Of a DNA stretch of 64,000 nt, positions 1 to 64,000 are shown in pieces. This DNA comes from Phycisphaerales bacterium. GTDB taxonomy: Bacteria; Planctomycetota; Phycisphaerae; Phycisphaerales; UBA1924. The translations under genes were made by a program, and so were the position numbers. The stretch spans positions 62,001 through 126,000 of the forward strand of contig JACVCL010000002.1 of the NCBI GenBank assembly GCA_016742075.1, written 5' to 3'. The notes under the pieces are model-generated. The model had not been told where the DNA came from and did not search any database. It saw nothing but the letters and a program-made list of their open reading frames with translations. Every line of letters starts with the position of its first letter. The stretch's first letter is position 1.

Positions 1-771
1 CCGGTCGGCGCGGCGGTTCTGGGGTACCTGGACGTCTGCCGCGAGCGCGGCGTGGAGCCCCGCTGGGACCTGCCCCGCACGATGTACCTGGGGCTGCAGT
101 TCAGCGAGAGCGAGTGCGAGAAGGCCGCCCGGGCGTCGGGCCTGCCCTTCGAACGGATGGCCGACCCGGCCCGGGCCGTCGGGGGGCTGATCGCCGAGGG
201 GCAGATCGTCGGGCGCTTCGCCGGGGCCGAGGAGGTCGGGCCTCGATCGCTGGGCAACCGCGCGATCCTCGCCGACCCGCGCGACATGAAGGTCATCCGC
301 AAGCTCAACTTCGCGATCAAGCAGCGCGACTTCTGGATGCCCTTCGCGGCCTCGATTCTCGAAGAAGATGCGCCCCGGTACATCCGCAACTGCTCGCCGT
401 GGGCCTTCTACATGATCGAGGCGTTCGACACGAACCCGGCGGCGCTGCAGGAGATCATCGCCGGCACGCACCCGATGGACGAAACGGTGCGGCCCCAGAT
501 CGTCAACGAACTGAACCCCGAGTACCGCGACGTGATCCGGGCGTTCAAGCAGATCACCGGGGTGGGCGCGGTCCTGAACACCAGTTTCAACCTTCACGGG
601 TCGCCGATCGTCGGCACGCCGGAGATCGCGATCCACACCCTGGTCAACAGCGACATGGACGCCGTGGCCCTGGGGCCTTTCCTGGTCCGCAAGCCCGCCG
701 GGCACGAGCGTGGCAGCGACGCCGGACGCAAGGCGGTGCAGGCGCTCGAGCGGTCGTACACCAAGTCCTGA
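1..771 (+). CDS. Carbamoyltransferase (NodU/CmcH family), C-terminal part
   Basis: The reading frame is open from base 1, so the gene begins upstream of the window and only about the last 256 residues are seen. They match the C-terminal domain of NodU/CmcH-type O-carbamoyltransferases, which move a carbamoyl group from carbamoyl phosphate to a hydroxyl on a sugar or other small molecule. The hallmark segment GRFAGAEEVGPRSLGNRAIL is followed by an FAIKQRDFWMPFAASI block and by LNTSFNLHGSPIVGTPEIAI near the C-terminus. The N-terminal Kae1/YrdC-like half is not visible. No partner gene is visible on this side, so the acceptor cannot be guessed. The family call is secure; the substrate is unknown. 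Confidence 0.93.
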   Translation, partial: PVGAAVLGYLDVCRERGVEPRWDLPRTMYLGLQFSESECEKAARASGLPFERMADPARAVGGLIAEGQIVGRFAGAEEVGPRSLGNRAILADPRDMKVIRKLNFAIKQRDFWMPFAASILEEDAPRYIRNCSPWAFYMIEAFDTNPAALQEIIAGTHPMDETVRPQIVNELNPEYRDVIRAFKQITGVGAVLNTSFNLHGSPIVGTPEIAIHTLVNSDMDAVALGPFLVRKPAGHERGSDAGRKAVQALERSYTKS

Positions 772-820
772 CCCCCCCCACCACCACCGCCCGCCGCCCG
801 CCGCCCCATCGCCGACTACC

Positions 821-856
821 CGCACCTCCCGCACCTCCCGCACCTCCCGCACCTCA
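821..856. repeat. Four tandem copies of a 9-bp unit
   Basis: The unit CGCACCTCC occurs four times head to tail (821-829, 830-838, 839-847, 848-856), the last copy ending in A. On the minus strand it reads GGAGGTGCG, which resembles a Shine-Dalgarno core. It lies in the non-coding gap between the carbamoyltransferase stop and the tRNA-Gly terminator. No function is evident; replication slippage is the simplest explanation. Confidence 0.7.
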
Positions 857-895
857 TCGCCGCCTCCGCGGTGCCGCCGGGGCATCCCGGGCGGG

Positions 896-931
896 CCAAA
901 AACAAACGACCCCGCCGAATGGGCGGGGTCG
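896..931 (-). terminator. Rho-independent terminator of tRNA-Gly
   Basis: An inverted repeat (907-916 with 922-931) forms a 10-bp G+C-rich stem with a 5-nt loop. Read on the minus strand it is followed by TTTGTTTTTGG, a proper U-tract. It lies directly downstream of the minus-strand tRNA-Gly gene. Confidence 0.85.
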
Positions 932-943
932 AACGATTCGGAA

Positions 944-1015
944 AGCGGGCGAAGGGACTTGAACCCTCGACTTTCACGTTGGCAACGTGACGCTCTACCA
1001 CTGAGCTACGCCCGC
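944..1015 (-). tRNA. tRNA-Gly (anticodon GCC)
   Basis: The minus strand folds into a full cloverleaf. The 7-bp acceptor stem is GCGGGCG with CGCCCGC. The D arm contains AGCTCAGTGGTAGAGC. The anticodon stem-loop TCACG-TTGCCAA-CGTGA gives anticodon GCC. The T arm contains GGGTTCAAGTCCC. The discriminator base is U, and CCA is not encoded. A strong promoter lies about 60 nt upstream and a terminator directly downstream, so it is a monocistronic unit. Confidence 0.97.
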
Positions 1016-1071
1016 GATGTCGAAACCTGAGCCCCGGGGCAGGTCTGTATCGGCCGGTCGCCGGGGAGGGA

Positions 1072-1100
1072 AAAGTAGGCGGAACATCCGATCGTGTCAA
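1072..1100 (-). promoter_or_regulatory. Sigma-70-type promoter for tRNA-Gly
   Basis: On the minus strand TTGACA (1100-1095) is separated by 17 nt from TACTTT (1077-1072). Predicted transcription starts about 50 nt before the tRNA 5' end. The -35 box overlaps the last codons of the dsbD-like gene. Confidence 0.75.
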
Positions 1101-3148
1101 CGACCGGCGGGTGGCGAGGCCTGCGGCGCTCCCGCCGCCGGGACGGCGTTCTCGGGCCCCCGCCAGCCGGCCTTGCGCAGCGCCTCCAGCACCAGGGCGT
1201 TGGTGTAGCCGTCGCCCAGCCGGATGGGCTCGGATGCGGCGGGTCCGCGGATCGCCAGCAGCGGGATGCCGACCCAGTCCATCTCCTTCAGCAGGGCTTG
1301 GCCGGCCTCGTTGCGACCGGTCAGGTCCACCTTGACCGGCGTCACGCCGGGCCCATTCAGGGCCGAGGCCACCTCGGTCTGGAAGAGCACGGCCTGCTCC
1401 AGGGCCTTGCAGTTGAGGCACCACTCGGCGGTGAAGTCGATGAGCACAACGTCCCCCGACTCCAGAGCCCGCGTCAGCCGCTCCGGGGTGTAGTACACCC
1501 ACCGCACCGGCCCTTTGGCCGTCAGCGACCGAGCGCCGACCACCGACGCCACAGCCAGCAGGGCCCCGGCCCCGCAGACGATCGTCCGCTTGACTGGGGA
1601 GGGCGTGATGCGGATCGTCCGCCACGCCATCCAGCCTCCTGCGGCGGCCATGAAGGCACCTACAGCCCACCAGTAGGCCCGGCTGGGCGGGTCAGGTGGC
1701 GAGACGAGGATCGCCGAGAGGCCGATGCCCAGGAAGAAGGCCGCCACCGCGAGCATGAGCAGACCCATGACCTGCTTCACGAGGTCCGAGGCGGGCCCGG
1801 TCCGCGGCATCCGGCGTACCCACCCGGGCCGGGCCGAGAGCACAAGGTAAGGAAGAGCCATGCCCAGGCCGATGGACGCGAAGGTCACCATCGCCACGAG
1901 CGGGGAGCCCTGCTTGGCCGCCCAGGCCGTCGCCGAGCCCATGAACGGGGCGGTGCAGGGCGTGCTGAGCACGGCGGTCATGACCCCGAAAAGAAACGAA
2001 CCGGGGTAGCTGTCGTGGCTGGGGTTCAGCAGGTACACCGCCTGCGGGAGCCTGACCGTGAACAGGCCGAACATCCCGAGCCCCATGATCCCGATGAACA
2101 CCCCGACGCCGAGGGTGAACCAGGGTTGCTGGAAAAGAGTCGAAATCGCGCCGAACCCGCTGATGAACGCGATGGCCGCGCCGATCGCGCACCAGAAGGC
2201 GACCACGCCCAGAGACATGACGACGCCGAGCGCGAAGCACCGGCGAGGGTCGCCGGCGGAGGCGGCGAGGCCCATGATCTTCAGGGGAATGACGGGCAGC
2301 ACGCAGGGGGTGAAATTCAGCAGAAGCCCGCCGAGGGCGGCCAGCAGCAGCAGCGCGGCGAACCCGACGGCCCCGGCGACGTTCACGTCGAACTTCAGGC
2401 CGAAGACGTTGAACGCCACGCGCTCTTCCCCCGCCCGCAGGCGGCCGAAAACGGCGAGATCGAACCCGCGGAAGAGCTCGACCGCCGCCGCATCGGGAGC
2501 GGGTGCGGGCGAGCCCGCCGCCAGAACCTCAAACTCCACTGGCAGGCGGACGGTTTCTTCCGGAAGGCAGCTCGCCTTGTCGCAGGCCTGGAACGCGACT
2601 TCGAGCTCCAGGGTGTGCCGGCCCGGGGGGGCGCCTGGGGCGATGACGAACGGCACGAACGCGACGGCCCGGCCGGAGTATGCGGGGACGGTGATGGTCT
2701 TGGATCGGCCGGTGGGGTCGGCCACCTCCACGGGCTGGGGCTGAGGCCACTGGATGAGCGACGGCCCGGGCGCCCTGGCCAGCCACGCCGGCCGAGGGGA
2801 GGTGCCGAGGACGTCGATCCTGGTGCGGATCGCAAACTCGGCGACCGCCGGAGGGAGGACATCCTGCTGCTCGCTGGGCCAGGACTTCCACCCCGGCCGA
2901 TGCTCCAGCACCACGGCCACGGCGAACTCGGCCCCGGGGGAGACCGCCGGCCGCTGCACAACCGCCCGGACAGTGACCGGCGACGCCGAGGGGTCCTCAT
3001 CGTCGGCCTTCGGGCGGTCCGGTGCCTGGCGTGACGGGGAGAACTTCGATCCGAACGACTCGGGAACCTCGGCCCGTAGCCGGCCGGGGGCGAGGCCACC
3101 GAGCACCAGAACGATCAATGTCAGCAGCCAAAGGGAAAGGGCTCGCAT
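1097..3148 (-). CDS. dsbD: DsbD-like thiol:disulfide interchange protein
   Basis: A 683-residue membrane protein that carries electrons from cytoplasmic thioredoxin to periplasmic thiols. The start chosen (3148) opens on a signal peptide (MRALSLWLLTLIVLVLGG); an in-frame start 13 codons upstream is possible but lacks that feature. The N-terminal periplasmic DsbD-alpha-like domain has the paired cysteines FQACDKASCLPEE. The central transmembrane domain has NFTPCVLPVIP (Cys282) and STPCTAPFMGSA (Cys398), the membrane redox pair. The C-terminal thioredoxin domain has WCLNC (Cys577 and Cys580). All three cysteine pairs are intact, so the full relay should work. It stands alone, with FliM divergent. 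Its role could be protein disulfide isomerisation, cytochrome c maturation, or both. Confidence 0.93.
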   Translation of the reverse strand: MRALSLWLLTLIVLVLGGLAPGRLRAEVPESFGSKFSPSRQAPDRPKADDEDPSASPVTVRAVVQRPAVSPGAEFAVAVVLEHRPGWKSWPSEQQDVLPPAVAEFAIRTRIDVLGTSPRPAWLARAPGPSLIQWPQPQPVEVADPTGRSKTITVPAYSGRAVAFVPFVIAPGAPPGRHTLELEVAFQACDKASCLPEETVRLPVEFEVLAAGSPAPAPDAAAVELFRGFDLAVFGRLRAGEERVAFNVFGLKFDVNVAGAVGFAALLLLAALGGLLLNFTPCVLPVIPLKIMGLAASAGDPRRCFALGVVMSLGVVAFWCAIGAAIAFISGFGAISTLFQQPWFTLGVGVFIGIMGLGMFGLFTVRLPQAVYLLNPSHDSYPGSFLFGVMTAVLSTPCTAPFMGSATAWAAKQGSPLVAMVTFASIGLGMALPYLVLSARPGWVRRMPRTGPASDLVKQVMGLLMLAVAAFFLGIGLSAILVSPPDPPSRAYWWAVGAFMAAAGGWMAWRTIRITPSPVKRTIVCGAGALLAVASVVGARSLTAKGPVRWVYYTPERLTRALESGDVVLIDFTAEWCLNCKALEQAVLFQTEVASALNGPGVTPVKVDLTGRNEAGQALLKEMDWVGIPLLAIRGPAASEPIRLGDGYTNALVLEALRKAGWRGPENAVPAAGAPQASPPAGR

Positions 3149-3276
3149 GAGGGCGAAGGTTAGGCCCCCGGCCGGGGTTGAAGACACTCGGGCGAAGCAC
3201 CCGATACAGCCTGCACGGCCGCTCGGCCCGGCGTTCCGCGGGCCGGTGGGCGGTCCGCCCCGACGAGGCCTCCCGA

Positions 3277-4299
3277 ATGTGCATGCCCGACGTGTTGGAC
3301 CAGTCCGAGGTTGATGCGCTTCTCGCGGCGGTCGATACCGGCGAGGTCGAGGAGCAGGTCGCGCCGCTGAAGATCTTTGCTCGCGGCCGGAAGGGTGCCG
3401 ACGGGGTCGAGGTCCGGCCGTACGACTTCAAACGGCCCGAGCGGGTGAGCAAGGACCAGATGCGGTCTCTGCAGACCCTGCACGAGTCGTTCGCCAGGAA
3501 TTTCGGCGCGGGGCTCTCGGGCTTCCTCCGCACGATCGTCGAGGTGAAGGTCAGCAGCTGCGAACAGATGACCTACTCGGAGTTCATCGCCGGACTGCCC
3601 AACCCCACCAGCTTCAACCTGCTCTCGGCCGCCCCGCTCGAGGGGCAGATGTGCCTCGAAATCAGCCCGCTGATCATCTACCCGATCATCGACCGGCTGC
3701 TCGGGGGCACCAACGCCGAGTTGTTCATACCGCAGCGCCCGCTGACGCTCATCGAAACCCGGCTGATCAGCAAGATCACCGGCCGAGCGATCGATGCCCT
3801 CAGAGAAGCCTGGTCGGGCATCAAGGAGCTGAGCTTCGCGGTGACGGGCGGCGAGAGCAATCCCCAGCTCGTTCAAATCGTGCCGCCGAATGAGGTGGTG
3901 GTGGTCGTGGGGTTCGAGCTGAAGATGGCCAACCGTGCCGGGACCATGAACCTGTGCATCCCCTACGCGGTGATCGAGCCGCTGATGGAGGAACTGGCGG
4001 CGCAGAGCTGGTTCAGCATCGGCCGCCAGCCTGGCACGCCGGAGTTCCTCTCGCAGATCTCGGGGCAGCTGAGCAACGCGAGCCTTGAAATCACCGGCCT
4101 GCTCGCCGAGACAACCATCACCCTGCGCGACCTCATGCATCTCTCGGTGGGCGACATCGTCTCGACCGAAGTCCCGGCCAGCGAGCCGGTGGTGGTGTGC
4201 ATCGAGGGAGAGAAGAAGCATCTGGCCCACATCGGGCAGTTCAAGGGCCAGCGGGCGCTGCGGATCATCCGGCCGATCGGCCGCGGCGATCGGGTCTGA
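3277..4299 (+). CDS. fliM: Flagellar motor switch protein FliM
   Basis: A 340-residue C-ring protein that binds phosphorylated CheY and sets the direction of flagellar rotation. Start ATG at 3277 (a second ATG at 3283 is equally possible) gives the conserved N-terminal CheY-binding peptide DQSEVDALLAAV directly after the start. The middle domain carries the LLGGTNAE (GGxG-type) motif and the C-terminal SpoA domain runs to the end (VSTEVPASEPVVVCIEG). Length is normal. No other flagellar gene is next to it in this window, so it looks like an isolated flagellar gene. It is convergent with the STAS gene, with only 5 bp between the stops. Confidence 0.95.
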   Translation: MCMPDVLDQSEVDALLAAVDTGEVEEQVAPLKIFARGRKGADGVEVRPYDFKRPERVSKDQMRSLQTLHESFARNFGAGLSGFLRTIVEVKVSSCEQMTYSEFIAGLPNPTSFNLLSAAPLEGQMCLEISPLIIYPIIDRLLGGTNAELFIPQRPLTLIETRLISKITGRAIDALREAWSGIKELSFAVTGGESNPQLVQIVPPNEVVVVVGFELKMANRAGTMNLCIPYAVIEPLMEELAAQSWFSIGRQPGTPEFLSQISGQLSNASLEITGLLAETTITLRDLMHLSVGDIVSTEVPASEPVVVCIEGEKKHLAHIGQFKGQRALRIIRPIGRGDRV

Positions 4300-4304
4300 G
4301 CGGC

Positions 4305-4664
4305 CTAGCCGTTGTCGGCCAGCAGGGCCACGGCGTCGCTGACAGTGCCGACAATACAAAATTTCCTGTCTAGTTTCAGCATTTTCAGAAACCGCGTCTG
4401 GGCGTCGGGCAACGCGGCCAGGACCATCCGCGACGAACGCTCGCGGCAGAGTTCCTGAACCTGGAGCAGGGCCGCGATGCCGATCGAGGAGATCAGGCGG
4501 ACTTCGGTCATGTCGATGACCAGCCCGGCCCGGTCGCGGTTGGGGAGATGGCGGGAGGCGGTATTGCGGAGATCGTCGGCGGTCTCGTGAGAGAGGTCGC
4601 GAGGCGCCCGGATGACCAGCACCTCGCCGTCGCGGCCGCTGAGATCGTGGTGGATGTCGTTCAC
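4305..4664 (-). CDS. STAS-domain anti-sigma-factor antagonist
   Basis: A 119-residue protein made of a single STAS domain, as in SpoIIAA and RsbV: an antagonist that binds an anti-sigma kinase when its conserved serine is unphosphorylated. The fold signature VIDMTEVRLISSIGIAALL contains the DxS/SSxG-type phosphorylation loop. The start is GTG (4664). No RsbW-type kinase is adjacent; the nearest plausible partner here is the RsbU-type phosphatase at 27353-29284. A -10-like TGCTGT lies 6 nt before the start, so the transcript may be leaderless. The family is clear; its pathway is inferred. Confidence 0.88.
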   Translation of the reverse strand: MNDIHHDLSGRDGEVLVIRAPRDLSHETADDLRNTASRHLPNRDRAGLVIDMTEVRLISSIGIAALLQVQELCRERSSRMVLAALPDAQTRFLKMLKLDRKFCIVGTVSDAVALLADNG

Positions 4665-5108
4665 CGCGACACAGCATCGTGCCGGGGACTTGCCCGGTCA
4701 ATGCCGGAATTGCCGCCCCCGGCCCGGGGTGCTAGGATTGTTCGGCAAATGTTGGCCGGAGCTCCCGGCCAGCGAGGATGAACGACGATGCGTGTGGTCC
4801 GTTCCAATGCGTGGTGATCCCCGCCCAGCTCGGAAGGTCGGCCTCCAGCCGACCCGCCCGACGGCGGCCGCCGGCCTCCTCCCCCGGAGGGTTCCCGACA
4901 TGAGTTGATCGTGTCGAGAGACCGGCAGGTCACCTGCCACGGATCGAACCGGTTCCCCCGGAGGCGGCTGTGCCCCCCCGGATCGGCCGGTTCGAGCCAG
5001 ACGGGCCACACGCCTCGCACCGGCGTCCGTGGCCCGCGTCGTTTTTGGACTCTCTGCGCTCGGACATCTCGACAACTCACCAACCCGAAAGATCAGGACC
5101 CAGCCTCA
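4665..5108. other. 444-nt gene-free region: STAS promoter side and nusA leader
   Basis: I see no convincing gene here. It holds a candidate plus-strand promoter (4710-4738) and several inverted repeats downstream of it. A hairpin lies near 4754-4771 (GGCCGG with CCGGCC). A 7+1+7 perfect inverted repeat lies at 4924-4938 (GGCAGGT-C-ACCTGCC). The palindrome GAACCGGTTC is at 4946-4955. A longer stem pairs 4944-4952 with 4987-4995. These would lie in a nusA leader of about 360 nt. The rimP gene, which often precedes nusA in bacteria, is absent. Confidence 0.6.
4710..4738 (+). promoter_or_regulatory. Candidate sigma-70-type promoter of the nusA operon
   Basis: TTGCCG (4710-4715), 17-nt spacer, TAGGAT (4733-4738). 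It is the best match on the plus strand in the gap before nusA and would give a long structured leader. Confidence 0.5.
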
Positions 5109-6467
5109 ATGAACAACCAGGAAATGCTCCGCATCCTCGACTCGATCGCCCGCGACCGGAACATTGACCGTGACCGCCTGATCGGCGACCTCGAAGGCGC
5201 AATGGTGTCGGCGGCCAGGAAGTTCTACAACGTCCTCGATGCCGAGGAGTTCGTCTGCAAGATCGACCGCCTCTCGGGCAAGATCGAGATGCTGCGCCAG
5301 GGCGAGCCGATGGCGTTCAGCCCGGAGCAGTTCGGCCGCATCGCCGCGCAGACCTTCAAGCAGGTGATGATCCAGAAGTTCCGGGAGGATGAGCGCCAGA
5401 GCATCTACGAGGACTTCATCAAGCGGGTGGGCGAGATCGCCACCGGCACCGTGCAGCGGTACGAGGGCGGCGCGGTGGTCATCACCATCGATCGCGCCGA
5501 GGCGTTCATGCCCCGCTCGGAGCAGATCCCGGGCGAGCAGTTCGCCCCGGGCGACCGTGTCCGGTGCCTGATCCTCGACGTGCGGGACGTCGGAAACCAG
5601 GTGAAGATCGTGCTCAGCCGCAGCCACCCCGACTTCATCAAGCGGCTGTTCGAGGTCGAGGTGCCGGAGGTCGCGGAGCGCATCATCGAGATCAAGGCGA
5701 TCCGGCGCGAGGCGGGGTATCGCACGAAGATCGCGGTCTCCAGCGTCGACTCCAAGGTCGATGCGGTGGGCGCCTGCGTCGGGGTGCGGGGCTCGCGGAT
5801 CAAGAACATCGTCGACGAGCTCAACGGCGAGAAGATCGACATCGTCCGCTGGAACGAGTCGTCGCAGATCCTGATCGCCAACGCCCTGAAGCCCGCGGAA
5901 GTCGCCGAGATCTCGCTGTGCTTCGAGCTGGGGCGGGCGACCGTGGTGGTCAACGACGACCAACTCTCGCTGGCGATCGGCAAGCGCGGCCAGAACGTGC
6001 GCCTGGCGGCGGGCCTGACCGGCTGGGACATCGACATCCTCACCCCGCCCGAGTTCAACAAGGGTCTGGAAGTCATGGCCGAGACACTCCGCGGCGTCGA
6101 GGGCGTCACCGACGAGATGCTCGACCGTCTGGCGGCCCTGGGCATGATCAGCGTCTTCGACATCGAGGAGGTCGGGGCCGAAGTGCTGGTCAACGAATTG
6201 AGCATCAGCCCCGAGCAGGCCGAGCACGCGGTCACTCTCGCGGCCGCCCGCGCCAAGGTCGTCGCCGAGCAGCAGGCCCGGGACAAGGAAGAGGCCGAGA
6301 AGAAGCGGCGCGAAGAAGAGGCGGCGGCCCGCCGTCTCCTGGACGGCCCGCTCGCGGCCGACGGTCCCGAGCTCTCGGCCGAGGACCAGGCCCGGGCCGA
6401 TGCGATCCTGGGCCCGGCGTCGGGCCCCGAGCCCGCCCCGGCCTCCGACGGTGGCCACGCGGGCTGA
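5109..6467 (+). CDS. nusA: Transcription termination/antitermination factor NusA
   Basis: A 452-residue RNA-polymerase-binding protein that controls pausing, termination and antitermination. The start ATG at 5109 begins with the canonical NusA N-terminal domain (LRILDSIARDRNIDRDRLI). This is followed by an S1 domain (about residues 115-190, GTVQRYEGGAVVITIDRAEA), then KH1 and KH2 (VGACVGVRGSRIKNIVDELN and LAIGKRGQNVRLAAGLTGWD). A HhH-like acidic region follows (TDEMLDRLAALGMISVFDIE), then a charged, Ala/Glu-rich tail of about 70 residues. It is the first gene of the nusA-infB-DUF503-rbfA operon. NusA often autoregulates its operon, and a long leader precedes it here. Confidence 0.98.
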   Translation: MNNQEMLRILDSIARDRNIDRDRLIGDLEGAMVSAARKFYNVLDAEEFVCKIDRLSGKIEMLRQGEPMAFSPEQFGRIAAQTFKQVMIQKFREDERQSIYEDFIKRVGEIATGTVQRYEGGAVVITIDRAEAFMPRSEQIPGEQFAPGDRVRCLILDVRDVGNQVKIVLSRSHPDFIKRLFEVEVPEVAERIIEIKAIRREAGYRTKIAVSSVDSKVDAVGACVGVRGSRIKNIVDELNGEKIDIVRWNESSQILIANALKPAEVAEISLCFELGRATVVVNDDQLSLAIGKRGQNVRLAAGLTGWDIDILTPPEFNKGLEVMAETLRGVEGVTDEMLDRLAALGMISVFDIEEVGAEVLVNELSISPEQAEHAVTLAAARAKVVAEQQARDKEEAEKKRREEEAAARRLLDGPLAADGPELSAEDQARADAILGPASGPEPAPASDGGHAG

Positions 6468-6550
6468 GCAGGACGGATCGACGGATCGGATGACGCGGTG
6501 GGCGGGGATGTGTGCGGAGTCTCGGAGAATCGACGGTCACGGAGTGCAAC

Positions 6551-9400
6551 TTGGCGAAGCAGAAGCGCGTCTTCGATCTGGCGAAAGAGCTCTCGGTCAA
6601 TTCCAAGGCCATCGTGGCGAAGTGCCAGGCCGAGGGGATCGAGGCTGTCACCAACCACATGTCCAGCCTCTCGGCGGGCCTGGAAGCCACGATCCGCGAG
6701 TGGTTCAGCGCCGGAAGCGGCGGCGACCTGCATGCGACGCACACCGCCGTTGAAACCGCGGCGCCGGTCGACCTTGCCACGGTCCGGGCCCCTGCCACCG
6801 CCAAGGCCAAGGCCAAGAAGCGGGGCGAAGCCGGCGACGCCGGCGCCGCTCCCCCTGCCCCTCCCGTCGCACGCACGCTGGCCCCCGAGGCTCCCGAGCC
6901 CCCCGCTCCGGCGGCCCCGGCCGCCCCGGCCGTCGAACCCAAGCCTCGGCCTGTGGCGCCCGAGCCCCAGCCGCCCGCCTCGCCCCCCAAGCCGGCGGCG
7001 CCCGCGCCGCCGCGATCGGTGATCCGCTCCGAGCCGCCCCCTTCGGCCCCGGCCGCGCCCCGTACGGCGACGCCCAAGCCCCCGGCGCCGGCGATCGCCC
7101 CGCCGGAGCCCTTAGCCCCCGCGGCCGCGGCCGCTGCGGCCGGGCCTGCGACGCCCCCGGCGCCGCCGCGCGGGCCGATCACACCCGCCCCGATGAACGT
7201 CCCCTCGCGTCCGACGGTCGTCAGGCCGGTCGGGTCGAGGCTCGAGGTCAAAACGCCCGCCAAGCTGAGCGGCCCGAAGGTCGTCCGCGTCGAGGCGCCG
7301 GAGGTCATCGACACTCCCAAGCCCCGCCGACCCGCGGGGGACTCGTCCATCCCGCCGTCGCGCGGCCCCCGAGGAGGGGGCGGCGTGGCCGGCCCGGACA
7401 CCGACGAGGGCCGCAGCCCGCGGCGCCGCAAGGGCGCTGCTCCAACGGCCCGGCGCACCGCGACCGCCGACGACGGCCGCCGCGAGTGGCGTCAACAGGA
7501 CCTTGTCGAGCGTGAAGAGCGTCTGTCGCGCGCCGAAGGGTTCCTCCGCCAGCGGCGCCGCGACGCGAAGATCAAGGATGTCGGCCCCGCCGCGCCCCGT
7601 CAGGCCACCCCCGCCACCACCGGCGGCCGGGTGACGATCACCAAGCCGTTCACGGTGAAGGATCTCTCGGCGGCCACCGGCGTGAAGATCGCCGACATCA
7701 CCAAGAAGCTGTTCCTCAAGGGCGTGATGCTCAACCCCAACGTCGCGATGGACCCCGATCAGGCCATGGAAGTGATGATGGACTGGAACATCGACCTCGA
7801 CTTGCGCGACGCCGAGCGCGCGTCGGACAAGGTGGCCGAAGAGTTCGCCACCCGGGCCGCGGTCGATGTGCGGTCCCGTCCGCCGGTGGTCACCATCATG
7901 GGCCACGTCGACCACGGCAAGACCAGCCTGCTCGACCGCATCCGCAGCACGAACATCGCCGCGGGCGAGGCCGGCGGCATCACGCAGTCGACGCGCGCCT
8001 TCCGTGTTCCCGTGCGGATGGGCGAGGCCGAGAAGACGATCTGCTTCCTCGACACCCCCGGCCACAAGGCTTTTACCGAGATGCGTTCGCGCGGCGCCAA
8101 TCTCACCGACATCGTGGTGCTCGTCGTCGCCGCCGACGACGGCGTGATGCCCCAGACCGTCGAGTCCATCGCCCACGCCCGCGCGGCCAAGGTGCCGGTG
8201 GTGGTGGCGCTCAACAAGTCCGACCTTCCCGGCGCCACCCAGGCCAACATCCAGAAGATCTTCGGCCAGCTCGCCGAGCAGGGCCTGAACCCCGCGGAGT
8301 GGGGCGGCGAGACCGAGGTGGTCAAGACCTCCGCCGTCACCGGCATGGGCGTGCAGGAACTGCTGGAGGTGCTCGACTACCGCTCGCAGCTGCTCGAGCT
8401 GAGCGCCGACTTTGACGGCCCGGCCCGCGGCGTGGTGATCGAGGCGAAGATGATCGAGGGTCGCGGCGCCACGGCGCAGCTGCTCGTGCAGCACGGGCGG
8501 CTGAAGGTGGGCGACATCTTCGTCGCCGGGCGGGCCTTCGGCCGCGTCCGCGACATCACCGACGATCGCGGCCGCAAGCTCGACGAGGCCCTGGCGTCCA
8601 CGCCGGTGCAGATCTCCGGCCTCTCGGAGCTGCCCGACGCGGGCGACAAGTTCTTCATCGTCGACTCGCTCCGCAAGGCCCAGGAGGCCGCCGAGGAACG
8701 GCTGCGCGAAGACCGCGAGCGGCAGCTCGCCCAGCCGGCGCTCACGCTCGACAAGATGTTCGCCCAGATGCAGGCGGGCGACGTTAAGGAGATGCTCATC
8801 GTCCTCAAAGCCGACGTGCAGGGCTCGGTCGACGCGATCAAGCGCTCGGTCGAGGAGGTCTCGACGGCCGAGGTCAAGGTCCGCGTGCTGTTCGCCGCCG
8901 CCGGGGGCATCACCGAGTCGGACGTGAACCTGGCCGCCGCGTCGGGCGCGATCATCATGGGCTTCAACGTCATTCCCTCCGCCATCGCCCGCCAGACGGC
9001 CGAGCAGAAGAAGGTCGAGATCCGCACGTACGACGTGATCTACAACATCGTCGACGACGTGAAGGCCGCGGCCGAGGGCATGCTCAAGCCCGAGCTCCGC
9101 CAGGAGGTTCTGGGCCACGCCGAGGTGCGGCAGGTGTTCCGCGTGTCGCGCGTCGGGGCCGTCGCCGGGTGCTACGTCACCGACGGCGCCATCGAACGCA
9201 ACGCCTTCATCCGCGTCACCCGCAACGACGTGGTCATCGAGAAGGACCGCGTGCTCGAGCAGCTCAAGCGCTTCAAGGACGACGCGAAGGAGGTCAAGGC
9301 CGGCATGGAGTGCGGCATGAAGATCGCCGGGTACGACGACATCAAGGAAGGTGACATCCTCGAGTGCTACCGCGTCATCGAGGTCAAGCGCACGCTCTGA
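6551..9400 (+). CDS. infB: Translation initiation factor IF-2
   Basis: A 949-residue GTPase that places initiator tRNA on the 30S subunit and promotes subunit joining. The start is TTG at 6551, preceded by GGAG at 6541-6544, and gives the usual IF-2 N-terminus ([15 protein letters not shown]). A GTG at 6512 is in frame but lacks this support. The N-terminal helix-bundle domain is followed by a Pro/Ala-rich disordered linker of about 250 residues and an Arg-rich patch. A second IF2_N domain is near residues 365-410. The G domain starts at about residue 450 ([23 protein letters not shown]). Domains II, III and IV follow to the end. The linker is long, as in other large-genome, G+C-rich bacteria. 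It sits 83 nt after nusA in the same operon. Confidence 0.98.
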
Positions 9401-9489
9401 CCCCCCCAACCCACCATCATCACCACCATCACCGCCGCTCTACCAACGATCCGCACCCGCCCGCCGCCGCCCGTGAATCCCAACCCGCG

Positions 9490-9861
9490 ATGTTCATCGG
9501 CATCCTCCAGTTCGAGCTCGTGATCGTCGCCAGCGAGTCCCTCAAGGACAAGCGCTCGGTCGTCAAGTCGCTCAAGGACCGGCTGCACCGCGAGCATCTG
9601 TGCTCGGTGGCCGAGGTGGGCGCACTCGACGATCACCGTCTGGCGTTCATGGGGCTGGCCGTTGTGGCCGAATCGGCCCGCCGGTGCGCCGAGGTGCTCG
9701 ACCGCATCTCGGTCAAGCTGCGCGCCGTCGAGGGGGCTCAGCTGGGTGATTGCTCGCGGCAGATCGTCTCAGCGGCCGACGTCTCGCCGGACACGGCCGA
9801 CGACGGCTCGCCGCTCTGGACGCCGCAGGAAAGCCGACGGGCCGAGGAGCCGCGAGCGTGA
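9490..9861 (+). CDS. DUF503 (YlxP-like) protein
   Basis: A 123-residue member of the DUF503 family, small proteins typically encoded between infB and rbfA. The family signature is seen at the N-terminus (LKDKRSVVKSLKDRL), followed by VAEVGALDDHRLAFMGLAVV. The ATG at 9490 is chosen because family homology begins there; upstream in-frame codons would add a His-rich stretch that looks like non-coding repeat. Its last codon overlaps the rbfA start (GTGA at 9858-9861), implying translational coupling. The molecular function is not established; ribosome association is inferred from context. Confidence 0.9.
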   Translation: MFIGILQFELVIVASESLKDKRSVVKSLKDRLHREHLCSVAEVGALDDHRLAFMGLAVVAESARRCAEVLDRISVKLRAVEGAQLGDCSRQIVSAADVSPDTADDGSPLWTPQESRRAEEPRA

Positions 9862-10280
9862 GCCGGCGCGCCGAACAGACCGGCTCGGTGATCCACCGCG
9901 CCCTGCAGCAGTTGCTCTCGGAGGGTCTGGCCGACCCGCGTGTGCAGGGCGCCATGCTCACCGTGCTCGAGGTCCGCGTGACCGACGACCGCCGGCAGGC
10001 AATCGTCCGAATCTCGGTGCTGCCCGAGAAGAAGCAGGATGTCGTCGCCCACGCCCTCCGCGACGCCGCCCGGTACCTCCGCCGGGAGGTAGGCGAGCGT
10101 GTGGCGATCCACAACCTTCCGGAGTTCATTTTCAAGCTCGATTCCAGTCTCAAACAACAGGCCCGCGTGCTCGAAGCGCTCGCCAAGGCCAGGGCCGAGC
10201 ACGACGCCCCGCCCGCCGGGGGCCTACCCTCGTCCGAACACCCGCCGACACCCACCGCCCCGACGGAGCCGCCGCCGTGA
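9858..10280 (+). CDS. rbfA: 30S ribosome-binding factor RbfA
   Basis: A 140-residue KH-fold protein that helps mature the 5' end of 16S rRNA in the 30S subunit. The start is GTG at 9858 with GAGGAG at 9844-9849; it overlaps the DUF503 stop by four bases. Family features are HRALQQLLSEGLADPRVQGAM at the N-terminus, the LTVLEVRVTDD strand, the YLRREVGERVAIHNLPEFIF segment, and the C-terminal FKLDSSLKQQARVLEAL. The tail after about residue 115 is Pro-rich and likely disordered. The stop overlaps the next gene (GTGA). Confidence 0.95.
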   Translation: MSRRAEQTGSVIHRALQQLLSEGLADPRVQGAMLTVLEVRVTDDRRQAIVRISVLPEKKQDVVAHALRDAARYLRREVGERVAIHNLPEFIFKLDSSLKQQARVLEALAKARAEHDAPPAGGLPSSEHPPTPTAPTEPPP

Positions 10281-10972
10281 GCGCCACCGATACGTCCAAA
10301 GCCCTGAACGCTCTGCTCAAGAAGCTCAAGTCGTCCCACGAGCCTCCGGCCCTTCCCGAGCGCTCGCCTATGGACGAGTTCCTCTACTCGTTCCTGCTGT
10401 GGGAGGCCTCATCCTCCAAGGCCGAGAACGCGCTGCGGCGCATCCGCGAGCAGGCAGTCGACGACAACGAGCTCCGGGTGACGCGCCCGCACGACATCGC
10501 TGCGGCGCTCGGCAAGACCTACCCGCGGGCCGAGGAACGATCGCTCCGCATGCGTGCAGCGCTGCACGAGATCTACCTTCGCGAGCACGCCGTGACGCTC
10601 GAACCCGCGCTCGCCCTGAGCAAGCGCGATACCCGCAAGTACCTCGAGAGCCTCGAGGGAACGCCGCCATACGTCGCGGCCCGGTTCTGCCTCATCAAGC
10701 AGCAGGCGCATGCGATCCCGATCGACGACCGCCTGCTCGGCAGGCTCATCGCCGCCGGCATCGTCGAAGAAGGGGCCGATGTCGCCCGGGCCGAGGGCGT
10801 CCTCGAGCGCCACCTCAAGGCCGAGCAGGCGCTGGAAACGCACCAGCTGCTGCAGACTTGGGCCGAGGACGGCGCGGCCGAGCCCGCCGGCAAGCCCGCC
10901 AAGACCGTCTCGAGAGCCGCCGCCAAGTCCTCGGCGGCGCGGAAGCCGGCGGCCGGCAAGGCTTCGAAGTAG
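10277..10972 (+). CDS. HhH-GPD (endonuclease III-fold) protein with altered active site
   Basis: A 231-residue protein whose core aligns with the endonuclease III/MutY DNA-glycosylase fold. An N-terminal helix MDEFLYSFLLWEASSSKAEN is followed by a region LEGTPPYVAARFC (residues 126-138) and AIPIDDRLLGRL. The catalytic segment aligns without gaps to that of endonuclease III: the motif LPGVGRKTA becomes LEGTPPYVA, so the catalytic Lys is Tyr132 and the HhH Gly-Val-Gly is lost. The catalytic Asp is kept as Asp150. The 4Fe-4S cysteine loop at the C-terminus is missing; in its place is a Lys/Ala/Pro-rich tail of about 35 residues that could bind DNA or RNA. The GTG start (10277) overlaps the rbfA stop. 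It may be a monofunctional glycosylase, a non-catalytic nucleic-acid binder, or a ribosome-linked factor. Confidence 0.72.
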   Translation: MSATDTSKALNALLKKLKSSHEPPALPERSPMDEFLYSFLLWEASSSKAENALRRIREQAVDDNELRVTRPHDIAAALGKTYPRAEERSLRMRAALHEIYLREHAVTLEPALALSKRDTRKYLESLEGTPPYVAARFCLIKQQAHAIPIDDRLLGRLIAAGIVEEGADVARAEGVLERHLKAEQALETHQLLQTWAEDGAAEPAGKPAKTVSRAAAKSSAARKPAAGKASK

Positions 10973-11007
10973 CCGACGCCGCCGCTCTCCGCGGCCCGGA
11001 GCCACGC

Positions 11008-14000
11008 ATGCGCCGCCACGTTCCCGCCAGCCCCGTCCGTCCGATGCTCGGCCCGTTCGGCGCCGCCCGGGGGCTGGCCATCGTCCTCATCGCCGGCTCG
11101 GCCATCAAGCTCGCCGGGTGCTCGGCCGGCCAGCCGCGGGCGGCCGGCCCGTCGACAGCCCCCCTACCAGACCGGGTTTCGCCTTCGCTCGACCGGCGTG
11201 CGGCGGCGGCGCCGCTGCCCCCGGGTCTCGCCGCCGACCAGATCGGGCCGGTCGCCGCCGATGATGGACGCGCCCGTCTGTCGCTGGCCGATGCCCGTGC
11301 CAGCCTCCGGGCTGAGCTCATCGACGATGCCCAGCCGGCCGGCGAGAGCCCTCCACCCCACGGCGGCCCCGCCGATGCCACCGACGACGATGCGATGCGG
11401 GCCACCCAGCTGTACGTTGCCGGCCGTCGCAAGCGGATGGACGGCCAGAACGCCGCGGCGGTGGCCGATCTTCGCGAAGCCGCGAGACTGAGTCCGGCGT
11501 CGGTCGAGGTCTGGCACGAACTGGGCCAGGCCCAACTGGGTGCCGGAAACCGCTACGCCGCGAGGCTGGCTTTCCGGCGGCTGCTGTCGCTGTCGGAAAA
11601 CGATCCGCGGGCCATCCGTCCCCTGGCGGCCATGGCGGTGGAGTCACGCGACTGGGCCCTGGCCGCACGGCTGTTGGCCCGGATGGACCAGGCCGAGAAC
11701 GCCGCGGCCGATCCGGCCGAGCCGTTCCTGACGGCCGCCGACTTCGGGCAGGCCCTGCTCAAGCTCGGCTACCTCTCGGCCGCGGCCGAGTCGCTGCGCT
11801 CGGCGATCGACCTTCCGGAACGCTTCACCCAGCCTACGCTGCGCCAGCAGGAGCTCGGGCAGCTCTACCGCTCCCGGGGCGACCTTTGGCGCGATGTCGG
11901 TGATGCCGAAGCCCGCCTCGGACGGTTCGACCAGGCGGCCGACGCCTACAACCGGGCGACGCAGCTCCCGACGCTCAACCCGGCCGCTCTGCTGCCGCGA
12001 CGTGTGTTCGCGGCGCTCCGGCAGGGACGTTCGGAGGTCGCCGGCGCGGTCATCGCCGATCATCTCGTCGAAACCCGCGGCCGCGTCGAACCCCGCGTGC
12101 TGGCGCTGATCGAGTACACGGCCTCGAACATCACCGACCCGCTCGCGCTCGCCCGCGCCATCGACCTCGCGGCGTCGCGGCTCCGCCCGGAGGACACCCG
12201 CGCGGCACGGTCGGCGATCACCCGGGCCAAGGCCGTGTCGCTCCCGCCGGCCGACGCCGCTTCGCTCCTCGCCGAGGCGGTCCGCGCCGGGCCGGGCGAT
12301 GACGCCCTGTTCCGCGAGCTCTTCCGCCTGCGACTGGGCGGCGGCGACGAGGCCGGCACCGCGACGATGCTCCGCGAAGCCATCGATCAGGCCGCCGCGG
12401 TGCCGCTGGAAGAGGCCCGCATCACTCAGGCGATGCTGTCGCTCGAGCCGAACGCCGCGGGGCTCCTCGGCGCGATGGACCGGCTTCCCGCCGAGGCCCA
12501 GGCGCAGCCCGCGGCGGCGCTGCTCCGAGGCCGCCTGCTCGCGCTGGCCGGACGGCTGGGCGAGGCTGAGAGCACGCTCGCCGCGCTGAGCGGACCGCCG
12601 GAGCTCACCGCCGCTGGTTCCGTGCTGCGGGCCGGGGTCCTCAGCTCGCTCGGCCGGGTGCGCGAAGCCGACGCCCTGCTCGACGCCCTCGACGCGTCGA
12701 CGCCCCGCACGGCGTGGCTCCGGGCCGCGGCCCTCGCCGATCGGGGCGACTTCGAGCGGGCTCTCGAAGGGCTTCAGCCGCTGCTCAGCACGCTGCCGGA
12801 CTCCGATCCGCTCAAGATCGAGTCGCTGATCGCGGCCGGCCGCCTCTCGGCCCGTCTCGGCAGGCCGTCGGACGCCGCCGCGAGCTTCGATCGGGCCCTC
12901 GTCCTCGACGCCTTCCGCGACGACGCGTACGCCGGGCTGATCCAGTTGCACGCCCCGAATGGCCCGATGCCCGACGAGGCCAAGCTCGTCCGCGTCATCC
13001 GGGCGCTCAACGACGCCAACCCGTCGTCGCGGGTGCTGCGGTGGGTGCGCGCGCAGGACTTCGCGGCGCGCGGCCAACTCGACCTCGCCGAACGCGACCT
13101 GCTGGACCTGATCGACGACTCCCCAGGCGAGCAGGCGTTCGTCGATGCGCTGGTCCGGCTCTGGACGCGGGCCGGTAGTTTCGAGCGCGCCGAGGCGTGG
13201 CTGCGCCAGAAACTCAAGGATGTTCCGGCCACGGCGCCCGCCGCGGCGACGTTCATCGGCCCGCTCGCCGATGTGCTGGTGGCCGCCAAACGCTACGCCG
13301 ATGCCGCCGAGGCGCTCGCCGGACGCCTCGCCGCGGTCCCGGGAGACGCCAACGCCTCTCGCCGGCTGGAGACCGTGTACCGCGAGCACTTGGGCCGCGT
13401 CGCCGACGCCGACACCCTCACCCGCAAGCGGCTGGACCAGGCCCCGCGGAACGCGGTCACGCTTCTCGAACGTGCCCAGATGGAAGGCCGCGCCGGACGG
13501 CCCGATCTTGCCGCGGCCGCTATCGTCGCCGCCGCCGAGGTCGGCCGGGGCCTCACCAAGGATCAGCTCGAGTGGGTGAACGGCTATCTGGTGCGCATGA
13601 TGAACGCGTCGATCCGGCGCCTGGTGCGGACCGACGCCGGCCGCGGCGGCGACGACACGACCGAGGAATCACCTCCCCCGGCCGACGCGCTCTCCGCGGC
13701 CCAGCAGATCGCCGACCGCATCCCGGACGTCTCCGACGCGGTTCACCTCGGCACGCTCGTTCTTCGCGCCCGCCTCACCACGCCCATGGACGCCCTGTTG
13801 CGACGGGCCGACCTGGTCGCGGCGGTCCGCCCTTCGCTCCGAGACGCGGCGTACGTCACGCTGATCGAAGACTTCGCCGCGGGCCGATCGGCCTGGGCCG
13901 GCGAGCCGGACCTCGCCCAGACCCGTCGTCCTCGCCCGAGCCAGTTCAGCGACGCATTGGCCGTCGCCAAGCACGCCACCGCCCGTGTGGCCTCGCCGTC

Positions 14001-14928
14001 GGGCGTTCTCAGGGCGTGGCACGTGCAATTGGCCCTGGCCGCGGCCGACCTCGAAGAGGCGGCCGGAGCTCTGGCTCTGGCCGACCGATCGGGCGGGCTC
14101 GCCGACATGCTCAGGGCCATGACCGACGGGCGAGCCCTTTTCACGATCGCGGCCGACCCCTCATCGGCGGCGTACGAACTGGGCCAGGAGTTCTTCTCCG
14201 CCGATCGCCCGCAGGAGTACGAACTCCTGCTCCGGGCCGGGCTCCGGCTGAACCCCAATCACCCCGACTGCAACAACTCGCTCGGCTATACGATCCTGGA
14301 AACCCTCGATCCCGCACGGCTCGACGAGGCTGCAGGGCTCATCGAGACCGCCTTCGAGCACGATCAGCCACCCCGAGCCCACATCACCGACTCCATGGGC
14401 TGGCTGCGGTACCGGCAGGGCATCATCCACGACGACGTGGATCCGGCCTCCGGCAAGGCCCGCCGCGGGGCGGTGTCGATCCTCTCCGACGCGCTCAGGC
14501 TCGCCGAGGGCCAGGGCACGTTCATCGTCCCCGAACTCGCAGACCATCTCGGCGACGCCATGTGGGCCGCGGGCCGGCGCGACGAGGCCATCCGCCTGTG
14601 GCGCAAGGCCGGGGCCCTGGGGGAGGAAATCCGGCGGAATCAGGAGCGAATCCGCCGCCAGAACCCGGCCGCCGCCGAGCGCCCCCTCGGCCGATTCGTG
14701 GTCACCATGATCGAGCACGCCGACGCTGCCCGCGAAAAGGTCCGCGCCGCCGAGGCGGGTCAGGAACCCGGCGTCGCCCGAATTCTGGCCCCGGTCAACC
14801 GGCCGGTCGGGCCGCAGGCCGCGCCGATCCCGGGTGCCGCCGGCGACCCGGCGGCCCCCCACCCACCGCCCCCACCGCCCCCCCCACCGCCGGCGCAGCC
14901 CGTCGAGCCGGTGTCGCCCGGCGCCTGA
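11008..14928 (+). CDS. Giant TPR-repeat lipoprotein
   Basis: A 1306-residue protein. The N-terminus has a positively charged segment, a hydrophobic stretch and a lipobox (IKLAGC, Cys38 from the ATG at 11008, Cys26 from the ATG at 11044), so it should be a lipid-anchored envelope protein. Most of the rest is degenerate tetratricopeptide repeats, seen as recurring AAxxYxxA/LGRxxEA helix pairs (for example RYAARLAFRRLLSLSENDP and FDQAADAYNRATQLPTLNP). The C-terminal block, NHPDCNNSLGYTILE followed by ITDSMGWLRYRQG, is typical of TPR proteins related to BepA or to outer-membrane assembly scaffolds. It ends in a low-complexity Pro-rich tail. It follows the HhH-GPD gene by 35 nt and may be read through from the nusA operon. 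The partner it scaffolds is unknown. Confidence 0.8.
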   Translation: MRRHVPASPVRPMLGPFGAARGLAIVLIAGSAIKLAGCSAGQPRAAGPSTAPLPDRVSPSLDRRAAAAPLPPGLAADQIGPVAADDGRARLSLADARASLRAELIDDAQPAGESPPPHGGPADATDDDAMRATQLYVAGRRKRMDGQNAAAVADLREAARLSPASVEVWHELGQAQLGAGNRYAARLAFRRLLSLSENDPRAIRPLAAMAVESRDWALAARLLARMDQAENAAADPAEPFLTAADFGQALLKLGYLSAAAESLRSAIDLPERFTQPTLRQQELGQLYRSRGDLWRDVGDAEARLGRFDQAADAYNRATQLPTLNPAALLPRRVFAALRQGRSEVAGAVIADHLVETRGRVEPRVLALIEYTASNITDPLALARAIDLAASRLRPEDTRAARSAITRAKAVSLPPADAASLLAEAVRAGPGDDALFRELFRLRLGGGDEAGTATMLREAIDQAAAVPLEEARITQAMLSLEPNAAGLLGAMDRLPAEAQAQPAAALLRGRLLALAGRLGEAESTLAALSGPPELTAAGSVLRAGVLSSLGRVREADALLDALDASTPRTAWLRAAALADRGDFERALEGLQPLLSTLPDSDPLKIESLIAAGRLSARLGRPSDAAASFDRALVLDAFRDDAYAGLIQLHAPNGPMPDEAKLVRVIRALNDANPSSRVLRWVRAQDFAARGQLDLAERDLLDLIDDSPGEQAFVDALVRLWTRAGSFERAEAWLRQKLKDVPATAPAAATFIGPLADVLVAAKRYADAAEALAGRLAAVPGDANASRRLETVYREHLGRVADADTLTRKRLDQAPRNAVTLLERAQMEGRAGRPDLAAAAIVAAAEVGRGLTKDQLEWVNGYLVRMMNASIRRLVRTDAGRGGDDTTEESPPPADALSAAQQIADRIPDVSDAVHLGTLVLRARLTTPMDALLRRADLVAAVRPSLRDAAYVTLIEDFAAGRSAWAGEPDLAQTRRPRPSQFSDALAVAKHATARVASPSGVLRAWHVQLALAAADLEEAAGALALADRSGGLADMLRAMTDGRALFTIAADPSSAAYELGQEFFSADRPQEYELLLRAGLRLNPNHPDCNNSLGYTILETLDPARLDEAAGLIETAFEHDQPPRAHITDSMGWLRYRQGIIHDDVDPASGKARRGAVSILSDALRLAEGQGTFIVPELADHLGDAMWAAGRRDEAIRLWRKAGALGEEIRRNQERIRRQNPAAAERPLGRFVVTMIEHADAAREKVRAAEAGQEPGVARILAPVNRPVGPQAAPIPGAAGDPAAPHPPPPPPPPPPAQPVEPVSPGA

Positions 14929-15006
14929 CCTTCCCGCGGTATTGTCTGCGGTGGGCTCCCCAATCCATCGCCACCCCTTCACCTCCCCGTTCCCGGGCAC
15001 GAACAC

Positions 15007-15753
15007 ATGGCCGGCCACTCCCACTGGGCGAACATCAAGCACAAGAAAGCCAAGACCGACTCCCGCCGGGGCAAGGTCTGGGGCAAGTGCGCCAAGGCGA
15101 TCATGGTCGCGGCAAAGAACGGCGGGCCCGACCCAGCAAGCAACCTCGCCCTCCGATACGCCATCGACGAGGCCCGCTTCGAGAACATGCCCAAGGACAC
15201 CATCGAGCGGGCGATCAAGAAGGGCGCCGGACAGCTCGACGGGGCCGACTTCGAGCCCGTCCGCTACGAGGGCTACGGCCCCGGCGGCCTGGCGGTCGTG
15301 GTCGATGCCCTCACCGACAACCGCACCCGCACGGCCCCCGAGGTCCGCGGCGTGTTCCTGAAGTACGGCGGAAACCTTGGGGCCATCGGCTGCGTGTCTT
15401 ACAACTTCGAGCACAAGGGGCTCATCAGGCTCCCGGCCGCGGCCGCCACCGAAGACCGCCTGCTCGAGCTCGCCATCGAGGCGGGCGCCGACGACGTCTC
15501 GCTCGACGGCGACATCTGGACGATCACCACCCCGCCGACCGCCCTGCTCGCCGTGAAAGACGCGGTGGAACGGGCCGGGCTGGCCGTCGAGAGCAGCGAG
15601 CTCACCCTTGTCCCGGGCTCGTACATCACCCTCTCGGGCGATCAACTCGCCAGCGCTGTCAAAATGATCGACGCGCTGGAAGACAACGACGACGTCCAGA
15701 AGGTCTACACGAACCTCGACGCTTCGGACGAAGAACTCGCCAAGCTCGGCTGA
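15007..15753 (+). CDS. yebC: YebC/TACO1 family protein
   Basis: A 248-residue YebC/PmpR-family protein. Members act as transcriptional regulators or, as shown for YebC2/TACO1-type proteins, as ribosome-associated factors that help translate proline stretches. The family start MAGHSHWANIKHKKAKTD is intact. The central RYEGYGPGGLAVVVDALTDN and the C-terminal LVPGSYITLSGDQ are also family hallmarks. Length is normal. This genome uses very Pro-rich proteins (IF-2 linker, the upstream TPR protein tail), so a translational role would make sense, but that is inference. It stands 78 nt after the TPR gene and is convergent with sppA. Confidence 0.95.
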   Translation: MAGHSHWANIKHKKAKTDSRRGKVWGKCAKAIMVAAKNGGPDPASNLALRYAIDEARFENMPKDTIERAIKKGAGQLDGADFEPVRYEGYGPGGLAVVVDALTDNRTRTAPEVRGVFLKYGGNLGAIGCVSYNFEHKGLIRLPAAAATEDRLLELAIEAGADDVSLDGDIWTITTPPTALLAVKDAVERAGLAVESSELTLVPGSYITLSGDQLASAVKMIDALEDNDDVQKVYTNLDASDEELAKLG

Positions 15754-15763
15754 GCGGTCCGGG

Positions 15764-17584
15764 TCAGCGGAAGATCACCACCCGAGGCGCTACAAGCACA
15801 ACGCCGCGGTCGCGCAGCTGCAGCAGAGCGCCCAGCGCCCGCCGCACCTGCCCCCATCCGCGTTCGCCCAGCAGCTGCCGACCGGCCACGTCAAGCTCGG
15901 CCAACGAGGCCCCGGACCGGGCCCCGCCCAGGCCGCCGAACCCGCCGAGCGCGTCTTCAAGGGCTTCCTCGAGGCTCTTGGGCGCCGGGAAGTCCATCAC
16001 CTCGTACTTGCCCTCGGCCAGGCCGAGCTTGGCGGCAAGATCGGTGACCGTTCGGTCCAGCCCCCCAAGGGCATCCGCCATCTTCATCTCGATGGCCTTC
16101 TCGCCCGTGAACAACCGGCCCTCGGCCGTCTTGGCGATGTCGATCCCCGGCCGCCCGGCCTTCACGCGCGACACGAAAAGGTCGTAGGTCTCGGTCATCG
16201 CCTTGCGGACGAGCCCCCGCTCCTCGTCGGTCCACGGGTTCAGCCCGCCCTGCATTCCCGCCCGCGGCCCGCGAACCCGGGCGATCACATTGATCTTCAG
16301 CTTCTCGTACACGCCGCCAAGGCCGAACTTGCCGCCCACCACGCCGATCGACCCGACGATCGAGCTCGGATTCACGTACACGCGCTCCCCGGCCGACAGA
16401 ATGTAGTAGCCGCCCGAGGCCGCCATCGAGCCCACCGACACCCACACGGGCTTGCCCGCCCGGCGGATCCGCTGCAGCCCGAGCCAGATGTTCTCGCTCG
16501 CCGTGGCCGAGCCGCCGGGCGAGTCGATCCGCACGATGACGCCGCGGATGTTCCCGTCGTCCTCGATGTCCGCCAGCGCTTTGCGGATCGTCACCGCGCC
16601 CACGCCCCCCTCGCCCATGAACCCGCCCGACGACGACTCGCCGTCGGTGATCGCCCCGTCGATGTGCAGCACGGCTATGGTCGGCCCGGTGGTCTCGCGC
16701 CGGCCCGACTCTTCGACGGCCTTCATGATCTGCGCGAACGCCTCGAACATCCCCATGCTCGCCAGGTCGGGCCGCTCCTTCTCCGAACCCGGGCCGATGT
16801 TCTCGTCGTAATCAAAGTCTTCGCCGTAGGACTTCTCGAGATGCTTGTCGAGCTCCGGCCGGTCGAGCTCGGCGTCGATCAACCTGTGCCGCACCGCGGT
16901 AGAGCCCAGCGCCATGAACGAGTCGCCCATCGCCGCATCGAGCTGCGCATCGGTGAGGCCGCGGCCCTTCCTGAGCTGGGCACGCACAATCGCGTACTCA
17001 CCGTCCAGAAGCTGGTTGATGTTCTGCTCCCACGCCGCGGTAGGCCGGGCGTTGAACATCTCCGAGGCGCCCTTGTAGTCGCCCACCTGCACGAAGTCGG
17101 GCGATACGCCCACCCACTTCAGCATGTCACCCAGAAACATCTCCTCGGCGTACACACCCGGCAGCGACACCGCGCCGCCGGCCTGAAGGATCACCTCATC
17201 GGCGTAGCTCCCCAGCAGCAGCTCGCGCGTCTCCATGAGATCGCCGAACACGTGCACCTTCTTGCCCGAGGCCCGGATCCGGCCGATCGCCGCGCCGATC
17301 TCCTGCACCTGCGTGGTCGTCGGCGCAAAGTCCCGCAGCCGGATGACCAGGCCGCTCAGCTCGCTGCCGGCCGCGATGCGGTCGAGGCTCCCGACCAGCT
17401 CCCTCAGGGTGTGGTTCTTCTCGCCGCCGCCGAACAGCGGCGCGACAGTCTGCCGCTCCTTTAAGTCGCCTTCCAGGGTCAGGAACCCGACGACTTTCCC
17501 GGCCAGGGCGGCCCCGGCACCCGCCGCGCACACCGCCGCGGAAGCAGCCACCGCGAACAACCGAGCAAGCATCGCGCGCTTCAT
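15764..17584 (-). CDS. sppA: Signal peptide peptidase SppA (long, two-domain type)
   Basis: A 606-residue serine protease that degrades cleaved signal peptides at the inner membrane. The start ATG at 17584 has GAGGAG 7 nt upstream on the minus strand and opens on a signal/anchor segment (FAVAASAAVCAAGAGAAL). Two S49 domains are present, as in the E. coli 67K form. The N-terminal domain supplies the catalytic Lys in VQVGDYKGASEMF. The C-terminal domain supplies the Ser in VGSMAASGGYYILSAG. It is third in a minus-strand cluster after the MlaF- and MlaD-like genes, with a 55-nt gap. Confidence 0.93.
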   Translation of the reverse strand: MKRAMLARLFAVAASAAVCAAGAGAALAGKVVGFLTLEGDLKERQTVAPLFGGGEKNHTLRELVGSLDRIAAGSELSGLVIRLRDFAPTTTQVQEIGAAIGRIRASGKKVHVFGDLMETRELLLGSYADEVILQAGGAVSLPGVYAEEMFLGDMLKWVGVSPDFVQVGDYKGASEMFNARPTAAWEQNINQLLDGEYAIVRAQLRKGRGLTDAQLDAAMGDSFMALGSTAVRHRLIDAELDRPELDKHLEKSYGEDFDYDENIGPGSEKERPDLASMGMFEAFAQIMKAVEESGRRETTGPTIAVLHIDGAITDGESSSGGFMGEGGVGAVTIRKALADIEDDGNIRGVIVRIDSPGGSATASENIWLGLQRIRRAGKPVWVSVGSMAASGGYYILSAGERVYVNPSSIVGSIGVVGGKFGLGGVYEKLKINVIARVRGPRAGMQGGLNPWTDEERGLVRKAMTETYDLFVSRVKAGRPGIDIAKTAEGRLFTGEKAIEMKMADALGGLDRTVTDLAAKLGLAEGKYEVMDFPAPKSLEEALEDALGGFGGLGGARSGASLAELDVAGRQLLGERGWGQVRRALGALLQLRDRGVVLVAPRVVIFR

Positions 17585-17639
17585 GCACCGTCTCCTCTGC
17601 CCCCCCGCACGCCACACCGCCACACTGTACACCCTGTCA

Positions 17640-18674
17640 TCAGAACTGGATCGGGATGCCTTCCTTGCGGTACTTCTCCAGCAGCAGCTGCGCCTCGGCC
17701 AGCGCCTTCTCCAGCCTCCGCGACGCATCGGTGAGCGATCGGTACAGGTCCGGGTTGGTCAGCAAAAGCCCGAGCGTGCCCTGCCCGGCGTTCATCTGGG
17801 CGATGGCCTTCTGCGTCTCCTGCAGCGTGTTGTTCAGCGTCCGCGTCGCTTGGGCGAACTCCTTCACGGTGGTGTCCAGGTTGTCGCCCACCCGGTCGGC
17901 GTTGCGCGAGAGCGAATCCGCGGCCTTGGTCCACGATCCCACGGCCCCGTTCAGCTGCTCGAGCACCCCACCCTCGCCGCCGGCCCGCGCCACCGCGTTC
18001 TTCACGTCCCGACGGATCTGCTCGTCGCCCAGCCACGCCTCGGCGTTACGGATCGCCCGATCCAGCCGCTCGATGGTCGACGCCACGTTCGGCGTGGCCC
18101 GGCCGGCCTCAACATCGGCCAGCGCCCGCGGCTCGACATAGCCCTTGAGCTGCTGGCCGAGTTCGACGTACGTGTCGCCCAGCCGCTGGATGCTCTTCGC
18201 GGCCTCGTTGAACTGCGACAGCCGCGAGTCGAGCATGCCCCCGATCTGGTCCAGCAACCCCGACGCGGTGCCGCTGAACGAGTCCCCCGGACGCAGCAGC
18301 GCCGCCGCCGCCGACCCGGGCACGCCCGGGCGCGTGGCCAGCGAGAGCGAGGTGTTGCCCACGAAGTCGCGGTTCACGATCACCTGCACGTCGGCGGGAA
18401 TGTTCACGCCCTTCTGGATGTCGAGCGTCACCACCACGCCGTCGCGAGGGTCGGCCTGGTTTCTCGTCGAGGCGATGGTGCCCACGCGCACACCGTTAAG
18501 GAACACCTTCCCGGCCGGGTTCAGGCCGCCGGCGTCGGGCAGGTTCAGGAACACCTGGTACTGCTGCGGCGCGCGGAAACGCAGTTCGCCGAAGGCCATG
18601 AGCATCCCCGCCAGCCCCAGCAAGCCGATGATCGCCGTGCCCCCCACCAGAAAGTCCCGACCTCGCGTGCTCAT
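17640..18674 (-). CDS. MCE-domain (MlaD-like) lipid transport protein
   Basis: A 344-residue inner-membrane-anchored protein with one N-terminal transmembrane helix (GGTAIIGLLGLAGMLMAFG). A single MCE domain follows at about residues 38-120 (VFLNLPDAGGLNPAGKVFLNG). A long helical region then runs to the C-terminus (about residues 150-335). MCE proteins form hexameric rings that carry phospholipids between membranes. The start overlaps the ATPase stop (ATGA), so the two are coupled. The extended helical tail is longer than in E. coli MlaD and could form a needle-like tunnel, as in PqiB-type proteins; that is inference. No MlaE-type permease is adjacent. Confidence 0.9.
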   Translation of the reverse strand: MSTRGRDFLVGGTAIIGLLGLAGMLMAFGELRFRAPQQYQVFLNLPDAGGLNPAGKVFLNGVRVGTIASTRNQADPRDGVVVTLDIQKGVNIPADVQVIVNRDFVGNTSLSLATRPGVPGSAAAALLRPGDSFSGTASGLLDQIGGMLDSRLSQFNEAAKSIQRLGDTYVELGQQLKGYVEPRALADVEAGRATPNVASTIERLDRAIRNAEAWLGDEQIRRDVKNAVARAGGEGGVLEQLNGAVGSWTKAADSLSRNADRVGDNLDTTVKEFAQATRTLNNTLQETQKAIAQMNAGQGTLGLLLTNPDLYRSLTDASRRLEKALAEAQLLLEKYRKEGIPIQF

Positions 18675-19552
18675 CCCTGAACCTCCTGGCCGGACGGCTG
18701 CGGCTCGTCCGGCCCGTTCTCTTCGGCCGAGCCCGCCGCGACGGCCGTTCGTTCGACATCATCCTCGTACACGCCCCGCAGAAAGTTCTGCACGTGCGGG
18801 TCGCCGGACCGGCGCACCGCCGGCAGCGGGCCGTCGGCGATGATCTTGCCCTCGTAGAGCATGATGACACGATCCGACACCGCCTGCGCCGACACCAGGT
18901 CATGCGTGACGACGATCGAGGTGACCCCGAGCTCCCGCTGGAGCTTCACGATCAGCTGATTGATCCCGTCGGCCCGGATCGGGTCGAGCCCGGTCGTCGG
19001 CTCGTCGTACAGAATCAGCGCCGGCCGCAGGATGATGGCCCGGGCGAGCGCCACCCGCTTCTGCTGACCGCCCGAGAGCTGGCTCGGCACCTTGTCCATG
19101 GCCCCTTCGAGGTCCACCGTCCGGAGGGCCTCCGCCACGCGCTGCCGCCGGGACTCGGGGCCGAGGTCCGTGTGCTCGGTCAGCGGGAACTCCAGGTTCT
19201 CCCGTATCGTCATCGAGTCGAACAGCGCCGAAAGCTGGAACAGAAACCCGATCTCCCGCCGCACAGCGAACAGTTCCCGTTCCCGGAGATTGTCGATCCG
19301 CCGCCCTCGGAACAGCACCTCGCCCCGGTCGGGCCTCAGCAGCCCGACGATGTGCCTCAGCAGCACCGACTTGCCCGACCCCGAAGGCCCCAGCACCACC
19401 GTCGTCCGCCCGGTTGCAAAGTCCAGCGACACGCCGTCGAGCACCTTCTGGGCCCCGAATCGCTTGTGCAGCCCTCGCAGCGAAGCGATCGGCCCCTCGG
19501 CCGGCGCGGCCGCGGGAGCGCTGATCGGAGAACCTCGGAGCGGGTCGGGCAT
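18671..19552 (-). CDS. ABC transporter ATP-binding protein, MlaF type
   Basis: A 293-residue ATPase of the MCE/Mla family of lipid transporters. The Walker A motif is GPSGSGKS, the signature is LSGGQQKR, and the Walker B region is ILYDEPTTGLDP, which with its GLDP form is typical of MlaF. The H-loop is VVTHD. A short disordered N-terminus precedes the domain, and a C-terminal tail of about 35 residues may contact the partner. The start (ATG 19552) is only 18 bp from the divergent Nudix start. It is coupled to the MCE gene by an ATGA overlap. The permease subunit must lie elsewhere in the genome. Confidence 0.92.
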   Translation of the reverse strand: MPDPLRGSPISAPAAAPAEGPIASLRGLHKRFGAQKVLDGVSLDFATGRTTVVLGPSGSGKSVLLRHIVGLLRPDRGEVLFRGRRIDNLRERELFAVRREIGFLFQLSALFDSMTIRENLEFPLTEHTDLGPESRRQRVAEALRTVDLEGAMDKVPSQLSGGQQKRVALARAIILRPALILYDEPTTGLDPIRADGINQLIVKLQRELGVTSIVVTHDLVSAQAVSDRVIMLYEGKIIADGPLPAVRRSGDPHVQNFLRGVYEDDVERTAVAAGSAEENGPDEPQPSGQEVQG

Positions 19553-19570
19553 CCGCGTATCATTGCGGGC
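19553..19570. promoter_or_regulatory. 18-bp divergent gap, possible bidirectional -10 region
   Basis: Only 18 bp separate two divergent start codons. Its only A+T-rich block reads TATCAT on the plus strand (19558-19563), 7 nt before the Nudix ATG. On the minus strand the block reads AATGAT (19564-19559), 6 nt before the ATPase ATG. Both are at the distance expected of a -10 box for a leaderless transcript. No good -35 box is seen on either side. Confidence 0.45.
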
Positions 19571-20119
19571 ATGACGCTTCCGAGCGAGCGGAAACTCATC
19601 CACCGCGGTGCAAAGTTCGACTTCGAGCAGGTGACCATCGCCGGCCGCGACGGCCGCCCGCTCACCCGCGAGGTCGTCCGGCACCCGGGCGCGGTGGTGA
19701 TCATCCCGATCCTGGAGCCCGAGCGCCCCGGCGGACCCTCCCGGCTGGTCATGATCCGCAATCTCCGCATCGCGCTCGCCCGCGAGCTGCTGGAGTTTCC
19801 CGCCGGCACCCGCGAGCGAGGCGAAGACCCGGCCCTCTGCGCCGGCCGCGAGCTGGAAGAGGAAACCGGCTACGCCGCGGCCACGATCACCCCCCTCGGC
19901 AGCTTCTACACCACCCCGGGCATGACCGACGAGCTCATGCACGCCTTCGCGGCCCGGGGCCTGCGTCACGTCGGCCAGCACCTTGAGCCCGACGAGAACA
20001 TCAAGGTCGAGATCGTCCCGACCGACACCGCCTTCTCCTTGATCGATCGGGGGGAACTGGCCGATGCCAAGAGCATGCTGGCGCTGATTCTCGCCCAGCG
20101 CCGCGGGCTGCTGGCCTGA
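19571..20119 (+). CDS. Nudix hydrolase, ADP-ribose pyrophosphatase type
   Basis: A 182-residue Nudix hydrolase. The Nudix box is complete: GTRERGEDPALCAGRELEEE followed by TGY, matching GX5EX7REUXEEXGU. The N-terminal strand pattern and the position of FPAG before the box resemble ADP-ribose/ADP-sugar pyrophosphatases (NudF type), which cleave ADP-ribose into AMP and ribose 5-phosphate. No membrane segments are present. It precedes the site-2 protease gene by 45 nt, but the two functions are not obviously linked. Substrate assignment is by similarity only. Confidence 0.88.
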   Translation: MTLPSERKLIHRGAKFDFEQVTIAGRDGRPLTREVVRHPGAVVIIPILEPERPGGPSRLVMIRNLRIALARELLEFPAGTRERGEDPALCAGRELEEETGYAAATITPLGSFYTTPGMTDELMHAFAARGLRHVGQHLEPDENIKVEIVPTDTAFSLIDRGELADAKSMLALILAQRRGLLA

Positions 20120-20164
20120 ACCCGCCCGCGGCGCGGCCCGCCCCGCGTCGGCTTGGAGACCCCC

Positions 20165-21313
20165 GTGCCCCGACCAGGCTGGTCCAACGACGACTCCGAT
20201 TCCCGCGGGTTCATCCCCGGCGACGGCGACGCTTGGCGCGGCAACGCGGGGGCCTCCGGGGGTGGAGACCCGGGCGGCCGCGGCGGAGGGGGATGGCGGG
20301 GATTCTGGGCCCGAGTCCTCGAGAACCCCGACAACCCGATCGGGTGGTCCATCCGCTTGTTCACCTTCCGCGGCATCACCGTCCGGCTGCACCTGATCTT
20401 CATCCTCTACATCGCCACGATGCTGCTCTCGTCGCTGCCGCGGACGGCCATCGGGGCCCCGTACATGGCGGCGGCGATGGGCATCCTCTTCGGGCTCATC
20501 CTGCTCCACGAGTTCGGCCACTGCCTCGCCTGCCGGGCGGCGGGCGGCGAGGCCGACCGCATCGTCATGCTCCCGTGGGGCGGCCTCGCCCTCTGCCGCC
20601 CGCCGATGAGGTGGAAGGCCCACTTTCTGACCACCGCGGGCGGCCCGGGGGTGAATCTGGCGATCATCCCCATCTCCTGCCTGGCCCTGTTCTCGGCCGG
20701 CGCGGCCGATCACATCCTGTTCAATCCGCTCCGCCCCGGCGACGCCCTCGCCCAGCTCTCGGCGGCGTCCAGCGCGGCCCTCTGGGGGAAGGTCGTGCTG
20801 TGGCAGCTCCACTACGTCAACATCTGCCTGCTCGCGTTCAACCTTCTGCTGCTGTTCTACCCCTTCGACGGCGGCCGCCTGGTGCACGCTCTGCTCTGGA
20901 GGCGCCTGGGGTACCGCCGAGCGATGGAGATCGCGGTGGCGGTCGGCTTCGTCGGGGCAGGGGCGGTGGCTGTTGCGGCGTTGCTCGCCGAGAACGTGAT
21001 GCTGGTCCTCATCGCGGTCTTCGGCTTCGCGACCTGCTGGATCGAGCGCAGCCGGGTGCGGGCCGAGTTCGACCTGACGGGCGCTCCCGAAGGCGGCTCG
21101 CTCTCCGGTCTGCCGATGGTGGGCGACGAGGAGACCGAAGACCCCAGGATCAGCGAAGCCCGCCGGCGCCGCGAGGACGACGAGAAGCACCAGGCCGAGG
21201 TCGACCGCATCCTCGGCAAGATCGCCACACAGGGCATGGGCTCGCTCTCGAAGGCCGAGCGCAAGACCCTCGAGCGCGACACCGCCCGCAAGCGGGGTGG
21301 CCGCGCCGGGTGA
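20165..21313 (+). CDS. Site-2 protease family (M50) membrane metalloprotease
   Basis: A 382-residue intramembrane zinc protease. The start GTG at 20165 has GGAG 6 nt upstream; an in-frame TTG at 20153 lacks this. The N-terminus is Gly-rich and probably disordered. Membrane segments begin near residue 75. The zinc motif HEFGH is at residues 115-119, and a later FYPFDGGR supplies the second-site Asp, as in S2P/SpoIVFB enzymes. The C-terminal 80 residues are charged and soluble (DEKHQAEVDRILGKIATQG), resembling the tail of some planctomycete rhomboid and S2P proteins. It probably cleaves a membrane-bound regulator, but no candidate substrate is adjacent. Confidence 0.9.
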   Translation: MPRPGWSNDDSDSRGFIPGDGDAWRGNAGASGGGDPGGRGGGGWRGFWARVLENPDNPIGWSIRLFTFRGITVRLHLIFILYIATMLLSSLPRTAIGAPYMAAAMGILFGLILLHEFGHCLACRAAGGEADRIVMLPWGGLALCRPPMRWKAHFLTTAGGPGVNLAIIPISCLALFSAGAADHILFNPLRPGDALAQLSAASSAALWGKVVLWQLHYVNICLLAFNLLLLFYPFDGGRLVHALLWRRLGYRRAMEIAVAVGFVGAGAVAVAALLAENVMLVLIAVFGFATCWIERSRVRAEFDLTGAPEGGSLSGLPMVGDEETEDPRISEARRRREDDEKHQAEVDRILGKIATQGMGSLSKAERKTLERDTARKRGGRAG

Positions 21314-21324
21314 CGCTGGGCCCC

Positions 21325-23736
21325 CTACTCCAGCATGCGGCGCAGAGCCTGCTCCTCGGCCTGCGAGAGCTGCTTGAGGGGGTCGAGCCGGAGCAGCGCG
21401 TTGTTCTCGAGCGCCCGGAGCACCCACTCCCGCCGCGGCGGCTCCTTCAACTGCTGGCTGATCCGGATGAGACGCAGCGGGATCGAGAGACTGTACGGGT
21501 CGAGCTCCATTGCCCGGTTGTACCAGCGGGTCGCCTGCCGCCGGGCATCCTCGCGGAGTGATTCGATATCGCCGAGCCGACCTGCCGAAGACGATGCTCC
21601 TCCATTCGGCAGACGGTCACCAATGGAAGCCGAGGCCGCGATGGCTTCGAACCGCTGTGCCACCTGACGCACCACGACCGTCGGCATCTGCGACATGCTC
21701 TCCTCGAACGCCGACCACTGGGCCCTCCTGATATCGGCATCCACGAAATCCCGCGGAAAGTGGATGTCGACCGCGGTGTCAACCCACGGGAGTATGACGT
21801 CCAACCGAGCGAACACCATTAGGTACAGCCGGTACTTCAACTCCGCGGGCTCCCAGACCGAACCGATCTGAGATCGCGCCTCCTCCAACCTGTTCCAAGC
21901 CCGCTCGACCACCCCGGCCTCAAACGCTCCTTCGCCGCTCGCCGGCCGGGTCGAGAGTTCATGGGCGATCGCCGCCGCCTCGGCCAACCGGCGCTCCCAC
22001 ATCCACGCCGGGCGCAGCGCGAACATCGAGACATCCGCCGCCCCCGCCGCCAGCAGCGCCGCCGCGGCCAGCCCCGGAAACCTGGGCGGCAGCCGGGGTT
22101 CATTACCCTCGTCGCTCACCGCCGCCACGGCCCGCCCTCGCACCGACCACCCGGCCGCCAGGCCGATCCAGGCGAAGAACCATCCCACCCCGCTCGACAT
22201 GGCGGGCGTCACCTCGATTTGGGCATGCGTCATCATCGCCAGGCCGCCGAGCGCCGAGGCACACGCCAGCCGACCGGGGCCGACCGCCGCCTCCACGCCC
22301 CGGCCGAGCGCCAGCAGCCCCCAAGCACCCGCCACGCTCAGCAGCAAGCCGACGATCCGGAACCCCCACTCGTCGGTCCCCAGCGTCGGCTGCTCCCGCC
22401 AGCAAACCAATCCGAACACCCCCGCCAGCACCGCGAGAGTCACCATCCGTGCCGCCCGCTCGCCCCGCTCGTCAGTCGGCTCCTCCCCACCCGCATCGGC
22501 CCCACGCAGCGACCGACCGAGCCACAGCATCCAGATCGCCGCGAGCAGCATCAGCGCTGCGCCGCACACCCCCAGGGTCGCGACGTAGTCGAACACGATC
22601 GAGTGCGGGCTCTGCACCTGCTCGGGGTTGATCGGCACCTTGGCGAGCAAGTAGGCCGACTGGAACCCATCGGGCCCCACACCCAGCAGAGGGTGGTCTC
22701 GGATGATCCGTACCGCCGCCACCAGGTAGTGCCACCGGAACAGCAGGCTGAGCTCACCAATCCGCTCCCCAACCAGCCCGCGCACCACCACCGCCAGCAA
22801 CGCCGCCCCGGGCAACCCCAGCATCAGCAGCGGCCCGAACCGCGCCGCCACCCCCCGCACCCGGGGCCAGGCCCACCACAGCACCGCCCCCCCCCCCACC
22901 GCCGCCGCGGCCATCGCCCCGCGCGACCGCGACATCACCAGCATCGCCGCCGATGCCGCGAACATGAGCGTCGCCACCATCGCCGGGCTGAACCGATCCT
23001 CCCCTTCGCCGCGCCCATCCCGTGGACGTCCCCACGCCAGAAGCGCCAGAAGCAGCCACGTCACCGTCGCCCCCGCCGCGAACGTTCCGACCATGTTCGA
23101 GAGCCCGAACCACCCGATGGCCCCGGGCGACCGCAGCCGCCGCTCAAACTCCCTGGCCTCGGTGCCCCCCGGATCGATGCCCTGGGCGATCAGGCTCCCC
23201 GCCGGGTCGGCCTCAAACGCCCGGATGGTCCGCGGCTGGTCCACGAACGTCTGGAACGCCGCCTTGGCCGCCAGCATCGCCGCGTACCCCAGCAGAATCG
23301 CCGCCCCCGCCCGCAGCAGCGTGCGGTCTCTGGCCAAATGGGCGAGCCCCCAGGCCCCCACGAACCCCGCCAGCCACGACGAGCCCTTCCAGAGGTCCCG
23401 TGCGTTGCCGGGCACCCCGGGCAGATACTCCAGCACCTTCCCGTGCAGCGCCACGCCGATGTACCCCACCAGAATGAGCAGGCCGGTCCTCCACATGACC
23501 GTCCGCCCAACCCGGGTTTCCCCCAGCACCGCGGCCGCCGCGCTCAGCCACACGAGGGTGTCGAGGGCCAACCCCCAGGCCGGTGTCAGCGTGGTCTCGG
23601 GAAGAAGGACTTGGGTGGGATCGACATCCCAGTACGGGATGTTCGCCGTGGTCAGCGAGGCCCGCACCAGCGCGGCGAAGCAGATGCCGCCGAGCGCCCC
23701 CCAACGCAGGGCATGGCCGAACCCCTCCCGCGTCAC
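21325..23736 (-). CDS. O-antigen ligase-like (Wzy_C family) membrane protein
   Basis: A protein of 803 residues. The start is GTG (23736), overlapping the upstream gene's stop as GTGA. About 12-14 hydrophobic segments fill residues 1-540. The periplasmic-loop signature of O-antigen ligase/polymerase proteins is present as HPLLGVGPDGFQSAYLL, followed by QVQSPHSIVFDYVATLG with the conserved His. The last 250 residues are soluble and helical with TPR-like features (WYNRAMELDPYSLSIPLRL). It may ligate or polymerise a lipid-linked glycan. A run of nine G (C on the plus strand, 22887-22895) lies in its coding sequence and could be prone to slippage. It is coupled to a WecA-type initiating transferase, which fits a glycan role. 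Confidence 0.82.
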   Translation of the reverse strand: MTREGFGHALRWGALGGICFAALVRASLTTANIPYWDVDPTQVLLPETTLTPAWGLALDTLVWLSAAAAVLGETRVGRTVMWRTGLLILVGYIGVALHGKVLEYLPGVPGNARDLWKGSSWLAGFVGAWGLAHLARDRTLLRAGAAILLGYAAMLAAKAAFQTFVDQPRTIRAFEADPAGSLIAQGIDPGGTEAREFERRLRSPGAIGWFGLSNMVGTFAAGATVTWLLLALLAWGRPRDGRGEGEDRFSPAMVATLMFAASAAMLVMSRSRGAMAAAAVGGGAVLWWAWPRVRGVAARFGPLLMLGLPGAALLAVVVRGLVGERIGELSLLFRWHYLVAAVRIIRDHPLLGVGPDGFQSAYLLAKVPINPEQVQSPHSIVFDYVATLGVCGAALMLLAAIWMLWLGRSLRGADAGGEEPTDERGERAARMVTLAVLAGVFGLVCWREQPTLGTDEWGFRIVGLLLSVAGAWGLLALGRGVEAAVGPGRLACASALGGLAMMTHAQIEVTPAMSSGVGWFFAWIGLAAGWSVRGRAVAAVSDEGNEPRLPPRFPGLAAAALLAAGAADVSMFALRPAWMWERRLAEAAAIAHELSTRPASGEGAFEAGVVERAWNRLEEARSQIGSVWEPAELKYRLYLMVFARLDVILPWVDTAVDIHFPRDFVDADIRRAQWSAFEESMSQMPTVVVRQVAQRFEAIAASASIGDRLPNGGASSSAGRLGDIESLREDARRQATRWYNRAMELDPYSLSIPLRLIRISQQLKEPPRREWVLRALENNALLRLDPLKQLSQAEEQALRRMLE

Positions 23737-24887
23737 GGGATGTCTCCGTTCCTGACGCGGGTGCTGCCCTGTTCGTAGACCGCGAGCATCCCCAGTATGA
23801 GAAGCACCTGAGCCCCAACTAACCCTGCCAGCCAACCGGGAGCGTAGGGCAGGGTCATCCCGGCGATGCCGGTGGCCGCCGTGCAGCCCACCACAATGAA
23901 CAGCGTCCGGCGCACGCTCAGGCCCCGGGCCCGCAGGCGGTGCGAGAAGTGCTGCTGGTCGCCCACCAGCGGGCTCTTGCCCTGGGCGATCCGGATCGCC
24001 GTGACCGAGAGCAGGTCGTAGAGCGGCACCGCGAGCACCGCCACGGGGAGGAGCACCGAATACCAACCGCCGACCGCGGGCCCTTCTCCTACAGGGATGT
24101 AGGTGGTTCGCACGGTGAGGAAGGCCAGGAGAAACCCCACGACCAGCGACCCGCCATCCCCCATGAAGATGGTGGCCCCGCCGGCGCGGGGGAAGTTCAG
24201 GACGAGGAACCCCGCCAACGCCCCGGCGAGCAGCGCGAGCATGCTCGCGACGAACCACTGCCCGTGGCCGACCGCCGTGACCAGCAGCAGCCCGGCCGCA
24301 ACGGCACCGACGGAGGCGGCGAGGCCGTCCATGTTGTCCATGAAGTTCATCGCGTTGGTGATCAGGACGAACCACGCGATGGTCGCGAGGATGGGCAGCC
24401 ACGCCCCGCCCGCGTGCCCCGCGAGGAGCGTGAGCAGGCGCAGATCGGGAAACCCGGCCACCAGACCCGCCGAGACGCCGGCGATCACCCCGAGCTTCAC
24501 CAGCGGACCGAGGGCGCGCCGGTCGTCGATAAGCCCCAGCACGTGGAGCGCGAGTATCGCGCCGACGACCGCGAGGGCGAGGGGGGTCTGGGCCCGAATG
24601 CCGGGCAGATGCTCGAGGGCCGCGGGGGCCCAGGCCCTGACGGCGGCCTCGCCCCACCACGCGCCCGCGAGGCCGGCGGCCTTCGGCAGCACTATCGCGG
24701 CGACGATGGCGACACCGCCGATGTTGGGCACCCGCCGGATCGTGGGCTTGACGTGCCCGGGTGAGCCCGGGGTGTCCATCAGCAGCATGCGGCGGCCGAC
24801 GGCGCGGGCGGCGAACGTGAACGCCGCGCCCAGCGTGAACGCCACGAGCCCCAAGATCAGCGCCACGCCCAGCATCAGACGAAGCAT
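23733..24887 (-). CDS. WecA/TagO-type UDP-sugar:undecaprenyl-phosphate transferase
   Basis: A 384-residue polytopic membrane enzyme of the MraY/WecA family that starts glycan synthesis by moving a sugar-1-phosphate (often GlcNAc-1-P) to undecaprenyl phosphate. Landmarks are VKPTIRRVPNIGG, the catalytic GLIDDRRALGP, NAMNFMDNMDGLAA, FMGDGGSLVVGF, and the cytoplasmic VGDQQHFSHRL. The absence of the MraY-specific C-terminal features, and the HFSHRL motif, favour a WecA/TagO-type over a MraY-type enzyme. The stop overlaps the start of the O-antigen-ligase-like gene, so the two are probably co-translated. The exact sugar is unknown. Confidence 0.9.
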   Translation of the reverse strand: MLRLMLGVALILGLVAFTLGAAFTFAARAVGRRMLLMDTPGSPGHVKPTIRRVPNIGGVAIVAAIVLPKAAGLAGAWWGEAAVRAWAPAALEHLPGIRAQTPLALAVVGAILALHVLGLIDDRRALGPLVKLGVIAGVSAGLVAGFPDLRLLTLLAGHAGGAWLPILATIAWFVLITNAMNFMDNMDGLAASVGAVAAGLLLVTAVGHGQWFVASMLALLAGALAGFLVLNFPRAGGATIFMGDGGSLVVGFLLAFLTVRTTYIPVGEGPAVGGWYSVLLPVAVLAVPLYDLLSVTAIRIAQGKSPLVGDQQHFSHRLRARGLSVRRTLFIVVGCTAATGIAGMTLPYAPGWLAGLVGAQVLLILGMLAVYEQGSTRVRNGDIP

Positions 24888-24899
24888 AACCGCAGGAAT

Positions 24900-24930
24900 A
24901 TGAAACAGGCCGGGCGGGAGGCCCGGCCTG
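24900..24930 (-). terminator. Terminator after the prolyl oligopeptidase gene
   Basis: A perfect 10-bp inverted repeat, CAGGCCGGGC (24906-24915) with GCCCGGCCTG (24921-24930), forms a hairpin with a 5-nt loop. On the minus strand it is followed only by TTTCA, so the U-tract is short. It lies between two minus-strand genes. Confidence 0.65.
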
Positions 24931-24962
24931 CGGTGTTCAGATCATGTCGCTGACGGGCCGGA

Positions 24963-27209
24963 TTACTTGAACGAGTCGGGAAGCTTCAGGCCCATGTGCC
25001 GGACGATGAAGGCGAAGCGGTCGGTCGCCAGTTCGATCAGCTTGGCCGTGGGCTTGCCGGCGCCGTGGCCGGCCCGCTCCTCGATGCGGATGAGCACGGG
25101 GTTGGTGCCGGCGGCGGCCGCCTGCGCCGCGGCGGTGAACTTGAAGGAGTGGCCGGGGACGACGCGGTCGTCGGTGTCGGCGGTGGTCACCATCATGGCG
25201 GGGAATCGGGTGCCGGGCTTGATGTTGTGGTAGGGCGAGTAGCCCTTGAGCACCTTGAACATCTCCGCGTCGTCGGGCGAGCCGTAGTCGTCGACCCAGA
25301 ACCGGCCGGCGGTGAACTTGTGGAAGCGGAGCATGTCCATCACGCCGACGTCGGGGAGGGCCACGCCGAAGAGGTCGGGCCGCTGGGTGACCACGGCGCC
25401 GACGAGCAGGCCGCCGTTCGAGCCGCCGAGGATCGCGATGCGCTCGGCCCGGGTGTACTTGTTGGCGATGAGCCACTCGGCCGCGGCGATAAAGTCGTCG
25501 AAGACGTTCTGCTTCTGGCCCTTCTTGCCGGCCTCGTGCCACTTCTCGCCGTATTCACCGCCGCCCCGGAGGCACGCCGAGGCGTACACGCCGCCCATGT
25601 CGAGCCACGCCGCGGTGGTGATGCCGAATCCCGGCGTGAGCGGGATGTTGAAGCCGCCGTAGCCGTAGAGGATCACCGGGTTGTTGCCGTTGAGCTCCAG
25701 GCCCTTGCGCAGGGTGATGAACATGGGGATCTTCGTGCCGTCCTTGGACGGATAGAAGACCTGCCGGGTCTCGTACTTGTCGCCGTCGAAGTCCACCTTC
25801 GCGCGGCGGAGCAGCTTCGACTCACCGGTCTTCATGTCGTAGCGGTAAATGCTCGGTGGGACCGCGAACGACGAGAACGCGTAGAACGTCTCGTCGAAGG
25901 TGCGCTTGCCGCCGAACCCCCCGGCCGAGCCGATGCCGGGGAACGTCACCTCGCGGACGAAGGTGCCGTCCATCTTGTGCATGCGGACCTGGGTGATCGC
26001 GTCTTTGAGGTACGTGAGGACGAACATGTCGTTCACGCAGTCGGCGCCCGTGAGCGTGTTGCCGGTCTGGGGGATGATCTCCTTCCAGTTGGCGGGCTCG
26101 GGCTTGCGCGTATCGATGGCGATGATGCGGCCGAGCGGGGCGTTGAGCTTGGTGCGGAAGTAGAAGACCGGGCCGTCGTTGGCCACGAACGAGAGCTCGT
26201 TCTCGAAGTTGTCGACCAGTTCGATGACGGACCACTTCGGATCCTGAAGGTCGACGTACCCCAGCCGGTTCTTGTCGTCGGTGCCCTTCCAGGTGCTGAT
26301 GACCAGGTAGCGCCCGTCCTCGGTGGGGCTGCCCGAGAAGCCCCACTCGGGCTGGTCGTGACGCTTGTACACCAGCCGGTCCTCGCTCTGCGGGGTTCCG
26401 AGCTTGTGGTAGTACAGCTTCTGGAACTTGTTGAGGGCCTGGAACTCCTCGCCGGCCTTCGGAGCGTCGTAGCGGCTGTAGAAGAAGCCCTTGCTGTCGG
26501 TGCTCCACGCCGCGCCGCTGAACTTCACCCACTCGATGACGTCGTCGGTATCCTTGCCCGTGGCGATATCGCGGACCTTCCAGGTGTTCCAGTCGGAGCC
26601 CGCCGAGGCGATGCCGTACGCCAGGTAGCGCCCGTCGTCGCTCACCGCGAGGCCCGAGAGGGCCACCGTGCCGTCCTTCGACATGGTGTTGGGGTCGATC
26701 AGCACCCGCGGCTCGGACTCCAGCGACTCCTGGACGTAGAACACCGACTGCGGCTGCAGGCCGTCGTTCTTCGAGAAGAAGTACTTGCCGCCCATCTTGA
26801 ACGGCGCCGAGTACCGCTCGTAGTTCCACATCTGCGTCAGGCGCTTCTCGATGCGGGCCCGCTCGGGGATCGCCTCGAGATAGGCGTTGGTCACGGCGTT
26901 CTGCGCCTTCACCCACGCGGCGACGCGCTCGGACGTCCGGACGTCTTCCTCGAGCCAGCGGTAGGGGTCGGCGACTTTAACGCCGTGCAGCTCGTCCACG
27001 TGGTCCACGCGCTGGGTCTCCGGGTACGTGATGCCCGGCCCGGCCGAAGCCGCCGCGGGCTCCTTGGGCGAAGCCTTCTGGGCCGCGCCCGGCGCCGCCG
27101 GGGGGGCGGCCGGCGCGGGCTCGCCGAACGCGGCCCCCGACACCGTCGCCATCAGCCCCGCCATCAGCCCCGCGGCCAGCAGCCGCCCGACAAACCCTTC
27201 TTTGGCCAT
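24963..27209 (-). CDS. Exported prolyl oligopeptidase (S9A)
   Basis: A 748-residue serine peptidase that cuts short peptides after proline. The start ATG at 27209 has GGAG upstream and opens on a signal peptide (LLAAGLMAGLMATVSGAAFG). A Pro/Ala-rich linker then leads to the family start PYRWLEED. A seven-bladed propeller domain covers about residues 130-480 and the alpha/beta-hydrolase domain covers the rest. The triad is complete: Ser597 in GGSNGG, Asp680 in TADTDDRVVP and His715 in ERAGHGAGKP. The signal peptide places it in the periplasm or outside, where it would help peptide scavenging. It is monocistronic, with a hairpin terminator after it. TACACT (27249-27244) lies 34 nt before the start. 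Confidence 0.95.
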   Translation of the reverse strand: MAKEGFVGRLLAAGLMAGLMATVSGAAFGEPAPAAPPAAPGAAQKASPKEPAAASAGPGITYPETQRVDHVDELHGVKVADPYRWLEEDVRTSERVAAWVKAQNAVTNAYLEAIPERARIEKRLTQMWNYERYSAPFKMGGKYFFSKNDGLQPQSVFYVQESLESEPRVLIDPNTMSKDGTVALSGLAVSDDGRYLAYGIASAGSDWNTWKVRDIATGKDTDDVIEWVKFSGAAWSTDSKGFFYSRYDAPKAGEEFQALNKFQKLYYHKLGTPQSEDRLVYKRHDQPEWGFSGSPTEDGRYLVISTWKGTDDKNRLGYVDLQDPKWSVIELVDNFENELSFVANDGPVFYFRTKLNAPLGRIIAIDTRKPEPANWKEIIPQTGNTLTGADCVNDMFVLTYLKDAITQVRMHKMDGTFVREVTFPGIGSAGGFGGKRTFDETFYAFSSFAVPPSIYRYDMKTGESKLLRRAKVDFDGDKYETRQVFYPSKDGTKIPMFITLRKGLELNGNNPVILYGYGGFNIPLTPGFGITTAAWLDMGGVYASACLRGGGEYGEKWHEAGKKGQKQNVFDDFIAAAEWLIANKYTRAERIAILGGSNGGLLVGAVVTQRPDLFGVALPDVGVMDMLRFHKFTAGRFWVDDYGSPDDAEMFKVLKGYSPYHNIKPGTRFPAMMVTTADTDDRVVPGHSFKFTAAAQAAAAGTNPVLIRIEERAGHGAGKPTAKLIELATDRFAFIVRHMGLKLPDSFK

Positions 27210-27289
27210 CTCGCGATCTCCAGCCCTCCACCCGCCGGCCGACAGTGTACCGGCACACGGGAGACGCCCCGGGGCGGCCCGTCCGGCGG

Positions 27290-27318
27290 TTGACGGCCCG
27301 GCCGCGGGCCCGGATTCT
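27290..27318 (+). promoter_or_regulatory. Candidate promoter of the RsbU-type receptor gene
   Basis: TTGACG (27290-27295), 17-nt spacer, GATTCT (27313-27318). It is the only good -35 match in the divergent gap and would start transcription about 25-30 nt before the GTG start. The -10 box is weak (3 of 6). Confidence 0.4.
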
Positions 27319-27352
27319 GCCATGGTCCACACCGACCCCGGAGGATCGCCGC

Positions 27353-29284
27353 GTGCGGCTGACCGTTCGCTGGAAGCTCGCCCTGCTCACCGCCCTCACG
27401 CTGGCGGCGTTTTCTGCCGTGTGGATCTCGGTGACGTTCCTCCAGCAACGCCGGGCCGCGGTCGCCGACGCCCAGACGCGGCTCCTGCGCGAGGTGCAGC
27501 TGCACACCGCCCGCTTCGACACCATGTTCAGATCGGTCGAGCAGATCGTCCGAGGCCTGGCCGGGTCGATCGCCATCCACCCCGATCTGAGCGACGAGCA
27601 GATCGCCGAGCACCTCGAGCAGGGACTGCTCGCCAATCCGCTGGTCTTCGGTTCCGCCGCGGCGTTCGAACCGGGGGCCCTCCCGGATCGTCCCGGGCTT
27701 TTCTCTCCCTACCTGTTCCGATCGGCTCAGACCGATCGCCCGCGTGCCCCGGGGGCGATCCTCGAGAAGGATCTGGCGTTCTCGTACGACTACACCCGCC
27801 CGGGCTTCGAGTGGTACACCGTGCCGCGAGACACCCGCCGCGTCCACTGGACGGAGCCCTATCTGGACACGGGCGGCGGCGAGATCGCGATGTGCACCTA
27901 CTCGGTCCCGATCCTGCGCGAGGGGCGGTTCATGGGTGTCGCCACGGCCGACGTGGATCTGGCCGACCTCCGCCGGGTCGCGGGAGATCTCGGCGTCCGT
28001 GATCGGTTCGTCGCCATGTTCTCGCGCCGGGGAACGGTCGTCTCGTACCCCGACCCGGCCGCCATCCTGCACGGCACCATCGAAGCCGAGGCCGAGAGGA
28101 CGGGGCGTGAGGATCTCCGCCGCTTGGCGGCCTCGGTGGCCGCGGGCCGGCCGGGCGCCGGCGAGATGATGGGCATCGACGATGCCACGCTGTACCTGAT
28201 CGCCCACGCGCCGATACCGTCGACGGGCTGGACGTTGCTGATCGGCACCCCCAAGGCCGAGGCGTTGGCCCCTGCGTTTGTGCACCTGTGGACGCGGGTC
28301 ATCGAGTCAGTTCTCATGGTGGCCCTCGCCGCCGGGCTGCTCATGCTCGCCGGGCTCTGGGTGACCCGCCCGCTGCACCGCCTCTCGGACGCCGTTTCAC
28401 GCCTCGGAGGTGGCGACCTGCGGGAGATGGAGCAGGACGTCCGCCGCAACGACGAGATCGGCGACCTCGCCCGCGCGTACAACACGATGGTGGGTCAGCT
28501 TTCGCGTTACGTCGAGGCCCTGACGAAGCAGACGCGGGCCCGCGAGGCCGCCGACAGCGAGCTGCGCGTGGCCCGGGAGATCCAGCAGGCCCTGCTGCCG
28601 CCGCCGTCGCCAGGCTTCTCCGGGTCGGTGGCCTTCGATCTTCGGGGCACGAACATCCCGGCCGAGCAGGTCGGCGGGGACTTCTTCGACTATTTCATGC
28701 TGCCCGACGGCTCGCTGGTGCTGCTCATCGCCGATGTCTCGGGCAAGGGCGTTCCCGCGGCCATCTTCATGGCGGTCTCACGGACGGTCATCAAAAACCT
28801 TGCGATGGAAGGGCTGCCGCCGGCCGAAGTGCTGCGCCGGGCGAACACCGCGCTGCTGGCCGACAACGCCCGCGGCCTGTTCGTCACGGTCTTCCTCGCC
28901 CGGTACAGCCCGGCCTCCGGCGAGCTCACGCACGCCTCGGCCGGGCACCTGCCGCCGATGGTGATCGGGATCGACCGATCGGTCCGCACCCTCTCGGCCA
29001 GCCAGGGAACGGTGCTCGGATGTCTGGAAGATCAGGTGTTCTCCCAGTCGTCTGACCGACTTGAGCCCGGCGAGCGGCTGGTGCTGTACACCGACGGGCT
29101 GACCGAGGCCCGGAGCCCGAGCGGCCAATTGTTCGGCGAGGCGCGGCTGAGGCAGCTCCTGGCCGAGACACCCGCCGGCGACTCCCGCGAGACGCTCGAT
29201 GCGCTGATCGGGGCGGCGTCGGAGTTCCAGGCCGACCGGCGGGCCGACGATCTCACCGCGGTGGTGCTCCGCCGGACGGCGTAG
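27353..29284 (+). CDS. Membrane receptor with Cache, HAMP and PP2C (RsbU/SpoIIE) phosphatase domains
   Basis: A 643-residue sensor. The start is GTG at 27353 with GAGG 8 nt upstream. A transmembrane helix (residues 7-29) is followed by a periplasmic Cache-type sensor of about 300 residues. A second helix is near 317-338 (SVLMVALAAGLLMLAGLWV). A HAMP domain (TRPLHRLSDAVSRLGGGDL) and a coiled coil (VAREIQQALLPP) come next. The C-terminal PP2C/SpoIIE domain carries the metal-binding signatures AEQVGGDFFDYF, LIADVSGKGVPAA, SAGHLPP, YTDGLTEA and ADDLTAVVL. Such proteins dephosphorylate STAS antagonists in partner-switching control of sigma factors. A STAS protein is encoded at 4305-4664, 22 kb away. 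Its 3' end overlaps the convergent gene by 32 bp. Confidence 0.93.
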   Translation: MRLTVRWKLALLTALTLAAFSAVWISVTFLQQRRAAVADAQTRLLREVQLHTARFDTMFRSVEQIVRGLAGSIAIHPDLSDEQIAEHLEQGLLANPLVFGSAAAFEPGALPDRPGLFSPYLFRSAQTDRPRAPGAILEKDLAFSYDYTRPGFEWYTVPRDTRRVHWTEPYLDTGGGEIAMCTYSVPILREGRFMGVATADVDLADLRRVAGDLGVRDRFVAMFSRRGTVVSYPDPAAILHGTIEAEAERTGREDLRRLAASVAAGRPGAGEMMGIDDATLYLIAHAPIPSTGWTLLIGTPKAEALAPAFVHLWTRVIESVLMVALAAGLLMLAGLWVTRPLHRLSDAVSRLGGGDLREMEQDVRRNDEIGDLARAYNTMVGQLSRYVEALTKQTRAREAADSELRVAREIQQALLPPPSPGFSGSVAFDLRGTNIPAEQVGGDFFDYFMLPDGSLVLLIADVSGKGVPAAIFMAVSRTVIKNLAMEGLPPAEVLRRANTALLADNARGLFVTVFLARYSPASGELTHASAGHLPPMVIGIDRSVRTLSASQGTVLGCLEDQVFSQSSDRLEPGERLVLYTDGLTEARSPSGQLFGEARLRQLLAETPAGDSRETLDALIGAASEFQADRRADDLTAVVLRRTA

Positions 29285-30086
29285 CGCTCGCCCGGCCGAG
29301 GGTTGACCGCTTGATTTTCCGGTACCGCCGTTCGAGCGCGATCACCAGGCCCACGATCACGGTGATCCCGCCGACGAGGAACACCGGGTTGTTCGTGTCG
29401 ATGTAGCGGTTGAGCACGCCGGCCCCGGCCAGCATGATGCCATTGCCGACGACCGACCCGATGAAGATCGCCACGAGCGTGGAACCCCGCCCCATCCCCA
29501 GGAGCCTTCCGAAGATGGCCCCGCCGACGCTGCCGGTGGCCGCCAGCGGCACGATGACGAACGTCGCCAGCCCGACGAAGGTCCACCGCCGGACCTTCGG
29601 GTAGCGCGCCATCACGAAGCGCCCTTCCTCCGACAGCGCCGCCATGGCCGGGCCGATCTTCGGGATGCGCAGCAGAAAACCCGCGTGGAACACCAGGAGC
29701 ACCGCCGCGACCATGTCCATCCACGTCACCATCACGAAGAGCTGCGTGGGGGTCATCCGCAGCGCCTCGATGAGGCCGCCGTCGGCCGCGGCCGTGTCGA
29801 CCGCCGCATGATCGGCCTTGCCGAAGAGGATGATGAACCGCCCGGCCCCGAAGAAGGTGATCACCGCGAAGCCGGCCAGCTTTGCGACAAAGTCCCACCC
29901 GTGCACCAACCACACCCAGGCCAACAGGGCCAGCGTGGCCAGCGGTGGCCCCGCCAGCGTCAGGGCCCACAGCAGCGGCCGGCGCTCGCGGAGCTCTCGG
30001 TCGAAGCGAGCCTCGCCGGCGATGAGCGCGGCGTCAGGCTGCGCGGAGCCTGGAGGAATGTGCTCGGAGGAGGGGCTCAAGGGCAA
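29253..30086 (-). CDS. Small multidrug-export family (Sm_multidrug_ex) membrane protein
   Basis: A 277-residue polytopic protein with about six hydrophobic segments. The segments GSVGGAIFGRLLGMGRGST and FIGSVVGNGIMLAGAGVL match the DUF/Sm_multidrug_ex family, whose transport role is predicted rather than shown. The start is uncertain: the frame opens with TTG at 30086, and another TTG lies two codons later. A run of ten G (C on the coding strand, 30091-30100) lies 5-14 nt before it. TACACT at 30119-30114 is a candidate -10 box. Its 3' end overlaps the RsbU-type gene on the other strand by 32 bp. Confidence 0.72.
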   Translation of the reverse strand: MPLSPSSEHIPPGSAQPDAALIAGEARFDRELRERRPLLWALTLAGPPLATLALLAWVWLVHGWDFVAKLAGFAVITFFGAGRFIILFGKADHAAVDTAAADGGLIEALRMTPTQLFVMVTWMDMVAAVLLVFHAGFLLRIPKIGPAMAALSEEGRFVMARYPKVRRWTFVGLATFVIVPLAATGSVGGAIFGRLLGMGRGSTLVAIFIGSVVGNGIMLAGAGVLNRYIDTNNPVFLVGGITVIVGLVIALERRYRKIKRSTLGRASATPSGGAPPR

Positions 30087-30129
30087 ACTCGGGGGGGGGG
30101 CGAGGGGGGCGCGAGTGTACCCCCCGCCG

Positions 30130-31902
30130 TCACCGCTTGCCCTTCAGCCAGGTGCGGAGCTTGGCCGCCGTCCAGGTGTTGATGCAGCGTTCGGCGGTCA
30201 GCCCGCCGCGACGGCCCGTGATGACCCCGTACCGCAGGTTGTCGAAGTCGTCGGGATGGTGGACATCGCAGTTGATGGCCAGCTGGCAGCCGGCGTCGAG
30301 CGCCGCGCGGACATGGGTGTCGCGCAGGTCGAGCCTCATCCAGTTGGCGTTGATCTCCAGCGCGGTGCCGCACTCGGCCGCGGCCTCAGCCAGACGGCCG
30401 ATGTCGGGGAAGAAGCCCTCTCGCCGCCCGATCAGGCGGCCCGTCGGGTGCCCGATGATGTGCACCAGCGGATGCCGCGCGGCCGCGACCATGCGCACCG
30501 TCGCGGCCTCGGGGTCCTGCCGCAGGCCGGCGTGCGGCGAGGCGATCACGATGTCGAGCTCGGCGAGCAGATCGTCGGGGTAATCGAGCGATCCGTCCGA
30601 GAGAATGTCGACCTCGCTGCCCGCCAGGATCGTGATCCCCCGCTCGGCCTCGGCGGCCTCGCGCACCGCGGCGATGTGCCGGCGCAGGCGGTCGGGCTTC
30701 AGGCCGCTGGCGATGACCGAAGACTGAGAGTGATCCGTCACCGCGATGGTGTGGAACCCCCGGTCCCTCGCGGCCGCGGCGAGCTCGGCGATCGTCAGCA
30801 CGCCGTCGGAGGCGGTGGTGTGCGCGTGCAGCTCGGCGCGGATGTCGGACACGTCGATAAGGGCGGCGGGGGCGGCATCGAACACATCGCCGCGATCTTC
30901 CCGCAACTCCGGCGGAATCTCCGGCAGCCCCAGCCGCTGGAACACCTCGGCCTCGCTCGCGGCCGCGACCGCTTTCACCCCCCGCGACTGCGGCGGATCC
31001 GGCCGATCGTCGAGCGGAAAGAGGCCGTACTCATTGAGGGTGAACCCCCGCTTGAGGGCGCGCTCGCGGAGTCGGACATTGAACTCTTTGCTTCCGGTGA
31101 AGTAGATCAGCGCGGCCCCGGCGGAATCGGGCGCCACGAACCGAAGATCGGCCTGCACAGTCGCGCCGCTCTCGAGCTCCAGCCGCACCGAGCACTTGGT
31201 CTTGCCGGCCGCGAGCACCTCTCGCACCTCGGGCATCCCGGTGAACACGCCGGCGACGGCGGAGGAATCGTCGGTGGAGGCGAGAAAGTCGAGGTCGCCG
31301 ACGGTGTCTCGCCCACGCCGCAGCGAACCGGCGTACCACGCCTTCCTGACGCCGTGCGCTGCCGCCAGCCGACCGACAATCCGTTCGGCCAGCGGCATCG
31401 CCAGCCCGATCGCCGTGCGCTGCGAGGCCGAGGCGGCGAACGCCATCGACTTGCGGATGTTCTCGACGGTCTTGGCCCCCATCCGTGGCACCGTCATGAT
31501 CGAGCCGTCGTCGATGGCCCGCCTCAGGCCCGCCGGATCGGTCACGCCCAGCGTCTCCCAGATCGCCTTCACGGTCTTGGGGCCCAGCCCCGGGATGGCG
31601 AGCATTTCGAGCAGGCCGGCCGGCACGCTCGCGGCGAGTTCATCGTGCTCGGCGATACGGCCGGTGCGCCGGAACTCGATGATCTTGTCCGCCGTCTTCG
31701 CCCCGATGCCCTCGATCGCCCGGAGCGCCGACGCGGCCTGCTTCTCGGAAAGGTCAGCGAGGGCGCCCAGATCGGTCGGGTGGTCGGCGACCACCCGGGC
31801 CGCGCGCAGATGGGCGTTGACCCGGAACTTGTCTGCGCCCGTCAATTCGAGCATCTGACCGATCCGCTCGAACACCGCCGCCAACTGATGGTTGAAGTCC
31901 AT
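30130..31902 (-). CDS. polX: DNA polymerase/3'-5' exonuclease PolX
   Basis: A 590-residue family X DNA polymerase with a PHP exonuclease domain, used in gap filling in base-excision repair. The start at 31902 gives the family N-terminus MDFNHQLAAVFERIGQMLEL; an ATG at 31914 adds four residues. HhH motifs are EGIGAKTADKII, IPGLGPKTVKAIW and MGAKTVENI. The polymerase palm has SLRRGRDTVGDLDFL, which holds the catalytic Asp pair. The C-terminal PHP domain starts with ELHAHTTASDG (metal-binding His residues) and continues with ITVTDHS-like AVTDHSQSS and ILAGSEVDIL. Length is normal for bacterial PolX. Confidence 0.95.
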   Translation of the reverse strand: MDFNHQLAAVFERIGQMLELTGADKFRVNAHLRAARVVADHPTDLGALADLSEKQAASALRAIEGIGAKTADKIIEFRRTGRIAEHDELAASVPAGLLEMLAIPGLGPKTVKAIWETLGVTDPAGLRRAIDDGSIMTVPRMGAKTVENIRKSMAFAASASQRTAIGLAMPLAERIVGRLAAAHGVRKAWYAGSLRRGRDTVGDLDFLASTDDSSAVAGVFTGMPEVREVLAAGKTKCSVRLELESGATVQADLRFVAPDSAGAALIYFTGSKEFNVRLRERALKRGFTLNEYGLFPLDDRPDPPQSRGVKAVAAASEAEVFQRLGLPEIPPELREDRGDVFDAAPAALIDVSDIRAELHAHTTASDGVLTIAELAAAARDRGFHTIAVTDHSQSSVIASGLKPDRLRRHIAAVREAAEAERGITILAGSEVDILSDGSLDYPDDLLAELDIVIASPHAGLRQDPEAATVRMVAAARHPLVHIIGHPTGRLIGRREGFFPDIGRLAEAAAECGTALEINANWMRLDLRDTHVRAALDAGCQLAINCDVHHPDDFDNLRYGVITGRRGGLTAERCINTWTAAKLRTWLKGKR

Positions 31903-31926
31903 GGCCCCATTCACCGCAAACCGGAT

Positions 31927-32388
31927 CTACGAGCGCCGGCCGGGATCCGCGGCCGGGGCCAGCCCCCGACCGATCGCGCCACGTTCCGGAGGGGACACGG
32001 GGCGATCACCCGAACCCCCGTAACCATCCGGTGCGGCGGTCCGCGCTTCGAGCGCCCGCAACGAGTGCTCCAGTGTATCGACGCGGGCCGTCAGTCGTTC
32101 CAGGGCCGCCGCCACCGCCGTAAGCAACTCCGCCGGGTTGGCCTCCCGCAGATGGAACGGCCGGGACTCGCTGTGCCGAACCGGCCCCTGGCCCGTCAGC
32201 AGCCAGTGCGGGTTGATGTCGAGCCTGGCGCACAGCGCGGCCACGAACTCGACGCTCGGCGTCTGCCCCTGCATGTATCGGCGCACCGTCTCCGAGCTGT
32301 GGCCGGTCGCCTCGCCGAGCTCGCGGTACGACCGATCGCCCACAACTCTCATGAGCCTCTCGTGGATCGGTGTCATCTGGGCCGACAC
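31927..32388 (-). CDS. Helix-turn-helix (XRE-like) regulator
   Basis: A protein of 153 residues. The GTG start at 32388 has AAAGG 6 nt upstream; an ATG at 32376 gives a form shorter by four residues. The N-terminal 65 residues form a XRE/lambda-repressor-like HTH (RSYRELGEATGHSSETVRRY), ending in LCARLDINPHWLLTGQGPV, the form of many phage-type repressors. A short coiled coil follows (LLTAVAAALERLTARVDTLE), probably for oligomerisation, and then a disordered Gly/Pro-rich tail. It lies between recG and polX on the same strand. A candidate -10 TAAAGT is at 32469-32464. The regulated genes are unknown. Confidence 0.8.
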   Translation of the reverse strand: MSAQMTPIHERLMRVVGDRSYRELGEATGHSSETVRRYMQGQTPSVEFVAALCARLDINPHWLLTGQGPVRHSESRPFHLREANPAELLTAVAAALERLTARVDTLEHSLRALEARTAAPDGYGGSGDRPVSPPERGAIGRGLAPAADPGRRS

Positions 32389-32489
32389 GGGCAGCCTTTC
32401 TCGGGCATCACGCCCCAATCCCCCCCACCTTCGCCTGTTCCACCGGACGGGCTCGGTGGGCACACTTTAGGGAGTCCCGCGGCATGGCA

Positions 32490-34658
32490 TCACGCGATGT
32501 CGCCGAGACCGAGAGCCTCGCCGTGCGACCGCATGAGCCTCGCGCGCACGAGGGCTTCTTCGGGCATCCCCAGGGTGGGCGACTTGTCGATCCACGCCGC
32601 GGCGTCGCGGCGAGCCAGGAGCAGCAGATTGGTGTCCTCGGGGAACCGTGCGGCAGAGAACTGCGCCGCCCCTGCCTGCCGGGCCCCCAGGATCTCCCCG
32701 GGCCCCCGGAGTTCGAGGTCTCGCTCGGCCAGCACGAAGCCGTCGGACTGTTCCGCGACGGCTTTCATGCGATCCCCCGCTTCGGGCGTTGGTGCGTCGC
32801 CGATCAGCACGCAGACCGAGGCCTTGCTGCCGCGTCCGACCCGTCCCCTCAACTGGTGAAGCTGGGCGAGCCCGAACCGCTCGGCGTGCTCGATCACCAT
32901 CACCGTCGCATTGGACACGTCGACCCCCACCTCGATCACCGTCGTGGCCACCAGAGCGTCGATGGCCCCGGCCCTGAAACGCTCCATCACCGCGTCGCGC
33001 TGCTCGCGTCCCATCCGGCCGTGGAGCGAAGCCAGCCGCTTGCCGGCGAGGGGACCCTCTTCCAGGTGCCGGAGCACGGATCGCACCGACTTGAGCGACC
33101 GCTCCCGGTCGCCGCCCGCGGGCGGCGCGTCGGTGAGCAGCCCGGGGTCCTCGGCCTCGCCGCCGTCGATCGCCGGGACGACGATGTACGCCTGCTCGCC
33201 CCGGTCAAGTCGCGTCCGGAGCCAGGCGTACACCTCTGCGGACTTGTCGCCCGGCACCCAGCGCGTGCGGATCGGTGATCGACCCGGCGGCATCCCTCGC
33301 ACGGTCGAGACGTCGAGATCGCCGAAGACCGTGAGCGCGAGCGTCCGCGGGATCGGCGTGGCGGTCATGACGAGGGTGTGGGGCATCGCTCCCCCTTCGC
33401 CGCCCTCCCGCAGCAGCATGCGCTGGTGGACGCCGAAGCGGTGCTGCTCGTCGATCACGGCCACCGCCAGCGAGGCGAAGCGCACACCCGCCGAGAGCAG
33501 CGCGTGCGTGCCGACCACCATGTCGATCTCCCCGGATGCCAGCCCCTCGTGCACCGCTCGGCGCTCGGCCTCCGGGAGGCCGCCCGTGAGCAGGGCCGTC
33601 TTCACCGATGATCCGGCGAGGTATCGCGAGATGCTGGCGAAGTGCTGCTCGGCCAGGAGCTCGGTGGGCGCCATGAGCGCCGATTGATGACGCGACGCCG
33701 CGCTCATAAGCATCGCGTACAGCGCGATCACCGTCTTGCCCGACCCCACATCGCCCTGCACCAGGCGGCTGGTGGGCGTGGGCCGCTGAAGATCGGCGGC
33801 CACCTCGCGCACCACCACATCCTGCGCCTCCGTGAGCGGGAAGGGGAATCGTGCGCGGATGTGCCCGTCGATGGCCTCCGACCAGCGCAGGGCCGGCGCC
33901 CGGCGCGTGCGCCGGACGTACGCCCGCTTCATCTGGACCCCCAGCTGCAGGAGCAGCAGTTCGTCGTACGCCAGGCGGCGCCGGGCGGCGCGGACTTCCT
34001 CCTCGTCCGCCGGCCTGTGGAACATGCGGTAGGCCTCGCGCAGGACGGGCAACGCCCGGTCGACGCGGAGCGTGTCGGGCAGATGGTCGTCGATCTGCGG
34101 CAATGCGGCGTCGAGCACCGACAGCACCGTCTTCTCGATCGCCGAAGACGGCAGGTCCTCGCTGGCGGGGTACACGGGCCTGAGGCGGGCCTCTCCGCCC
34201 TCGGGCTGCAAGGCGTCCGCCGGCGCCTCGCCCTCGTCGGTCAGCACCTCCCACTTGGGGTTGGCGATCTGGAGCCCCGAGTGGAACCGTTTGGCGGTCC
34301 CCTGCACCCGGATCCGCATCCCCACACGCAGCCGGCTTTGCAGGAACGTCTGGTTGAAGAACACCAGGTCGAGCCGGCCGGTCGGGTCCAGCAGGACCGC
34401 CTCGAACCGCGGCCGCGGACGCCGGTTCACGACCCGTGTGGCCGTGATCTCGCCGCGAGCCGACACGACCGCCCCCGCGGCCAGCCGGGCGATCGGGGCC
34501 TCGGGCTCGATGCGCTCGTGCCGGTGCGGCAGGTGCTTGATGAGGTCGGCCAGCGTGGCGACGCCCAGACGCCGGAAGGCCGCCGCCCGGCGCGGGCCGA
34601 CGTGCGGCAGCTCTTCGACGGGGGTCTGAAGCCTCAGTTGGGCCGCCGAGCCGTTCAC
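32490..34658 (-). CDS. recG: ATP-dependent DNA helicase RecG
   Basis: A 722-residue superfamily 2 helicase that remodels stalled replication forks and Holliday junctions. The N-terminal wedge/OB domain includes LPHVGPRRAAAFRRLGVATL and the OB strands near residues 65-130. The motor carries QGDVGSGKT (Walker A) and the RecG-specific motif II DEQHRFGVHQR. Domain 2 holds TPIPRTLALTVFGDLDVS and TTVIEVGVDVSNATVMVIE. The C-terminal QLHQLRGRVGRG is motif VI. The GTG start (34658) is 6 nt after a TACACT -10-like hexamer, suggesting a leaderless transcript. Confidence 0.97.
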   Translation of the reverse strand: MNGSAAQLRLQTPVEELPHVGPRRAAAFRRLGVATLADLIKHLPHRHERIEPEAPIARLAAGAVVSARGEITATRVVNRRPRPRFEAVLLDPTGRLDLVFFNQTFLQSRLRVGMRIRVQGTAKRFHSGLQIANPKWEVLTDEGEAPADALQPEGGEARLRPVYPASEDLPSSAIEKTVLSVLDAALPQIDDHLPDTLRVDRALPVLREAYRMFHRPADEEEVRAARRRLAYDELLLLQLGVQMKRAYVRRTRRAPALRWSEAIDGHIRARFPFPLTEAQDVVVREVAADLQRPTPTSRLVQGDVGSGKTVIALYAMLMSAASRHQSALMAPTELLAEQHFASISRYLAGSSVKTALLTGGLPEAERRAVHEGLASGEIDMVVGTHALLSAGVRFASLAVAVIDEQHRFGVHQRMLLREGGEGGAMPHTLVMTATPIPRTLALTVFGDLDVSTVRGMPPGRSPIRTRWVPGDKSAEVYAWLRTRLDRGEQAYIVVPAIDGGEAEDPGLLTDAPPAGGDRERSLKSVRSVLRHLEEGPLAGKRLASLHGRMGREQRDAVMERFRAGAIDALVATTVIEVGVDVSNATVMVIEHAERFGLAQLHQLRGRVGRGSKASVCVLIGDAPTPEAGDRMKAVAEQSDGFVLAERDLELRGPGEILGARQAGAAQFSAARFPEDTNLLLLARRDAAAWIDKSPTLGMPEEALVRARLMRSHGEALGLGDIA

Positions 34659-34664
34659 GTCACG

Positions 34665-34670
34665 AGTGTA
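34665..34670 (-). promoter_or_regulatory. -10-like TACACT, 6 nt before recG start
   Basis: TACACT on the minus strand (34670-34665) with exactly 6 nt to the recG GTG. The xseB gene has the same hexamer at the same distance. No clear -35 box is seen. Confidence 0.45.
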
Positions 34671-34720
34671 GAGGCGGGCCGGGGGGGGCCGTGCCGGCGT
34701 TGGACCGGCTCGGCCGGAGG

Positions 34721-34756
34721 GAAAAGAAAACGGGCCCCGGGTTCGGCCGGGGCCCG
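34721..34756 (-). terminator. Rho-independent terminator of the first OmpA-type gene
   Basis: A perfect 10-bp stem (34731-34740 with 34747-34756, 6-nt loop) is followed on the minus strand by TTTTCTTTTC. It lies directly after the OmpA-type lipoprotein gene ending at 34779 and before recG. Confidence 0.88.
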
Positions 34757-34778
34757 TGGAACGATCTGAGGGGAGCGA

Positions 34779-35375
34779 TCAGTTCGAACCGAGGACGACG
34801 ATCTCGACGCGGCGGCTGGCGGCCTTGGTGGCCTTGGGCTGCTGGGCCCCGCGGCCGTCGGCCGTCATCCGAGAGCGGGAGACACCTTTGCTCGCGAGGT
34901 ACTCCACGACGGCGTTCGCGCGGGCGAGCGACAGAGCCTCATTTGACCCCCACTTGGACTTGCGGATCGGGTCGCTGTCGGTGTGGCCGACCACGCGGAT
35001 CTGCCGGCCGCCGTACTGCCCGTTGAGCTGGCGGGCGATGCCATCGAGGGTCTTGCGGGCCTCGGGCTTGACGGTGGTCTGCCCGGACGCGAAGAGCACG
35101 TCGCCACCGACCTCGATCGTGACCTCCTGCTGCGAGGAGCCGAAGCTCTCGGACCGGGAGGGCGGCGGGGTGTACGTCGGCTGCGGCTGGGGCTGCGGCG
35201 TGGCGACCGCGACCGGAGGGGGCGTCTGGGCCATCCGCGTGTTCAGGTCCGCGATCTGGTTGCGGAGGTCCTGATTCTCCTTGGCGAGCTGCTCCTTGGA
35301 CGGCTCGTTGCTCTTGCAGCCGACGGCCCCGAAGGACGTGACGGCCAGCATCAGGCACAGGGCGATTCGCTTCAT
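34779..35375 (-). CDS. OmpA-family peptidoglycan-binding lipoprotein (copy 1)
   Basis: A 198-residue lipoprotein with a type II signal peptide and lipobox (SFGAVGC, Cys20). A short coiled coil follows (KEQLAKENQDLRNQIADLNT), then a Pro/Gln-rich linker. The C-terminal OmpA domain (about residues 85-198) binds peptidoglycan; it shows VVGHTDSDPIRKSKWGSNEA, the LSLARANAVVEYL helix, and the terminal SRRVEIVVLGSN. This places it as an envelope anchor between outer membrane and wall, like Pal. It has a strong promoter of its own and a terminator. The paralog at 35647-36240 lies just upstream on the same strand. Confidence 0.93.
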   Translation of the reverse strand: MKRIALCLMLAVTSFGAVGCKSNEPSKEQLAKENQDLRNQIADLNTRMAQTPPPVAVATPQPQPQPTYTPPPSRSESFGSSQQEVTIEVGGDVLFASGQTTVKPEARKTLDGIARQLNGQYGGRQIRVVGHTDSDPIRKSKWGSNEALSLARANAVVEYLASKGVSRSRMTADGRGAQQPKATKAASRRVEIVVLGSN

Positions 35376-35467
35376 GGTCTGCGTTCCTCGATCCGTCGGG
35401 TTCAACCGGCCGGCACAGGGGGGTGGGGAGCGCCCGGATCCTCCGGACGCGGGTGTTCTGGATTCGG

Positions 35468-35496
35468 ATAGCACGGCACGAACGGGCGTTTGTCAA
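35468..35496 (-). promoter_or_regulatory. Sigma-70-type promoter of the OmpA copy 1 gene
   Basis: TTGACA (35496-35491), 17-nt spacer, TGCTAT (35473-35468) on the minus strand. It predicts a leader of about 85 nt. Confidence 0.65.
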
Positions 35497-35646
35497 GGGG
35501 GTGCGACTCAGCAACGGACCGGCCCACCCACGGCCCGCGCACCTAGTGCCTCGACCGGGTCATTCTTCGGCCAGAAGGCCTCGGAATCCCCAATCCCGGC
35601 ACCGGCTGGTGCAGGGTGTGGACGGCGCCCCCCCGGGCCGGGCCCG

Positions 35647-36240
35647 TCAGCGGCTGAGGACGACGATCTCGACCCGACGGCTGGCCGCCTTGGTGGCCTT
35701 GGGCTCCGACGAGCCCAGACCCTGCGCGAGCATCCGCCCGCGGTCGACGCCCTTCCCGGCGAGGTAGTCAAGCACAGCCTGGGCCCGGGCCATCGACAGG
35801 GCGTCGTTGGAGGGCCACTTGGAGCGGCGGATGGGGTCTGAGTCGGTGTGGCCGACGACCTTGATCCGGTTGCCGGCCCACTGGCCATTGAGCTGCTGGG
35901 CGATGCGGTCGAGGGACCGCCGCGCGGTGCTGCGGATCGAGGCCGACCCGCTGGCAAAGAGGACGTCGCCGGCGACGTCGTACACCTGGGCGGCGCCGGG
36001 GCCGCCGTGAACGGTGACGCCGGGCTCGTTGAACACCTCGCCGCCGCCCGCCATCCCGACGGGGGCCGGAGCCGGGACGGCCTGCATCCCGGCGACCCGC
36101 TGCTCCATGGCGTTCACCCGATCCCGCAGCCCCTGCAGCTCGATCTGCATCTGGTCGCGCACAGGATCCTTGTTGCTCTGACATCCGCCGGAAAACAGCC
36201 CCGAAACCGCCACCAACGCAACGAGCACCAGACGCTTCAT
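35647..36240 (-). CDS. OmpA-family peptidoglycan-binding lipoprotein (copy 2)
   Basis: A 197-residue paralog of the neighbouring OmpA-type protein. The signal peptide ends in the lipobox GLFSGGC (Cys20). A coiled-coil segment (MQIELQGLRDRVNAMEQRVAG) precedes an Ala/Pro/Gly linker. The OmpA domain again shows VVGHTDSDPIRRSKWPSNDA, AQAVLDYLAGKGVDRGRM and the ending SRRVEIVVL. The two copies share the domain and the flanking KATKAASRRVEIVVL, but the N-terminal linkers differ. Both genes carry GTTGAACCC on the minus strand about 17-23 nt before the start, so the upstream region was probably duplicated too. Confidence 0.92.
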   Translation of the reverse strand: MKRLVLVALVAVSGLFSGGCQSNKDPVRDQMQIELQGLRDRVNAMEQRVAGMQAVPAPAPVGMAGGGEVFNEPGVTVHGGPGAAQVYDVAGDVLFASGSASIRSTARRSLDRIAQQLNGQWAGNRIKVVGHTDSDPIRRSKWPSNDALSMARAQAVLDYLAGKGVDRGRMLAQGLGSSEPKATKAASRRVEIVVLSR

Positions 36241-36323
36241 GGTTCCGATTCCCTCTGGGTTCAACGTTCTGAGTCCCCCGACCGTCCGACGCACAATCTA
36301 CTGGAATCCCGCCAGGCGCGCGC

Positions 36324-37904
36324 TCAGGGAAGGTTGATCGCCCGCTGGAATATCGCCGAGAGCACGGCTTCAAAGCCCGGCTTGAACAGGACGACCAGCA
36401 CCGTCGCGGCGGCAAGGTGCGGCCCGTAGGGCATGGCCGACCCCTCACGCTTGAACAGCGTCCGGGTGAAGACCGACCCGACCGCCCACGCGATCCCGAG
36501 AAACGGCGCAACAAAGAAGGCCAGCAGCGGGTCCATCCACCCCAGCACGGCCCCCACGGCGGCCATGAGGTGCACGTCGCCGAGGCCCATGGCCTCTTTG
36601 CCGAACGCCAGCGAGCCGAAGATGCGGATGCCCCAGACCGCCGCGCCACCCACCAGATACCCGAGGGCCGATCCGGCGAAGGCGGCCACCCACAGGTGGG
36701 GCCGAACGGCGTCAAACGGCCCATCGGGCCCCGTGAGCCAGTACCCGACCGCCCCCAGCAGCAGGCAGGGAGCGAGGAACAGCACCTCCCACAGCATCTC
36801 CCGCCGGGCGTGGGGGTACTGCACCCAGAGCGGGTCCTCGGCGTCGTGGGCGTCGCCCCCCCCGGCCTCCCGGGATACCGCAATCTGTCGCAGGAACACG
36901 CCGATCAGAAGCCCCAGGGCCATCCCGAGGACAGTGAGATGCAGGTGCAGCCCGTTGCCCAGACGGAGTCCGGCCGTGAACCCCACGAGCATCAGGGCCA
37001 CCGCCGGTGCGGTGAAGTAGAAGGTGCGGCGGAGCAGCACGCTCACGGGCATGTCGGCACGGTCGTGAGGGGGGTCCGGCGCGCTTCCGGTTGAGACGGC
37101 CGAGCCCCGGTTTGCCCGCAGGCGGTCGGCTTCCTCGGCCTTGGCGACGGCCTGCTTCTCCCAGGCTTCGTAGTCCGCAAAACTTCGGCGCAGCAGGCCG
37201 AACCGCAGGAGCAAACACCCGACGCCGATACCCGCCAGACCCCCGATCGCCGCGCCGATCCACCCGGCTTCGGGAAGGGGGATCGTCCACGGGAAGTCGC
37301 CGGCCCGCATCACGGCGTGACCGGGCGCCCCGGTCACCCGAGCGGTCCACCCGCCGAGGATCAGGGCGTGCAGTGGGTGCACCGCCAGCCCCATCAGCGT
37401 GATGGTCAGGGGGATCGAGAGGGGAATGGTGAAGGTCTTGAGGTCGATGATCGTGATGGCGACGAGCGCCGCCAGCAGGATGAGCACCATCAGCCCCATG
37501 GGCCACATCCGCAGCAGGCCCTCGCGGGCCCAGTCGGGTTTCCATACCGCCGGGTCGAGCCCGACGAGGGTGGCGGCCGAGGGGTCCATGAACCAGAACG
37601 CGAAGGTGCCGGCGAAGAGCAGCGCGGTCAGCAGTTCGATGAGCGGGTACTGCGCGGAGATCGGCGAGCGGCAGAACCGGCAGCGACCGCGCAGCAGCAG
37701 CCAGCCGAGGATCGGGAAGTTCTCACGAAACGTCAGCCGGGTTTCGCACGACGGGCAGGCCGAGGGCGGACGGACGATGTTCATCCCCCGCGGCAGGCGG
37801 TAGGCGAGCACGTTCAGAAACGACCCGACGATGGCCCCGAAGGCGAACACGAACGCCAGCGAGAGCAACGCGGCGGACCACTGAAGAATCTGGTAGTTCT
37901 GCAT
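36324..37904 (-). CDS. Prepilin peptidase (A24), expanded form
   Basis: A polytopic protein of 526 residues, about twice the usual 230-290. The N-terminal methyltransferase-type domain has GSFLNVLAYRLPRGMNIVRP and two Cys pairs, CPSC and CRFC. The A24 peptidase aspartates are in TIIDLKTFTIP and in GKEAMGLGDVHLMAA (GxGD motif). Between them lies an extra region of about 200 residues with further hydrophobic segments and a charged cytoplasmic piece (DYEAWEKQAVAKAEEAD). The enzyme cleaves and methylates type IV prepilins or type II secretion pseudopilins. Its start overlaps the xseB stop (ATGA). No pilin gene is in the window. Confidence 0.9.
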   Translation of the reverse strand: MQNYQILQWSAALLSLAFVFAFGAIVGSFLNVLAYRLPRGMNIVRPPSACPSCETRLTFRENFPILGWLLLRGRCRFCRSPISAQYPLIELLTALLFAGTFAFWFMDPSAATLVGLDPAVWKPDWAREGLLRMWPMGLMVLILLAALVAITIIDLKTFTIPLSIPLTITLMGLAVHPLHALILGGWTARVTGAPGHAVMRAGDFPWTIPLPEAGWIGAAIGGLAGIGVGCLLLRFGLLRRSFADYEAWEKQAVAKAEEADRLRANRGSAVSTGSAPDPPHDRADMPVSVLLRRTFYFTAPAVALMLVGFTAGLRLGNGLHLHLTVLGMALGLLIGVFLRQIAVSREAGGGDAHDAEDPLWVQYPHARREMLWEVLFLAPCLLLGAVGYWLTGPDGPFDAVRPHLWVAAFAGSALGYLVGGAAVWGIRIFGSLAFGKEAMGLGDVHLMAAVGAVLGWMDPLLAFFVAPFLGIAWAVGSVFTRTLFKREGSAMPYGPHLAAATVLVVLFKPGFEAVLSAIFQRAINLP

Positions 37905-38239
37905 CAGAACGGCGCTGGCTCGACGTCGTCTTCCGATGCCGACGAGGCTGCGGGGGGCGACCCGCGCCGCCCCCGATGGCCCGCTGGACCCGTCGGCGGG
38001 GAGTCTTCATCGGCCTGAGCGGCCGCGGGTTTGGAGGGATTGAGGTAGGAAATCCGCTGCTCGGCCTGCGCGAGGACCTCCTCGCACCGCTGCCGCAGCG
38101 CCAGCCCCCGCTCGTAGGCCTTGATCGCGTCCTCGAGCCCGATCTCGCCCGACTCGATCCGGTCGATCAGGGCTTCGAGCTGCTCCAAGGCCTGCTCGAA
38201 GGAGAGTTCATCGTCGCGGTTGGCGGTGGGCTTGGGCAC
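37904..38239 (-). CDS. xseB: Exodeoxyribonuclease VII small subunit
   Basis: A 111-residue helical hairpin protein. Core residues DDELSFEQALEQLEALIDRI and GEIGLEDAIKAYERGLALR match XseB; the later portion is a disordered, Pro/Ser-rich tail longer than usual. It partners with XseA in degrading single-stranded DNA. The GTG start (38239) is 6 nt after TACACT, suggesting an additional leaderless transcript. xseA ends 38 nt upstream and the prepilin peptidase overlaps its stop, so the three genes form an operon. Confidence 0.93.
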   Translation of the reverse strand: MPKPTANRDDELSFEQALEQLEALIDRIESGEIGLEDAIKAYERGLALRQRCEEVLAQAEQRISYLNPSKPAAAQADEDSPPTGPAGHRGRRGSPPAASSASEDDVEPAPF

Positions 38240-38245
38240 GGGGGA

Positions 38246-38251
38246 AGTGTA
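38246..38251 (-). promoter_or_regulatory. -10-like TACACT, 6 nt before xseB start
   Basis: TACACT on the minus strand (38251-38246) with exactly 6 nt to the xseB GTG, the same arrangement as at recG. No clear -35 box is visible. Confidence 0.4.
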
Positions 38252-38277
38252 CGGGCGATGCCCTCTGGCCGCGGGCT

Positions 38278-39732
38278 CTAGAAGAGGTCCATCTGCCGTG
38301 GATCGGCCGGCTTGGCGCGGCCGCGGGCGAGCGGGCGGCGGGGGGGCAGGGGCACCGGGTCGGAGGCGGCGGGTGTGGTGCCCGGTCGGCCGCCCTGCAC
38401 CACCGAGGCGATGGTTCCGTCGGCCACGCGCGTGGCGAGCTCGACTCCCGGCCTGGCATCGGTGATCGAGCGGATGATGCGTCCGTCGGGGGTCATCGTG
38501 ACGGAGTAGCCCCGCCCGAGCACGCGAAGCGGCCCCACCGCGGCGAGTTCGCGTGCCGCGGCCGATACGCGGTCCCGCCGGCGCTCCAGGGCCTGGAGCA
38601 TCGCCCGATGCAGGCGATCGCCGGCCTCGCGGACCGCCGCACGGCGGGCGGTGTACACGGCCTCGGGGCGATGCCGCGCCAGACGGGCCCCGGTCTTGGC
38701 GAGAATCAGAGATTCGCGGGTCAGACGTTGCCGGATGGTCCGGATCAGGACGTCCCGCAGCCTGACGAGGCGGTCGCGGGCCCGACCGGCCGATCGCACC
38801 AGCGACTGCGAGAGCCGTGCCCCGAGCTGCTCGACCTGCTCGGCGAGGGCAGCGCGATCGGGGGTCAGCCGCATCGCCGCCTGGGTAGGCGTGGCGGCCC
38901 GTTCGTCGGCCACGAGCTCGGCGATCGTGACGTCGGTCTCGTGGCCGATGGCGGCCACGATCGGGACAGGGCATCGGCGGACGGCATCGGCGACGGCCCG
39001 CTCGTTGAACGCCCAGAGGTCTTCGATCGATCCGCCACCCCGCGTGAGGATGATCGCGTCGATGCGCATCGCTCGGTGGTGCTCGCCGAGCCAGTCCAGG
39101 GCCCGGGCGATGTCGGCGGCGGCCCCCTCGCCCTGCACGCGTACGTCGAGCAGGGCGGCGTCGACGGCCGGGCACCGTCGCTTCATGGTGTCGAGCACAT
39201 CGTGGAGCGCCGCGCCGGTCTTGGAGGTGACGACGGCCACACGGCGGGGGAACGCCGGCAGGGGCTTCTTGGCCTGAGGATCGAAGTATCCGAGTGCCTT
39301 GAGTTCCTCGAAGAGGGCCCGGAACCGGCGTTCGAGGTCGCCCATGCCGAGCGGCTCCATGCGCTCGACGTACAGCTGCGTCCGACCCTGCTTGGCGTAG
39401 AACTCGACGCGGCCCCAGGCGACCACCTTGTCGCCGTCGCGCGGCCGGCCCGAGGGGAACAGCGCGGCCGCCTTTCGCAGGGCCGTCTGGAACATGACCG
39501 CCCCGGCGACAGCACCTTCGTCTTTCAGATTGAAATACCAGTGGGTCCGGTCGGTGAAGTTCGAGATTTCGCCCACCACGGCGACCGTGCCCGGCAGCCC
39601 GCGGGAGAGCGCGCCGCCGATCATCTCGGCAAGCTTCGAGACCGTCACCGCCCCGGGTGGTGGCGACCCGGCGGACGCGGTGGTCGCCGACGGGGGGCCG
39701 GCGGCTCGGGATGGGTCGAAGGGCAGGCGCAT
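38278..39732 (-). CDS. xseA: Exodeoxyribonuclease VII large subunit
   Basis: A 484-residue nuclease subunit. An N-terminal OB-fold (VVGEISNFTDRTHWYFNLKD, near residues 50-75) leads into the catalytic domain, with PRRVAVVTSKTGAALHDVL, a DILTRGGGS-type IDAIILTRGGGSIEDLWAFN, and VVAAIGHETDVTIAELVAD-like PIVAAIGHETDVTIAELVAD. The long coiled-coil arm spans about residues 290-400, and the family C-terminal GYSVTM is present. The N-terminus has an extra Pro/Ala-rich stretch of about 25 residues. The gene lies 55 nt after the DegT-type gene and 38 nt before xseB on the minus strand. Confidence 0.96.
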   Translation of the reverse strand: MRLPFDPSRAAGPPSATTASAGSPPPGAVTVSKLAEMIGGALSRGLPGTVAVVGEISNFTDRTHWYFNLKDEGAVAGAVMFQTALRKAAALFPSGRPRDGDKVVAWGRVEFYAKQGRTQLYVERMEPLGMGDLERRFRALFEELKALGYFDPQAKKPLPAFPRRVAVVTSKTGAALHDVLDTMKRRCPAVDAALLDVRVQGEGAAADIARALDWLGEHHRAMRIDAIILTRGGGSIEDLWAFNERAVADAVRRCPVPIVAAIGHETDVTIAELVADERAATPTQAAMRLTPDRAALAEQVEQLGARLSQSLVRSAGRARDRLVRLRDVLIRTIRQRLTRESLILAKTGARLARHRPEAVYTARRAAVREAGDRLHRAMLQALERRRDRVSAAARELAAVGPLRVLGRGYSVTMTPDGRIIRSITDARPGVELATRVADGTIASVVQGGRPGTTPAASDPVPLPPRRPLARGRAKPADPRQMDLF

Positions 39733-39787
39733 GGGCGGCGGGCGTCGGCACCTCCTGCGCGGTGAGGCTCGCAGACCGGCGGCGAGA

Positions 39788-41005
39788 TCAGGCCCGGAGC
39801 GCGTCGGCCACCTTGGCCAGAGCGTCGCCGATCTGGCCGATCTGGGCGTCGGTCAGGGCCTGGTGCACCGGGATGCAGAACAGCTCGCGCGAGAGGCGGT
39901 CGGCCACCGCGCAGTGGCGGACGCCCGGCTTGTCGAACACCGGCTGGCGCGTGAGCGACCGGGGATAGTGAATGGCGGTGCCGACGCCCTCGGCGTTCAG
40001 CGCTTTGCAGAACGAGTCGCGGACGCCGAGCCCGTTCTCGACGGAACGGAAGCGGGGCTCGTCGAGACGGACGGGGTAAAGGTGGTAGACGTGCTCACCG
40101 CCGGGGGTGGGCGTCGGCGGGGTGAGGCCCGGGATCTGGGCGATGAGCCGGTCGAGCTTCGCGGCGTTGGCCCGGCGACGCTGGGTGAGGTCGGCCAGAC
40201 GCTTCATCTGGCTCACGCCGATGGCGGCCTCGAGATCGGTCATCCGGTAGTTGTAGCCGATCATCGTGTGCGTGTACTTCTGCGGCTCGCCGTGCGAGCG
40301 GAGCAGACGGAGCTTGGCGGCCAGTTCGTCGTCGTTGGTGGTAACCATGCCGCCCTCGCCGGTGGTCAGGTTCTTGGTGGCGTAGAACGAGTAGGTGACG
40401 GCGTCGCCGTAGGCGCCGATGCCGCGGCCCTTGTAGGTGGCCAGGTGCGACTGCGCGGCGTCGTAGATCACGCTCAGGCCGTGCTTGGCCGCCAGGCCCT
40501 CGACCCCGTCGATATCGACGGGATTGCCGTAGATGTGCGTCGCCGCGATGGCCGCGGTACGCGGCGTGACCTTCGAGGCGGCGTCGGCCACGTCGATGCC
40601 GTAGGTGATGGGGTCGGCGTCGCAGAAGACCGGGATCCCGCCGCGGGCCACGATCATCGAGGCGGTCGCGAAGTACGACCACGCCGGGACCAGCACCTCG
40701 TCGCCGGGGTCGAACAGCGGCTCGTAGGCGAGCTGGAGGGCGCAGGTGCCGTTGGCGCAGGCCACGGCGTGCTTGCAGCCCGAGGCCTTCACGAAAGCCT
40801 CCTCGAGCGCCAGCACGTTTTTGCCCTGAGCGAGCATGCCCGACTTGAGCACCACGAGAGCGGCGTCGATGTCGGACTCGGTGATCTCGACCTTGACCAC
40901 GCCGATGGCCGGCGAGGCGACGGGCGCGCCGCCCTGCAGAGCCAGCGGGCCCGAGGTGCGGGCGGGGACGGCGACGGTCACCGGGGCGGTTCCGACTTTG
41001 CTCAT
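39788..41005 (-). CDS. DegT/DnrJ/EryC1 PLP-dependent sugar aminotransferase
   Basis: A 405-residue aminotransferase of the family that aminates keto-sugars attached to nucleotides in glycan or antibiotic pathways. The start at 41005 is favoured; an in-frame ATG lies 19 codons upstream but adds poorly conserved sequence. The PLP lysine is Lys211 in YATKNLTTGEGG. Other landmarks are ACANGTCALQLAYE near residue 80, DAAQSHLATYKG, and the C-terminal HVYHLYPVR. It is the first of a run of minus-strand genes that includes xseA and xseB. The product sugar is unknown; the WecA-type and O-antigen-ligase-like genes at 21-25 kb suggest surface glycan use. Confidence 0.93.
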   Translation of the reverse strand: MSKVGTAPVTVAVPARTSGPLALQGGAPVASPAIGVVKVEITESDIDAALVVLKSGMLAQGKNVLALEEAFVKASGCKHAVACANGTCALQLAYEPLFDPGDEVLVPAWSYFATASMIVARGGIPVFCDADPITYGIDVADAASKVTPRTAAIAATHIYGNPVDIDGVEGLAAKHGLSVIYDAAQSHLATYKGRGIGAYGDAVTYSFYATKNLTTGEGGMVTTNDDELAAKLRLLRSHGEPQKYTHTMIGYNYRMTDLEAAIGVSQMKRLADLTQRRRANAAKLDRLIAQIPGLTPPTPTPGGEHVYHLYPVRLDEPRFRSVENGLGVRDSFCKALNAEGVGTAIHYPRSLTRQPVFDKPGVRHCAVADRLSRELFCIPVHQALTDAQIGQIGDALAKVADALRA

Positions 41006-41340
41006 GTGGGCGGTCCTGAGAGAAGGCAACTCGGCACGGAGGCCGAACAGACGGTGGGACAATCCGGCGGAATCTCGCCGATCCTTCGGCGAACGAGCCC
41101 GAACGCCGAACCGGGGTTGCTGCGGGTCCGGCGGGATTGGGAGTCCAGCATAGGCGGCGACGGCGCGGCCCGCCCCCTTCCGCCAAGCGGACGTGGGGCA
41201 CCCACGCCGGCCCTGCCGGCGGTCGGTCGGCGGGTCGTGGGGGTTGCCCAGCTTCCCCGGACGCGTTCATCCGGGCCGGATCTTGGGGTTCTCGGGCAAG
41301 TCCCCGGAAGTCGGGCGGCGGCCGGGTCGATACCAGCGGC
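41006..41340. other. 335-nt gene-free region upstream of the aminotransferase
   Basis: I see no convincing gene. It holds a 7-bp perfect hairpin at 41075-41092 (TCGCCGA with TCGGCGA) and a TATGCT hexamer on the minus strand at 41153-41148 that could be a -10 box for the aminotransferase gene, but no matching -35 box. Long antisense frames here look like G+C-driven shadows. Confidence 0.4.
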
Positions 41341-41604
41341 ATGAGCACCGACGGCCACATCACCTGGGACTGGGACTGCCTCGCCCCCACCGCCGACGAT
41401 CTTCACGACTCGCGGCTGCGCGACCTGGCCGGGCTCGACGGCTCGGCCTGGCCGCCGGCCCTGCCCCGCGAGGACGTTGGGGTGGTTCGGGCGTCGGTGC
41501 CGGTCGAGCCGGCCGACGCCGAGGGGCTCCGTCAGAGCCTCGATCAGCCCCGGCGCCGGTTCGCCGCCCACCCGACGATGGCCGGGCTGCCGCAGGCGGC
41601 CTGA
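41341..41604 (+). CDS. Small hypothetical acidic protein
   Basis: An 87-residue frame that I do not recognise. It begins at the ATG at 41341 and shows strong third-position G/C bias, with an acidic N-terminal half (WDWDCLAPTADDLHDS) and a Pro/Arg-rich end. It has no signal peptide and no membrane segment. No clear Shine-Dalgarno sequence precedes it; the hexamer GATACC ends 6 nt before the ATG, which could make it leaderless. It is convergent with the YmdB-type gene (3 bp between stops). It could be a real planctomycete-specific protein or a chance frame. Confidence 0.45.
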   Translation: MSTDGHITWDWDCLAPTADDLHDSRLRDLAGLDGSAWPPALPREDVGVVRASVPVEPADAEGLRQSLDQPRRRFAAHPTMAGLPQAA

Positions 41605-41607
41605 GCG

Positions 41608-42432
41608 TCAGAGGACCAGCGGCGCAATGCCGATGCAGCGACGCTCGGCGGCGTCGATGCGGATCATCGCCCCGCACGCGGCGGGTTGCTGGGCCGTCGG
41701 CTCGAGCTGGCCCCCCTCGCGGTCGCGGAGGCGCGCGATGCTCGCGGCGGGGTCGAAGCCGATGACTCCTCCCTGCCCACCGGTGCAACCCAGGTCGGTC
41801 ATGTAGCCGACGCGTTGGGCGATCAGCCTCGCGTCATTGGTCTGGACGTGGGTGTGCGACCCCACCACCGCCACCACCGACGGGTGCCGCTCGGCGAGAT
41901 GCCAGGCGATGGCACCCTTCTCGGCGGTGGCCTCGGCGTGCACCTCGACGATCGCCACGGCCCCGGGGTGCTCTTCCTCGAGCCGCGAGAGGTGCTCGTC
42001 GAGCGTGGCGAACGGGTCGGGGGGCGTGAGCGGCATGAAGACGCGGCCGAGCACGGTGAGAACGAACACCTCGGCACTTTCGCCGCGCGGCGGAGCGGGC
42101 AGCCGGATGCGGGCCTTGGCCTCTTCGAATCCGGGGAAGTTGATCGGCCGGCACAGCGGCTCGGAGGCGCGCTTCATGATTGGGATCACCCGCTGGTCGT
42201 CGGCGGCGTGGTCGCCGGTGGTAACGGCGTCGGCGCCGGCCTCCCGCAGCGCGGCGTAGCCCTCGGGGTGAAGGCCCCGCCCGTGACGGGTGTTCTCACC
42301 GTTGACGAGCACCGCCGAGACGCCCATGTGCTGCCGGGCGTGGGCCGCTGCGCGGGCGAAGGCGTCGCGCCCGGGGCGGCCGACGACGTCGCCGAAGAAC
42401 GCGACGCGGTACTCGCCCTGGGTGTGGCTCAC
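41608..42432 (-). CDS. YmdB-like metallophosphoesterase (TIGR00282 family)
   Basis: A 274-residue protein of the YmdB family, cyclic-nucleotide phosphodiesterases with a two-metal centre. Metal-site motifs present are [30 protein letters not shown] and [14 protein letters not shown], and the family ending [16 protein letters not shown] is also seen. The GNH motif of the family is TTGDHAADD here, so a metal-ligand Asn is replaced by Asp. The GTG start overlaps the stop of the ABC ATPase (GTGA), making it the last gene of the sugar-transport operon. In Bacillus YmdB controls biofilm and motility choices; a link to sugar uptake here is inference. Confidence 0.88.
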
Positions 42433-43568
42433 GCCGGGGGCCTGAGGATGTTCGGCCCGAACTCGCCGGGCTCGAACACGTGCACGTGCTCGGGGTCGAG
42501 GAAGAACTCGATGGTCTGCCCGGCCGGGAAGTTGTCGCGGGCGTCGATCCGGGCGATCAGACGCTGGCCCGCGGGGGTCTGGCACGAGACGTCGATCTTG
42601 TCGCCCAGGGGCTCGACGACCGTGGTGGCCAGGCGCAGGGCATTGCCGCCGCCGGGCGGGGCGAACTTGCCCGCGGCGTGCTCGCTCATGGCGTTCGGGC
42701 GGAATCCCAGCACCAGCGGCCGGCCCTCGTGCCGGGCCAGATCGGCCGCGACGCCGGGCTGATCGGCCGGGAGCGCCAGGCGGAGCCAGTCGCCGCCGAC
42801 GAACACCGGGCGCTGGCCCTCGCGGGCGATGGTGCCCTCGACGAAGTTCATGGGCGGCGAGCCGAGGAACGCGGCAACGAAGCGGTTCACCGGGCGGCGG
42901 TAGACGTTCAGCGGCGTGTCGACCTGCTGGATGCGGCCGTTGCTCATGACCACGATGCGGTCGCCGAGCGTCATCGCCTCTTCCTGATCGTGCGTGACGT
43001 AGATCGTGGTGGTGCGCAGCCGCTGGTGCAGGTTCTTCAGCTCGGTGCGGGTGACGACTCGCAGCTTGGCGTCGAGGTTGCTCAGCGGCTCGTCGAAGAG
43101 GAACACCTGGGGCTCGCGGACGATGGCCCGGCCCAGGGCCACGCGCTGACGCTGGCCGCCGGAGAGGGCCTTGGGCTTGCGCTCGAGAAGCTGCTCGATG
43201 CCCAGCAGGCGGGCCGCCTCGCCCACGCGCCTGCGGATCTCCTCCTTGGGCATCTTGCGGAGCATGAGCCCGAAGGCCAGGTTCTTGAAGACGGTCATGT
43301 GCGGGTAGAGGGCGTAATTCTGGAACACCATCGCGATGTCCCGGTCTTTGGGGTGCACGTGGTTGACCACGCGGCCGCCGATGTCGACCGTGCCCTCGGT
43401 GATGTCCTCGAGGCCCGCGATCATCCGCAGGGTCGTCGACTTCCCGCAGCCCGAGGGGCCAACGAAGACCACGAACTCGCCGTCGCGGATGTCGAGGTTG
43501 AAGCCCTCGACCGCGCGCACCTTCCGGTCGTAAACCTTGCCGACGTTCCTGAGCACCACCTGAGCCAT
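42429..43568 (-). CDS. Carbohydrate ABC transporter ATPase (MsmK/UgpC type)
   Basis: A 379-residue ATPase that powers sugar import. The N-terminal 240 residues hold Walker [11 protein letters not shown]-loop [12 protein letters not shown], signature LSGGQRQR, Walker [16 protein letters not shown] and the H-loop YVTHDQEEA. The C-terminal 130 residues are the TOBE/regulatory domain of the MalK group (VEGTIAREG and the final [11 protein letters not shown]). It may serve several transporters, as MsmK does. It follows the MalG-type permease by 24 nt and overlaps the YmdB-type gene. Confidence 0.95.
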
Positions 43569-43592
43569 CGCACCTCCAGCCCCCCGCTCCCC

Positions 43593-44465
43593 TCAGCCCT
43601 TGACCGCCCCGAGCTGGATCCCCTTCACCAGATAGCGGTTCAGCAGCAGGAAGATCACCACCGGCGGGACCATCGCCATGAGGCTCGCGGCCATGATCAG
43701 CGGCGTCTCACGCCCGTAGCTGCTGTCGAAGACCAGGAGGCCCAGAGGCAGGGTCCGCAGGTTCACGTCTTTCACCAGGATCAGCGGCCAGAAGAACGAG
43801 TTGTAGTTGCCCAGGAAGCAGAAGATCGCCAGCACGATCACGCCCGGGCGGGCGAGCGGCAGGACGACCTCGGTGAAGATCCGCCAGTGGCCGGCGCCGT
43901 CGATGGCCGCGGCCTCATCGAGGCTTGTGGGGATCGTGAGCATGAACTGCCGCAGCATGAAGGTGCCGAAGGCGCTGAAGGCGCCCGGGATGATGAGCCC
44001 CCAGTAGCTGTTGAACATCCCCAGCCCAAGAACGACCGCGAAGTTCGGCACCATGAGCACCACGCCGGGGATCATCAGCGTGCCCAGGTAGAGCAGGAAC
44101 ACCTTCTCGCGCCCCGGCCACTGCACGCGGCTGAAGGCGTACGCGGCCATCGCGCAGGTGATGACCTGCAGGATCGTGACCCAGCCGGCCACGAAGAAGC
44201 TGTTGAAGAAGTACTTGGCGAACGGCACCCGCTCGAACACCAGCCCGTAGTTCGACGGGAGCAGCGTGGGCGGGAACCCGGTCTGCGTGAGCAGGTCGAC
44301 GTCGGTGAGCGTCGCCAGCGACATGAGGATCTGCCACACGAACGGCACCGCCGCGGTCACGCCGAACAGCGTGAGCCCGGCGAAGACGGCGACGCGGGAG
44401 ATCGGCAGCCCTGCGCGGCCTTCGCCGACGATCGTGGTGCGGGGTTGTGCGGGCTGTTCCGGCAT
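43593..44465 (-). CDS. Carbohydrate ABC transporter permease (MalG type)
   Basis: A 290-residue inner-membrane permease with six predicted helices. The EAA loop is present as SLDEAAAIDGAGHWRIFTEV, which docks on the ATPase. The N-terminal helix begins near residue 24 (VAVFAGLTLFGVTAAVPFVW) and the usual periplasmic loop PPTLLPSNYGLVFERVPFAK follows. The length is normal, unlike the partner permease. The start is ATG at 44465, 29 nt after the upstream permease. Confidence 0.95.
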   Translation of the reverse strand: MPEQPAQPRTTIVGEGRAGLPISRVAVFAGLTLFGVTAAVPFVWQILMSLATLTDVDLLTQTGFPPTLLPSNYGLVFERVPFAKYFFNSFFVAGWVTILQVITCAMAAYAFSRVQWPGREKVFLLYLGTLMIPGVVLMVPNFAVVLGLGMFNSYWGLIIPGAFSAFGTFMLRQFMLTIPTSLDEAAAIDGAGHWRIFTEVVLPLARPGVIVLAIFCFLGNYNSFFWPLILVKDVNLRTLPLGLLVFDSSYGRETPLIMAASLMAMVPPVVIFLLLNRYLVKGIQLGAVKG

Positions 44466-44494
44466 GGTGTGGGGCGGCGGGCGGGGACGGGGGT

Positions 44495-45889
44495 TCAGTC
44501 GTTGGTCATCTGCGACCCGAGGCGGAAATTCACGATCGTCATGGCGAAGATCATCGCGAACATGACCCAGGCGATGGCGGAGGCGAGGCCGAGCTCGAAG
44601 GTGCCCTTGAAGGCGCGCTCGTAGAGGTAGAACGCCAGCACGCGCGTCTCGGCCGCGCCGCCGGTCATCACCATCGCCTGCTCGAAGCCGCCCTGGAGGC
44701 CGCCGATCGTCGACATGATGACGATGAAGAAGGTGGTCGGCGCCAGCTGCGGCCAGGTCACGTGCTTGAAACGCTGCCAGCCCGAGGCGCCGTCGATGCT
44801 GGCGGCCTCGTACAGCTCGGGCGGCACGTTGGAGAGCCCGGCGAGGTACAGCAGCATGTTCCCGCCGCCGACGCCGCACCAGACGCCCATGACGATGAGC
44901 GCGGGCTTGGCGTAGGTGGGGTCGATGAGCCAGTCCGGCGGCTTCAGGCCGTCGGCCGCCCAGCCGTGGACGCGCCAGAGGACGATCGCCACGCCCCAGC
45001 CGGCCGCGAGCAGCGTCGCCGCCCAGGCCACGCGGCCGAACAGCGCCGCGGCCCCGGCCACGCCCGAGCCGAGGTTCCGCACGCCGTTCACGACCGTCAG
45101 ACCGGCCAGCATCGCCACGAGCCCGAACACGCCGGCCGCCCCGGCCTTCCACACCCACTCGGGCGTCTGCTTGGTGGCGTGGGTGATCCAGTTCAGCAGG
45201 GGCTCGAGGCCGGCGTTGATCAGACCGCCGCGCGGGCGGTAGAGCGTCTTCCAGAGCAGGAACATCGCGACGCCCGCGAGCAGGCTGGGCAGATAGAACA
45301 GCGTGCGGAAGAACGCTGAGCCGAAGGCCATCCCCCCCGCCACCACCGCCCCGAGCACGGCCATGGCCAGCACCGCGGCGTTCGACCGCGCGCGGTCGAC
45401 CTGGAACACGGTGAGATCGGTCAGCCCGATCTCTCCGGACTTCACCGCGGTGAGCTCGGTCGGGGCCGGGCCGGGGGTGGTGAGCATCCAGACGCCGAAG
45501 CACGAGATGGCGGTGACGGCCAGGGCCACGCCGACCCCCCAGGCCTTGGAGCCGCGACCCGCCGGGCTGCTCTTGGCGTTGAGCAGCAGCGCGAGGCCCA
45601 GGCTGCCCGCGATGCCGATCGGGATACCGATCATCAGGTACACGGTGTTGCCGAAGTAGTTCCAGAAGAAGCCCGACTCATCGCCCCAGAGCAGACGGGC
45701 GTAGTTCTCGATGCCCACGAACCGCACCGGCGTGCTCGAGAATGAGTTGTGCTTGGTCAGGGCCCAGTCGGTGAAGCTCATCGCCAGCGAGAAAAGCACC
45801 GGCCCGGCCGTGAACACCAGGAAGCCGAGCAGGTTCGGCAGGAGGAACGCCAAGGCGATGAGCAGACGTTTGCGTGCAGAGCCGATCAA
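44495..45889 (-). CDS. Carbohydrate ABC transporter permease (MalF type) with two inserts
   Basis: A 464-residue permease, about 170 longer than the usual 290-310. The first helix is at residues 9-36 and the core resumes at FFRTLFYLPSLL (193-204). It continues at PPDWLIDPTYAKPALIVMGV (317-337) and PPELYEAASIDGASGW, the EAA loop. Insert 1 (about residues 106-192) and insert 2 (about 228-316) each carry two hydrophobic segments, such as WGVGVALAVTAISCFGVWML and VFGLVAMLAGLTVVNGV. The protein could therefore have about ten helices. The TTG start overlaps the stop of the binding-protein gene (TTGA). E. coli MalF is also enlarged, but by a soluble loop, not by extra helices. Confidence 0.9.
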   Translation of the reverse strand: MIGSARKRLLIALAFLLPNLLGFLVFTAGPVLFSLAMSFTDWALTKHNSFSSTPVRFVGIENYARLLWGDESGFFWNYFGNTVYLMIGIPIGIAGSLGLALLLNAKSSPAGRGSKAWGVGVALAVTAISCFGVWMLTTPGPAPTELTAVKSGEIGLTDLTVFQVDRARSNAAVLAMAVLGAVVAGGMAFGSAFFRTLFYLPSLLAGVAMFLLWKTLYRPRGGLINAGLEPLLNWITHATKQTPEWVWKAGAAGVFGLVAMLAGLTVVNGVRNLGSGVAGAAALFGRVAWAATLLAAGWGVAIVLWRVHGWAADGLKPPDWLIDPTYAKPALIVMGVWCGVGGGNMLLYLAGLSNVPPELYEAASIDGASGWQRFKHVTWPQLAPTTFFIVIMSTIGGLQGGFEQAMVMTGGAAETRVLAFYLYERAFKGTFELGLASAIAWVMFAMIFAMTIVNFRLGSQMTND

Positions 45890-47781
45890 CGCCCACGCCC
45901 CCCCTCACCCGCCCGCCCGCCGTGCACGCTGCTCACCTGAGCGGGCTTGCGGGCCGCTTCGACCTGCTCACGCACGCCCCGCTCGGGGTCGAACGGCCGG
46001 CCCACGAGCTTCTCCCACTGGGCCCGCAGCCGCGAATCCCGAAGAAGGTTGGCCCGGATCTGGGCGTTGACGCCGTCCTCGATCTGCTTCACCGCCTCCT
46101 CGGGCGTCAGGCGGTTGTTGGTGACCCGTTCGATGATGGGGCCGTCGATCTCGCCCACGCGGGCCCGGTCGACGAACGGGGAGAGCTCGGTCGGCACCGC
46201 GAAGTCCATCGCCTCGACGAAGACCGGCGAGTCGAAGCCCTCGAGCCCGGGAAGGGCCCGCGGCGGGCCGGCGATGCCGTTGCGGTTGGTCACGTGCATG
46301 TCGCCGGCGATCGAGTCGAACGTGAAGTTGATCTGGTTGTTGTAGTCCTCGCTGGCGAGGAACTCGAGGAATCGCACGGCGTAATCGCGCCGAGGCGAGG
46401 CCCGATTGGCGATCGCCACGCGGGCGCCGGCCTCGTACGTGGGCTCGGTGCGGAGCGACGGGATGTGGGCCACGCCGAGGTTGAGCAGCAGACGGCGGTC
46501 GTCGGCCGTCAGAGCCCGCTCCATCGCGGCGTACTGCCCGTCGCTGATCGGCCGGAGGACCTCCACAACGAGGCTGCGCAGGGCCGACTCGAGCAGTTCG
46601 CGCTCGGTGCGCGATGATTCGTCGGTCTTTCCGGCGAGCGCGGCGATGGTTCGCTCCATTGCCGGTCGGATCACACGGTCGCGATTGCGCTCGGCGAGGC
46701 CCTTGTAGCTCCAGCGGCCGTCGGTGACCATCGCCGAGACTTTGGCGGCGAAGAGCGCCGAGGCCGAGGCCGAGGCGGCGTCGGCGTTCATGTTCGCCCC
46801 GCCAGCCGCGGCCATGCTCGCCGCCTCGGCCGGGGTGGGCATCACCTTGTGCCGGTACATCAGGTCCTGGTAGGCCCGGAACGCGGCGACCGTGCGGGGA
46901 TCGTTGTAGACGCAAGCGGTGCCGTCGTCGGTGAACAGCCGGGCGCCGTTGGCCATGGCCATAGGCGTCGGGTGCATGCCCATGATGCCGACGCGCCGGC
47001 CGGTCGTGTCCCGGGCGGTCAGTGTTCTGCCGACCTCGATCAGCTGCTCGATGCTCCACGGCCCCTTGGGCTCGGGGATGCCCGCCTCCGCGAAGAGGTC
47101 GCGGTGGAAGAACAGCACCGTGTACCCGATGTTGCACGGGAAGGCGTACTGCCGTCCGTCGATCGACATGCTGTACACGGCCACCGGGAACACCCGGTCG
47201 GGCCCGAACCCCTTCTGCTTCGCGGCGTCGGTCACGTCGAGCGCCACCCCGGCCGAGACGAGCTGCCGGAGCTGGATCGGGCCGTAGCTCTCGATAATGT
47301 CGGGGCCGGCGCCCGCCACGCACTGCACGATCGTCTTGGTGATGTCGCGGTTCGTGGGGTCGGTGACGATGTCGATCGGCTCGCCGTAGGTGCGGAGGTG
47401 CCACTCCCGGAACAACTGGCACTGAACGGCCCGCGCGGGGTTATCGTCGGTCGACCACACCAGCGTGGGTGTCGCGGCCAGCGGACGGTCGGCCCGGGCG
47501 TTGTAGAACGAGCGGAAGGCGGCCACGAGGGGCGCGCGTTCGTCGCGGCTTTTGAGGGCCAGGTCCGCCCAGCGAGCGGGCGGTGAGAGGCCCTCCGCCT
47601 CGGCCTTGGCACGGAAAGCCTCGAACAGGCCGCGGACCCGTTCGTTGGGCGGGCTGTCGGCGACACCGAAGTAGGCGGCGATGACGTCCTCATCCCGGGC
47701 CTGATCGGGAAGGACCACGAGATAGGCGAAGCCCGTCAGGGCCGTCCAGAGAGCAATCAGGCCGAGGATGATCCAGCGCAT
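45886..47781 (-). CDS. Membrane-anchored extracellular solute-binding protein (family 1)
   Basis: A 631-residue binding protein, longer than the usual 400-450. The N-terminus is an uncleaved-looking helix (MRWIILGLIALWTALTGFAY) without a lipobox, so it is probably anchored in the inner membrane. A helical extension of about 110 residues precedes the binding fold, which starts at TPTLVWSTDDN. Family features include GAGPDIIESYGPIQLRQLV and YAFPCNIGYTVLFFHRDLF, the latter typical of sugar-binding proteins. Another region of about 80 residues (near 415-490) is an insert. It is the first gene of the operon, with a good promoter 18 nt upstream, and is coupled to the permease gene by a TTGA overlap. 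Confidence 0.9.
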   Translation of the reverse strand: MRWIILGLIALWTALTGFAYLVVLPDQARDEDVIAAYFGVADSPPNERVRGLFEAFRAKAEAEGLSPPARWADLALKSRDERAPLVAAFRSFYNARADRPLAATPTLVWSTDDNPARAVQCQLFREWHLRTYGEPIDIVTDPTNRDITKTIVQCVAGAGPDIIESYGPIQLRQLVSAGVALDVTDAAKQKGFGPDRVFPVAVYSMSIDGRQYAFPCNIGYTVLFFHRDLFAEAGIPEPKGPWSIEQLIEVGRTLTARDTTGRRVGIMGMHPTPMAMANGARLFTDDGTACVYNDPRTVAAFRAYQDLMYRHKVMPTPAEAASMAAAGGANMNADAASASASALFAAKVSAMVTDGRWSYKGLAERNRDRVIRPAMERTIAALAGKTDESSRTERELLESALRSLVVEVLRPISDGQYAAMERALTADDRRLLLNLGVAHIPSLRTEPTYEAGARVAIANRASPRRDYAVRFLEFLASEDYNNQINFTFDSIAGDMHVTNRNGIAGPPRALPGLEGFDSPVFVEAMDFAVPTELSPFVDRARVGEIDGPIIERVTNNRLTPEEAVKQIEDGVNAQIRANLLRDSRLRAQWEKLVGRPFDPERGVREQVEAARKPAQVSSVHGGRAGEGGRGR

Positions 47782-47798
47782 CGTGGGGCTCGGGGCTG

Positions 47799-47827
47799 AG
47801 TGTAAAGGGGGCGGACCACTTCGCCAA
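47799..47827 (-). promoter_or_regulatory. Promoter of the sugar ABC transporter operon
   Basis: TTGGCG (47827-47822), 17-nt spacer, TACACT (47804-47799) on the minus strand. The predicted start lies only about 10 nt before the ATG at 47781, so the leader is very short. Confidence 0.55.
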
Positions 47828-47880
47828 TCCGCACAGGCGGCACAACCCCAACACCGCGCGATTCCGCCGGAGCCCCGCCG

Positions 47881-47909
47881 TTCACCGCCCGGCACCGGGG
47901 GCCGATAGT
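47881..47909 (+). promoter_or_regulatory. Promoter of the small protein gene at 47936
   Basis: TTCACC (47881-47886), 17-nt spacer, GATAGT (47904-47909). The predicted start is just before the AGGAGG at 47921. It is divergent from the ABC operon promoter. Confidence 0.45.
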
Positions 47910-47935
47910 CCCTCCCGCACAGGAGGACAGCAGGG

Positions 47936-48217
47936 ATGGCGACTTCTCCGGAAACCTTCGCTCAGGTCAAGAACATTCTGCGGAAGCTCGATCGGTCGAT
48001 CGACGATGCCCGCACCCGCCGGACCAACCCGGCCCCGGCGCCGGCGGCTCCGCAGGTTCAATCCATCGCCCCGCGGCCGGCTGTGCAACCGTCGCAGGCC
48101 CCGGCCGCCCCCCTCGCCGATCGCCCGGGACGGGCCAAGCCCCTCGCCCGCCCGATGAGCCCGGGTTACGGCCCCAACGGAAACCCCAACGGTGGGAATC
48201 CCGGGTTCAGGCGGTAA
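47936..48217 (+). CDS. Small hypothetical protein
   Basis: A 93-residue protein I do not recognise. The first 30 residues are polar and may form a helix (TFAQVKNILRKLDRSIDDAR). The rest is rich in Pro, Ala, Gly and Asn (for example GYGPNGNPNGGNPGFRR) and is probably disordered. The ATG at 47936 has a perfect AGGAGG (47921-47926) 9 nt before it, which supports real translation. It has no membrane segment or signal peptide. It lies between the ABC operon and tRNA-Gln. Confidence 0.7.
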   Translation: MATSPETFAQVKNILRKLDRSIDDARTRRTNPAPAPAAPQVQSIAPRPAVQPSQAPAAPLADRPGRAKPLARPMSPGYGPNGNPNGGNPGFRR

Positions 48218-48288
48218 GACCGGCACGCCGCTTCAAAACCACCCTATTAGGGTATTCCAAGCCGTATCGGTGCCTGTGCCCCCGCGAC

Positions 48289-48316
48289 TTGCCCGCGCCG
48301 TGCGGCCCGCTACCAT
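48289..48316 (+). promoter_or_regulatory. Promoter of tRNA-Gln
   Basis: TTGCCC (48289-48294), 16-nt spacer, TACCAT (48311-48316), with the tRNA 5' end 16 nt downstream. Confidence 0.5.
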
Positions 48317-48331
48317 GTCCCCCTGCCCCGT

Positions 48332-48402
48332 TGGGGATTGGTGTAACGGTAGCACGAGTGGCTCTGAACCACTTAGTCTAGGTTCGAATCCTAGATCCCC
48401 AG
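48332..48402 (+). tRNA. tRNA-Gln (anticodon CTG)
   Basis: A complete cloverleaf. The 7-bp acceptor stem is TGGGGAT with ATCCCCA and the discriminator is G. The D arm contains TGGTGTAACGGTAGCA. The anticodon stem-loop AGTGG-CTCTGAA-CCACT gives anticodon CTG. The T arm contains TAGGTTCGAATCCTA. CCA is not encoded. Four T residues follow directly. Confidence 0.97.
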
Positions 48403-48689
48403 TTTTCCGCCAATGCGGGATGTCCCGAGGACCCGGGACCCGCCCCTGCTTGCAGGCCCCACCGTGGTGCGGGGCGGCTCGCTGACGGCGGTAGCCCGCC
48501 TCGGCGAAGTGAATCCCGATAATCTGGAAGATTCTGCTAGACCCCGCTCAGGGGTCGTGTATAGTCGTCTCAGCCGCGTGAAGGGGTTTCACCCTTTCTC
48601 TCGGCCCGTTGGACCGACGCTGGTTCGCCCGAGGCTCCGCAGCGGTTCTCATTTGACTGGTGACTCTCGGGCTGGATCGAGTGCCTCGC
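48403..48689. other. Non-coding gap and leader of the RRM protein gene
   Basis: I see no gene in this 287-nt stretch. It holds short hairpins (for example 48540-48545 with 48551-48556) and a candidate promoter at 48538-48565, which would give a leader of about 115 nt for the RRM gene. Confidence 0.5.
48538..48565 (+). promoter_or_regulatory. Candidate promoter of the RRM protein gene
   Basis: TAGACC (48538-48543), 16-nt spacer, TATAGT (48560-48565). The -10 box is strong and the -35 box is weak. Confidence 0.45.
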
Positions 48690-49028
48690 ATGAAGATTTA
48701 CGTCGGCAACCTCCCGTATCAGACCACTGACAATGACCTCCGTTCGCTGTTCGAGCCGCACGGTACCGTGACGTCGGCCTCGATCGTCATGGACCGCGAG
48801 ACCGGCCGCTCCCGCGGCTTCGGCTTCGTCGAGATGGCGACCGATAGCGAGGCCCAGACCGCGATCAGCGCCCTGAACGGGTCGCAGTTCTCCGGCCGGG
48901 CCCTGACCGTCAACGAGGCCCGTCCGAAGTCGCCCTCGGGCGGCGGCGGTGGCTACGGCGGCGGCGGTGGCGGCGGCCGTGGTGGCCGCGGCGGCTATGG
49001 CGGCGGCGGCGGCGGCGGCCGCTGGTAA
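48690..49028 (+). CDS. Glycine-rich RRM RNA-binding protein
   Basis: A 112-residue RNA-binding protein with one RNA-recognition motif (residues 1-80): RNP2 is KIYVGNLPY and RNP1 is RGFGFVEM. The last 35 residues are nearly all Gly with Arg and Tyr, as in cyanobacterial and plant cold-inducible RNA-binding proteins. The start ATG at 48690 matches the family N-terminus MKIYVGNLPY. Its long leader and dedicated terminator suggest a highly expressed single gene, perhaps induced by cold; that is inference. Such proteins bind single-stranded RNA, probably as chaperones. Confidence 0.96.
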   Translation: MKIYVGNLPYQTTDNDLRSLFEPHGTVTSASIVMDRETGRSRGFGFVEMATDSEAQTAISALNGSQFSGRALTVNEARPKSPSGGGGGYGGGGGGGRGGRGGYGGGGGGGRW

Positions 49029-49059
49029 TCCGGCCCGTCTCCATCCTCTGAAACTCTGC

Positions 49060-49096
49060 CCGAGCGTCGGCGTGTCCGACGCTCGGTTTTCTTTTT
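49060..49096 (+). terminator. Rho-independent terminator of the RRM gene
   Basis: A perfect 11-bp stem (49060-49070 with 49076-49086, 5-nt loop CGTGT) followed by TTTTCTTTTT. It is the clearest terminator in the window. Confidence 0.95.
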
Positions 49097-49152
49097 GGCG
49101 CGAGTTCCGCTGGAATCCTGGAACACCGCGGGACGAACTCCTCGGCGACGAC

Positions 49153-50544
49153 ATGCCCGGCAACGAGACGTTCATCTTCCGATCACGGATCCCGGCCGCA
49201 GCCGGCGAAGTGTTCGCCTGGCACGAGCGGCCGGGAGCCTTCGAACGGCTGACCCCGCCGTTTGAGCATGTGACCCTCGCCGAGATGACCGACGGGATTC
49301 GTGACGGGTCGCGGGTGACCCTGAAAATCCGCAACGGCCCTCTCAGGCTCACGTGGGTGGCCCGGCACTCCGGATTCGTCCCGGGCCGGTCGTTCGTGGA
49401 CACCCAGGAGCGCGGGCCGTTTGCACGGTGGGTGCACACGCACCGGTTCATCCCCGATGGCGGCAGCGCAATGGTGATGGAAGACCACGTGGAGTACCGG
49501 CCGCCGCTGGGATGGCTCGGCCGGGTGGCGGGCGGAGGGGTGATCCGTCGCAAACTTGGGCGGATGTTCGGGTACCGGCACCGCGTGCTGGCGGGTGACA
49601 TCGCCGCGCACGCGGCCTGGCGGGGCCGGCCGCGGCTGCACGTGATCCTCACCGGCGCTTCGGGATTCCTCGGCTCCGCACTCGCGGCGTTCCTGACCAC
49701 GGGCGGTCACGCGGTCAGCCGTCTGGTGAGAAGCAACCCCGACCCGGCACGCGGCAGGTATCTCTGGCGGCCCGATCAACCGGATCCGGGGATCGACCCC
49801 GCGCTGCTGGCGAGCGCCGACGCGGTCGTTCATCTGAGCGGCGAACCGCTGATCGGCGGCCGGTGGACGCCCGCGAAAGCACGCCGCGTTCGTGAGAGCC
49901 GCGTCGCCACCACGGCCGCCCTCGCCCGCGCTGTCGCGGCGACCACACCGAGCCCCCGGGTGTTCGTTTCGGCCTCCGGCACGGGGTTCTACGGGGACCG
50001 CGGAGAAGCCGAACTCGACGAGTCGGCGGATGCGGGCAGCGGGTTTCTCGCGGAGCTCTGCCGCGACTGGGAAAGCGCCGCGAAGCCGGCCGCTGAACAG
50101 GGTGTACGTACCGTTCAACTTCGGATCGGAGCCGTTCTGTCGCCCGACGGCGGCATCCTCAGGGGCATGGGCGGGCTGCTCCGGGTTGGCCTGGCCGGGC
50201 CCCTGGGGCACGGGAGGCAGCGGACGGGCTGGATCTCGCTCGACGACACCGTCGGCGCGATCCTTCACGTTCTGATGCGTCAGGATCTTCAGGGCCCGGT
50301 CAACCTGTGCGCGCCGGAGTGCCCATCCAACCGCGAGTTCGTTCGAGCGATCGGGCGTGCGATCCATCGGCCCGCCGTGATGCCGATGCCCGCGTGGGCT
50401 CTCCGGCTGATGTTCGGGCAACCGCTGGCCGAGGGTGCCCTGGCTTCGGCCCGGGTCATCCCGCGAGAGCTTACGGAGAGCGGCTACACGTTCCGCCACC
50501 CGACGCTGGATGGCACCCTCGCCCACGTTCTTGGAATCGCCTGA
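49153..50544 (+). CDS. SRPBCC domain fused to TIGR01777 epimerase
   Basis: A 463-residue fusion. The N-terminal 155 residues are a SRPBCC/START-like ligand-binding domain (FIFRSRIPAAAGEVFAWHER and later YRHRVLAGDIAAH). The rest is a short-chain dehydrogenase-type epimerase of the TIGR01777 group, with the NAD(P) motif LTGASGFLGSALAAFL, VHLSGEPLIGGRWTPAKA, and the family signature SASGTGFYGDRG. The reaction is unknown. The same fusion is found in other bacteria. The small membrane protein gene overlaps its stop (TGATG), so they are coupled. Confidence 0.92.
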   Translation: MPGNETFIFRSRIPAAAGEVFAWHERPGAFERLTPPFEHVTLAEMTDGIRDGSRVTLKIRNGPLRLTWVARHSGFVPGRSFVDTQERGPFARWVHTHRFIPDGGSAMVMEDHVEYRPPLGWLGRVAGGGVIRRKLGRMFGYRHRVLAGDIAAHAAWRGRPRLHVILTGASGFLGSALAAFLTTGGHAVSRLVRSNPDPARGRYLWRPDQPDPGIDPALLASADAVVHLSGEPLIGGRWTPAKARRVRESRVATTAALARAVAATTPSPRVFVSASGTGFYGDRGEAELDESADAGSGFLAELCRDWESAAKPAAEQGVRTVQLRIGAVLSPDGGILRGMGGLLRVGLAGPLGHGRQRTGWISLDDTVGAILHVLMRQDLQGPVNLCAPECPSNREFVRAIGRAIHRPAVMPMPAWALRLMFGQPLAEGALASARVIPRELTESGYTFRHPTLDGTLAHVLGIA

Positions 50545-50990
50545 TGACCGACTCCCGTTCCATCGCCGCGCCGACGCTCGGCCCGCCCGCGTGGATGAGT
50601 GTCACGCTGTACGCGGCCGCCGCGTACAACCTTGCCTGGGGGGTGTTCGTGATCCTGTTCCCGATGAAACTCTTTGAGTGGTCGGGGGTGTCTCCGCCGC
50701 TGAATTACCCGGAGATCTGGCAGTGCGTGGGGATGATCGTGGGGGTCTACGGCGTGGGCTACTGGTGCGCGGCCCGTGACCCGCTGCGGCACTGGCCGAT
50801 CGTGCTGGTGGGTTTCCTTGGGAAGGTGCTCGGACCGATCGGGATGGCCGATGCGCTGCGGCGTGGGGTGTTCCCGCTCGAGTTCGCGTGGACGATCGTG
50901 ACCAACGATCTGATCTGGTGGATCCCGTTCGGGCTCATCCTGTGGCGGGCCCGACGTGCGGGCCGCGAGGCGGCGGAACGCCCCGGATGA
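50544..50990 (+). CDS. Small four-helix membrane protein, unknown function
   Basis: A 148-residue protein with four hydrophobic segments, near residues 22-42, 58-78, 83-102 and 113-132. I do not recognise a named family. The pattern (Tyr/Trp-rich helices with short loops, for example LYAAAAYNLAWGVFVILFP) resembles small uncharacterised membrane proteins found next to TIGR01777 epimerases. The ATG overlaps the epimerase stop by one base (TGATG), which supports its reality and co-translation. Confidence 0.82.
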   Translation: MTDSRSIAAPTLGPPAWMSVTLYAAAAYNLAWGVFVILFPMKLFEWSGVSPPLNYPEIWQCVGMIVGVYGVGYWCAARDPLRHWPIVLVGFLGKVLGPIGMADALRRGVFPLEFAWTIVTNDLIWWIPFGLILWRARRAGREAAERPG

Positions 50991-51083
50991 GCCGCCAGCC
51001 CCGGCGACGCCGGACGGTGGTGTACCTTGTCGTAGTCTCGGGGCTCGGGCCCCGGTGACGCGACGCCCCGGCGGAGCACGGCC

Positions 51084-52622
51084 ATGCACACGTTCATCCA
51101 CGCTCTGGTCATCGCCGCGGTCTCGGCGGGTCTCTGCGCCGAGCCCCCTGCTGCCGCGCCTGCACCGGCGGCACCCACGGGCCCGACCGGTGCGGCTGAG
51201 GTCGATGCTCCCGACCGCTTGGTACGGGCCGCGCGGGCCGACCTGGCGCGTTCGTACATGCGGTTCGAGCGAGCTGTCGCCGCGCGGGCCGCAACACGCG
51301 AGGGTCTGGCCGCTGCGTCGGCCGTGTTCGACCGGGTAACGGCGATGTTCTTCGCGCTGCGGTTCAACTCAGCGATCGAGACGCTCGACCGGGAGGCCGC
51401 CCGCCTGGAGGGCGACGAGACGCCCGCGAGACGGCTGGCCGAGTCGCTCAAGGTGTTCATTTCTGATCGCGCGGTCCGGCCGGGAGAGCCTGTGGCGCTG
51501 CGGGCCCGCCCGCTGTACCGGGTCGAGGGGGCTGATCTCTCGACCGTCGCGCTCTCGGTCGAGATGGCGGGCGAGGCGGCGGTGGTGGTGCCGGCGGCGG
51601 GCGGAGAGTACCGCCCGGCCAAGCCCGGGGTGGCCGAGGTGTTCCTGGAAGTGCGCGGAATCGGCACGAAGCCCGCGTTCCGGGCGGCGGCGGGCAGAGT
51701 ATGGGTCGGGGCGCCTTCGATCGATGACGTCCGCGAGGACATTCTGGCCCGTCTGAAGGAGGCCGAGGACGGACTGGAATCGCGGATGCTGATGACGCCG
51801 ATGCTCGAAGCGTCGCTGGCGGTGGCGCGGGGTCGGGCGGGCCTTCTCGTGGCGCGGCCGAGCGAGGCCGACTCGGCGCAGTGGATGGCCGATCTGGGCA
51901 CGCTGGCGAAAGATCTTGACCGGGAGGCGGCCTCGCTCGAGGAGGGGGACGACCCGTACCGCCGGCGGACCGGCGACTGGTGGGCATCGGCGGCGGAGGG
52001 CGAGACGCGGATTCCGTTCAGGGTGTACGCGCCGGCGAAGGCGGTTGAGCGGGCCGACGCCAACGACGAGCGACTGCCGTTGTTCATCGCGCTGCACGGC
52101 GCGGGCGGCGACGAGAACATGTGGCCGGACGCCTACGGGGCGGGACTGCTCAAGCGGCTGGCCGATGAGCACGGCTTTCTGATCGCTTCGCCATCGACCT
52201 ACAGCGTCATGGGTTCGCCGAAGTGCCTCGACCGGGTGGTCGATGCGATGGCGGCTTGGTACCCGGTCGATGACAAGCGGATCTGCGTGATCGGGCACTC
52301 GATGGGCGGGGCGGCGGCCACCGGGCTGGCGCGCACGCGTGCGGCGATGCTGGCCGGGGCGGTGGGCATCGCGGGCGGGCGGATCGGGCGTGTGCCGGCG
52401 GGGGGGGGTGCGGCGGATCGTCGGCTGGCGCCGACCTTGATCTACGGTGCCGGGCAGGATTCCATCGTGCCGTCTGCCGGGCTCCGCGCGCAGGCCGAGC
52501 GGGCCCGCGCGGCGGGCTTGGCCGTCGAGTACCGCGAGATCCAGGACATGGGCCACACGCTGGTTGTGAACGCGGTGCTGAAGGAGGCGGTGCTGTGGTT
52601 GCTGGAGAAGCGGCGTGATTGA
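51084..52622 (+). CDS. Exported alpha/beta hydrolase (esterase-like)
   Basis: A 512-residue protein with an N-terminal signal peptide (FIHALVIAAVSAGLCA) and then about 290 residues of a helical and beta-rich accessory region. The C-terminal 200 residues are an alpha/beta hydrolase: HGAGG oxyanion loop (ALHGAGGDENMWPDAYG), nucleophile Ser406 in GHSMGG, Asp459 in GAGQDSIVP and His491 in DMGHTL. It resembles poly(3-hydroxybutyrate) depolymerase/feruloyl-esterase-like proteins, but the substrate is unclear. Its last eight bases overlap the start of the FAD enzyme gene. Confidence 0.85.
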   Translation: MHTFIHALVIAAVSAGLCAEPPAAAPAPAAPTGPTGAAEVDAPDRLVRAARADLARSYMRFERAVAARAATREGLAAASAVFDRVTAMFFALRFNSAIETLDREAARLEGDETPARRLAESLKVFISDRAVRPGEPVALRARPLYRVEGADLSTVALSVEMAGEAAVVVPAAGGEYRPAKPGVAEVFLEVRGIGTKPAFRAAAGRVWVGAPSIDDVREDILARLKEAEDGLESRMLMTPMLEASLAVARGRAGLLVARPSEADSAQWMADLGTLAKDLDREAASLEEGDDPYRRRTGDWWASAAEGETRIPFRVYAPAKAVERADANDERLPLFIALHGAGGDENMWPDAYGAGLLKRLADEHGFLIASPSTYSVMGSPKCLDRVVDAMAAWYPVDDKRICVIGHSMGGAAATGLARTRAAMLAGAVGIAGGRIGRVPAGGGAADRRLAPTLIYGAGQDSIVPSAGLRAQAERARAAGLAVEYREIQDMGHTLVVNAVLKEAVLWLLEKRRD

Positions 52623-53883
52623 CGCGGACGTGGCGGTGATCGGGGCGGGGATCGCCGGGCTGACGTGCGCGATCGAAGCGGCCGAGGCCGGTCGGAGCGT
52701 GGTGGTGCTCGAGGCGTCGGACGCGGTCGGCGGGCGGGCGAGGACCGACATCGTCGATTTCGATGGGGGCCGTTGGCTGCTCGACCGGGGCTTTCAGGTG
52801 TTCCTGACCGCCTACCCGGAGGCTCGCCGCCTGCTCGACTACACGGATCTTGATCTGCGGCCGTTCTACCCGGGCGCCCTGGTGTGGTGCGAGGGCGGCC
52901 TGCATCGAGTGGCCGACCCGTGGAAGAAACCGCTCGCGGCGGTGCGGAGCTTCCTGACTCCTGTCGCGTGGATGGCCGACAAAGCCCGGCTGGGCCTGCT
53001 CGACGCGAAACTCCGGCGCCGAACGCCGGAGGATCTCTCGTCGCTGCCCGACGTCACGTCGGAGGCCATGCTCCGCGAGGCCGGTTTTGAGGACCGGACT
53101 ATCGACCGGTTCTTCAGGGCGTTCTTCGGCGGGGTGTTCTTCGACCGGTCGCTGGCGACCACCTCACGGATGCTCGCCTTCACGTACCGCATGTTCGCCA
53201 CCGGACAGACAACGGTGCCCGCGCGTGGGATGGGGGCGATCGCGGCGCAGCTCGCGCGGAGGCTGGGGCGGGCGAAGGGGCGGGCCGAGGTGCGGCTGAA
53301 CGCCGCGGCGGCGGCGATCGAGGGCCGGGTGGTGAAGCTGGAGGGCGGGGTGTCTCTCGGCGCCCGGAGCATCGTGATCGCCACCGACGGCAGCGAGGCG
53401 CGGCGGCTGGCGGGGGCCGGGCAGGACATCGCCTGGAACAGCACGGTGACGCTGTGGTACGCCGCGGAGAGTTCGCCGACGCGGGAGCCCGTTCTGGTCC
53501 TCGACGGGGAGGGCGAGGGGCCGGTGAACCATGCCGCGGTCGTCAGCGATGCGGCGGCGCACTACGCCCCGAGCGGCCGGGCGCTGGTGTCGGCGAGCGT
53601 GGTGGGCGATGGGCCGTCGGGCGCTGCGCTGGAGCCGCAGGCCCGGGCGCAGCTCCGGCGGTGGTTCGGCGACCAGGTGGACCGTTGGCGGCTCATCCGC
53701 GAGGATCGGATCCGACGGGCACTTCCGAGGATGGCGGCGGGGAGCGGCGAGCCCGCCGTCGCCAAGCCCCCGGAAGTCCGCGAGGGCGTGTGGTGGTGCG
53801 GCGATCATCTCGATACCGCGTCGATTAACGGCGCGATGGCCAGCGGACGCCGAGCAGCCGCGGCGGTGCTTCGCGGCTGCTGA
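52615..53883 (+). CDS. FAD-dependent amine-oxidase/desaturase-like oxidoreductase
   Basis: A 422-residue flavoenzyme of the NAD(P)-binding amine-oxidase superfamily. The FAD-binding Rossmann motif is near the N-terminus (VIGAGIAGLTCAIEAAEAG, then VVLEASDAVGGRART). The C-terminal FAD contact is GVWWCGDHLDTASINGAM. The middle domain has no signature that names a substrate; similar proteins include phytoene-desaturase-like and protoporphyrinogen-oxidase-like enzymes. The GTG start (52615) lies 8 bases inside the upstream gene. It ends 6 bp from the convergent batE gene. Confidence 0.85.
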   Translation: MIDADVAVIGAGIAGLTCAIEAAEAGRSVVVLEASDAVGGRARTDIVDFDGGRWLLDRGFQVFLTAYPEARRLLDYTDLDLRPFYPGALVWCEGGLHRVADPWKKPLAAVRSFLTPVAWMADKARLGLLDAKLRRRTPEDLSSLPDVTSEAMLREAGFEDRTIDRFFRAFFGGVFFDRSLATTSRMLAFTYRMFATGQTTVPARGMGAIAAQLARRLGRAKGRAEVRLNAAAAAIEGRVVKLEGGVSLGARSIVIATDGSEARRLAGAGQDIAWNSTVTLWYAAESSPTREPVLVLDGEGEGPVNHAAVVSDAAAHYAPSGRALVSASVVGDGPSGAALEPQARAQLRRWFGDQVDRWRLIREDRIRRALPRMAAGSGEPAVAKPPEVREGVWWCGDHLDTASINGAMASGRRAAAAVLRGC

Positions 53884-53889
53884 GCACGA

Positions 53890-54696
53890 TTAGAGAAGCT
53901 CGATGTCGTGTGCCGGGAGCCAGGCGGTGCGGCCGTCGGCCAGTTGCACCAGCAACCAACGCTGCCGGTGCTCGATGACCTCGAACTCGACGCCGGGCGT
54001 GAGGGGGTCTTTGAACGCGGCCTGGTAGATCGCTTCGTCGGGCCCCTGCCGGGCGGTGACTGACCCGGCGACAACAACCCCGTGGCTTGTCTGCGCCGAG
54101 CGATAGTCGACCGCGAGGGAGGCCGCCGGGACCACCGCCAGCCCCAGGCCGAGCGCAGCCAGCGAACGCGGCGGCCGGAACGCCCCCGGCAGAACCCGCA
54201 CGATCAGCACACCCCATCCGAGGCCGAGCAACCCGGCGGCCAGGCCGAACCTGAGCCTTGGGGACACCGTCGAGTGCCAGCCGAGAAGCGCGTCGGAGAA
54301 TCGCGACGCGGCGGGCGCATCGATCTTCGTGGCAACCTTTGACCGTGCGTAAGTGAGCGCGGATTCGATCTGCCGATCGCCCGGCGAAAGCCGATGGGCC
54401 CGGAGATAGGACGCGATGGCCCGGCCGAGATCTCCGCTCAGCATCCGGGCGTTGGCGATGTTGAAGTGAAGATCGGCGCTGTTGAGCCCGTCATCGGCCA
54501 CGAGGCTCGTCCAGCCGTCGATCGCCTGTGCGAACCCCCGGTGCGCGGCCGCCGGGTCGGCCGGCTGGACCGCCAGCGCCGCGGCGAACACGGCGTTCGC
54601 CTCGGCGAACCTGCGCGGGGGGGCGTCGGCCCGGGCGGCGAACGGGAAGGCCGGGATGAACATCGCGAGGGCGAAGAGGGCCGGGCGCGGGGTCAT
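53890..54696 (-). CDS. batE: BatE-like TPR and SH3 protein
   Basis: A 268-residue membrane protein, last in the Bat operon. A signal peptide (LFALAMFIPAFPFAARA) is followed by TPR-like helices (HFNIANARMLSGDLGRAIAS). Two hydrophobic segments (LRFGLAAGLLGLGWGVLIV and SLAALGLGLAVVPAASLAV) lie in the middle. The C-terminal 70 residues form a bacterial SH3-like domain (GVVVAGSVTARQGPDEAI to the terminal TAWLPAHDIELL). The ATG at 54696 overlaps the batD stop (ATGA); a GTG at 54717 would add seven residues. Bat proteins are linked to oxygen tolerance and envelope stress, though their exact action is not known. Confidence 0.88.
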   Translation of the reverse strand: MTPRPALFALAMFIPAFPFAARADAPPRRFAEANAVFAAALAVQPADPAAAHRGFAQAIDGWTSLVADDGLNSADLHFNIANARMLSGDLGRAIASYLRAHRLSPGDRQIESALTYARSKVATKIDAPAASRFSDALLGWHSTVSPRLRFGLAAGLLGLGWGVLIVRVLPGAFRPPRSLAALGLGLAVVPAASLAVDYRSAQTSHGVVVAGSVTARQGPDEAIYQAAFKDPLTPGVEFEVIEHRQRWLLVQLADGRTAWLPAHDIELL

Positions 54697-56492
54697 GCGG
54701 GGATGCTCCTCAGGCACGCGTCGATCCGCGGCAGCAGCGCCCGGGCGCGCGGCGCGAGCTCGGGGCCGGTGGCGGAGGAGGCGAAGCGGGCGGCGTCGCA
54801 GTCGCGGAGGAGGGCCCGCAGTTCATCCGCGAGGATCTCGGTTTTCGCCGACGGGACGGCGGCGCGGAGCAGGCCGTCGGCCTCGGCGGCGGTGAGGGCT
54901 CCGTCGGCGATAGGGCGGTCGAACGCCGCGGCGAAGTACGTCGAAAGGGCCCTGGACACCTCGGTGGGCCCGGCCGACGACGACAGGAGCGACAGTGATG
55001 CCGCGAGCGCACGTTCGCGGCGACGCTGGGGGCTGTCGGCCTCGCGGCGGCGGCGGATCGCCGCGGATGCGAGGGCCACGGCGTAGAGCATCGGGGGCCC
55101 GGCGAGCAGGGCGATGGAGGGCGGTGATCGCAGGGCCGAGATGAGATCGAAGGAATCGTCGCGGAGGGCCCCGGGGCTCTCGCGGTTGGCCGGGATTCCC
55201 GCCCGCTGGGCCCGCAGGTCGGCCGGCTCTCCCGACGGCCGGGCCGCCCCGACGGCGTCGGCGCCGGTCAGTTCGCGGGTCGGCCGCACCGTGATAGGGA
55301 TGGGAGCCGACCGCTCAACTCGGTACCGGCCTGCGGCGGGATCGAACAGGGCCAGTTCGACCGACGGGACCGCCTTCACCGACTCAGCGGTCGGCCGGAT
55401 GGTCTGGGTGAACACGACCTGCCCCGCTTCGACCTTGGGCGGCGCTGCGTCTTCGGGAACGCGGAAGGCGTCGGAGAACCCGGGCATCCGGCGGAGGTCC
55501 GGGCGCGGAACGCGGTCGAGCGGAGGCGGGCCGCTGATGGTGAGCTTGAGGGTGACGGGCTCGCCGACGGCGACATCCGTCGGCGTTGCGGAGGCGGTGA
55601 CCGTGTAGCGGCCGACGAGGCCGCTGAACTCGGCGGGCCGCCCCTCGGCGGGCAGGGGTCGCACCCGCACGGACAGCGGCTCGGAGGATGCCGATACCCA
55701 CCGCGTCCGGCTGGGGCGGAAGAAGTCGCCGCTGGCGATGACCAGGGCGGCCGTCGCGGTCGCGGGGCCGATGGTGAACTCGCCCGGGCTTCGGGGGACC
55801 ATCACGGCGTCGGCGACGATGGTGTTGTACACGCGACCGCGGATCTCCTCGCGGCCCTCGGCGGCGGGCACCGAAACACCGAAGATCGGCGTCATGCCGC
55901 GGCCCAGCGTGAGCGCTGGGTCGGGCGGCGCGGCGAACACGTCGAACGCGTCGGTGGGCCACGGGGTGGCCAGATCGCCCCTGTCGAAGCCCCGGCTGAA
56001 GAGGATCGTGACTCGAACGGTGAAGGGCTCACCCACGTACGGGGAGGCGTTCCCGGCGGTCAGGCGCACGAGGAACTCATCGGTGCTCGGAGCGCTGGTG
56101 ATCGAGAGGGTCAGCGGCCGGGTGCGGGAAACCGCCCCGCCGGGCAGGGCCACCTCGACCGACGGGATGGTGAACTCTCCGGCACGCTGCGGCACGACGG
56201 TGTACGTGTGGGTGACCGTGCGGCTCTCTTGCACACGGCCGTTGAAGATCGTGCTGCTGAAGCTGCTTCCTGATCCTGCGTAGCTGATGGTGAGACCGTC
56301 TTGCGAGGGCACCTGCGGAGCCGGGAGATTGTCGGCAGAGTTGACGGAGATGGTGAGCGAGATCGGCTCGCCCAGAACCGCGTTCTGCGAGGAGAGCGTT
56401 GCGGTGGCCGTCGGCTGGGCGAGAGCGGCCGGCGCACCGCCGGGCCCCACGCAGAGGGCCAGCGTAACAGCGATGAAGAGCGCCCGGAGCAT
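54693..56492 (-). CDS. batD: BatD-like protein
   Basis: A 599-residue exported protein with a signal peptide (ALFIAVTLALCVGPGGAPAA). Several beta-sandwich domains follow, with the BatD hallmark start ATATLSSQNAVLGEPISLTI and GEPFTVRVTILFSRG. The later VSVGEPVTLKLTISG-like AVGEPVTLKLTISG marks a third domain. A transmembrane helix near residues 460-480 (ALLAGPPMLYAVALASAAI) precedes a cytoplasmic helical tail of about 115 residues. In other bacteria BatD is the oxygen-tolerance protein of the operon. It follows batC by 2 nt and overlaps batE. Confidence 0.92.
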   Translation of the reverse strand: MLRALFIAVTLALCVGPGGAPAALAQPTATATLSSQNAVLGEPISLTISVNSADNLPAPQVPSQDGLTISYAGSGSSFSSTIFNGRVQESRTVTHTYTVVPQRAGEFTIPSVEVALPGGAVSRTRPLTLSITSAPSTDEFLVRLTAGNASPYVGEPFTVRVTILFSRGFDRGDLATPWPTDAFDVFAAPPDPALTLGRGMTPIFGVSVPAAEGREEIRGRVYNTIVADAVMVPRSPGEFTIGPATATAALVIASGDFFRPSRTRWVSASSEPLSVRVRPLPAEGRPAEFSGLVGRYTVTASATPTDVAVGEPVTLKLTISGPPPLDRVPRPDLRRMPGFSDAFRVPEDAAPPKVEAGQVVFTQTIRPTAESVKAVPSVELALFDPAAGRYRVERSAPIPITVRPTRELTGADAVGAARPSGEPADLRAQRAGIPANRESPGALRDDSFDLISALRSPPSIALLAGPPMLYAVALASAAIRRRREADSPQRRRERALAASLSLLSSSAGPTEVSRALSTYFAAAFDRPIADGALTAAEADGLLRAAVPSAKTEILADELRALLRDCDAARFASSATGPELAPRARALLPRIDACLRSIPA

Positions 56493-56494
56493 GG

Positions 56495-58354
56495 CTACCA
56501 GTCTCTCTTCACAGGTTCAAGCCGCTGCAGACGCCTGAGAAGTTCGCGCCGTCGTTCGCGGTCCCTCAGCTCTTTGTCAAGGATGCGCTGCGCGCGGGCA
56601 TCGTCGGACTGCGGCTGCTCGGCACCGGTTGCGCCGCCGGCCCCCTCTCCCTCGCCGGCCTGACCGGTCGGGGAGGTGGGGCCGGTTGGCCCCGGTTCGG
56701 GCTTCTCGCCGCGGGGCCCGGGCACGGCTGGTGCGGCATCACCCCGGGGTCCAGTCGGGCCGGTCGGGCCGGTCGGGCCCAAGGCCTGCTGGGCGGCATC
56801 GAGCAGCCGGTCGGCGGCTTCGCGCTGGCGCTCGGCCGCGTCCGCCGGCTTGCCGCGTTGAAGCTCATCCTGGGCCCGGCGCTGCTGGTCGACCGCCTCG
56901 CCGAGCGACTGCAGGGCTTCCTGAAGCTCGGCGGCCTTCTCCGGGGAAAGCTGTTCCATCAGCTCCTGCAACTGCTGCACGGCGTTGCGAGCTGATTCGG
57001 CGCTGTCGAGCATCTGCTCCTGGCGCTCGGCCAGATCCTTGAGCTCCTTGGCCAGGGCACGCTTCTGCTCGTCGGACATGCTCTTGATCCGCTCGGTCAG
57101 GGCGTCGGCCAGTTGCTGAGCCGTCTCCGGGGGAAGCTGATCCGCCATCTGCTGGAGATCCTGCATCGCCCGGTCGAGTTGCTCGGGCGACATCTGCTGC
57201 ATCTGCTGCTTCATGGCGTCGAGCTGATCTTGGGCACGCTGGGCGATCTGCTCCTTGATGGCCTTCTGGAGCTGCTCGCGGGCCTCCGGCGGCAGCTGCT
57301 GCCCGAGTTCGCCGAGCCGCTTCTCGGCGTCCTTCAGCTGCTGAAGGTCCATGCGCTTGAGCTGCTCGGCAAGACGGTCGAGTTGCTCCTGAAGCGGCTT
57401 GGGGATGGTCGATTCCGGGCCGCCGGTGCCGGAAGACGGCTGTCCCTCCGGCGACCCCTTCTGGCCGGCCTGAGGATCGGGCTGCGCCTGCTGTGGCTGC
57501 GCCTGCCGCTGGGCTTCGCGGGCGGCACGCTCCTGGCGGATCTGTTCGAGCCGTTCCTGCAGTTGGCGGCGACGCTCCTCGCGCCGGCGGTCCTGCTCGG
57601 CCTGCGCTTGCTGCCGCTCGGCCGACTGCCGGGTCTGCTCGGCCAGCTCCCGCTGGCGTTCGGACGACTGCTTCAGTTGATCGGATGCCGACCCGGGGCT
57701 GCCGTCCTGCTGCTGCGGAGGTGGCTGACCGGACTGATCCCGCTGCTTCTGGCGATCGCCGGCCCGCTCGCCGGTCCCGGTGTTCTGCTGCTGCATCTGC
57801 CGCAGGATCTGCCGGAGCTGGGCGATCTGGCCGTTGGTGATCTCAAGGTTCGCGGCGGCGTCGCGGTCCGCGGGGTTGTCGGCCGCCACGCCGCGGAAGA
57901 GTGACGATGCACGCTCGAGCGCCGCCAGGGCCTCGGCCGGCTTCTCCTGAAGGAGCGCCCCGGCGCGATCGTGGGCCGCCCGGGCCAGGTTGAACCGGGC
58001 CTGCGGCGAGACCCGACCACCCCCGGGGATCGACTCGGCCTGCTTGAACAGACGCTCGGCCTCGTCGAGCTTCCCAAGCCGGTACTGCGCCACACCGAGA
58101 TTGAACAGCGCCTCAACCGAGGCCGGGTCAAGATCCGCGGCCGCTTTGAACTGGTCGCGTGCGCTCTCGAACTGTCCCCTCTGGAATGCGGCGTTGCCCG
58201 AGAGGATGAGTTCCCGGGCGCCGGGCTCGGCGGCCGCGGGCTGCGCGGCGCCGATCAGCACCGCGCCGGCGACCGCCGGGAGCCATCGCCACAGGCAGCG
58301 CCCGAATTCAGGCGACAACGATTTGGGCACGGCGACGTTCATGGATGAGCACAT
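56495..58354 (-). CDS. batC: BatC-like TPR protein with coiled coil and collagen-like tract
   Basis: A 619-residue protein. After a signal peptide (WLPAVAGAVLIGAAQPAAA) come about three TPR units (residues 45-170, for example AAFQRGQFESARDQFKAAAD). A very long Gln/Arg/Glu-rich coiled coil covers about residues 190-510. Residues 526-538 read GPTGPTGPTGPRG, a collagen-like tract, and several further Gly-Pro-Thr and Gly-Pro-Arg triplets follow. The C-terminus is a short charged helix (DRERRRELLRRLQRLEPVK). The TPR part matches BatC, but the coiled coil and tract are unusual. An ATG at 58342 is an alternative start. It overlaps batB by about 47 nt. Confidence 0.8.
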   Translation of the reverse strand: MCSSMNVAVPKSLSPEFGRCLWRWLPAVAGAVLIGAAQPAAAEPGARELILSGNAAFQRGQFESARDQFKAAADLDPASVEALFNLGVAQYRLGKLDEAERLFKQAESIPGGGRVSPQARFNLARAAHDRAGALLQEKPAEALAALERASSLFRGVAADNPADRDAAANLEITNGQIAQLRQILRQMQQQNTGTGERAGDRQKQRDQSGQPPPQQQDGSPGSASDQLKQSSERQRELAEQTRQSAERQQAQAEQDRRREERRRQLQERLEQIRQERAAREAQRQAQPQQAQPDPQAGQKGSPEGQPSSGTGGPESTIPKPLQEQLDRLAEQLKRMDLQQLKDAEKRLGELGQQLPPEAREQLQKAIKEQIAQRAQDQLDAMKQQMQQMSPEQLDRAMQDLQQMADQLPPETAQQLADALTERIKSMSDEQKRALAKELKDLAERQEQMLDSAESARNAVQQLQELMEQLSPEKAAELQEALQSLGEAVDQQRRAQDELQRGKPADAAERQREAADRLLDAAQQALGPTGPTGPTGPRGDAAPAVPGPRGEKPEPGPTGPTSPTGQAGEGEGAGGATGAEQPQSDDARAQRILDKELRDRERRRELLRRLQRLEPVKRDW

Positions 58355-59354
58355 CCCCGATCAGAAGGAGGATCGCGACCAGGAGGAACCACTGAAACCG
58401 TTCGGTGTACCGCGGTGCCGCGGTGTCGGATGCTCCGGCGGCCTCCGCGGGCGCGCGATCGCGGAGGAGCGGGCGAAGCACCTCGTCAAGCCGGATGTCA
58501 CCCGTTGCCACCGGGAAAAACTTCCCGCCGGGGGTGGCCAGAGCGAGATCCCGGAGGGTGTCGGGGCGCAACCGTGTGAACACCTCGCGGCCTTCGAACT
58601 CGAGAAATCCGCCGCGCCCGTCGCGCTGGACGGGGATCCGAGCGCCGTCCCCGGCGTCGCCCATGCCGATGGCGATGATGCGCACGCCGATCTTCCCGGC
58701 TTGCTCGGCGGCCTGAAGCGGCAGAGAGTCCTGGTCCTCGCCATCGGTGATGAGCACGATGTCCCGGAAGCGGGTGCCAAGCAGGTTGCCCTGGGCGTCC
58801 CGCTCGAACGCATCGCGCACCGCCAGGCGGATGGCGTCTCCCAGATTCGTGCCGCCCCGGGTGACCGAATCGGAGGAGAGGTCCCGCACCGCCATCCTTA
58901 GGAAGCTGTAGTCGGCCGTGAGCGGGCACTTCACCACGGCGTTGCCCGCGAAGGCGACCAGAGCGGCCCGGTCGCCGGAGAGGGCCGCGACGGCATCTTC
59001 GACCCAGAGCTTGGCCCGCTCAAGGCGGCTGGGCTTGACATCGGTGGCGAGCATGGAGCGCGAGACGTCGACGACGAACACGACATCCCGCCCCGAGCGG
59101 CGGATCTGCTGCTGAGTCTCACCCCACTGCGGCCTGGCCGCGGCACCGGCCAGCAAGGCGGCCGCCGAGAGCACGAGGCACGCCTTGATCGTCCATCGGC
59201 GCGGCTCAGAGGGGGCCCCCATGGCGTCGAGCAGGCCGCGCTCGACGAAGCCCGCCGCAGCCGCCCGCCTGCGGAGGAGCCCCCACACCAGAAGCCCCCC
59301 CAGCACCGGCAGACCCCACAGCGCGTTCAGAAGCTCGGGTGAGGCAAAGTGCAT
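58308..59354 (-). CDS. batB: BatB-like von Willebrand A membrane protein
   Basis: A 348-residue protein with two N-terminal helices (LLNALWGLPVLGGLLVWGLL and ACLVLSAAALLAGAAARP). A VWA domain follows at about residues 88-290, then a C-terminal helix (WFLLVAILLLIGDVLIHE). The MIDAS metal site is complete: VVDVSRSM (DxSxS), the threonine in TRGGTNLGDAI and LITDGEDQD. These proteins form membrane complexes with BatA and MoxR. The ATG at 59354 overlaps the batA stop by one base (TGATG). Confidence 0.93.
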   Translation of the reverse strand: MHFASPELLNALWGLPVLGGLLVWGLLRRRAAAAGFVERGLLDAMGAPSEPRRWTIKACLVLSAAALLAGAAARPQWGETQQQIRRSGRDVVFVVDVSRSMLATDVKPSRLERAKLWVEDAVAALSGDRAALVAFAGNAVVKCPLTADYSFLRMAVRDLSSDSVTRGGTNLGDAIRLAVRDAFERDAQGNLLGTRFRDIVLITDGEDQDSLPLQAAEQAGKIGVRIIAIGMGDAGDGARIPVQRDGRGGFLEFEGREVFTRLRPDTLRDLALATPGGKFFPVATGDIRLDEVLRPLLRDRAPAEAAGASDTAAPRYTERFQWFLLVAILLLIGDVLIHERRRAQIVVA

Positions 59355-60448
59355 CACGGCGCCCTCCGGAGCCAGGTGGAGGACAGCAGCACCTCGACGG
59401 CCAGACACACCAGGGCCGCGAGGGCGAAGGGCACGAACTTCTCGTCGTAGCTCGTGAACTCGGTGGTCTTGATCTCGGTCTTCTCGAGAGCGTTGATCTC
59501 GCGGTAGATGTCGCGCAGGGCATCGCCGGTGTCGGCCCGGCGGTAGAGCCCGCCGGTCATGTCCGCGATGGCCCGGAGCGGTCGGTCGTCAAAGCCCATG
59601 CTGGGACGCATCACGATGCCCATGGTGGTCTGCACGTACTGCGGCTCGTTGCCACCGATGCCGATCGCGTAGATCCGGATCCCCCACTGCTTGGCCAGCT
59701 CACCGGCCTTCACCGCCGAGAGCTCTCCCGCGTTCTCTTCGCCGTCGGTGAGCAGGATGATGGCCTTGGAGCGGATGATGAACTCCGGGTCGCTGAGGTC
59801 CTTGTTGAACCGGCGGAGGTCCTTCTCGGCGGTGTGCAGCCGGGCCGCGGCCAGGGCCAGGCCGTCGCCGATGGCGGTGCCGCCCTCGGTGGCGCGGCCC
59901 TCGGGGATCTGAGGGTTGATCAGCTGAATGCCGTCGACCAGACGGACGAGCGTGTCGTGGTCGCGGACCAGCGGTGCCACGGTGTCGGCGGTGCGTGCGA
60001 AGGTCACCACGCCGATCAGGTCGTTGCCGCGTCCGGGGAGGTCGCCCCCTTGCTCCTTGTTGCCCTTGACGAACTCGCGGAACACACGCTTGACCGTGTC
60101 GATGCGCGTGCTCCGCCGGCCGTCGAAGTCCATCTGCTCGGTCATCGACCACGAGCGGTCGATCAGAGCCATGATCGCGACGCCGTCGGCGGTCACTTTC
60201 ACCTCGCCGACGCCCATCTGCGGCCGGGCCAGCGCCACCACGGCCAGGGTGATCGCCGCAGCACGCAGGGCCACGGGCAGCCCGCGCAGCCGTTGCCGGA
60301 ACGTGACCGGCAGTGTCGCCAGCAGATCGATCGAGGAAAACATGATGCCCGAAGGGCGCACGGAGGAGGCGCGCATCCGCCAGGCGATCAGCAGCGGGAT
60401 GGCCAGCAGCAGCCACAGGGCCTCGGGATTGGCCAGGCGGGGGATCAT
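59354..60448 (-). CDS. batA: BatA-like von Willebrand A membrane protein
   Basis: A 364-residue protein with the same layout as BatB: N-terminal helices (ALWLLLAIPLLIAWRM and LRAAAITLAVVALARP), a VWA domain near residues 88-310, and a C-terminal helix (FVPFALAALVCLAVEVLL). The MIDAS site reads LIDRSWSM, EGGTAIGDGLAL and LLTDGEENAGE, so it should bind metal. The ATG overlaps the stop of the upstream DUF4381-like gene (ATGA). Confidence 0.93.
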   Translation of the reverse strand: MIPRLANPEALWLLLAIPLLIAWRMRASSVRPSGIMFSSIDLLATLPVTFRQRLRGLPVALRAAAITLAVVALARPQMGVGEVKVTADGVAIMALIDRSWSMTEQMDFDGRRSTRIDTVKRVFREFVKGNKEQGGDLPGRGNDLIGVVTFARTADTVAPLVRDHDTLVRLVDGIQLINPQIPEGRATEGGTAIGDGLALAAARLHTAEKDLRRFNKDLSDPEFIIRSKAIILLTDGEENAGELSAVKAGELAKQWGIRIYAIGIGGNEPQYVQTTMGIVMRPSMGFDDRPLRAIADMTGGLYRRADTGDALRDIYREINALEKTEIKTTEFTSYDEKFVPFALAALVCLAVEVLLSSTWLRRAP

Positions 60449-61449
60449 GGTGCGGGCGACGCCGGCGCTTGCGTGGGGGTGGTGCGCTGCACGAAGTCGC
60501 GGATCAGCGAGACGGTGCGGGCGGAGGTCTCCCGGCTCGGGGTCTGCTCGGCGAACTTCACAAGGTCGGCGTGCCGGAGGAAGTCCTCGAGCCGCTCAAC
60601 ATCACCGGGAAGAATCGGGCTGGCGTCGCGGGCCTCTCGAAGGAACTCGTCGGTCGTGCGCTCCGGTGCTCTGAGAGCGAAGCGGTCCTCGATGTACCGC
60701 CGGAGAATGTCCGACGCGGCCTGGAAGAACGGCTTGTGCAGGCCGCGGGCCAGGAGGTCGGACGACTCGAGCCGGTTCAGGGCCGACAGCGCCACCTCGT
60801 GGGGTGCGGGCGGCGGAGGCGGGCGGCGGCGGGCCAGCCGCGCGACCAACGGGACCAGCGCCCCGGCCAGGACCACGGCCGAAGCCGCGACGGCGCCGAT
60901 GACGATCGTGCGCGTCCAGTCCCGCGGCGGCGGCGGGGGCTCGACCACGGGCCGGATGTCGGTCAGGTCGCGGCGCGGGGTGCCCGCGGGCAGAACGCTG
61001 AGCACCTCGCCCCGCAGCGGCCCGAGTTCCAGCACGATCGGCTCGCGGCCGGCATCGGCCGGCTCCGCGACAAAACGAACCGACAGAGCCGGGAGGATGA
61101 AAGCCCCGGGCAGGAACGGCTCGACGATCAGGGTGGTGTCGTTCCCGCGTTGCTCGGGACCGGCGGCTTCGCGCCAGGTCTCGCCGAGCTCCCCCTGCCA
61201 GGCGATCTTCTCGAACCGGTAGCCGGGCGGCGCCGTCGGCGTCACGGTGAGGATCAGACGATCGGCCACGGTGAGGATGATGGGAACTCCCTCCGCGACC
61301 GGCCCGCGGGCCGATGTCGCGACACGCAGCTCGGCCGTCGCGCCGCCGGATGAGCTCCGGAACGATGTCTCGCCCTGGCGGTCCGCGGCGACGGCGGCGG
61401 ACCACGGCGAGACGCCGAGAGCGAGAGCAAGGCACCACGCGGAGCTCAT
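60445..61449 (-). CDS. DUF4381-like MoxR-associated membrane protein
   Basis: A 334-residue exported and membrane-anchored protein. The signal peptide is near the N-terminus (AWCLALALGVSPWSAAVA). A beta-rich periplasmic domain follows (about residues 40-165). A transmembrane helix (TIVIGAVAASAVVLAGALVPLVA) lies near 178-205. The cytoplasmic helical tail of about 120 residues shows FFQAASDILRRYIEDRFALR and ERTTDEFLREARD, which match DUF4381-type proteins found between DUF58 and BatA in MoxR operons. Its function is not known. Both ends overlap neighbours (ATGA). Confidence 0.85.
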   Translation of the reverse strand: MSSAWCLALALGVSPWSAAVAADRQGETSFRSSSGGATAELRVATSARGPVAEGVPIILTVADRLILTVTPTAPPGYRFEKIAWQGELGETWREAAGPEQRGNDTTLIVEPFLPGAFILPALSVRFVAEPADAGREPIVLELGPLRGEVLSVLPAGTPRRDLTDIRPVVEPPPPPRDWTRTIVIGAVAASAVVLAGALVPLVARLARRRPPPPPAPHEVALSALNRLESSDLLARGLHKPFFQAASDILRRYIEDRFALRAPERTTDEFLREARDASPILPGDVERLEDFLRHADLVKFAEQTPSRETSARTVSLIRDFVQRTTPTQAPASPAP

Positions 61450-62384
61450 CGGCGTCGCTCCCGGCGGCGGAAGAGCTGAACCAGCGCGTGGATGTACGGC
61501 TCGTCGGTTGCCAGATCCAGATGATCGACGCCAAGCCTTCGCATCTGCATGGCGACGGCTTCCTGGCGGCGCTGGCCCAGCGCTTCAAAGACGCGCCGGA
61601 CTTGGGCGCTCGAGAGATCGAGCGTGCGCACCGACCCGGTCTCGGCGTCACGCAGGTCGATGAGACCCCGCGCCGTACCCGCCGTGCCGAGCGATCGCTC
61701 GCGCGGGTCGGTCAGCCGCACCGTGATGAGGTCGTGCCGCCGGTTGAGGATCGAGAGGGGTGTGGCGACCGCCGACAGGGCGGCATCGGCTGTCGAGGCC
61801 CGCACCGGACCGGCGGAGGCGCCGGGGATCAGGAAGTCGGAAATGAGGAAGATGACCGCTCGCCGGCGCAGCACCCTCGCCAGGTAGTCCATCGCGGCGG
61901 CGATGTCGGTTCCGGTGTGCTCGGGCGTGAAGTTCAGCAGTTCCCGGATGACCCGGAGGGTGTGGTTCGACCCCTTCTTCGGCGGTATGTACAGCTCGAC
62001 GCGGTCGGTGAACAGCAGGAGCCCGACCTTGTCGTTGGACTTGCGGGCCGCGAACGCCAGCACCGCGCTGAGCTCGGCGGCGGTGCGTCGCTTGGCCCGG
62101 CGGACCGAGCCGAACGCCCCGGACGCCGACATGTCGGCCGCCACGATCACCGTGAGCTCGCGCTCCTCGACGAATCGCTTGACGTGCGGCGTGCCCGTGC
62201 GGGCCGTGACGTTCCAGTCGATGGAGCGGATGTCGTCGCCGGGCTGGTACTCGCGGACCTCGGCGAACTCCATGCCGCGGCCCTTGAAGGCGCTGGTGTA
62301 CTCGCCGGCGAACACCTCGTTCACGGCGCGTCCCGTGCGGATCTGCAGCTCGCGGACCTGGCGGAAGAGTTCTTCGGGGAGCAT
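61446..62384 (-). CDS. DUF58 protein of the MoxR/Bat operon
   Basis: A 312-residue cytoplasmic protein of the DUF58 family. The hallmark is GMEFAEVREYQPGDDIRSID followed by WNVTARTGTPHVKRF near residues 37-70, and a VWA-like fold follows (VIVAADMSASGAFGS, then VIFLISDFLIPG). It is always found next to MoxR ATPases and Bat proteins. It probably links the ATPase to the membrane VWA pair. It follows moxR by 51 nt, with a strong G+C hairpin in the gap, and overlaps the next gene. Confidence 0.95.
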   Translation of the reverse strand: MLPEELFRQVRELQIRTGRAVNEVFAGEYTSAFKGRGMEFAEVREYQPGDDIRSIDWNVTARTGTPHVKRFVEERELTVIVAADMSASGAFGSVRRAKRRTAAELSAVLAFAARKSNDKVGLLLFTDRVELYIPPKKGSNHTLRVIRELLNFTPEHTGTDIAAAMDYLARVLRRRAVIFLISDFLIPGASAGPVRASTADAALSAVATPLSILNRRHDLITVRLTDPRERSLGTAGTARGLIDLRDAETGSVRTLDLSSAQVRRVFEALGQRRQEAVAMQMRRLGVDHLDLATDEPYIHALVQLFRRRERRR

Positions 62385-62408
62385 GGTGACCGGCCGCGGG
62401 AACTGGCG

Positions 62409-62430
62409 GCCCCCCGCCGGGGCGGGGGGC
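62409..62430. other. Strong G+C hairpin between moxR and the DUF58 gene
   Basis: A 10-nt arm (62409-62418) is perfectly complementary to 62421-62430 with only two bases between, giving a stem of about 9 bp with a tight loop. No U-tract follows on either strand. It could slow RNA decay or lower read-through into the rest of the operon, or just be a by-product of base composition. Confidence 0.5.
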
Positions 62431-62435
62431 GAGGG

Positions 62436-63422
62436 TCAGGGGACGGGGATGTGATCGAGTATTTGGCGGATGAGGTCGTCGCTGGTCAGGCTCTCGGCCT
62501 CGGCCTCGTAGCTCGGGATCAGCCGGTGCCGCAGCACGTCCGGGGCCATAGTCTTCACGTCCTGCGGAGTCACGAAGCCGCGGCCTTCCAGGAACGCCCG
62601 GGCCTTGGCGGCCAGGGTGAGCGCGATGGTGGCCCGAGGAGACGCGCCGAAGTCGAGCAGCCGCTTGAGGTCGAGCCGGTACTCGCCGGGCTCGCGGGTC
62701 GCGTGCACGATGTCGACGATGTAGTCCTTAATCTTGTCGTCGACGTAGATCTGGTCGACCACGCGGCGGGCCTCGAAGATCTCGGCCAGCTCGACCACCG
62801 CCGCGGCGTCGACGTCCGGGCGGGTCATGGCCATGCGGTCGAGCACCTTCCGCTCGTCGGCCTTCGACGGATAGGTGATCTTGAGCTTGAGCATGAAGCG
62901 ATCGACCTGCGCTTCGGGCAGCGGATAAGTGCCCTCCTGCTCGATGGGGTTCTGCGTGGCCAGCACCAGGAACGGCTGGGGGAGGGCGTAGGTCTGGTCG
63001 CCGATGGTGACCTGCCGCTCCTGCATCGCTTCGAGGAGCGCCGACTGAACCTTGGCGGGTGCGCGGTTGATCTCGTCGGCCAGGACGATGTTCGCGAAGA
63101 TCGGCCCCTGGCGCGGCGAGAAGGTGCCCTCCCGCGGGTTGTAGATGAGCGTCCCGACGAGGTCGGCCGGCAGCAGGTCGGGCGTGAACTGGATGCGGCT
63201 GAACTTGGCGTGCAGAGCCTTGGCCAGCGTCGACACCGTGAGGGTCTTCGCCAGCCCGGGCACACCCTCCAGCAGCACATGCCCATTGCTCAGCAGGCCC
63301 ACGAGCAGCCGGTCGATCATGTACCGCTGCCCGACGATCACCCGCTCGACCGCGGCGGTGAGGTTGTTGATCAGACGCGAGTGCTGCTGCACGGCCTGGG
63401 AAATGGCAGGAATGTCGGGCAT
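62436..63422 (-). CDS. moxR: MoxR-family AAA+ ATPase
   Basis: A 328-residue AAA+ ATPase, first gene of the Bat operon. The Walker A motif is EGVPGLAKT, Walker B is [20 protein letters not shown], and sensor 1 is [20 protein letters not shown], followed by QVDRFMLK with the arginine finger. The C-terminal lid has [20 protein letters not shown] and the family ending. MoxR proteins act as chaperones for metal-binding VWA proteins such as BatA and BatB. The start ATG at 63422 gives the family N-terminus. A good promoter lies about 110 nt upstream. Confidence 0.97.
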
Positions 63423-63530
63423 GCGTGCTCGGGAGGGGTGAGAGGGATCTGGCGGGCGATGAGAGGGCGGCCGTGAATCTGGACGCGCTAGCGGGTGGCT
63501 TCCGTCGGGAACACACCCCGCAGTTCGGTG

Positions 63531-63559
63531 GTTGTAGGGCATCCGAACAGGGGTGGCAA
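63531..63559 (-). promoter_or_regulatory. Promoter of the moxR/Bat operon
   Basis: TTGCCA (63559-63554), 17-nt spacer, TACAAC (63536-63531) on the minus strand, giving a leader of about 100 nt before the moxR ATG. Confidence 0.55.
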
Positions 63560-63646
63560 GGCGGGGCTCGCCCGGGATCTGGGTATCGTGGACGCCACGC
63601 CGCGGGCCCGAGTGGGCGACGCGGCTTCCAGAAGCGGAGGTCATGG

Positions 63647-64000
63647 ATGAGCAGCGCACACGGCATCGATCGGCGGGCGGCGCTCGGGGTGCTCGGGGCG
63701 GCGGGCGTCGTGGCGATGTCGGCGACCGCCTTCGCCAGGCAGGCCGCGGCGGCGGTGCCCGCGCCGGGCAATGCCCCGGCCGATGCACGCCCGGGCTGGG
63801 ACGAGGCCACCGGCCAGTACGTGCTGCCAGCCCTTCCGTACGCCCCCGAGGCGCTGGAGCCCCACATCGACGCCGAGACGATGCGGCTGCACCACGGCAA
63901 GCACCATCAGGCCTACGTGAACGGGCTCAACAAGGCCGTCGGTGAGCTCCGGAAGATCGCCGAAACCGGCGACGCGGCACTGGTCAAGCACTGGTCGAGG
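63647..64000 (+). CDS. Exported Fe/Mn superoxide dismutase, N-terminal part
   Basis: The gene starts at ATG 63647 with GGAGG 6 nt upstream and runs off the window end, so 118 residues are seen. The first 30 residues are a signal peptide with paired arginines before the hydrophobic core ([20 protein letters not shown]), so Tat or Sec export is likely. A short Pro/Ala linker leads into the Fe/Mn superoxide dismutase fold: [20 protein letters not shown], then [15 protein letters not shown] with the first metal-binding His. The other three ligands lie beyond the end. It removes superoxide in the periplasm. It is divergent from the moxR/Bat operon, whose products are linked to oxygen tolerance. 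Confidence 0.93.

Follow-up and report, generated by a model that had tools for sequence, protein, structure and literature searches.

A MalF-type sugar permease from a Phycisphaerales bacterium with two inserted pairs of predicted transmembrane helices

The permeases of type I importers are usually regarded as an invariant set of core helices, to which no more than additional N-terminal helices or hydrophilic loops are joined. In Escherichia coli MalF, the additions include two N-terminal helices. This subunit has been described as unusual for its eight helices and its 180-residue periplasmic (P2) domain (PMC2246101), and the MalG1 and MalG2 proteins of Thermotogales carry a hydrophilic region of about 500 amino acids between TM1 and TM2 (PMC2246101). 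Here, we describe a MalF-type permease encoded in a 64,000-nucleotide stretch of DNA from a Phycisphaerales bacterium (the window), whose best structural match is SugA, the six-helix CUT1 permease of the mycobacterial trehalose importer LpqY-SugABC. SugA is like the window permease in core fold and length, but at ∼284 to 307 amino acids it has no insert at either of the two sites described below. E. coli MalF shares the core fold and is likewise a MalF-type subunit with extra parts; however, its hydrophilic domain lies between its TM3 and TM4 (core TM1 and TM2), whereas the window permease has hydrophobic hairpins in the core TM2-TM3 and TM3-TM4 loops. The Thermotogales proteins are also CUT1 subunits with a large lineage-specific insert, but theirs is hydrophilic, sits in MalG, and occupies a different loop. 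The precedents for additions to CUT1 permeases are thus hydrophilic and placed in other loops, and the literature that we searched, which covered few subscription journals, contained no description of hydrophobic inserts or hairpins between the core helices of MalF-type permeases. For QacA-like 14-helix MFS antiporters, an allosteric role has been reported for an added loop (PMC10425836); this family is unrelated, and its likeness to the window permease is one of analogy only.

A CUT1 permease interrupted at two loops

The permease gene occupies positions 44495 to 45889 on the minus strand and encodes 464 amino acids from a TTG start codon, as read from its open reading frame. The TTG overlaps the stop codon of the upstream binding protein gene (TTGA, window positions 45886 to 45889), suggesting translational coupling of the two genes, and orthologues start with M, V, or L codons at the matching residue. 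The gene order in the window is SBP-MalF-MalG-MalK, all on the minus strand. The solute-binding protein (SBP_bac_1; 45886 to 47781, 631 amino acids) has a hydrophobic anchor at its N terminus, with no lipobox cysteine, and belongs to family 1, being related to sugar and oligosaccharide binders. About 80 extra residues precede its family 1 domain, a feature common to the clade of the window permease. The MalK/UgpC-type ATPase (42429 to 43568, 379 amino acids) scores above the UgpC subfamily cutoff. The MalG-type partner permease (43593 to 44465, ∼290 amino acids) lacks an insert, so that its normal length, as claimed by an earlier sequence-only reading, holds for the window but not throughout the family: the MalG proteins of three relatives (L067, L071, and L072) carry hydrophilic inserts of 110 to 200 amino acids in the TM1-TM2 loop, reminiscent of Thermotogales MalG, whose insert is closer to these than to those of the window permease. 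Two conserved neighbors on the same strand encode a YmdB-like metallophosphoesterase (41608 to 42465, start approximate) and a DegT/DnrJ/EryC1 aminotransferase (39788 to 41062). Such genes lie near the operon in 5 of 11 compared loci, some of which are incomplete, and they do not indicate the substrate.

The gene product is an ABC permease of the MalF/SugA type (CUT1) in which all six core helices and the EAA loop are present, as supported by Pfam, a sequence search of solved structures (which matched SugA and MalF), an AlphaFold2 (AF2) model, and structural alignment. Alignment with relatives places core TM1 and TM2 at residues 1 to 105 (45575 to 45889), core TM3 (FFRTLFYLPSLL...) at residues 191 to 216 (45242 to 45319), with an insert on either side, and core TM4 to TM6 at residues 318 to 464 (44498 to 44938). 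The last region includes the EAA coupling motif EAASIDGASGWQRFKHVTWPQLAP (44738 to 44809), which is intact in the window copy and kept across the aligned orthologues. The Pfam model BPD_transp_1 matched with 44.8 bits against a gathering score of 26.4, and the match is confined to residues 306 to 455, since the core is interrupted in its N-terminal half. The protein falls below the cutoffs of the E. coli-type MalF equivalog NF008232 (74.2 bits versus 392) and of the UgpA equivalog NF007852 (55.2 bits versus 335). A large hydrophilic P2 domain is absent, the spacing between core TM1 and TM2 being only ∼37 residues. From the EAA loop, the MalG partner, the ATPase, and the binding protein, we predict that the importer transports a sugar.

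Hydropathy yields 10 segments, namely, core TM1 to TM6 and two in each of two insert blocks. Insert 1 (residues 106 to 190; 45320 to 45574) lies in the cytoplasmic TM2-TM3 loop, with predicted helices at about residues 117 to 137 (45479 to 45541) and 170 to 190 (45320 to 45382). Insert 2 (residues ∼228 to 316; 44942 to 45208) lies in the periplasmic TM3-TM4 loop, with predicted helices at about residues 247 to 273 (45071 to 45151) and 287 to 307 (44969 to 45031). The sequence-only reading had proposed this interruption of the core by two blocks with two hydrophobic segments each, and its boundaries were right to within a few residues. By one and the same measure, the inserts span 84 (site 1) and 97 (site 2) residues in the window permease, compared to 3 to 4 and ∼15 to 40 residues in ordinary relatives. 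GC3 stays at 0.95 to 1.0 through both blocks, which are therefore coding. When the residues of each block were shuffled, two TM-like segments arose in 66 of 2,000 trials for block 1 and in 182 of 2,000 for block 2. Given that these rates make single-sequence hydropathy alone weak evidence, we examined relatives; support for inserted TM pairs comes from the pattern in 30-odd relatives together with the charge pattern of the loops.

Loops predicted to be cytoplasmic contain 26.2, 19.9, and 13.8 K+R per 100 residues, those predicted to be periplasmic 7.7, 3.9, 7.4, and 7.1; these figures are descriptive, being based on hydropathy windows chosen during the analysis and on related sequences. The turn between helix i1b and TM3 (mean of 5 residues, nearly without K+R) is uninformative. 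The loop charges thus agree with the positive-inside rule for a hairpin topology. The added hydrophobic segments are even in number throughout, except for block 1 of L042, where the count is odd and one segment falls just below the threshold. Taken together with the hydrophobicity of the orthologous segments and the AF2 model, these observations give good support to the earlier estimate of about 10 rather than six helices, and the hairpins would be expected to insert into the membrane.

Spread, variation, and origin of the hairpins

Orthologues were found in 11 of 400 Phycisphaerales genomes (E value of ≤1e-80), with six orthologous loci in genome contigs, and searches at the class and phylum levels added more distant members. 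Intact frames with both hairpins are present in at least 10 other genomes, and about 33 sequences of Phycisphaerae relatives have hydrophobic pairs at the same two sites. The inserts are conserved in kind in related planctomycetes and are not decayed sequence, as shown by open frames, identical sites, and a conserved SBP-MalF-MalG operon. No relative was found when viral contigs were scanned with the clade alignment, and viral structures gave no match at an E value of ≤0.001. One copy looks broken: L012 (G053:C22:11926-12555) comprises just 189 amino acids from the C terminus of MalF, and a TGA and a TAG codon fall within the match. At eight other loci (L014, L015, L016, L017, L019, L020, L022, and L024), single frames of ∼800 to 940 amino acids have a region that by eye resembles a binding protein, followed by a MalF-type permease, and are apparent SBP-permease fusions.

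Insert sizes, measured with three separate core models, vary considerably. Block 1 consists of one hairpin, spanning 80 to 94 residues in the window's clade and 54 to 61 in most members. In block 2, the window copy and three f15 members have a single pair of segments, to which every other member of the window's clade adds a hydrophilic part of ∼85 to 175 residues. Most f6, f11, and f15 members have four segments here, and L011 has six. The window copy, as the sole member of its clade without the hydrophilic part, is nested in the tree, so that loss is the simplest reading; the missing part may also be an assembly deletion.

In a core-only tree of 70 rows, from which L107 was left out, all included insert-bearing members fall within one 36-row clade (UFBoot of 100, SH-aLRT of 95). 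Inside this clade, hydrophobic inserts are missing from L056 and L106, only insert 1 is present in L060, and L103 lacks insert 1 and has four hydrophobic segments elsewhere in the TM3-TM4 loop. Since L056, L103, and L106 do without it, insert 1 is dispensable. L107/L164 (G334), a relative from a different class, has a hairpin at site 1 and, in the stretch that joins core TM1 to TM2, four additional hydrophobic segments, amounting to ∼12 helices. These absences and other-loop additions (L056, L060, L103, L106, and L107) suggest that insertions came and went, and in more than one loop.

Profile comparisons give a partial picture of how the hairpins are related. The insert 2 hairpin of the window's clade matches that of the f15 group with 93.8% probability over 75 columns. 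When the f15 hairpin is compared with the four-segment form, its second half pairs well with the second hairpin (91.2%) and its first half weakly with the first hairpin (20.5%). For insert 1, the profiles of the long and short subclades gave no demonstrable homology (2.9%), and control comparisons of insert against core profiles stayed at or below 5%. A common origin of inserts 1 and 2, or their derivation from core helices, was likewise not supported, the profile comparisons giving ≤5%. At L045 (G145), insert 2 contains two hairpins that are 72% identical over 61 amino acids, the mark of a recent tandem duplication.

Structural model and constraint on the insert helices

A first AF2 model, based on seven orthologues, was poor (mean pLDDT of 49.9). 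The second used 20 sequences (seven from the clade, seven canonical MalF-type proteins or fragments from viral contigs, and six MalG rows) and reached a mean pLDDT of 74.7 and a pTM of 0.53. VIA-align superimposed residues 5 to 460 of this model on SugA (8ja7_A; Z score of 19.9, rmsd of 4.0, 257 of 284 residues) and the model on MalF (9bcr_H; Z score of 17.6), and Foldseek returned the same family. The model thus points to a six-helix core with the MalF/SugA fold, with low confidence at TM3 (pLDDT of <50, at residues 193 to 210). About 200 model residues remained unaligned to SugA, a number that fits the size of the inserts, although the aligner does not list which residues these are. Insert helices are modeled at residues 112 to 137, 161 to 198, 244 to 275, and 280 to 311; the second of these continues into TM3, so that the helix ends there are unsure. 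With six MalG rows among its 20 input sequences and its weakness precisely at TM3, the model gives a tentative picture of how the hairpins pack against the core.

Among orthologues of the window permease, the insert helices show pairwise identities of 32 to 45%, versus 72 to 79% for core TM1, TM2, TM3, TM4, and TM6. They nevertheless have a mean Kyte-Doolittle hydropathy of 1.3 to 2.0, 3 to 10% polar residues, and almost no charged residues. One-sided conservation that would mark a packing face is unsupported, the only nominal values of <0.05, before correction, being those for two helices of the short clade, i1b and i2b. This combination of low constraint and weak helical-face conservation points to lipid-facing helices, probably add-ons outside the sugar path.

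A candidate role for the hairpins

On balance, we favor the view that the protein is the MalF subunit of a working CUT1 importer with two TM hairpins at its lipid edge that brace core TM3. The retained six-helix core would pair with MalG, bind MalK via the EAA loop, and form the sugar path, while the two hairpins added in this Phycisphaerae lineage would bring the number of helices to ten. One would enter at the cytoplasmic end of core TM3 and the other at its periplasmic end, both lying where the edge of the subunit faces the lipid, away from the sugar path. In this position, they would most likely brace TM3 and its ends, contributing to packing and stability rather than to a new catalytic role. 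Bracing seems the likeliest role, with neutrality close behind. The sequence-only reading had spoken of a new accessory domain; this holds only in part, since the inserts are two separate, lineage-specific hairpins of variable size and low constraint, which give no support to a single domain or function.

The weak one-sided conservation does not favor specific packing, and it is quite conceivable, if less probable, that the hairpins are real but functionally neutral. In that case, the loops of this permease would tolerate lipid-soluble hairpins, which GC-rich genomes would generate by duplication or insertion and whose sequence and number would drift. Low identity with retained hydrophobicity, the weak helical-face conservation, the two, four, or six segments, the duplication at L045, the fact that single lineages have lost insert 1 or the hydrophilic part, and the extra segments found elsewhere in the loops of L103 and L107 all fit such drift. 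However, the site 2 hairpin is kept in nearly all members of a diverged clade of several families, and if parts this large were neutral, more frequent loss would be expected. We regard as unlikely a docking site for a partner, such as a membrane-anchored binding protein or another envelope protein. In the clade's binding proteins, ∼20 hydrophobic residues at the N terminus, with no lipobox cysteine, probably form an uncleaved anchor, and insert 2 faces the periplasm, with an extra hydrophilic part in orthologues. The binding proteins of insert-less relatives are similarly anchored, though, so that the anchor does not explain the inserts, and co-occurrence of the inserts with an anchored binding protein, or with an enlarged one as raised by the sequence-only reading, turned out not to be specific. 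Moreover, the insert helices are little conserved, and no extra operon neighbor is conserved except for the YmdB-like and DegT-type genes, in a minority of loci.

Soluble or surface helices that do not span the membrane seem very improbable: the shuffling test on the single sequence was only modest and AF2 confidence moderate, but the charge pattern, the near absence of charged residues in the segments across orthologues, and the even segment counts speak against them. Decay or misassembly is hardly credible. The window copy alone in its clade is without the 85- to 175-amino-acid hydrophilic part, and it comes from a draft genome of 250 contigs; yet its frame and codon bias are intact, and the intact frames of the other genomes carry both hairpins. 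We thus retain TM3 bracing at the lipid edge as the preferred reading for the window permease.

For the family as a whole, a more speculative and rather doubtful proposal is that hairpins in this planctomycete CUT1 branch behave as modules: while the six-helix core stayed fixed, they were gained, duplicated (two, four, or six helices), and lost in several of its loops, giving sugar importer subunits of 10 to 14 helices with an added function, e.g., in partner docking or regulation. Hydrophobic hairpins have been threaded repeatedly between core helices in this lineage, whose members range from no added helices to eight and include one case of fresh tandem duplication. This natural series lets one ask by what route large membrane proteins acquire helices and whether hairpins of this sort are of use or simply tolerated.
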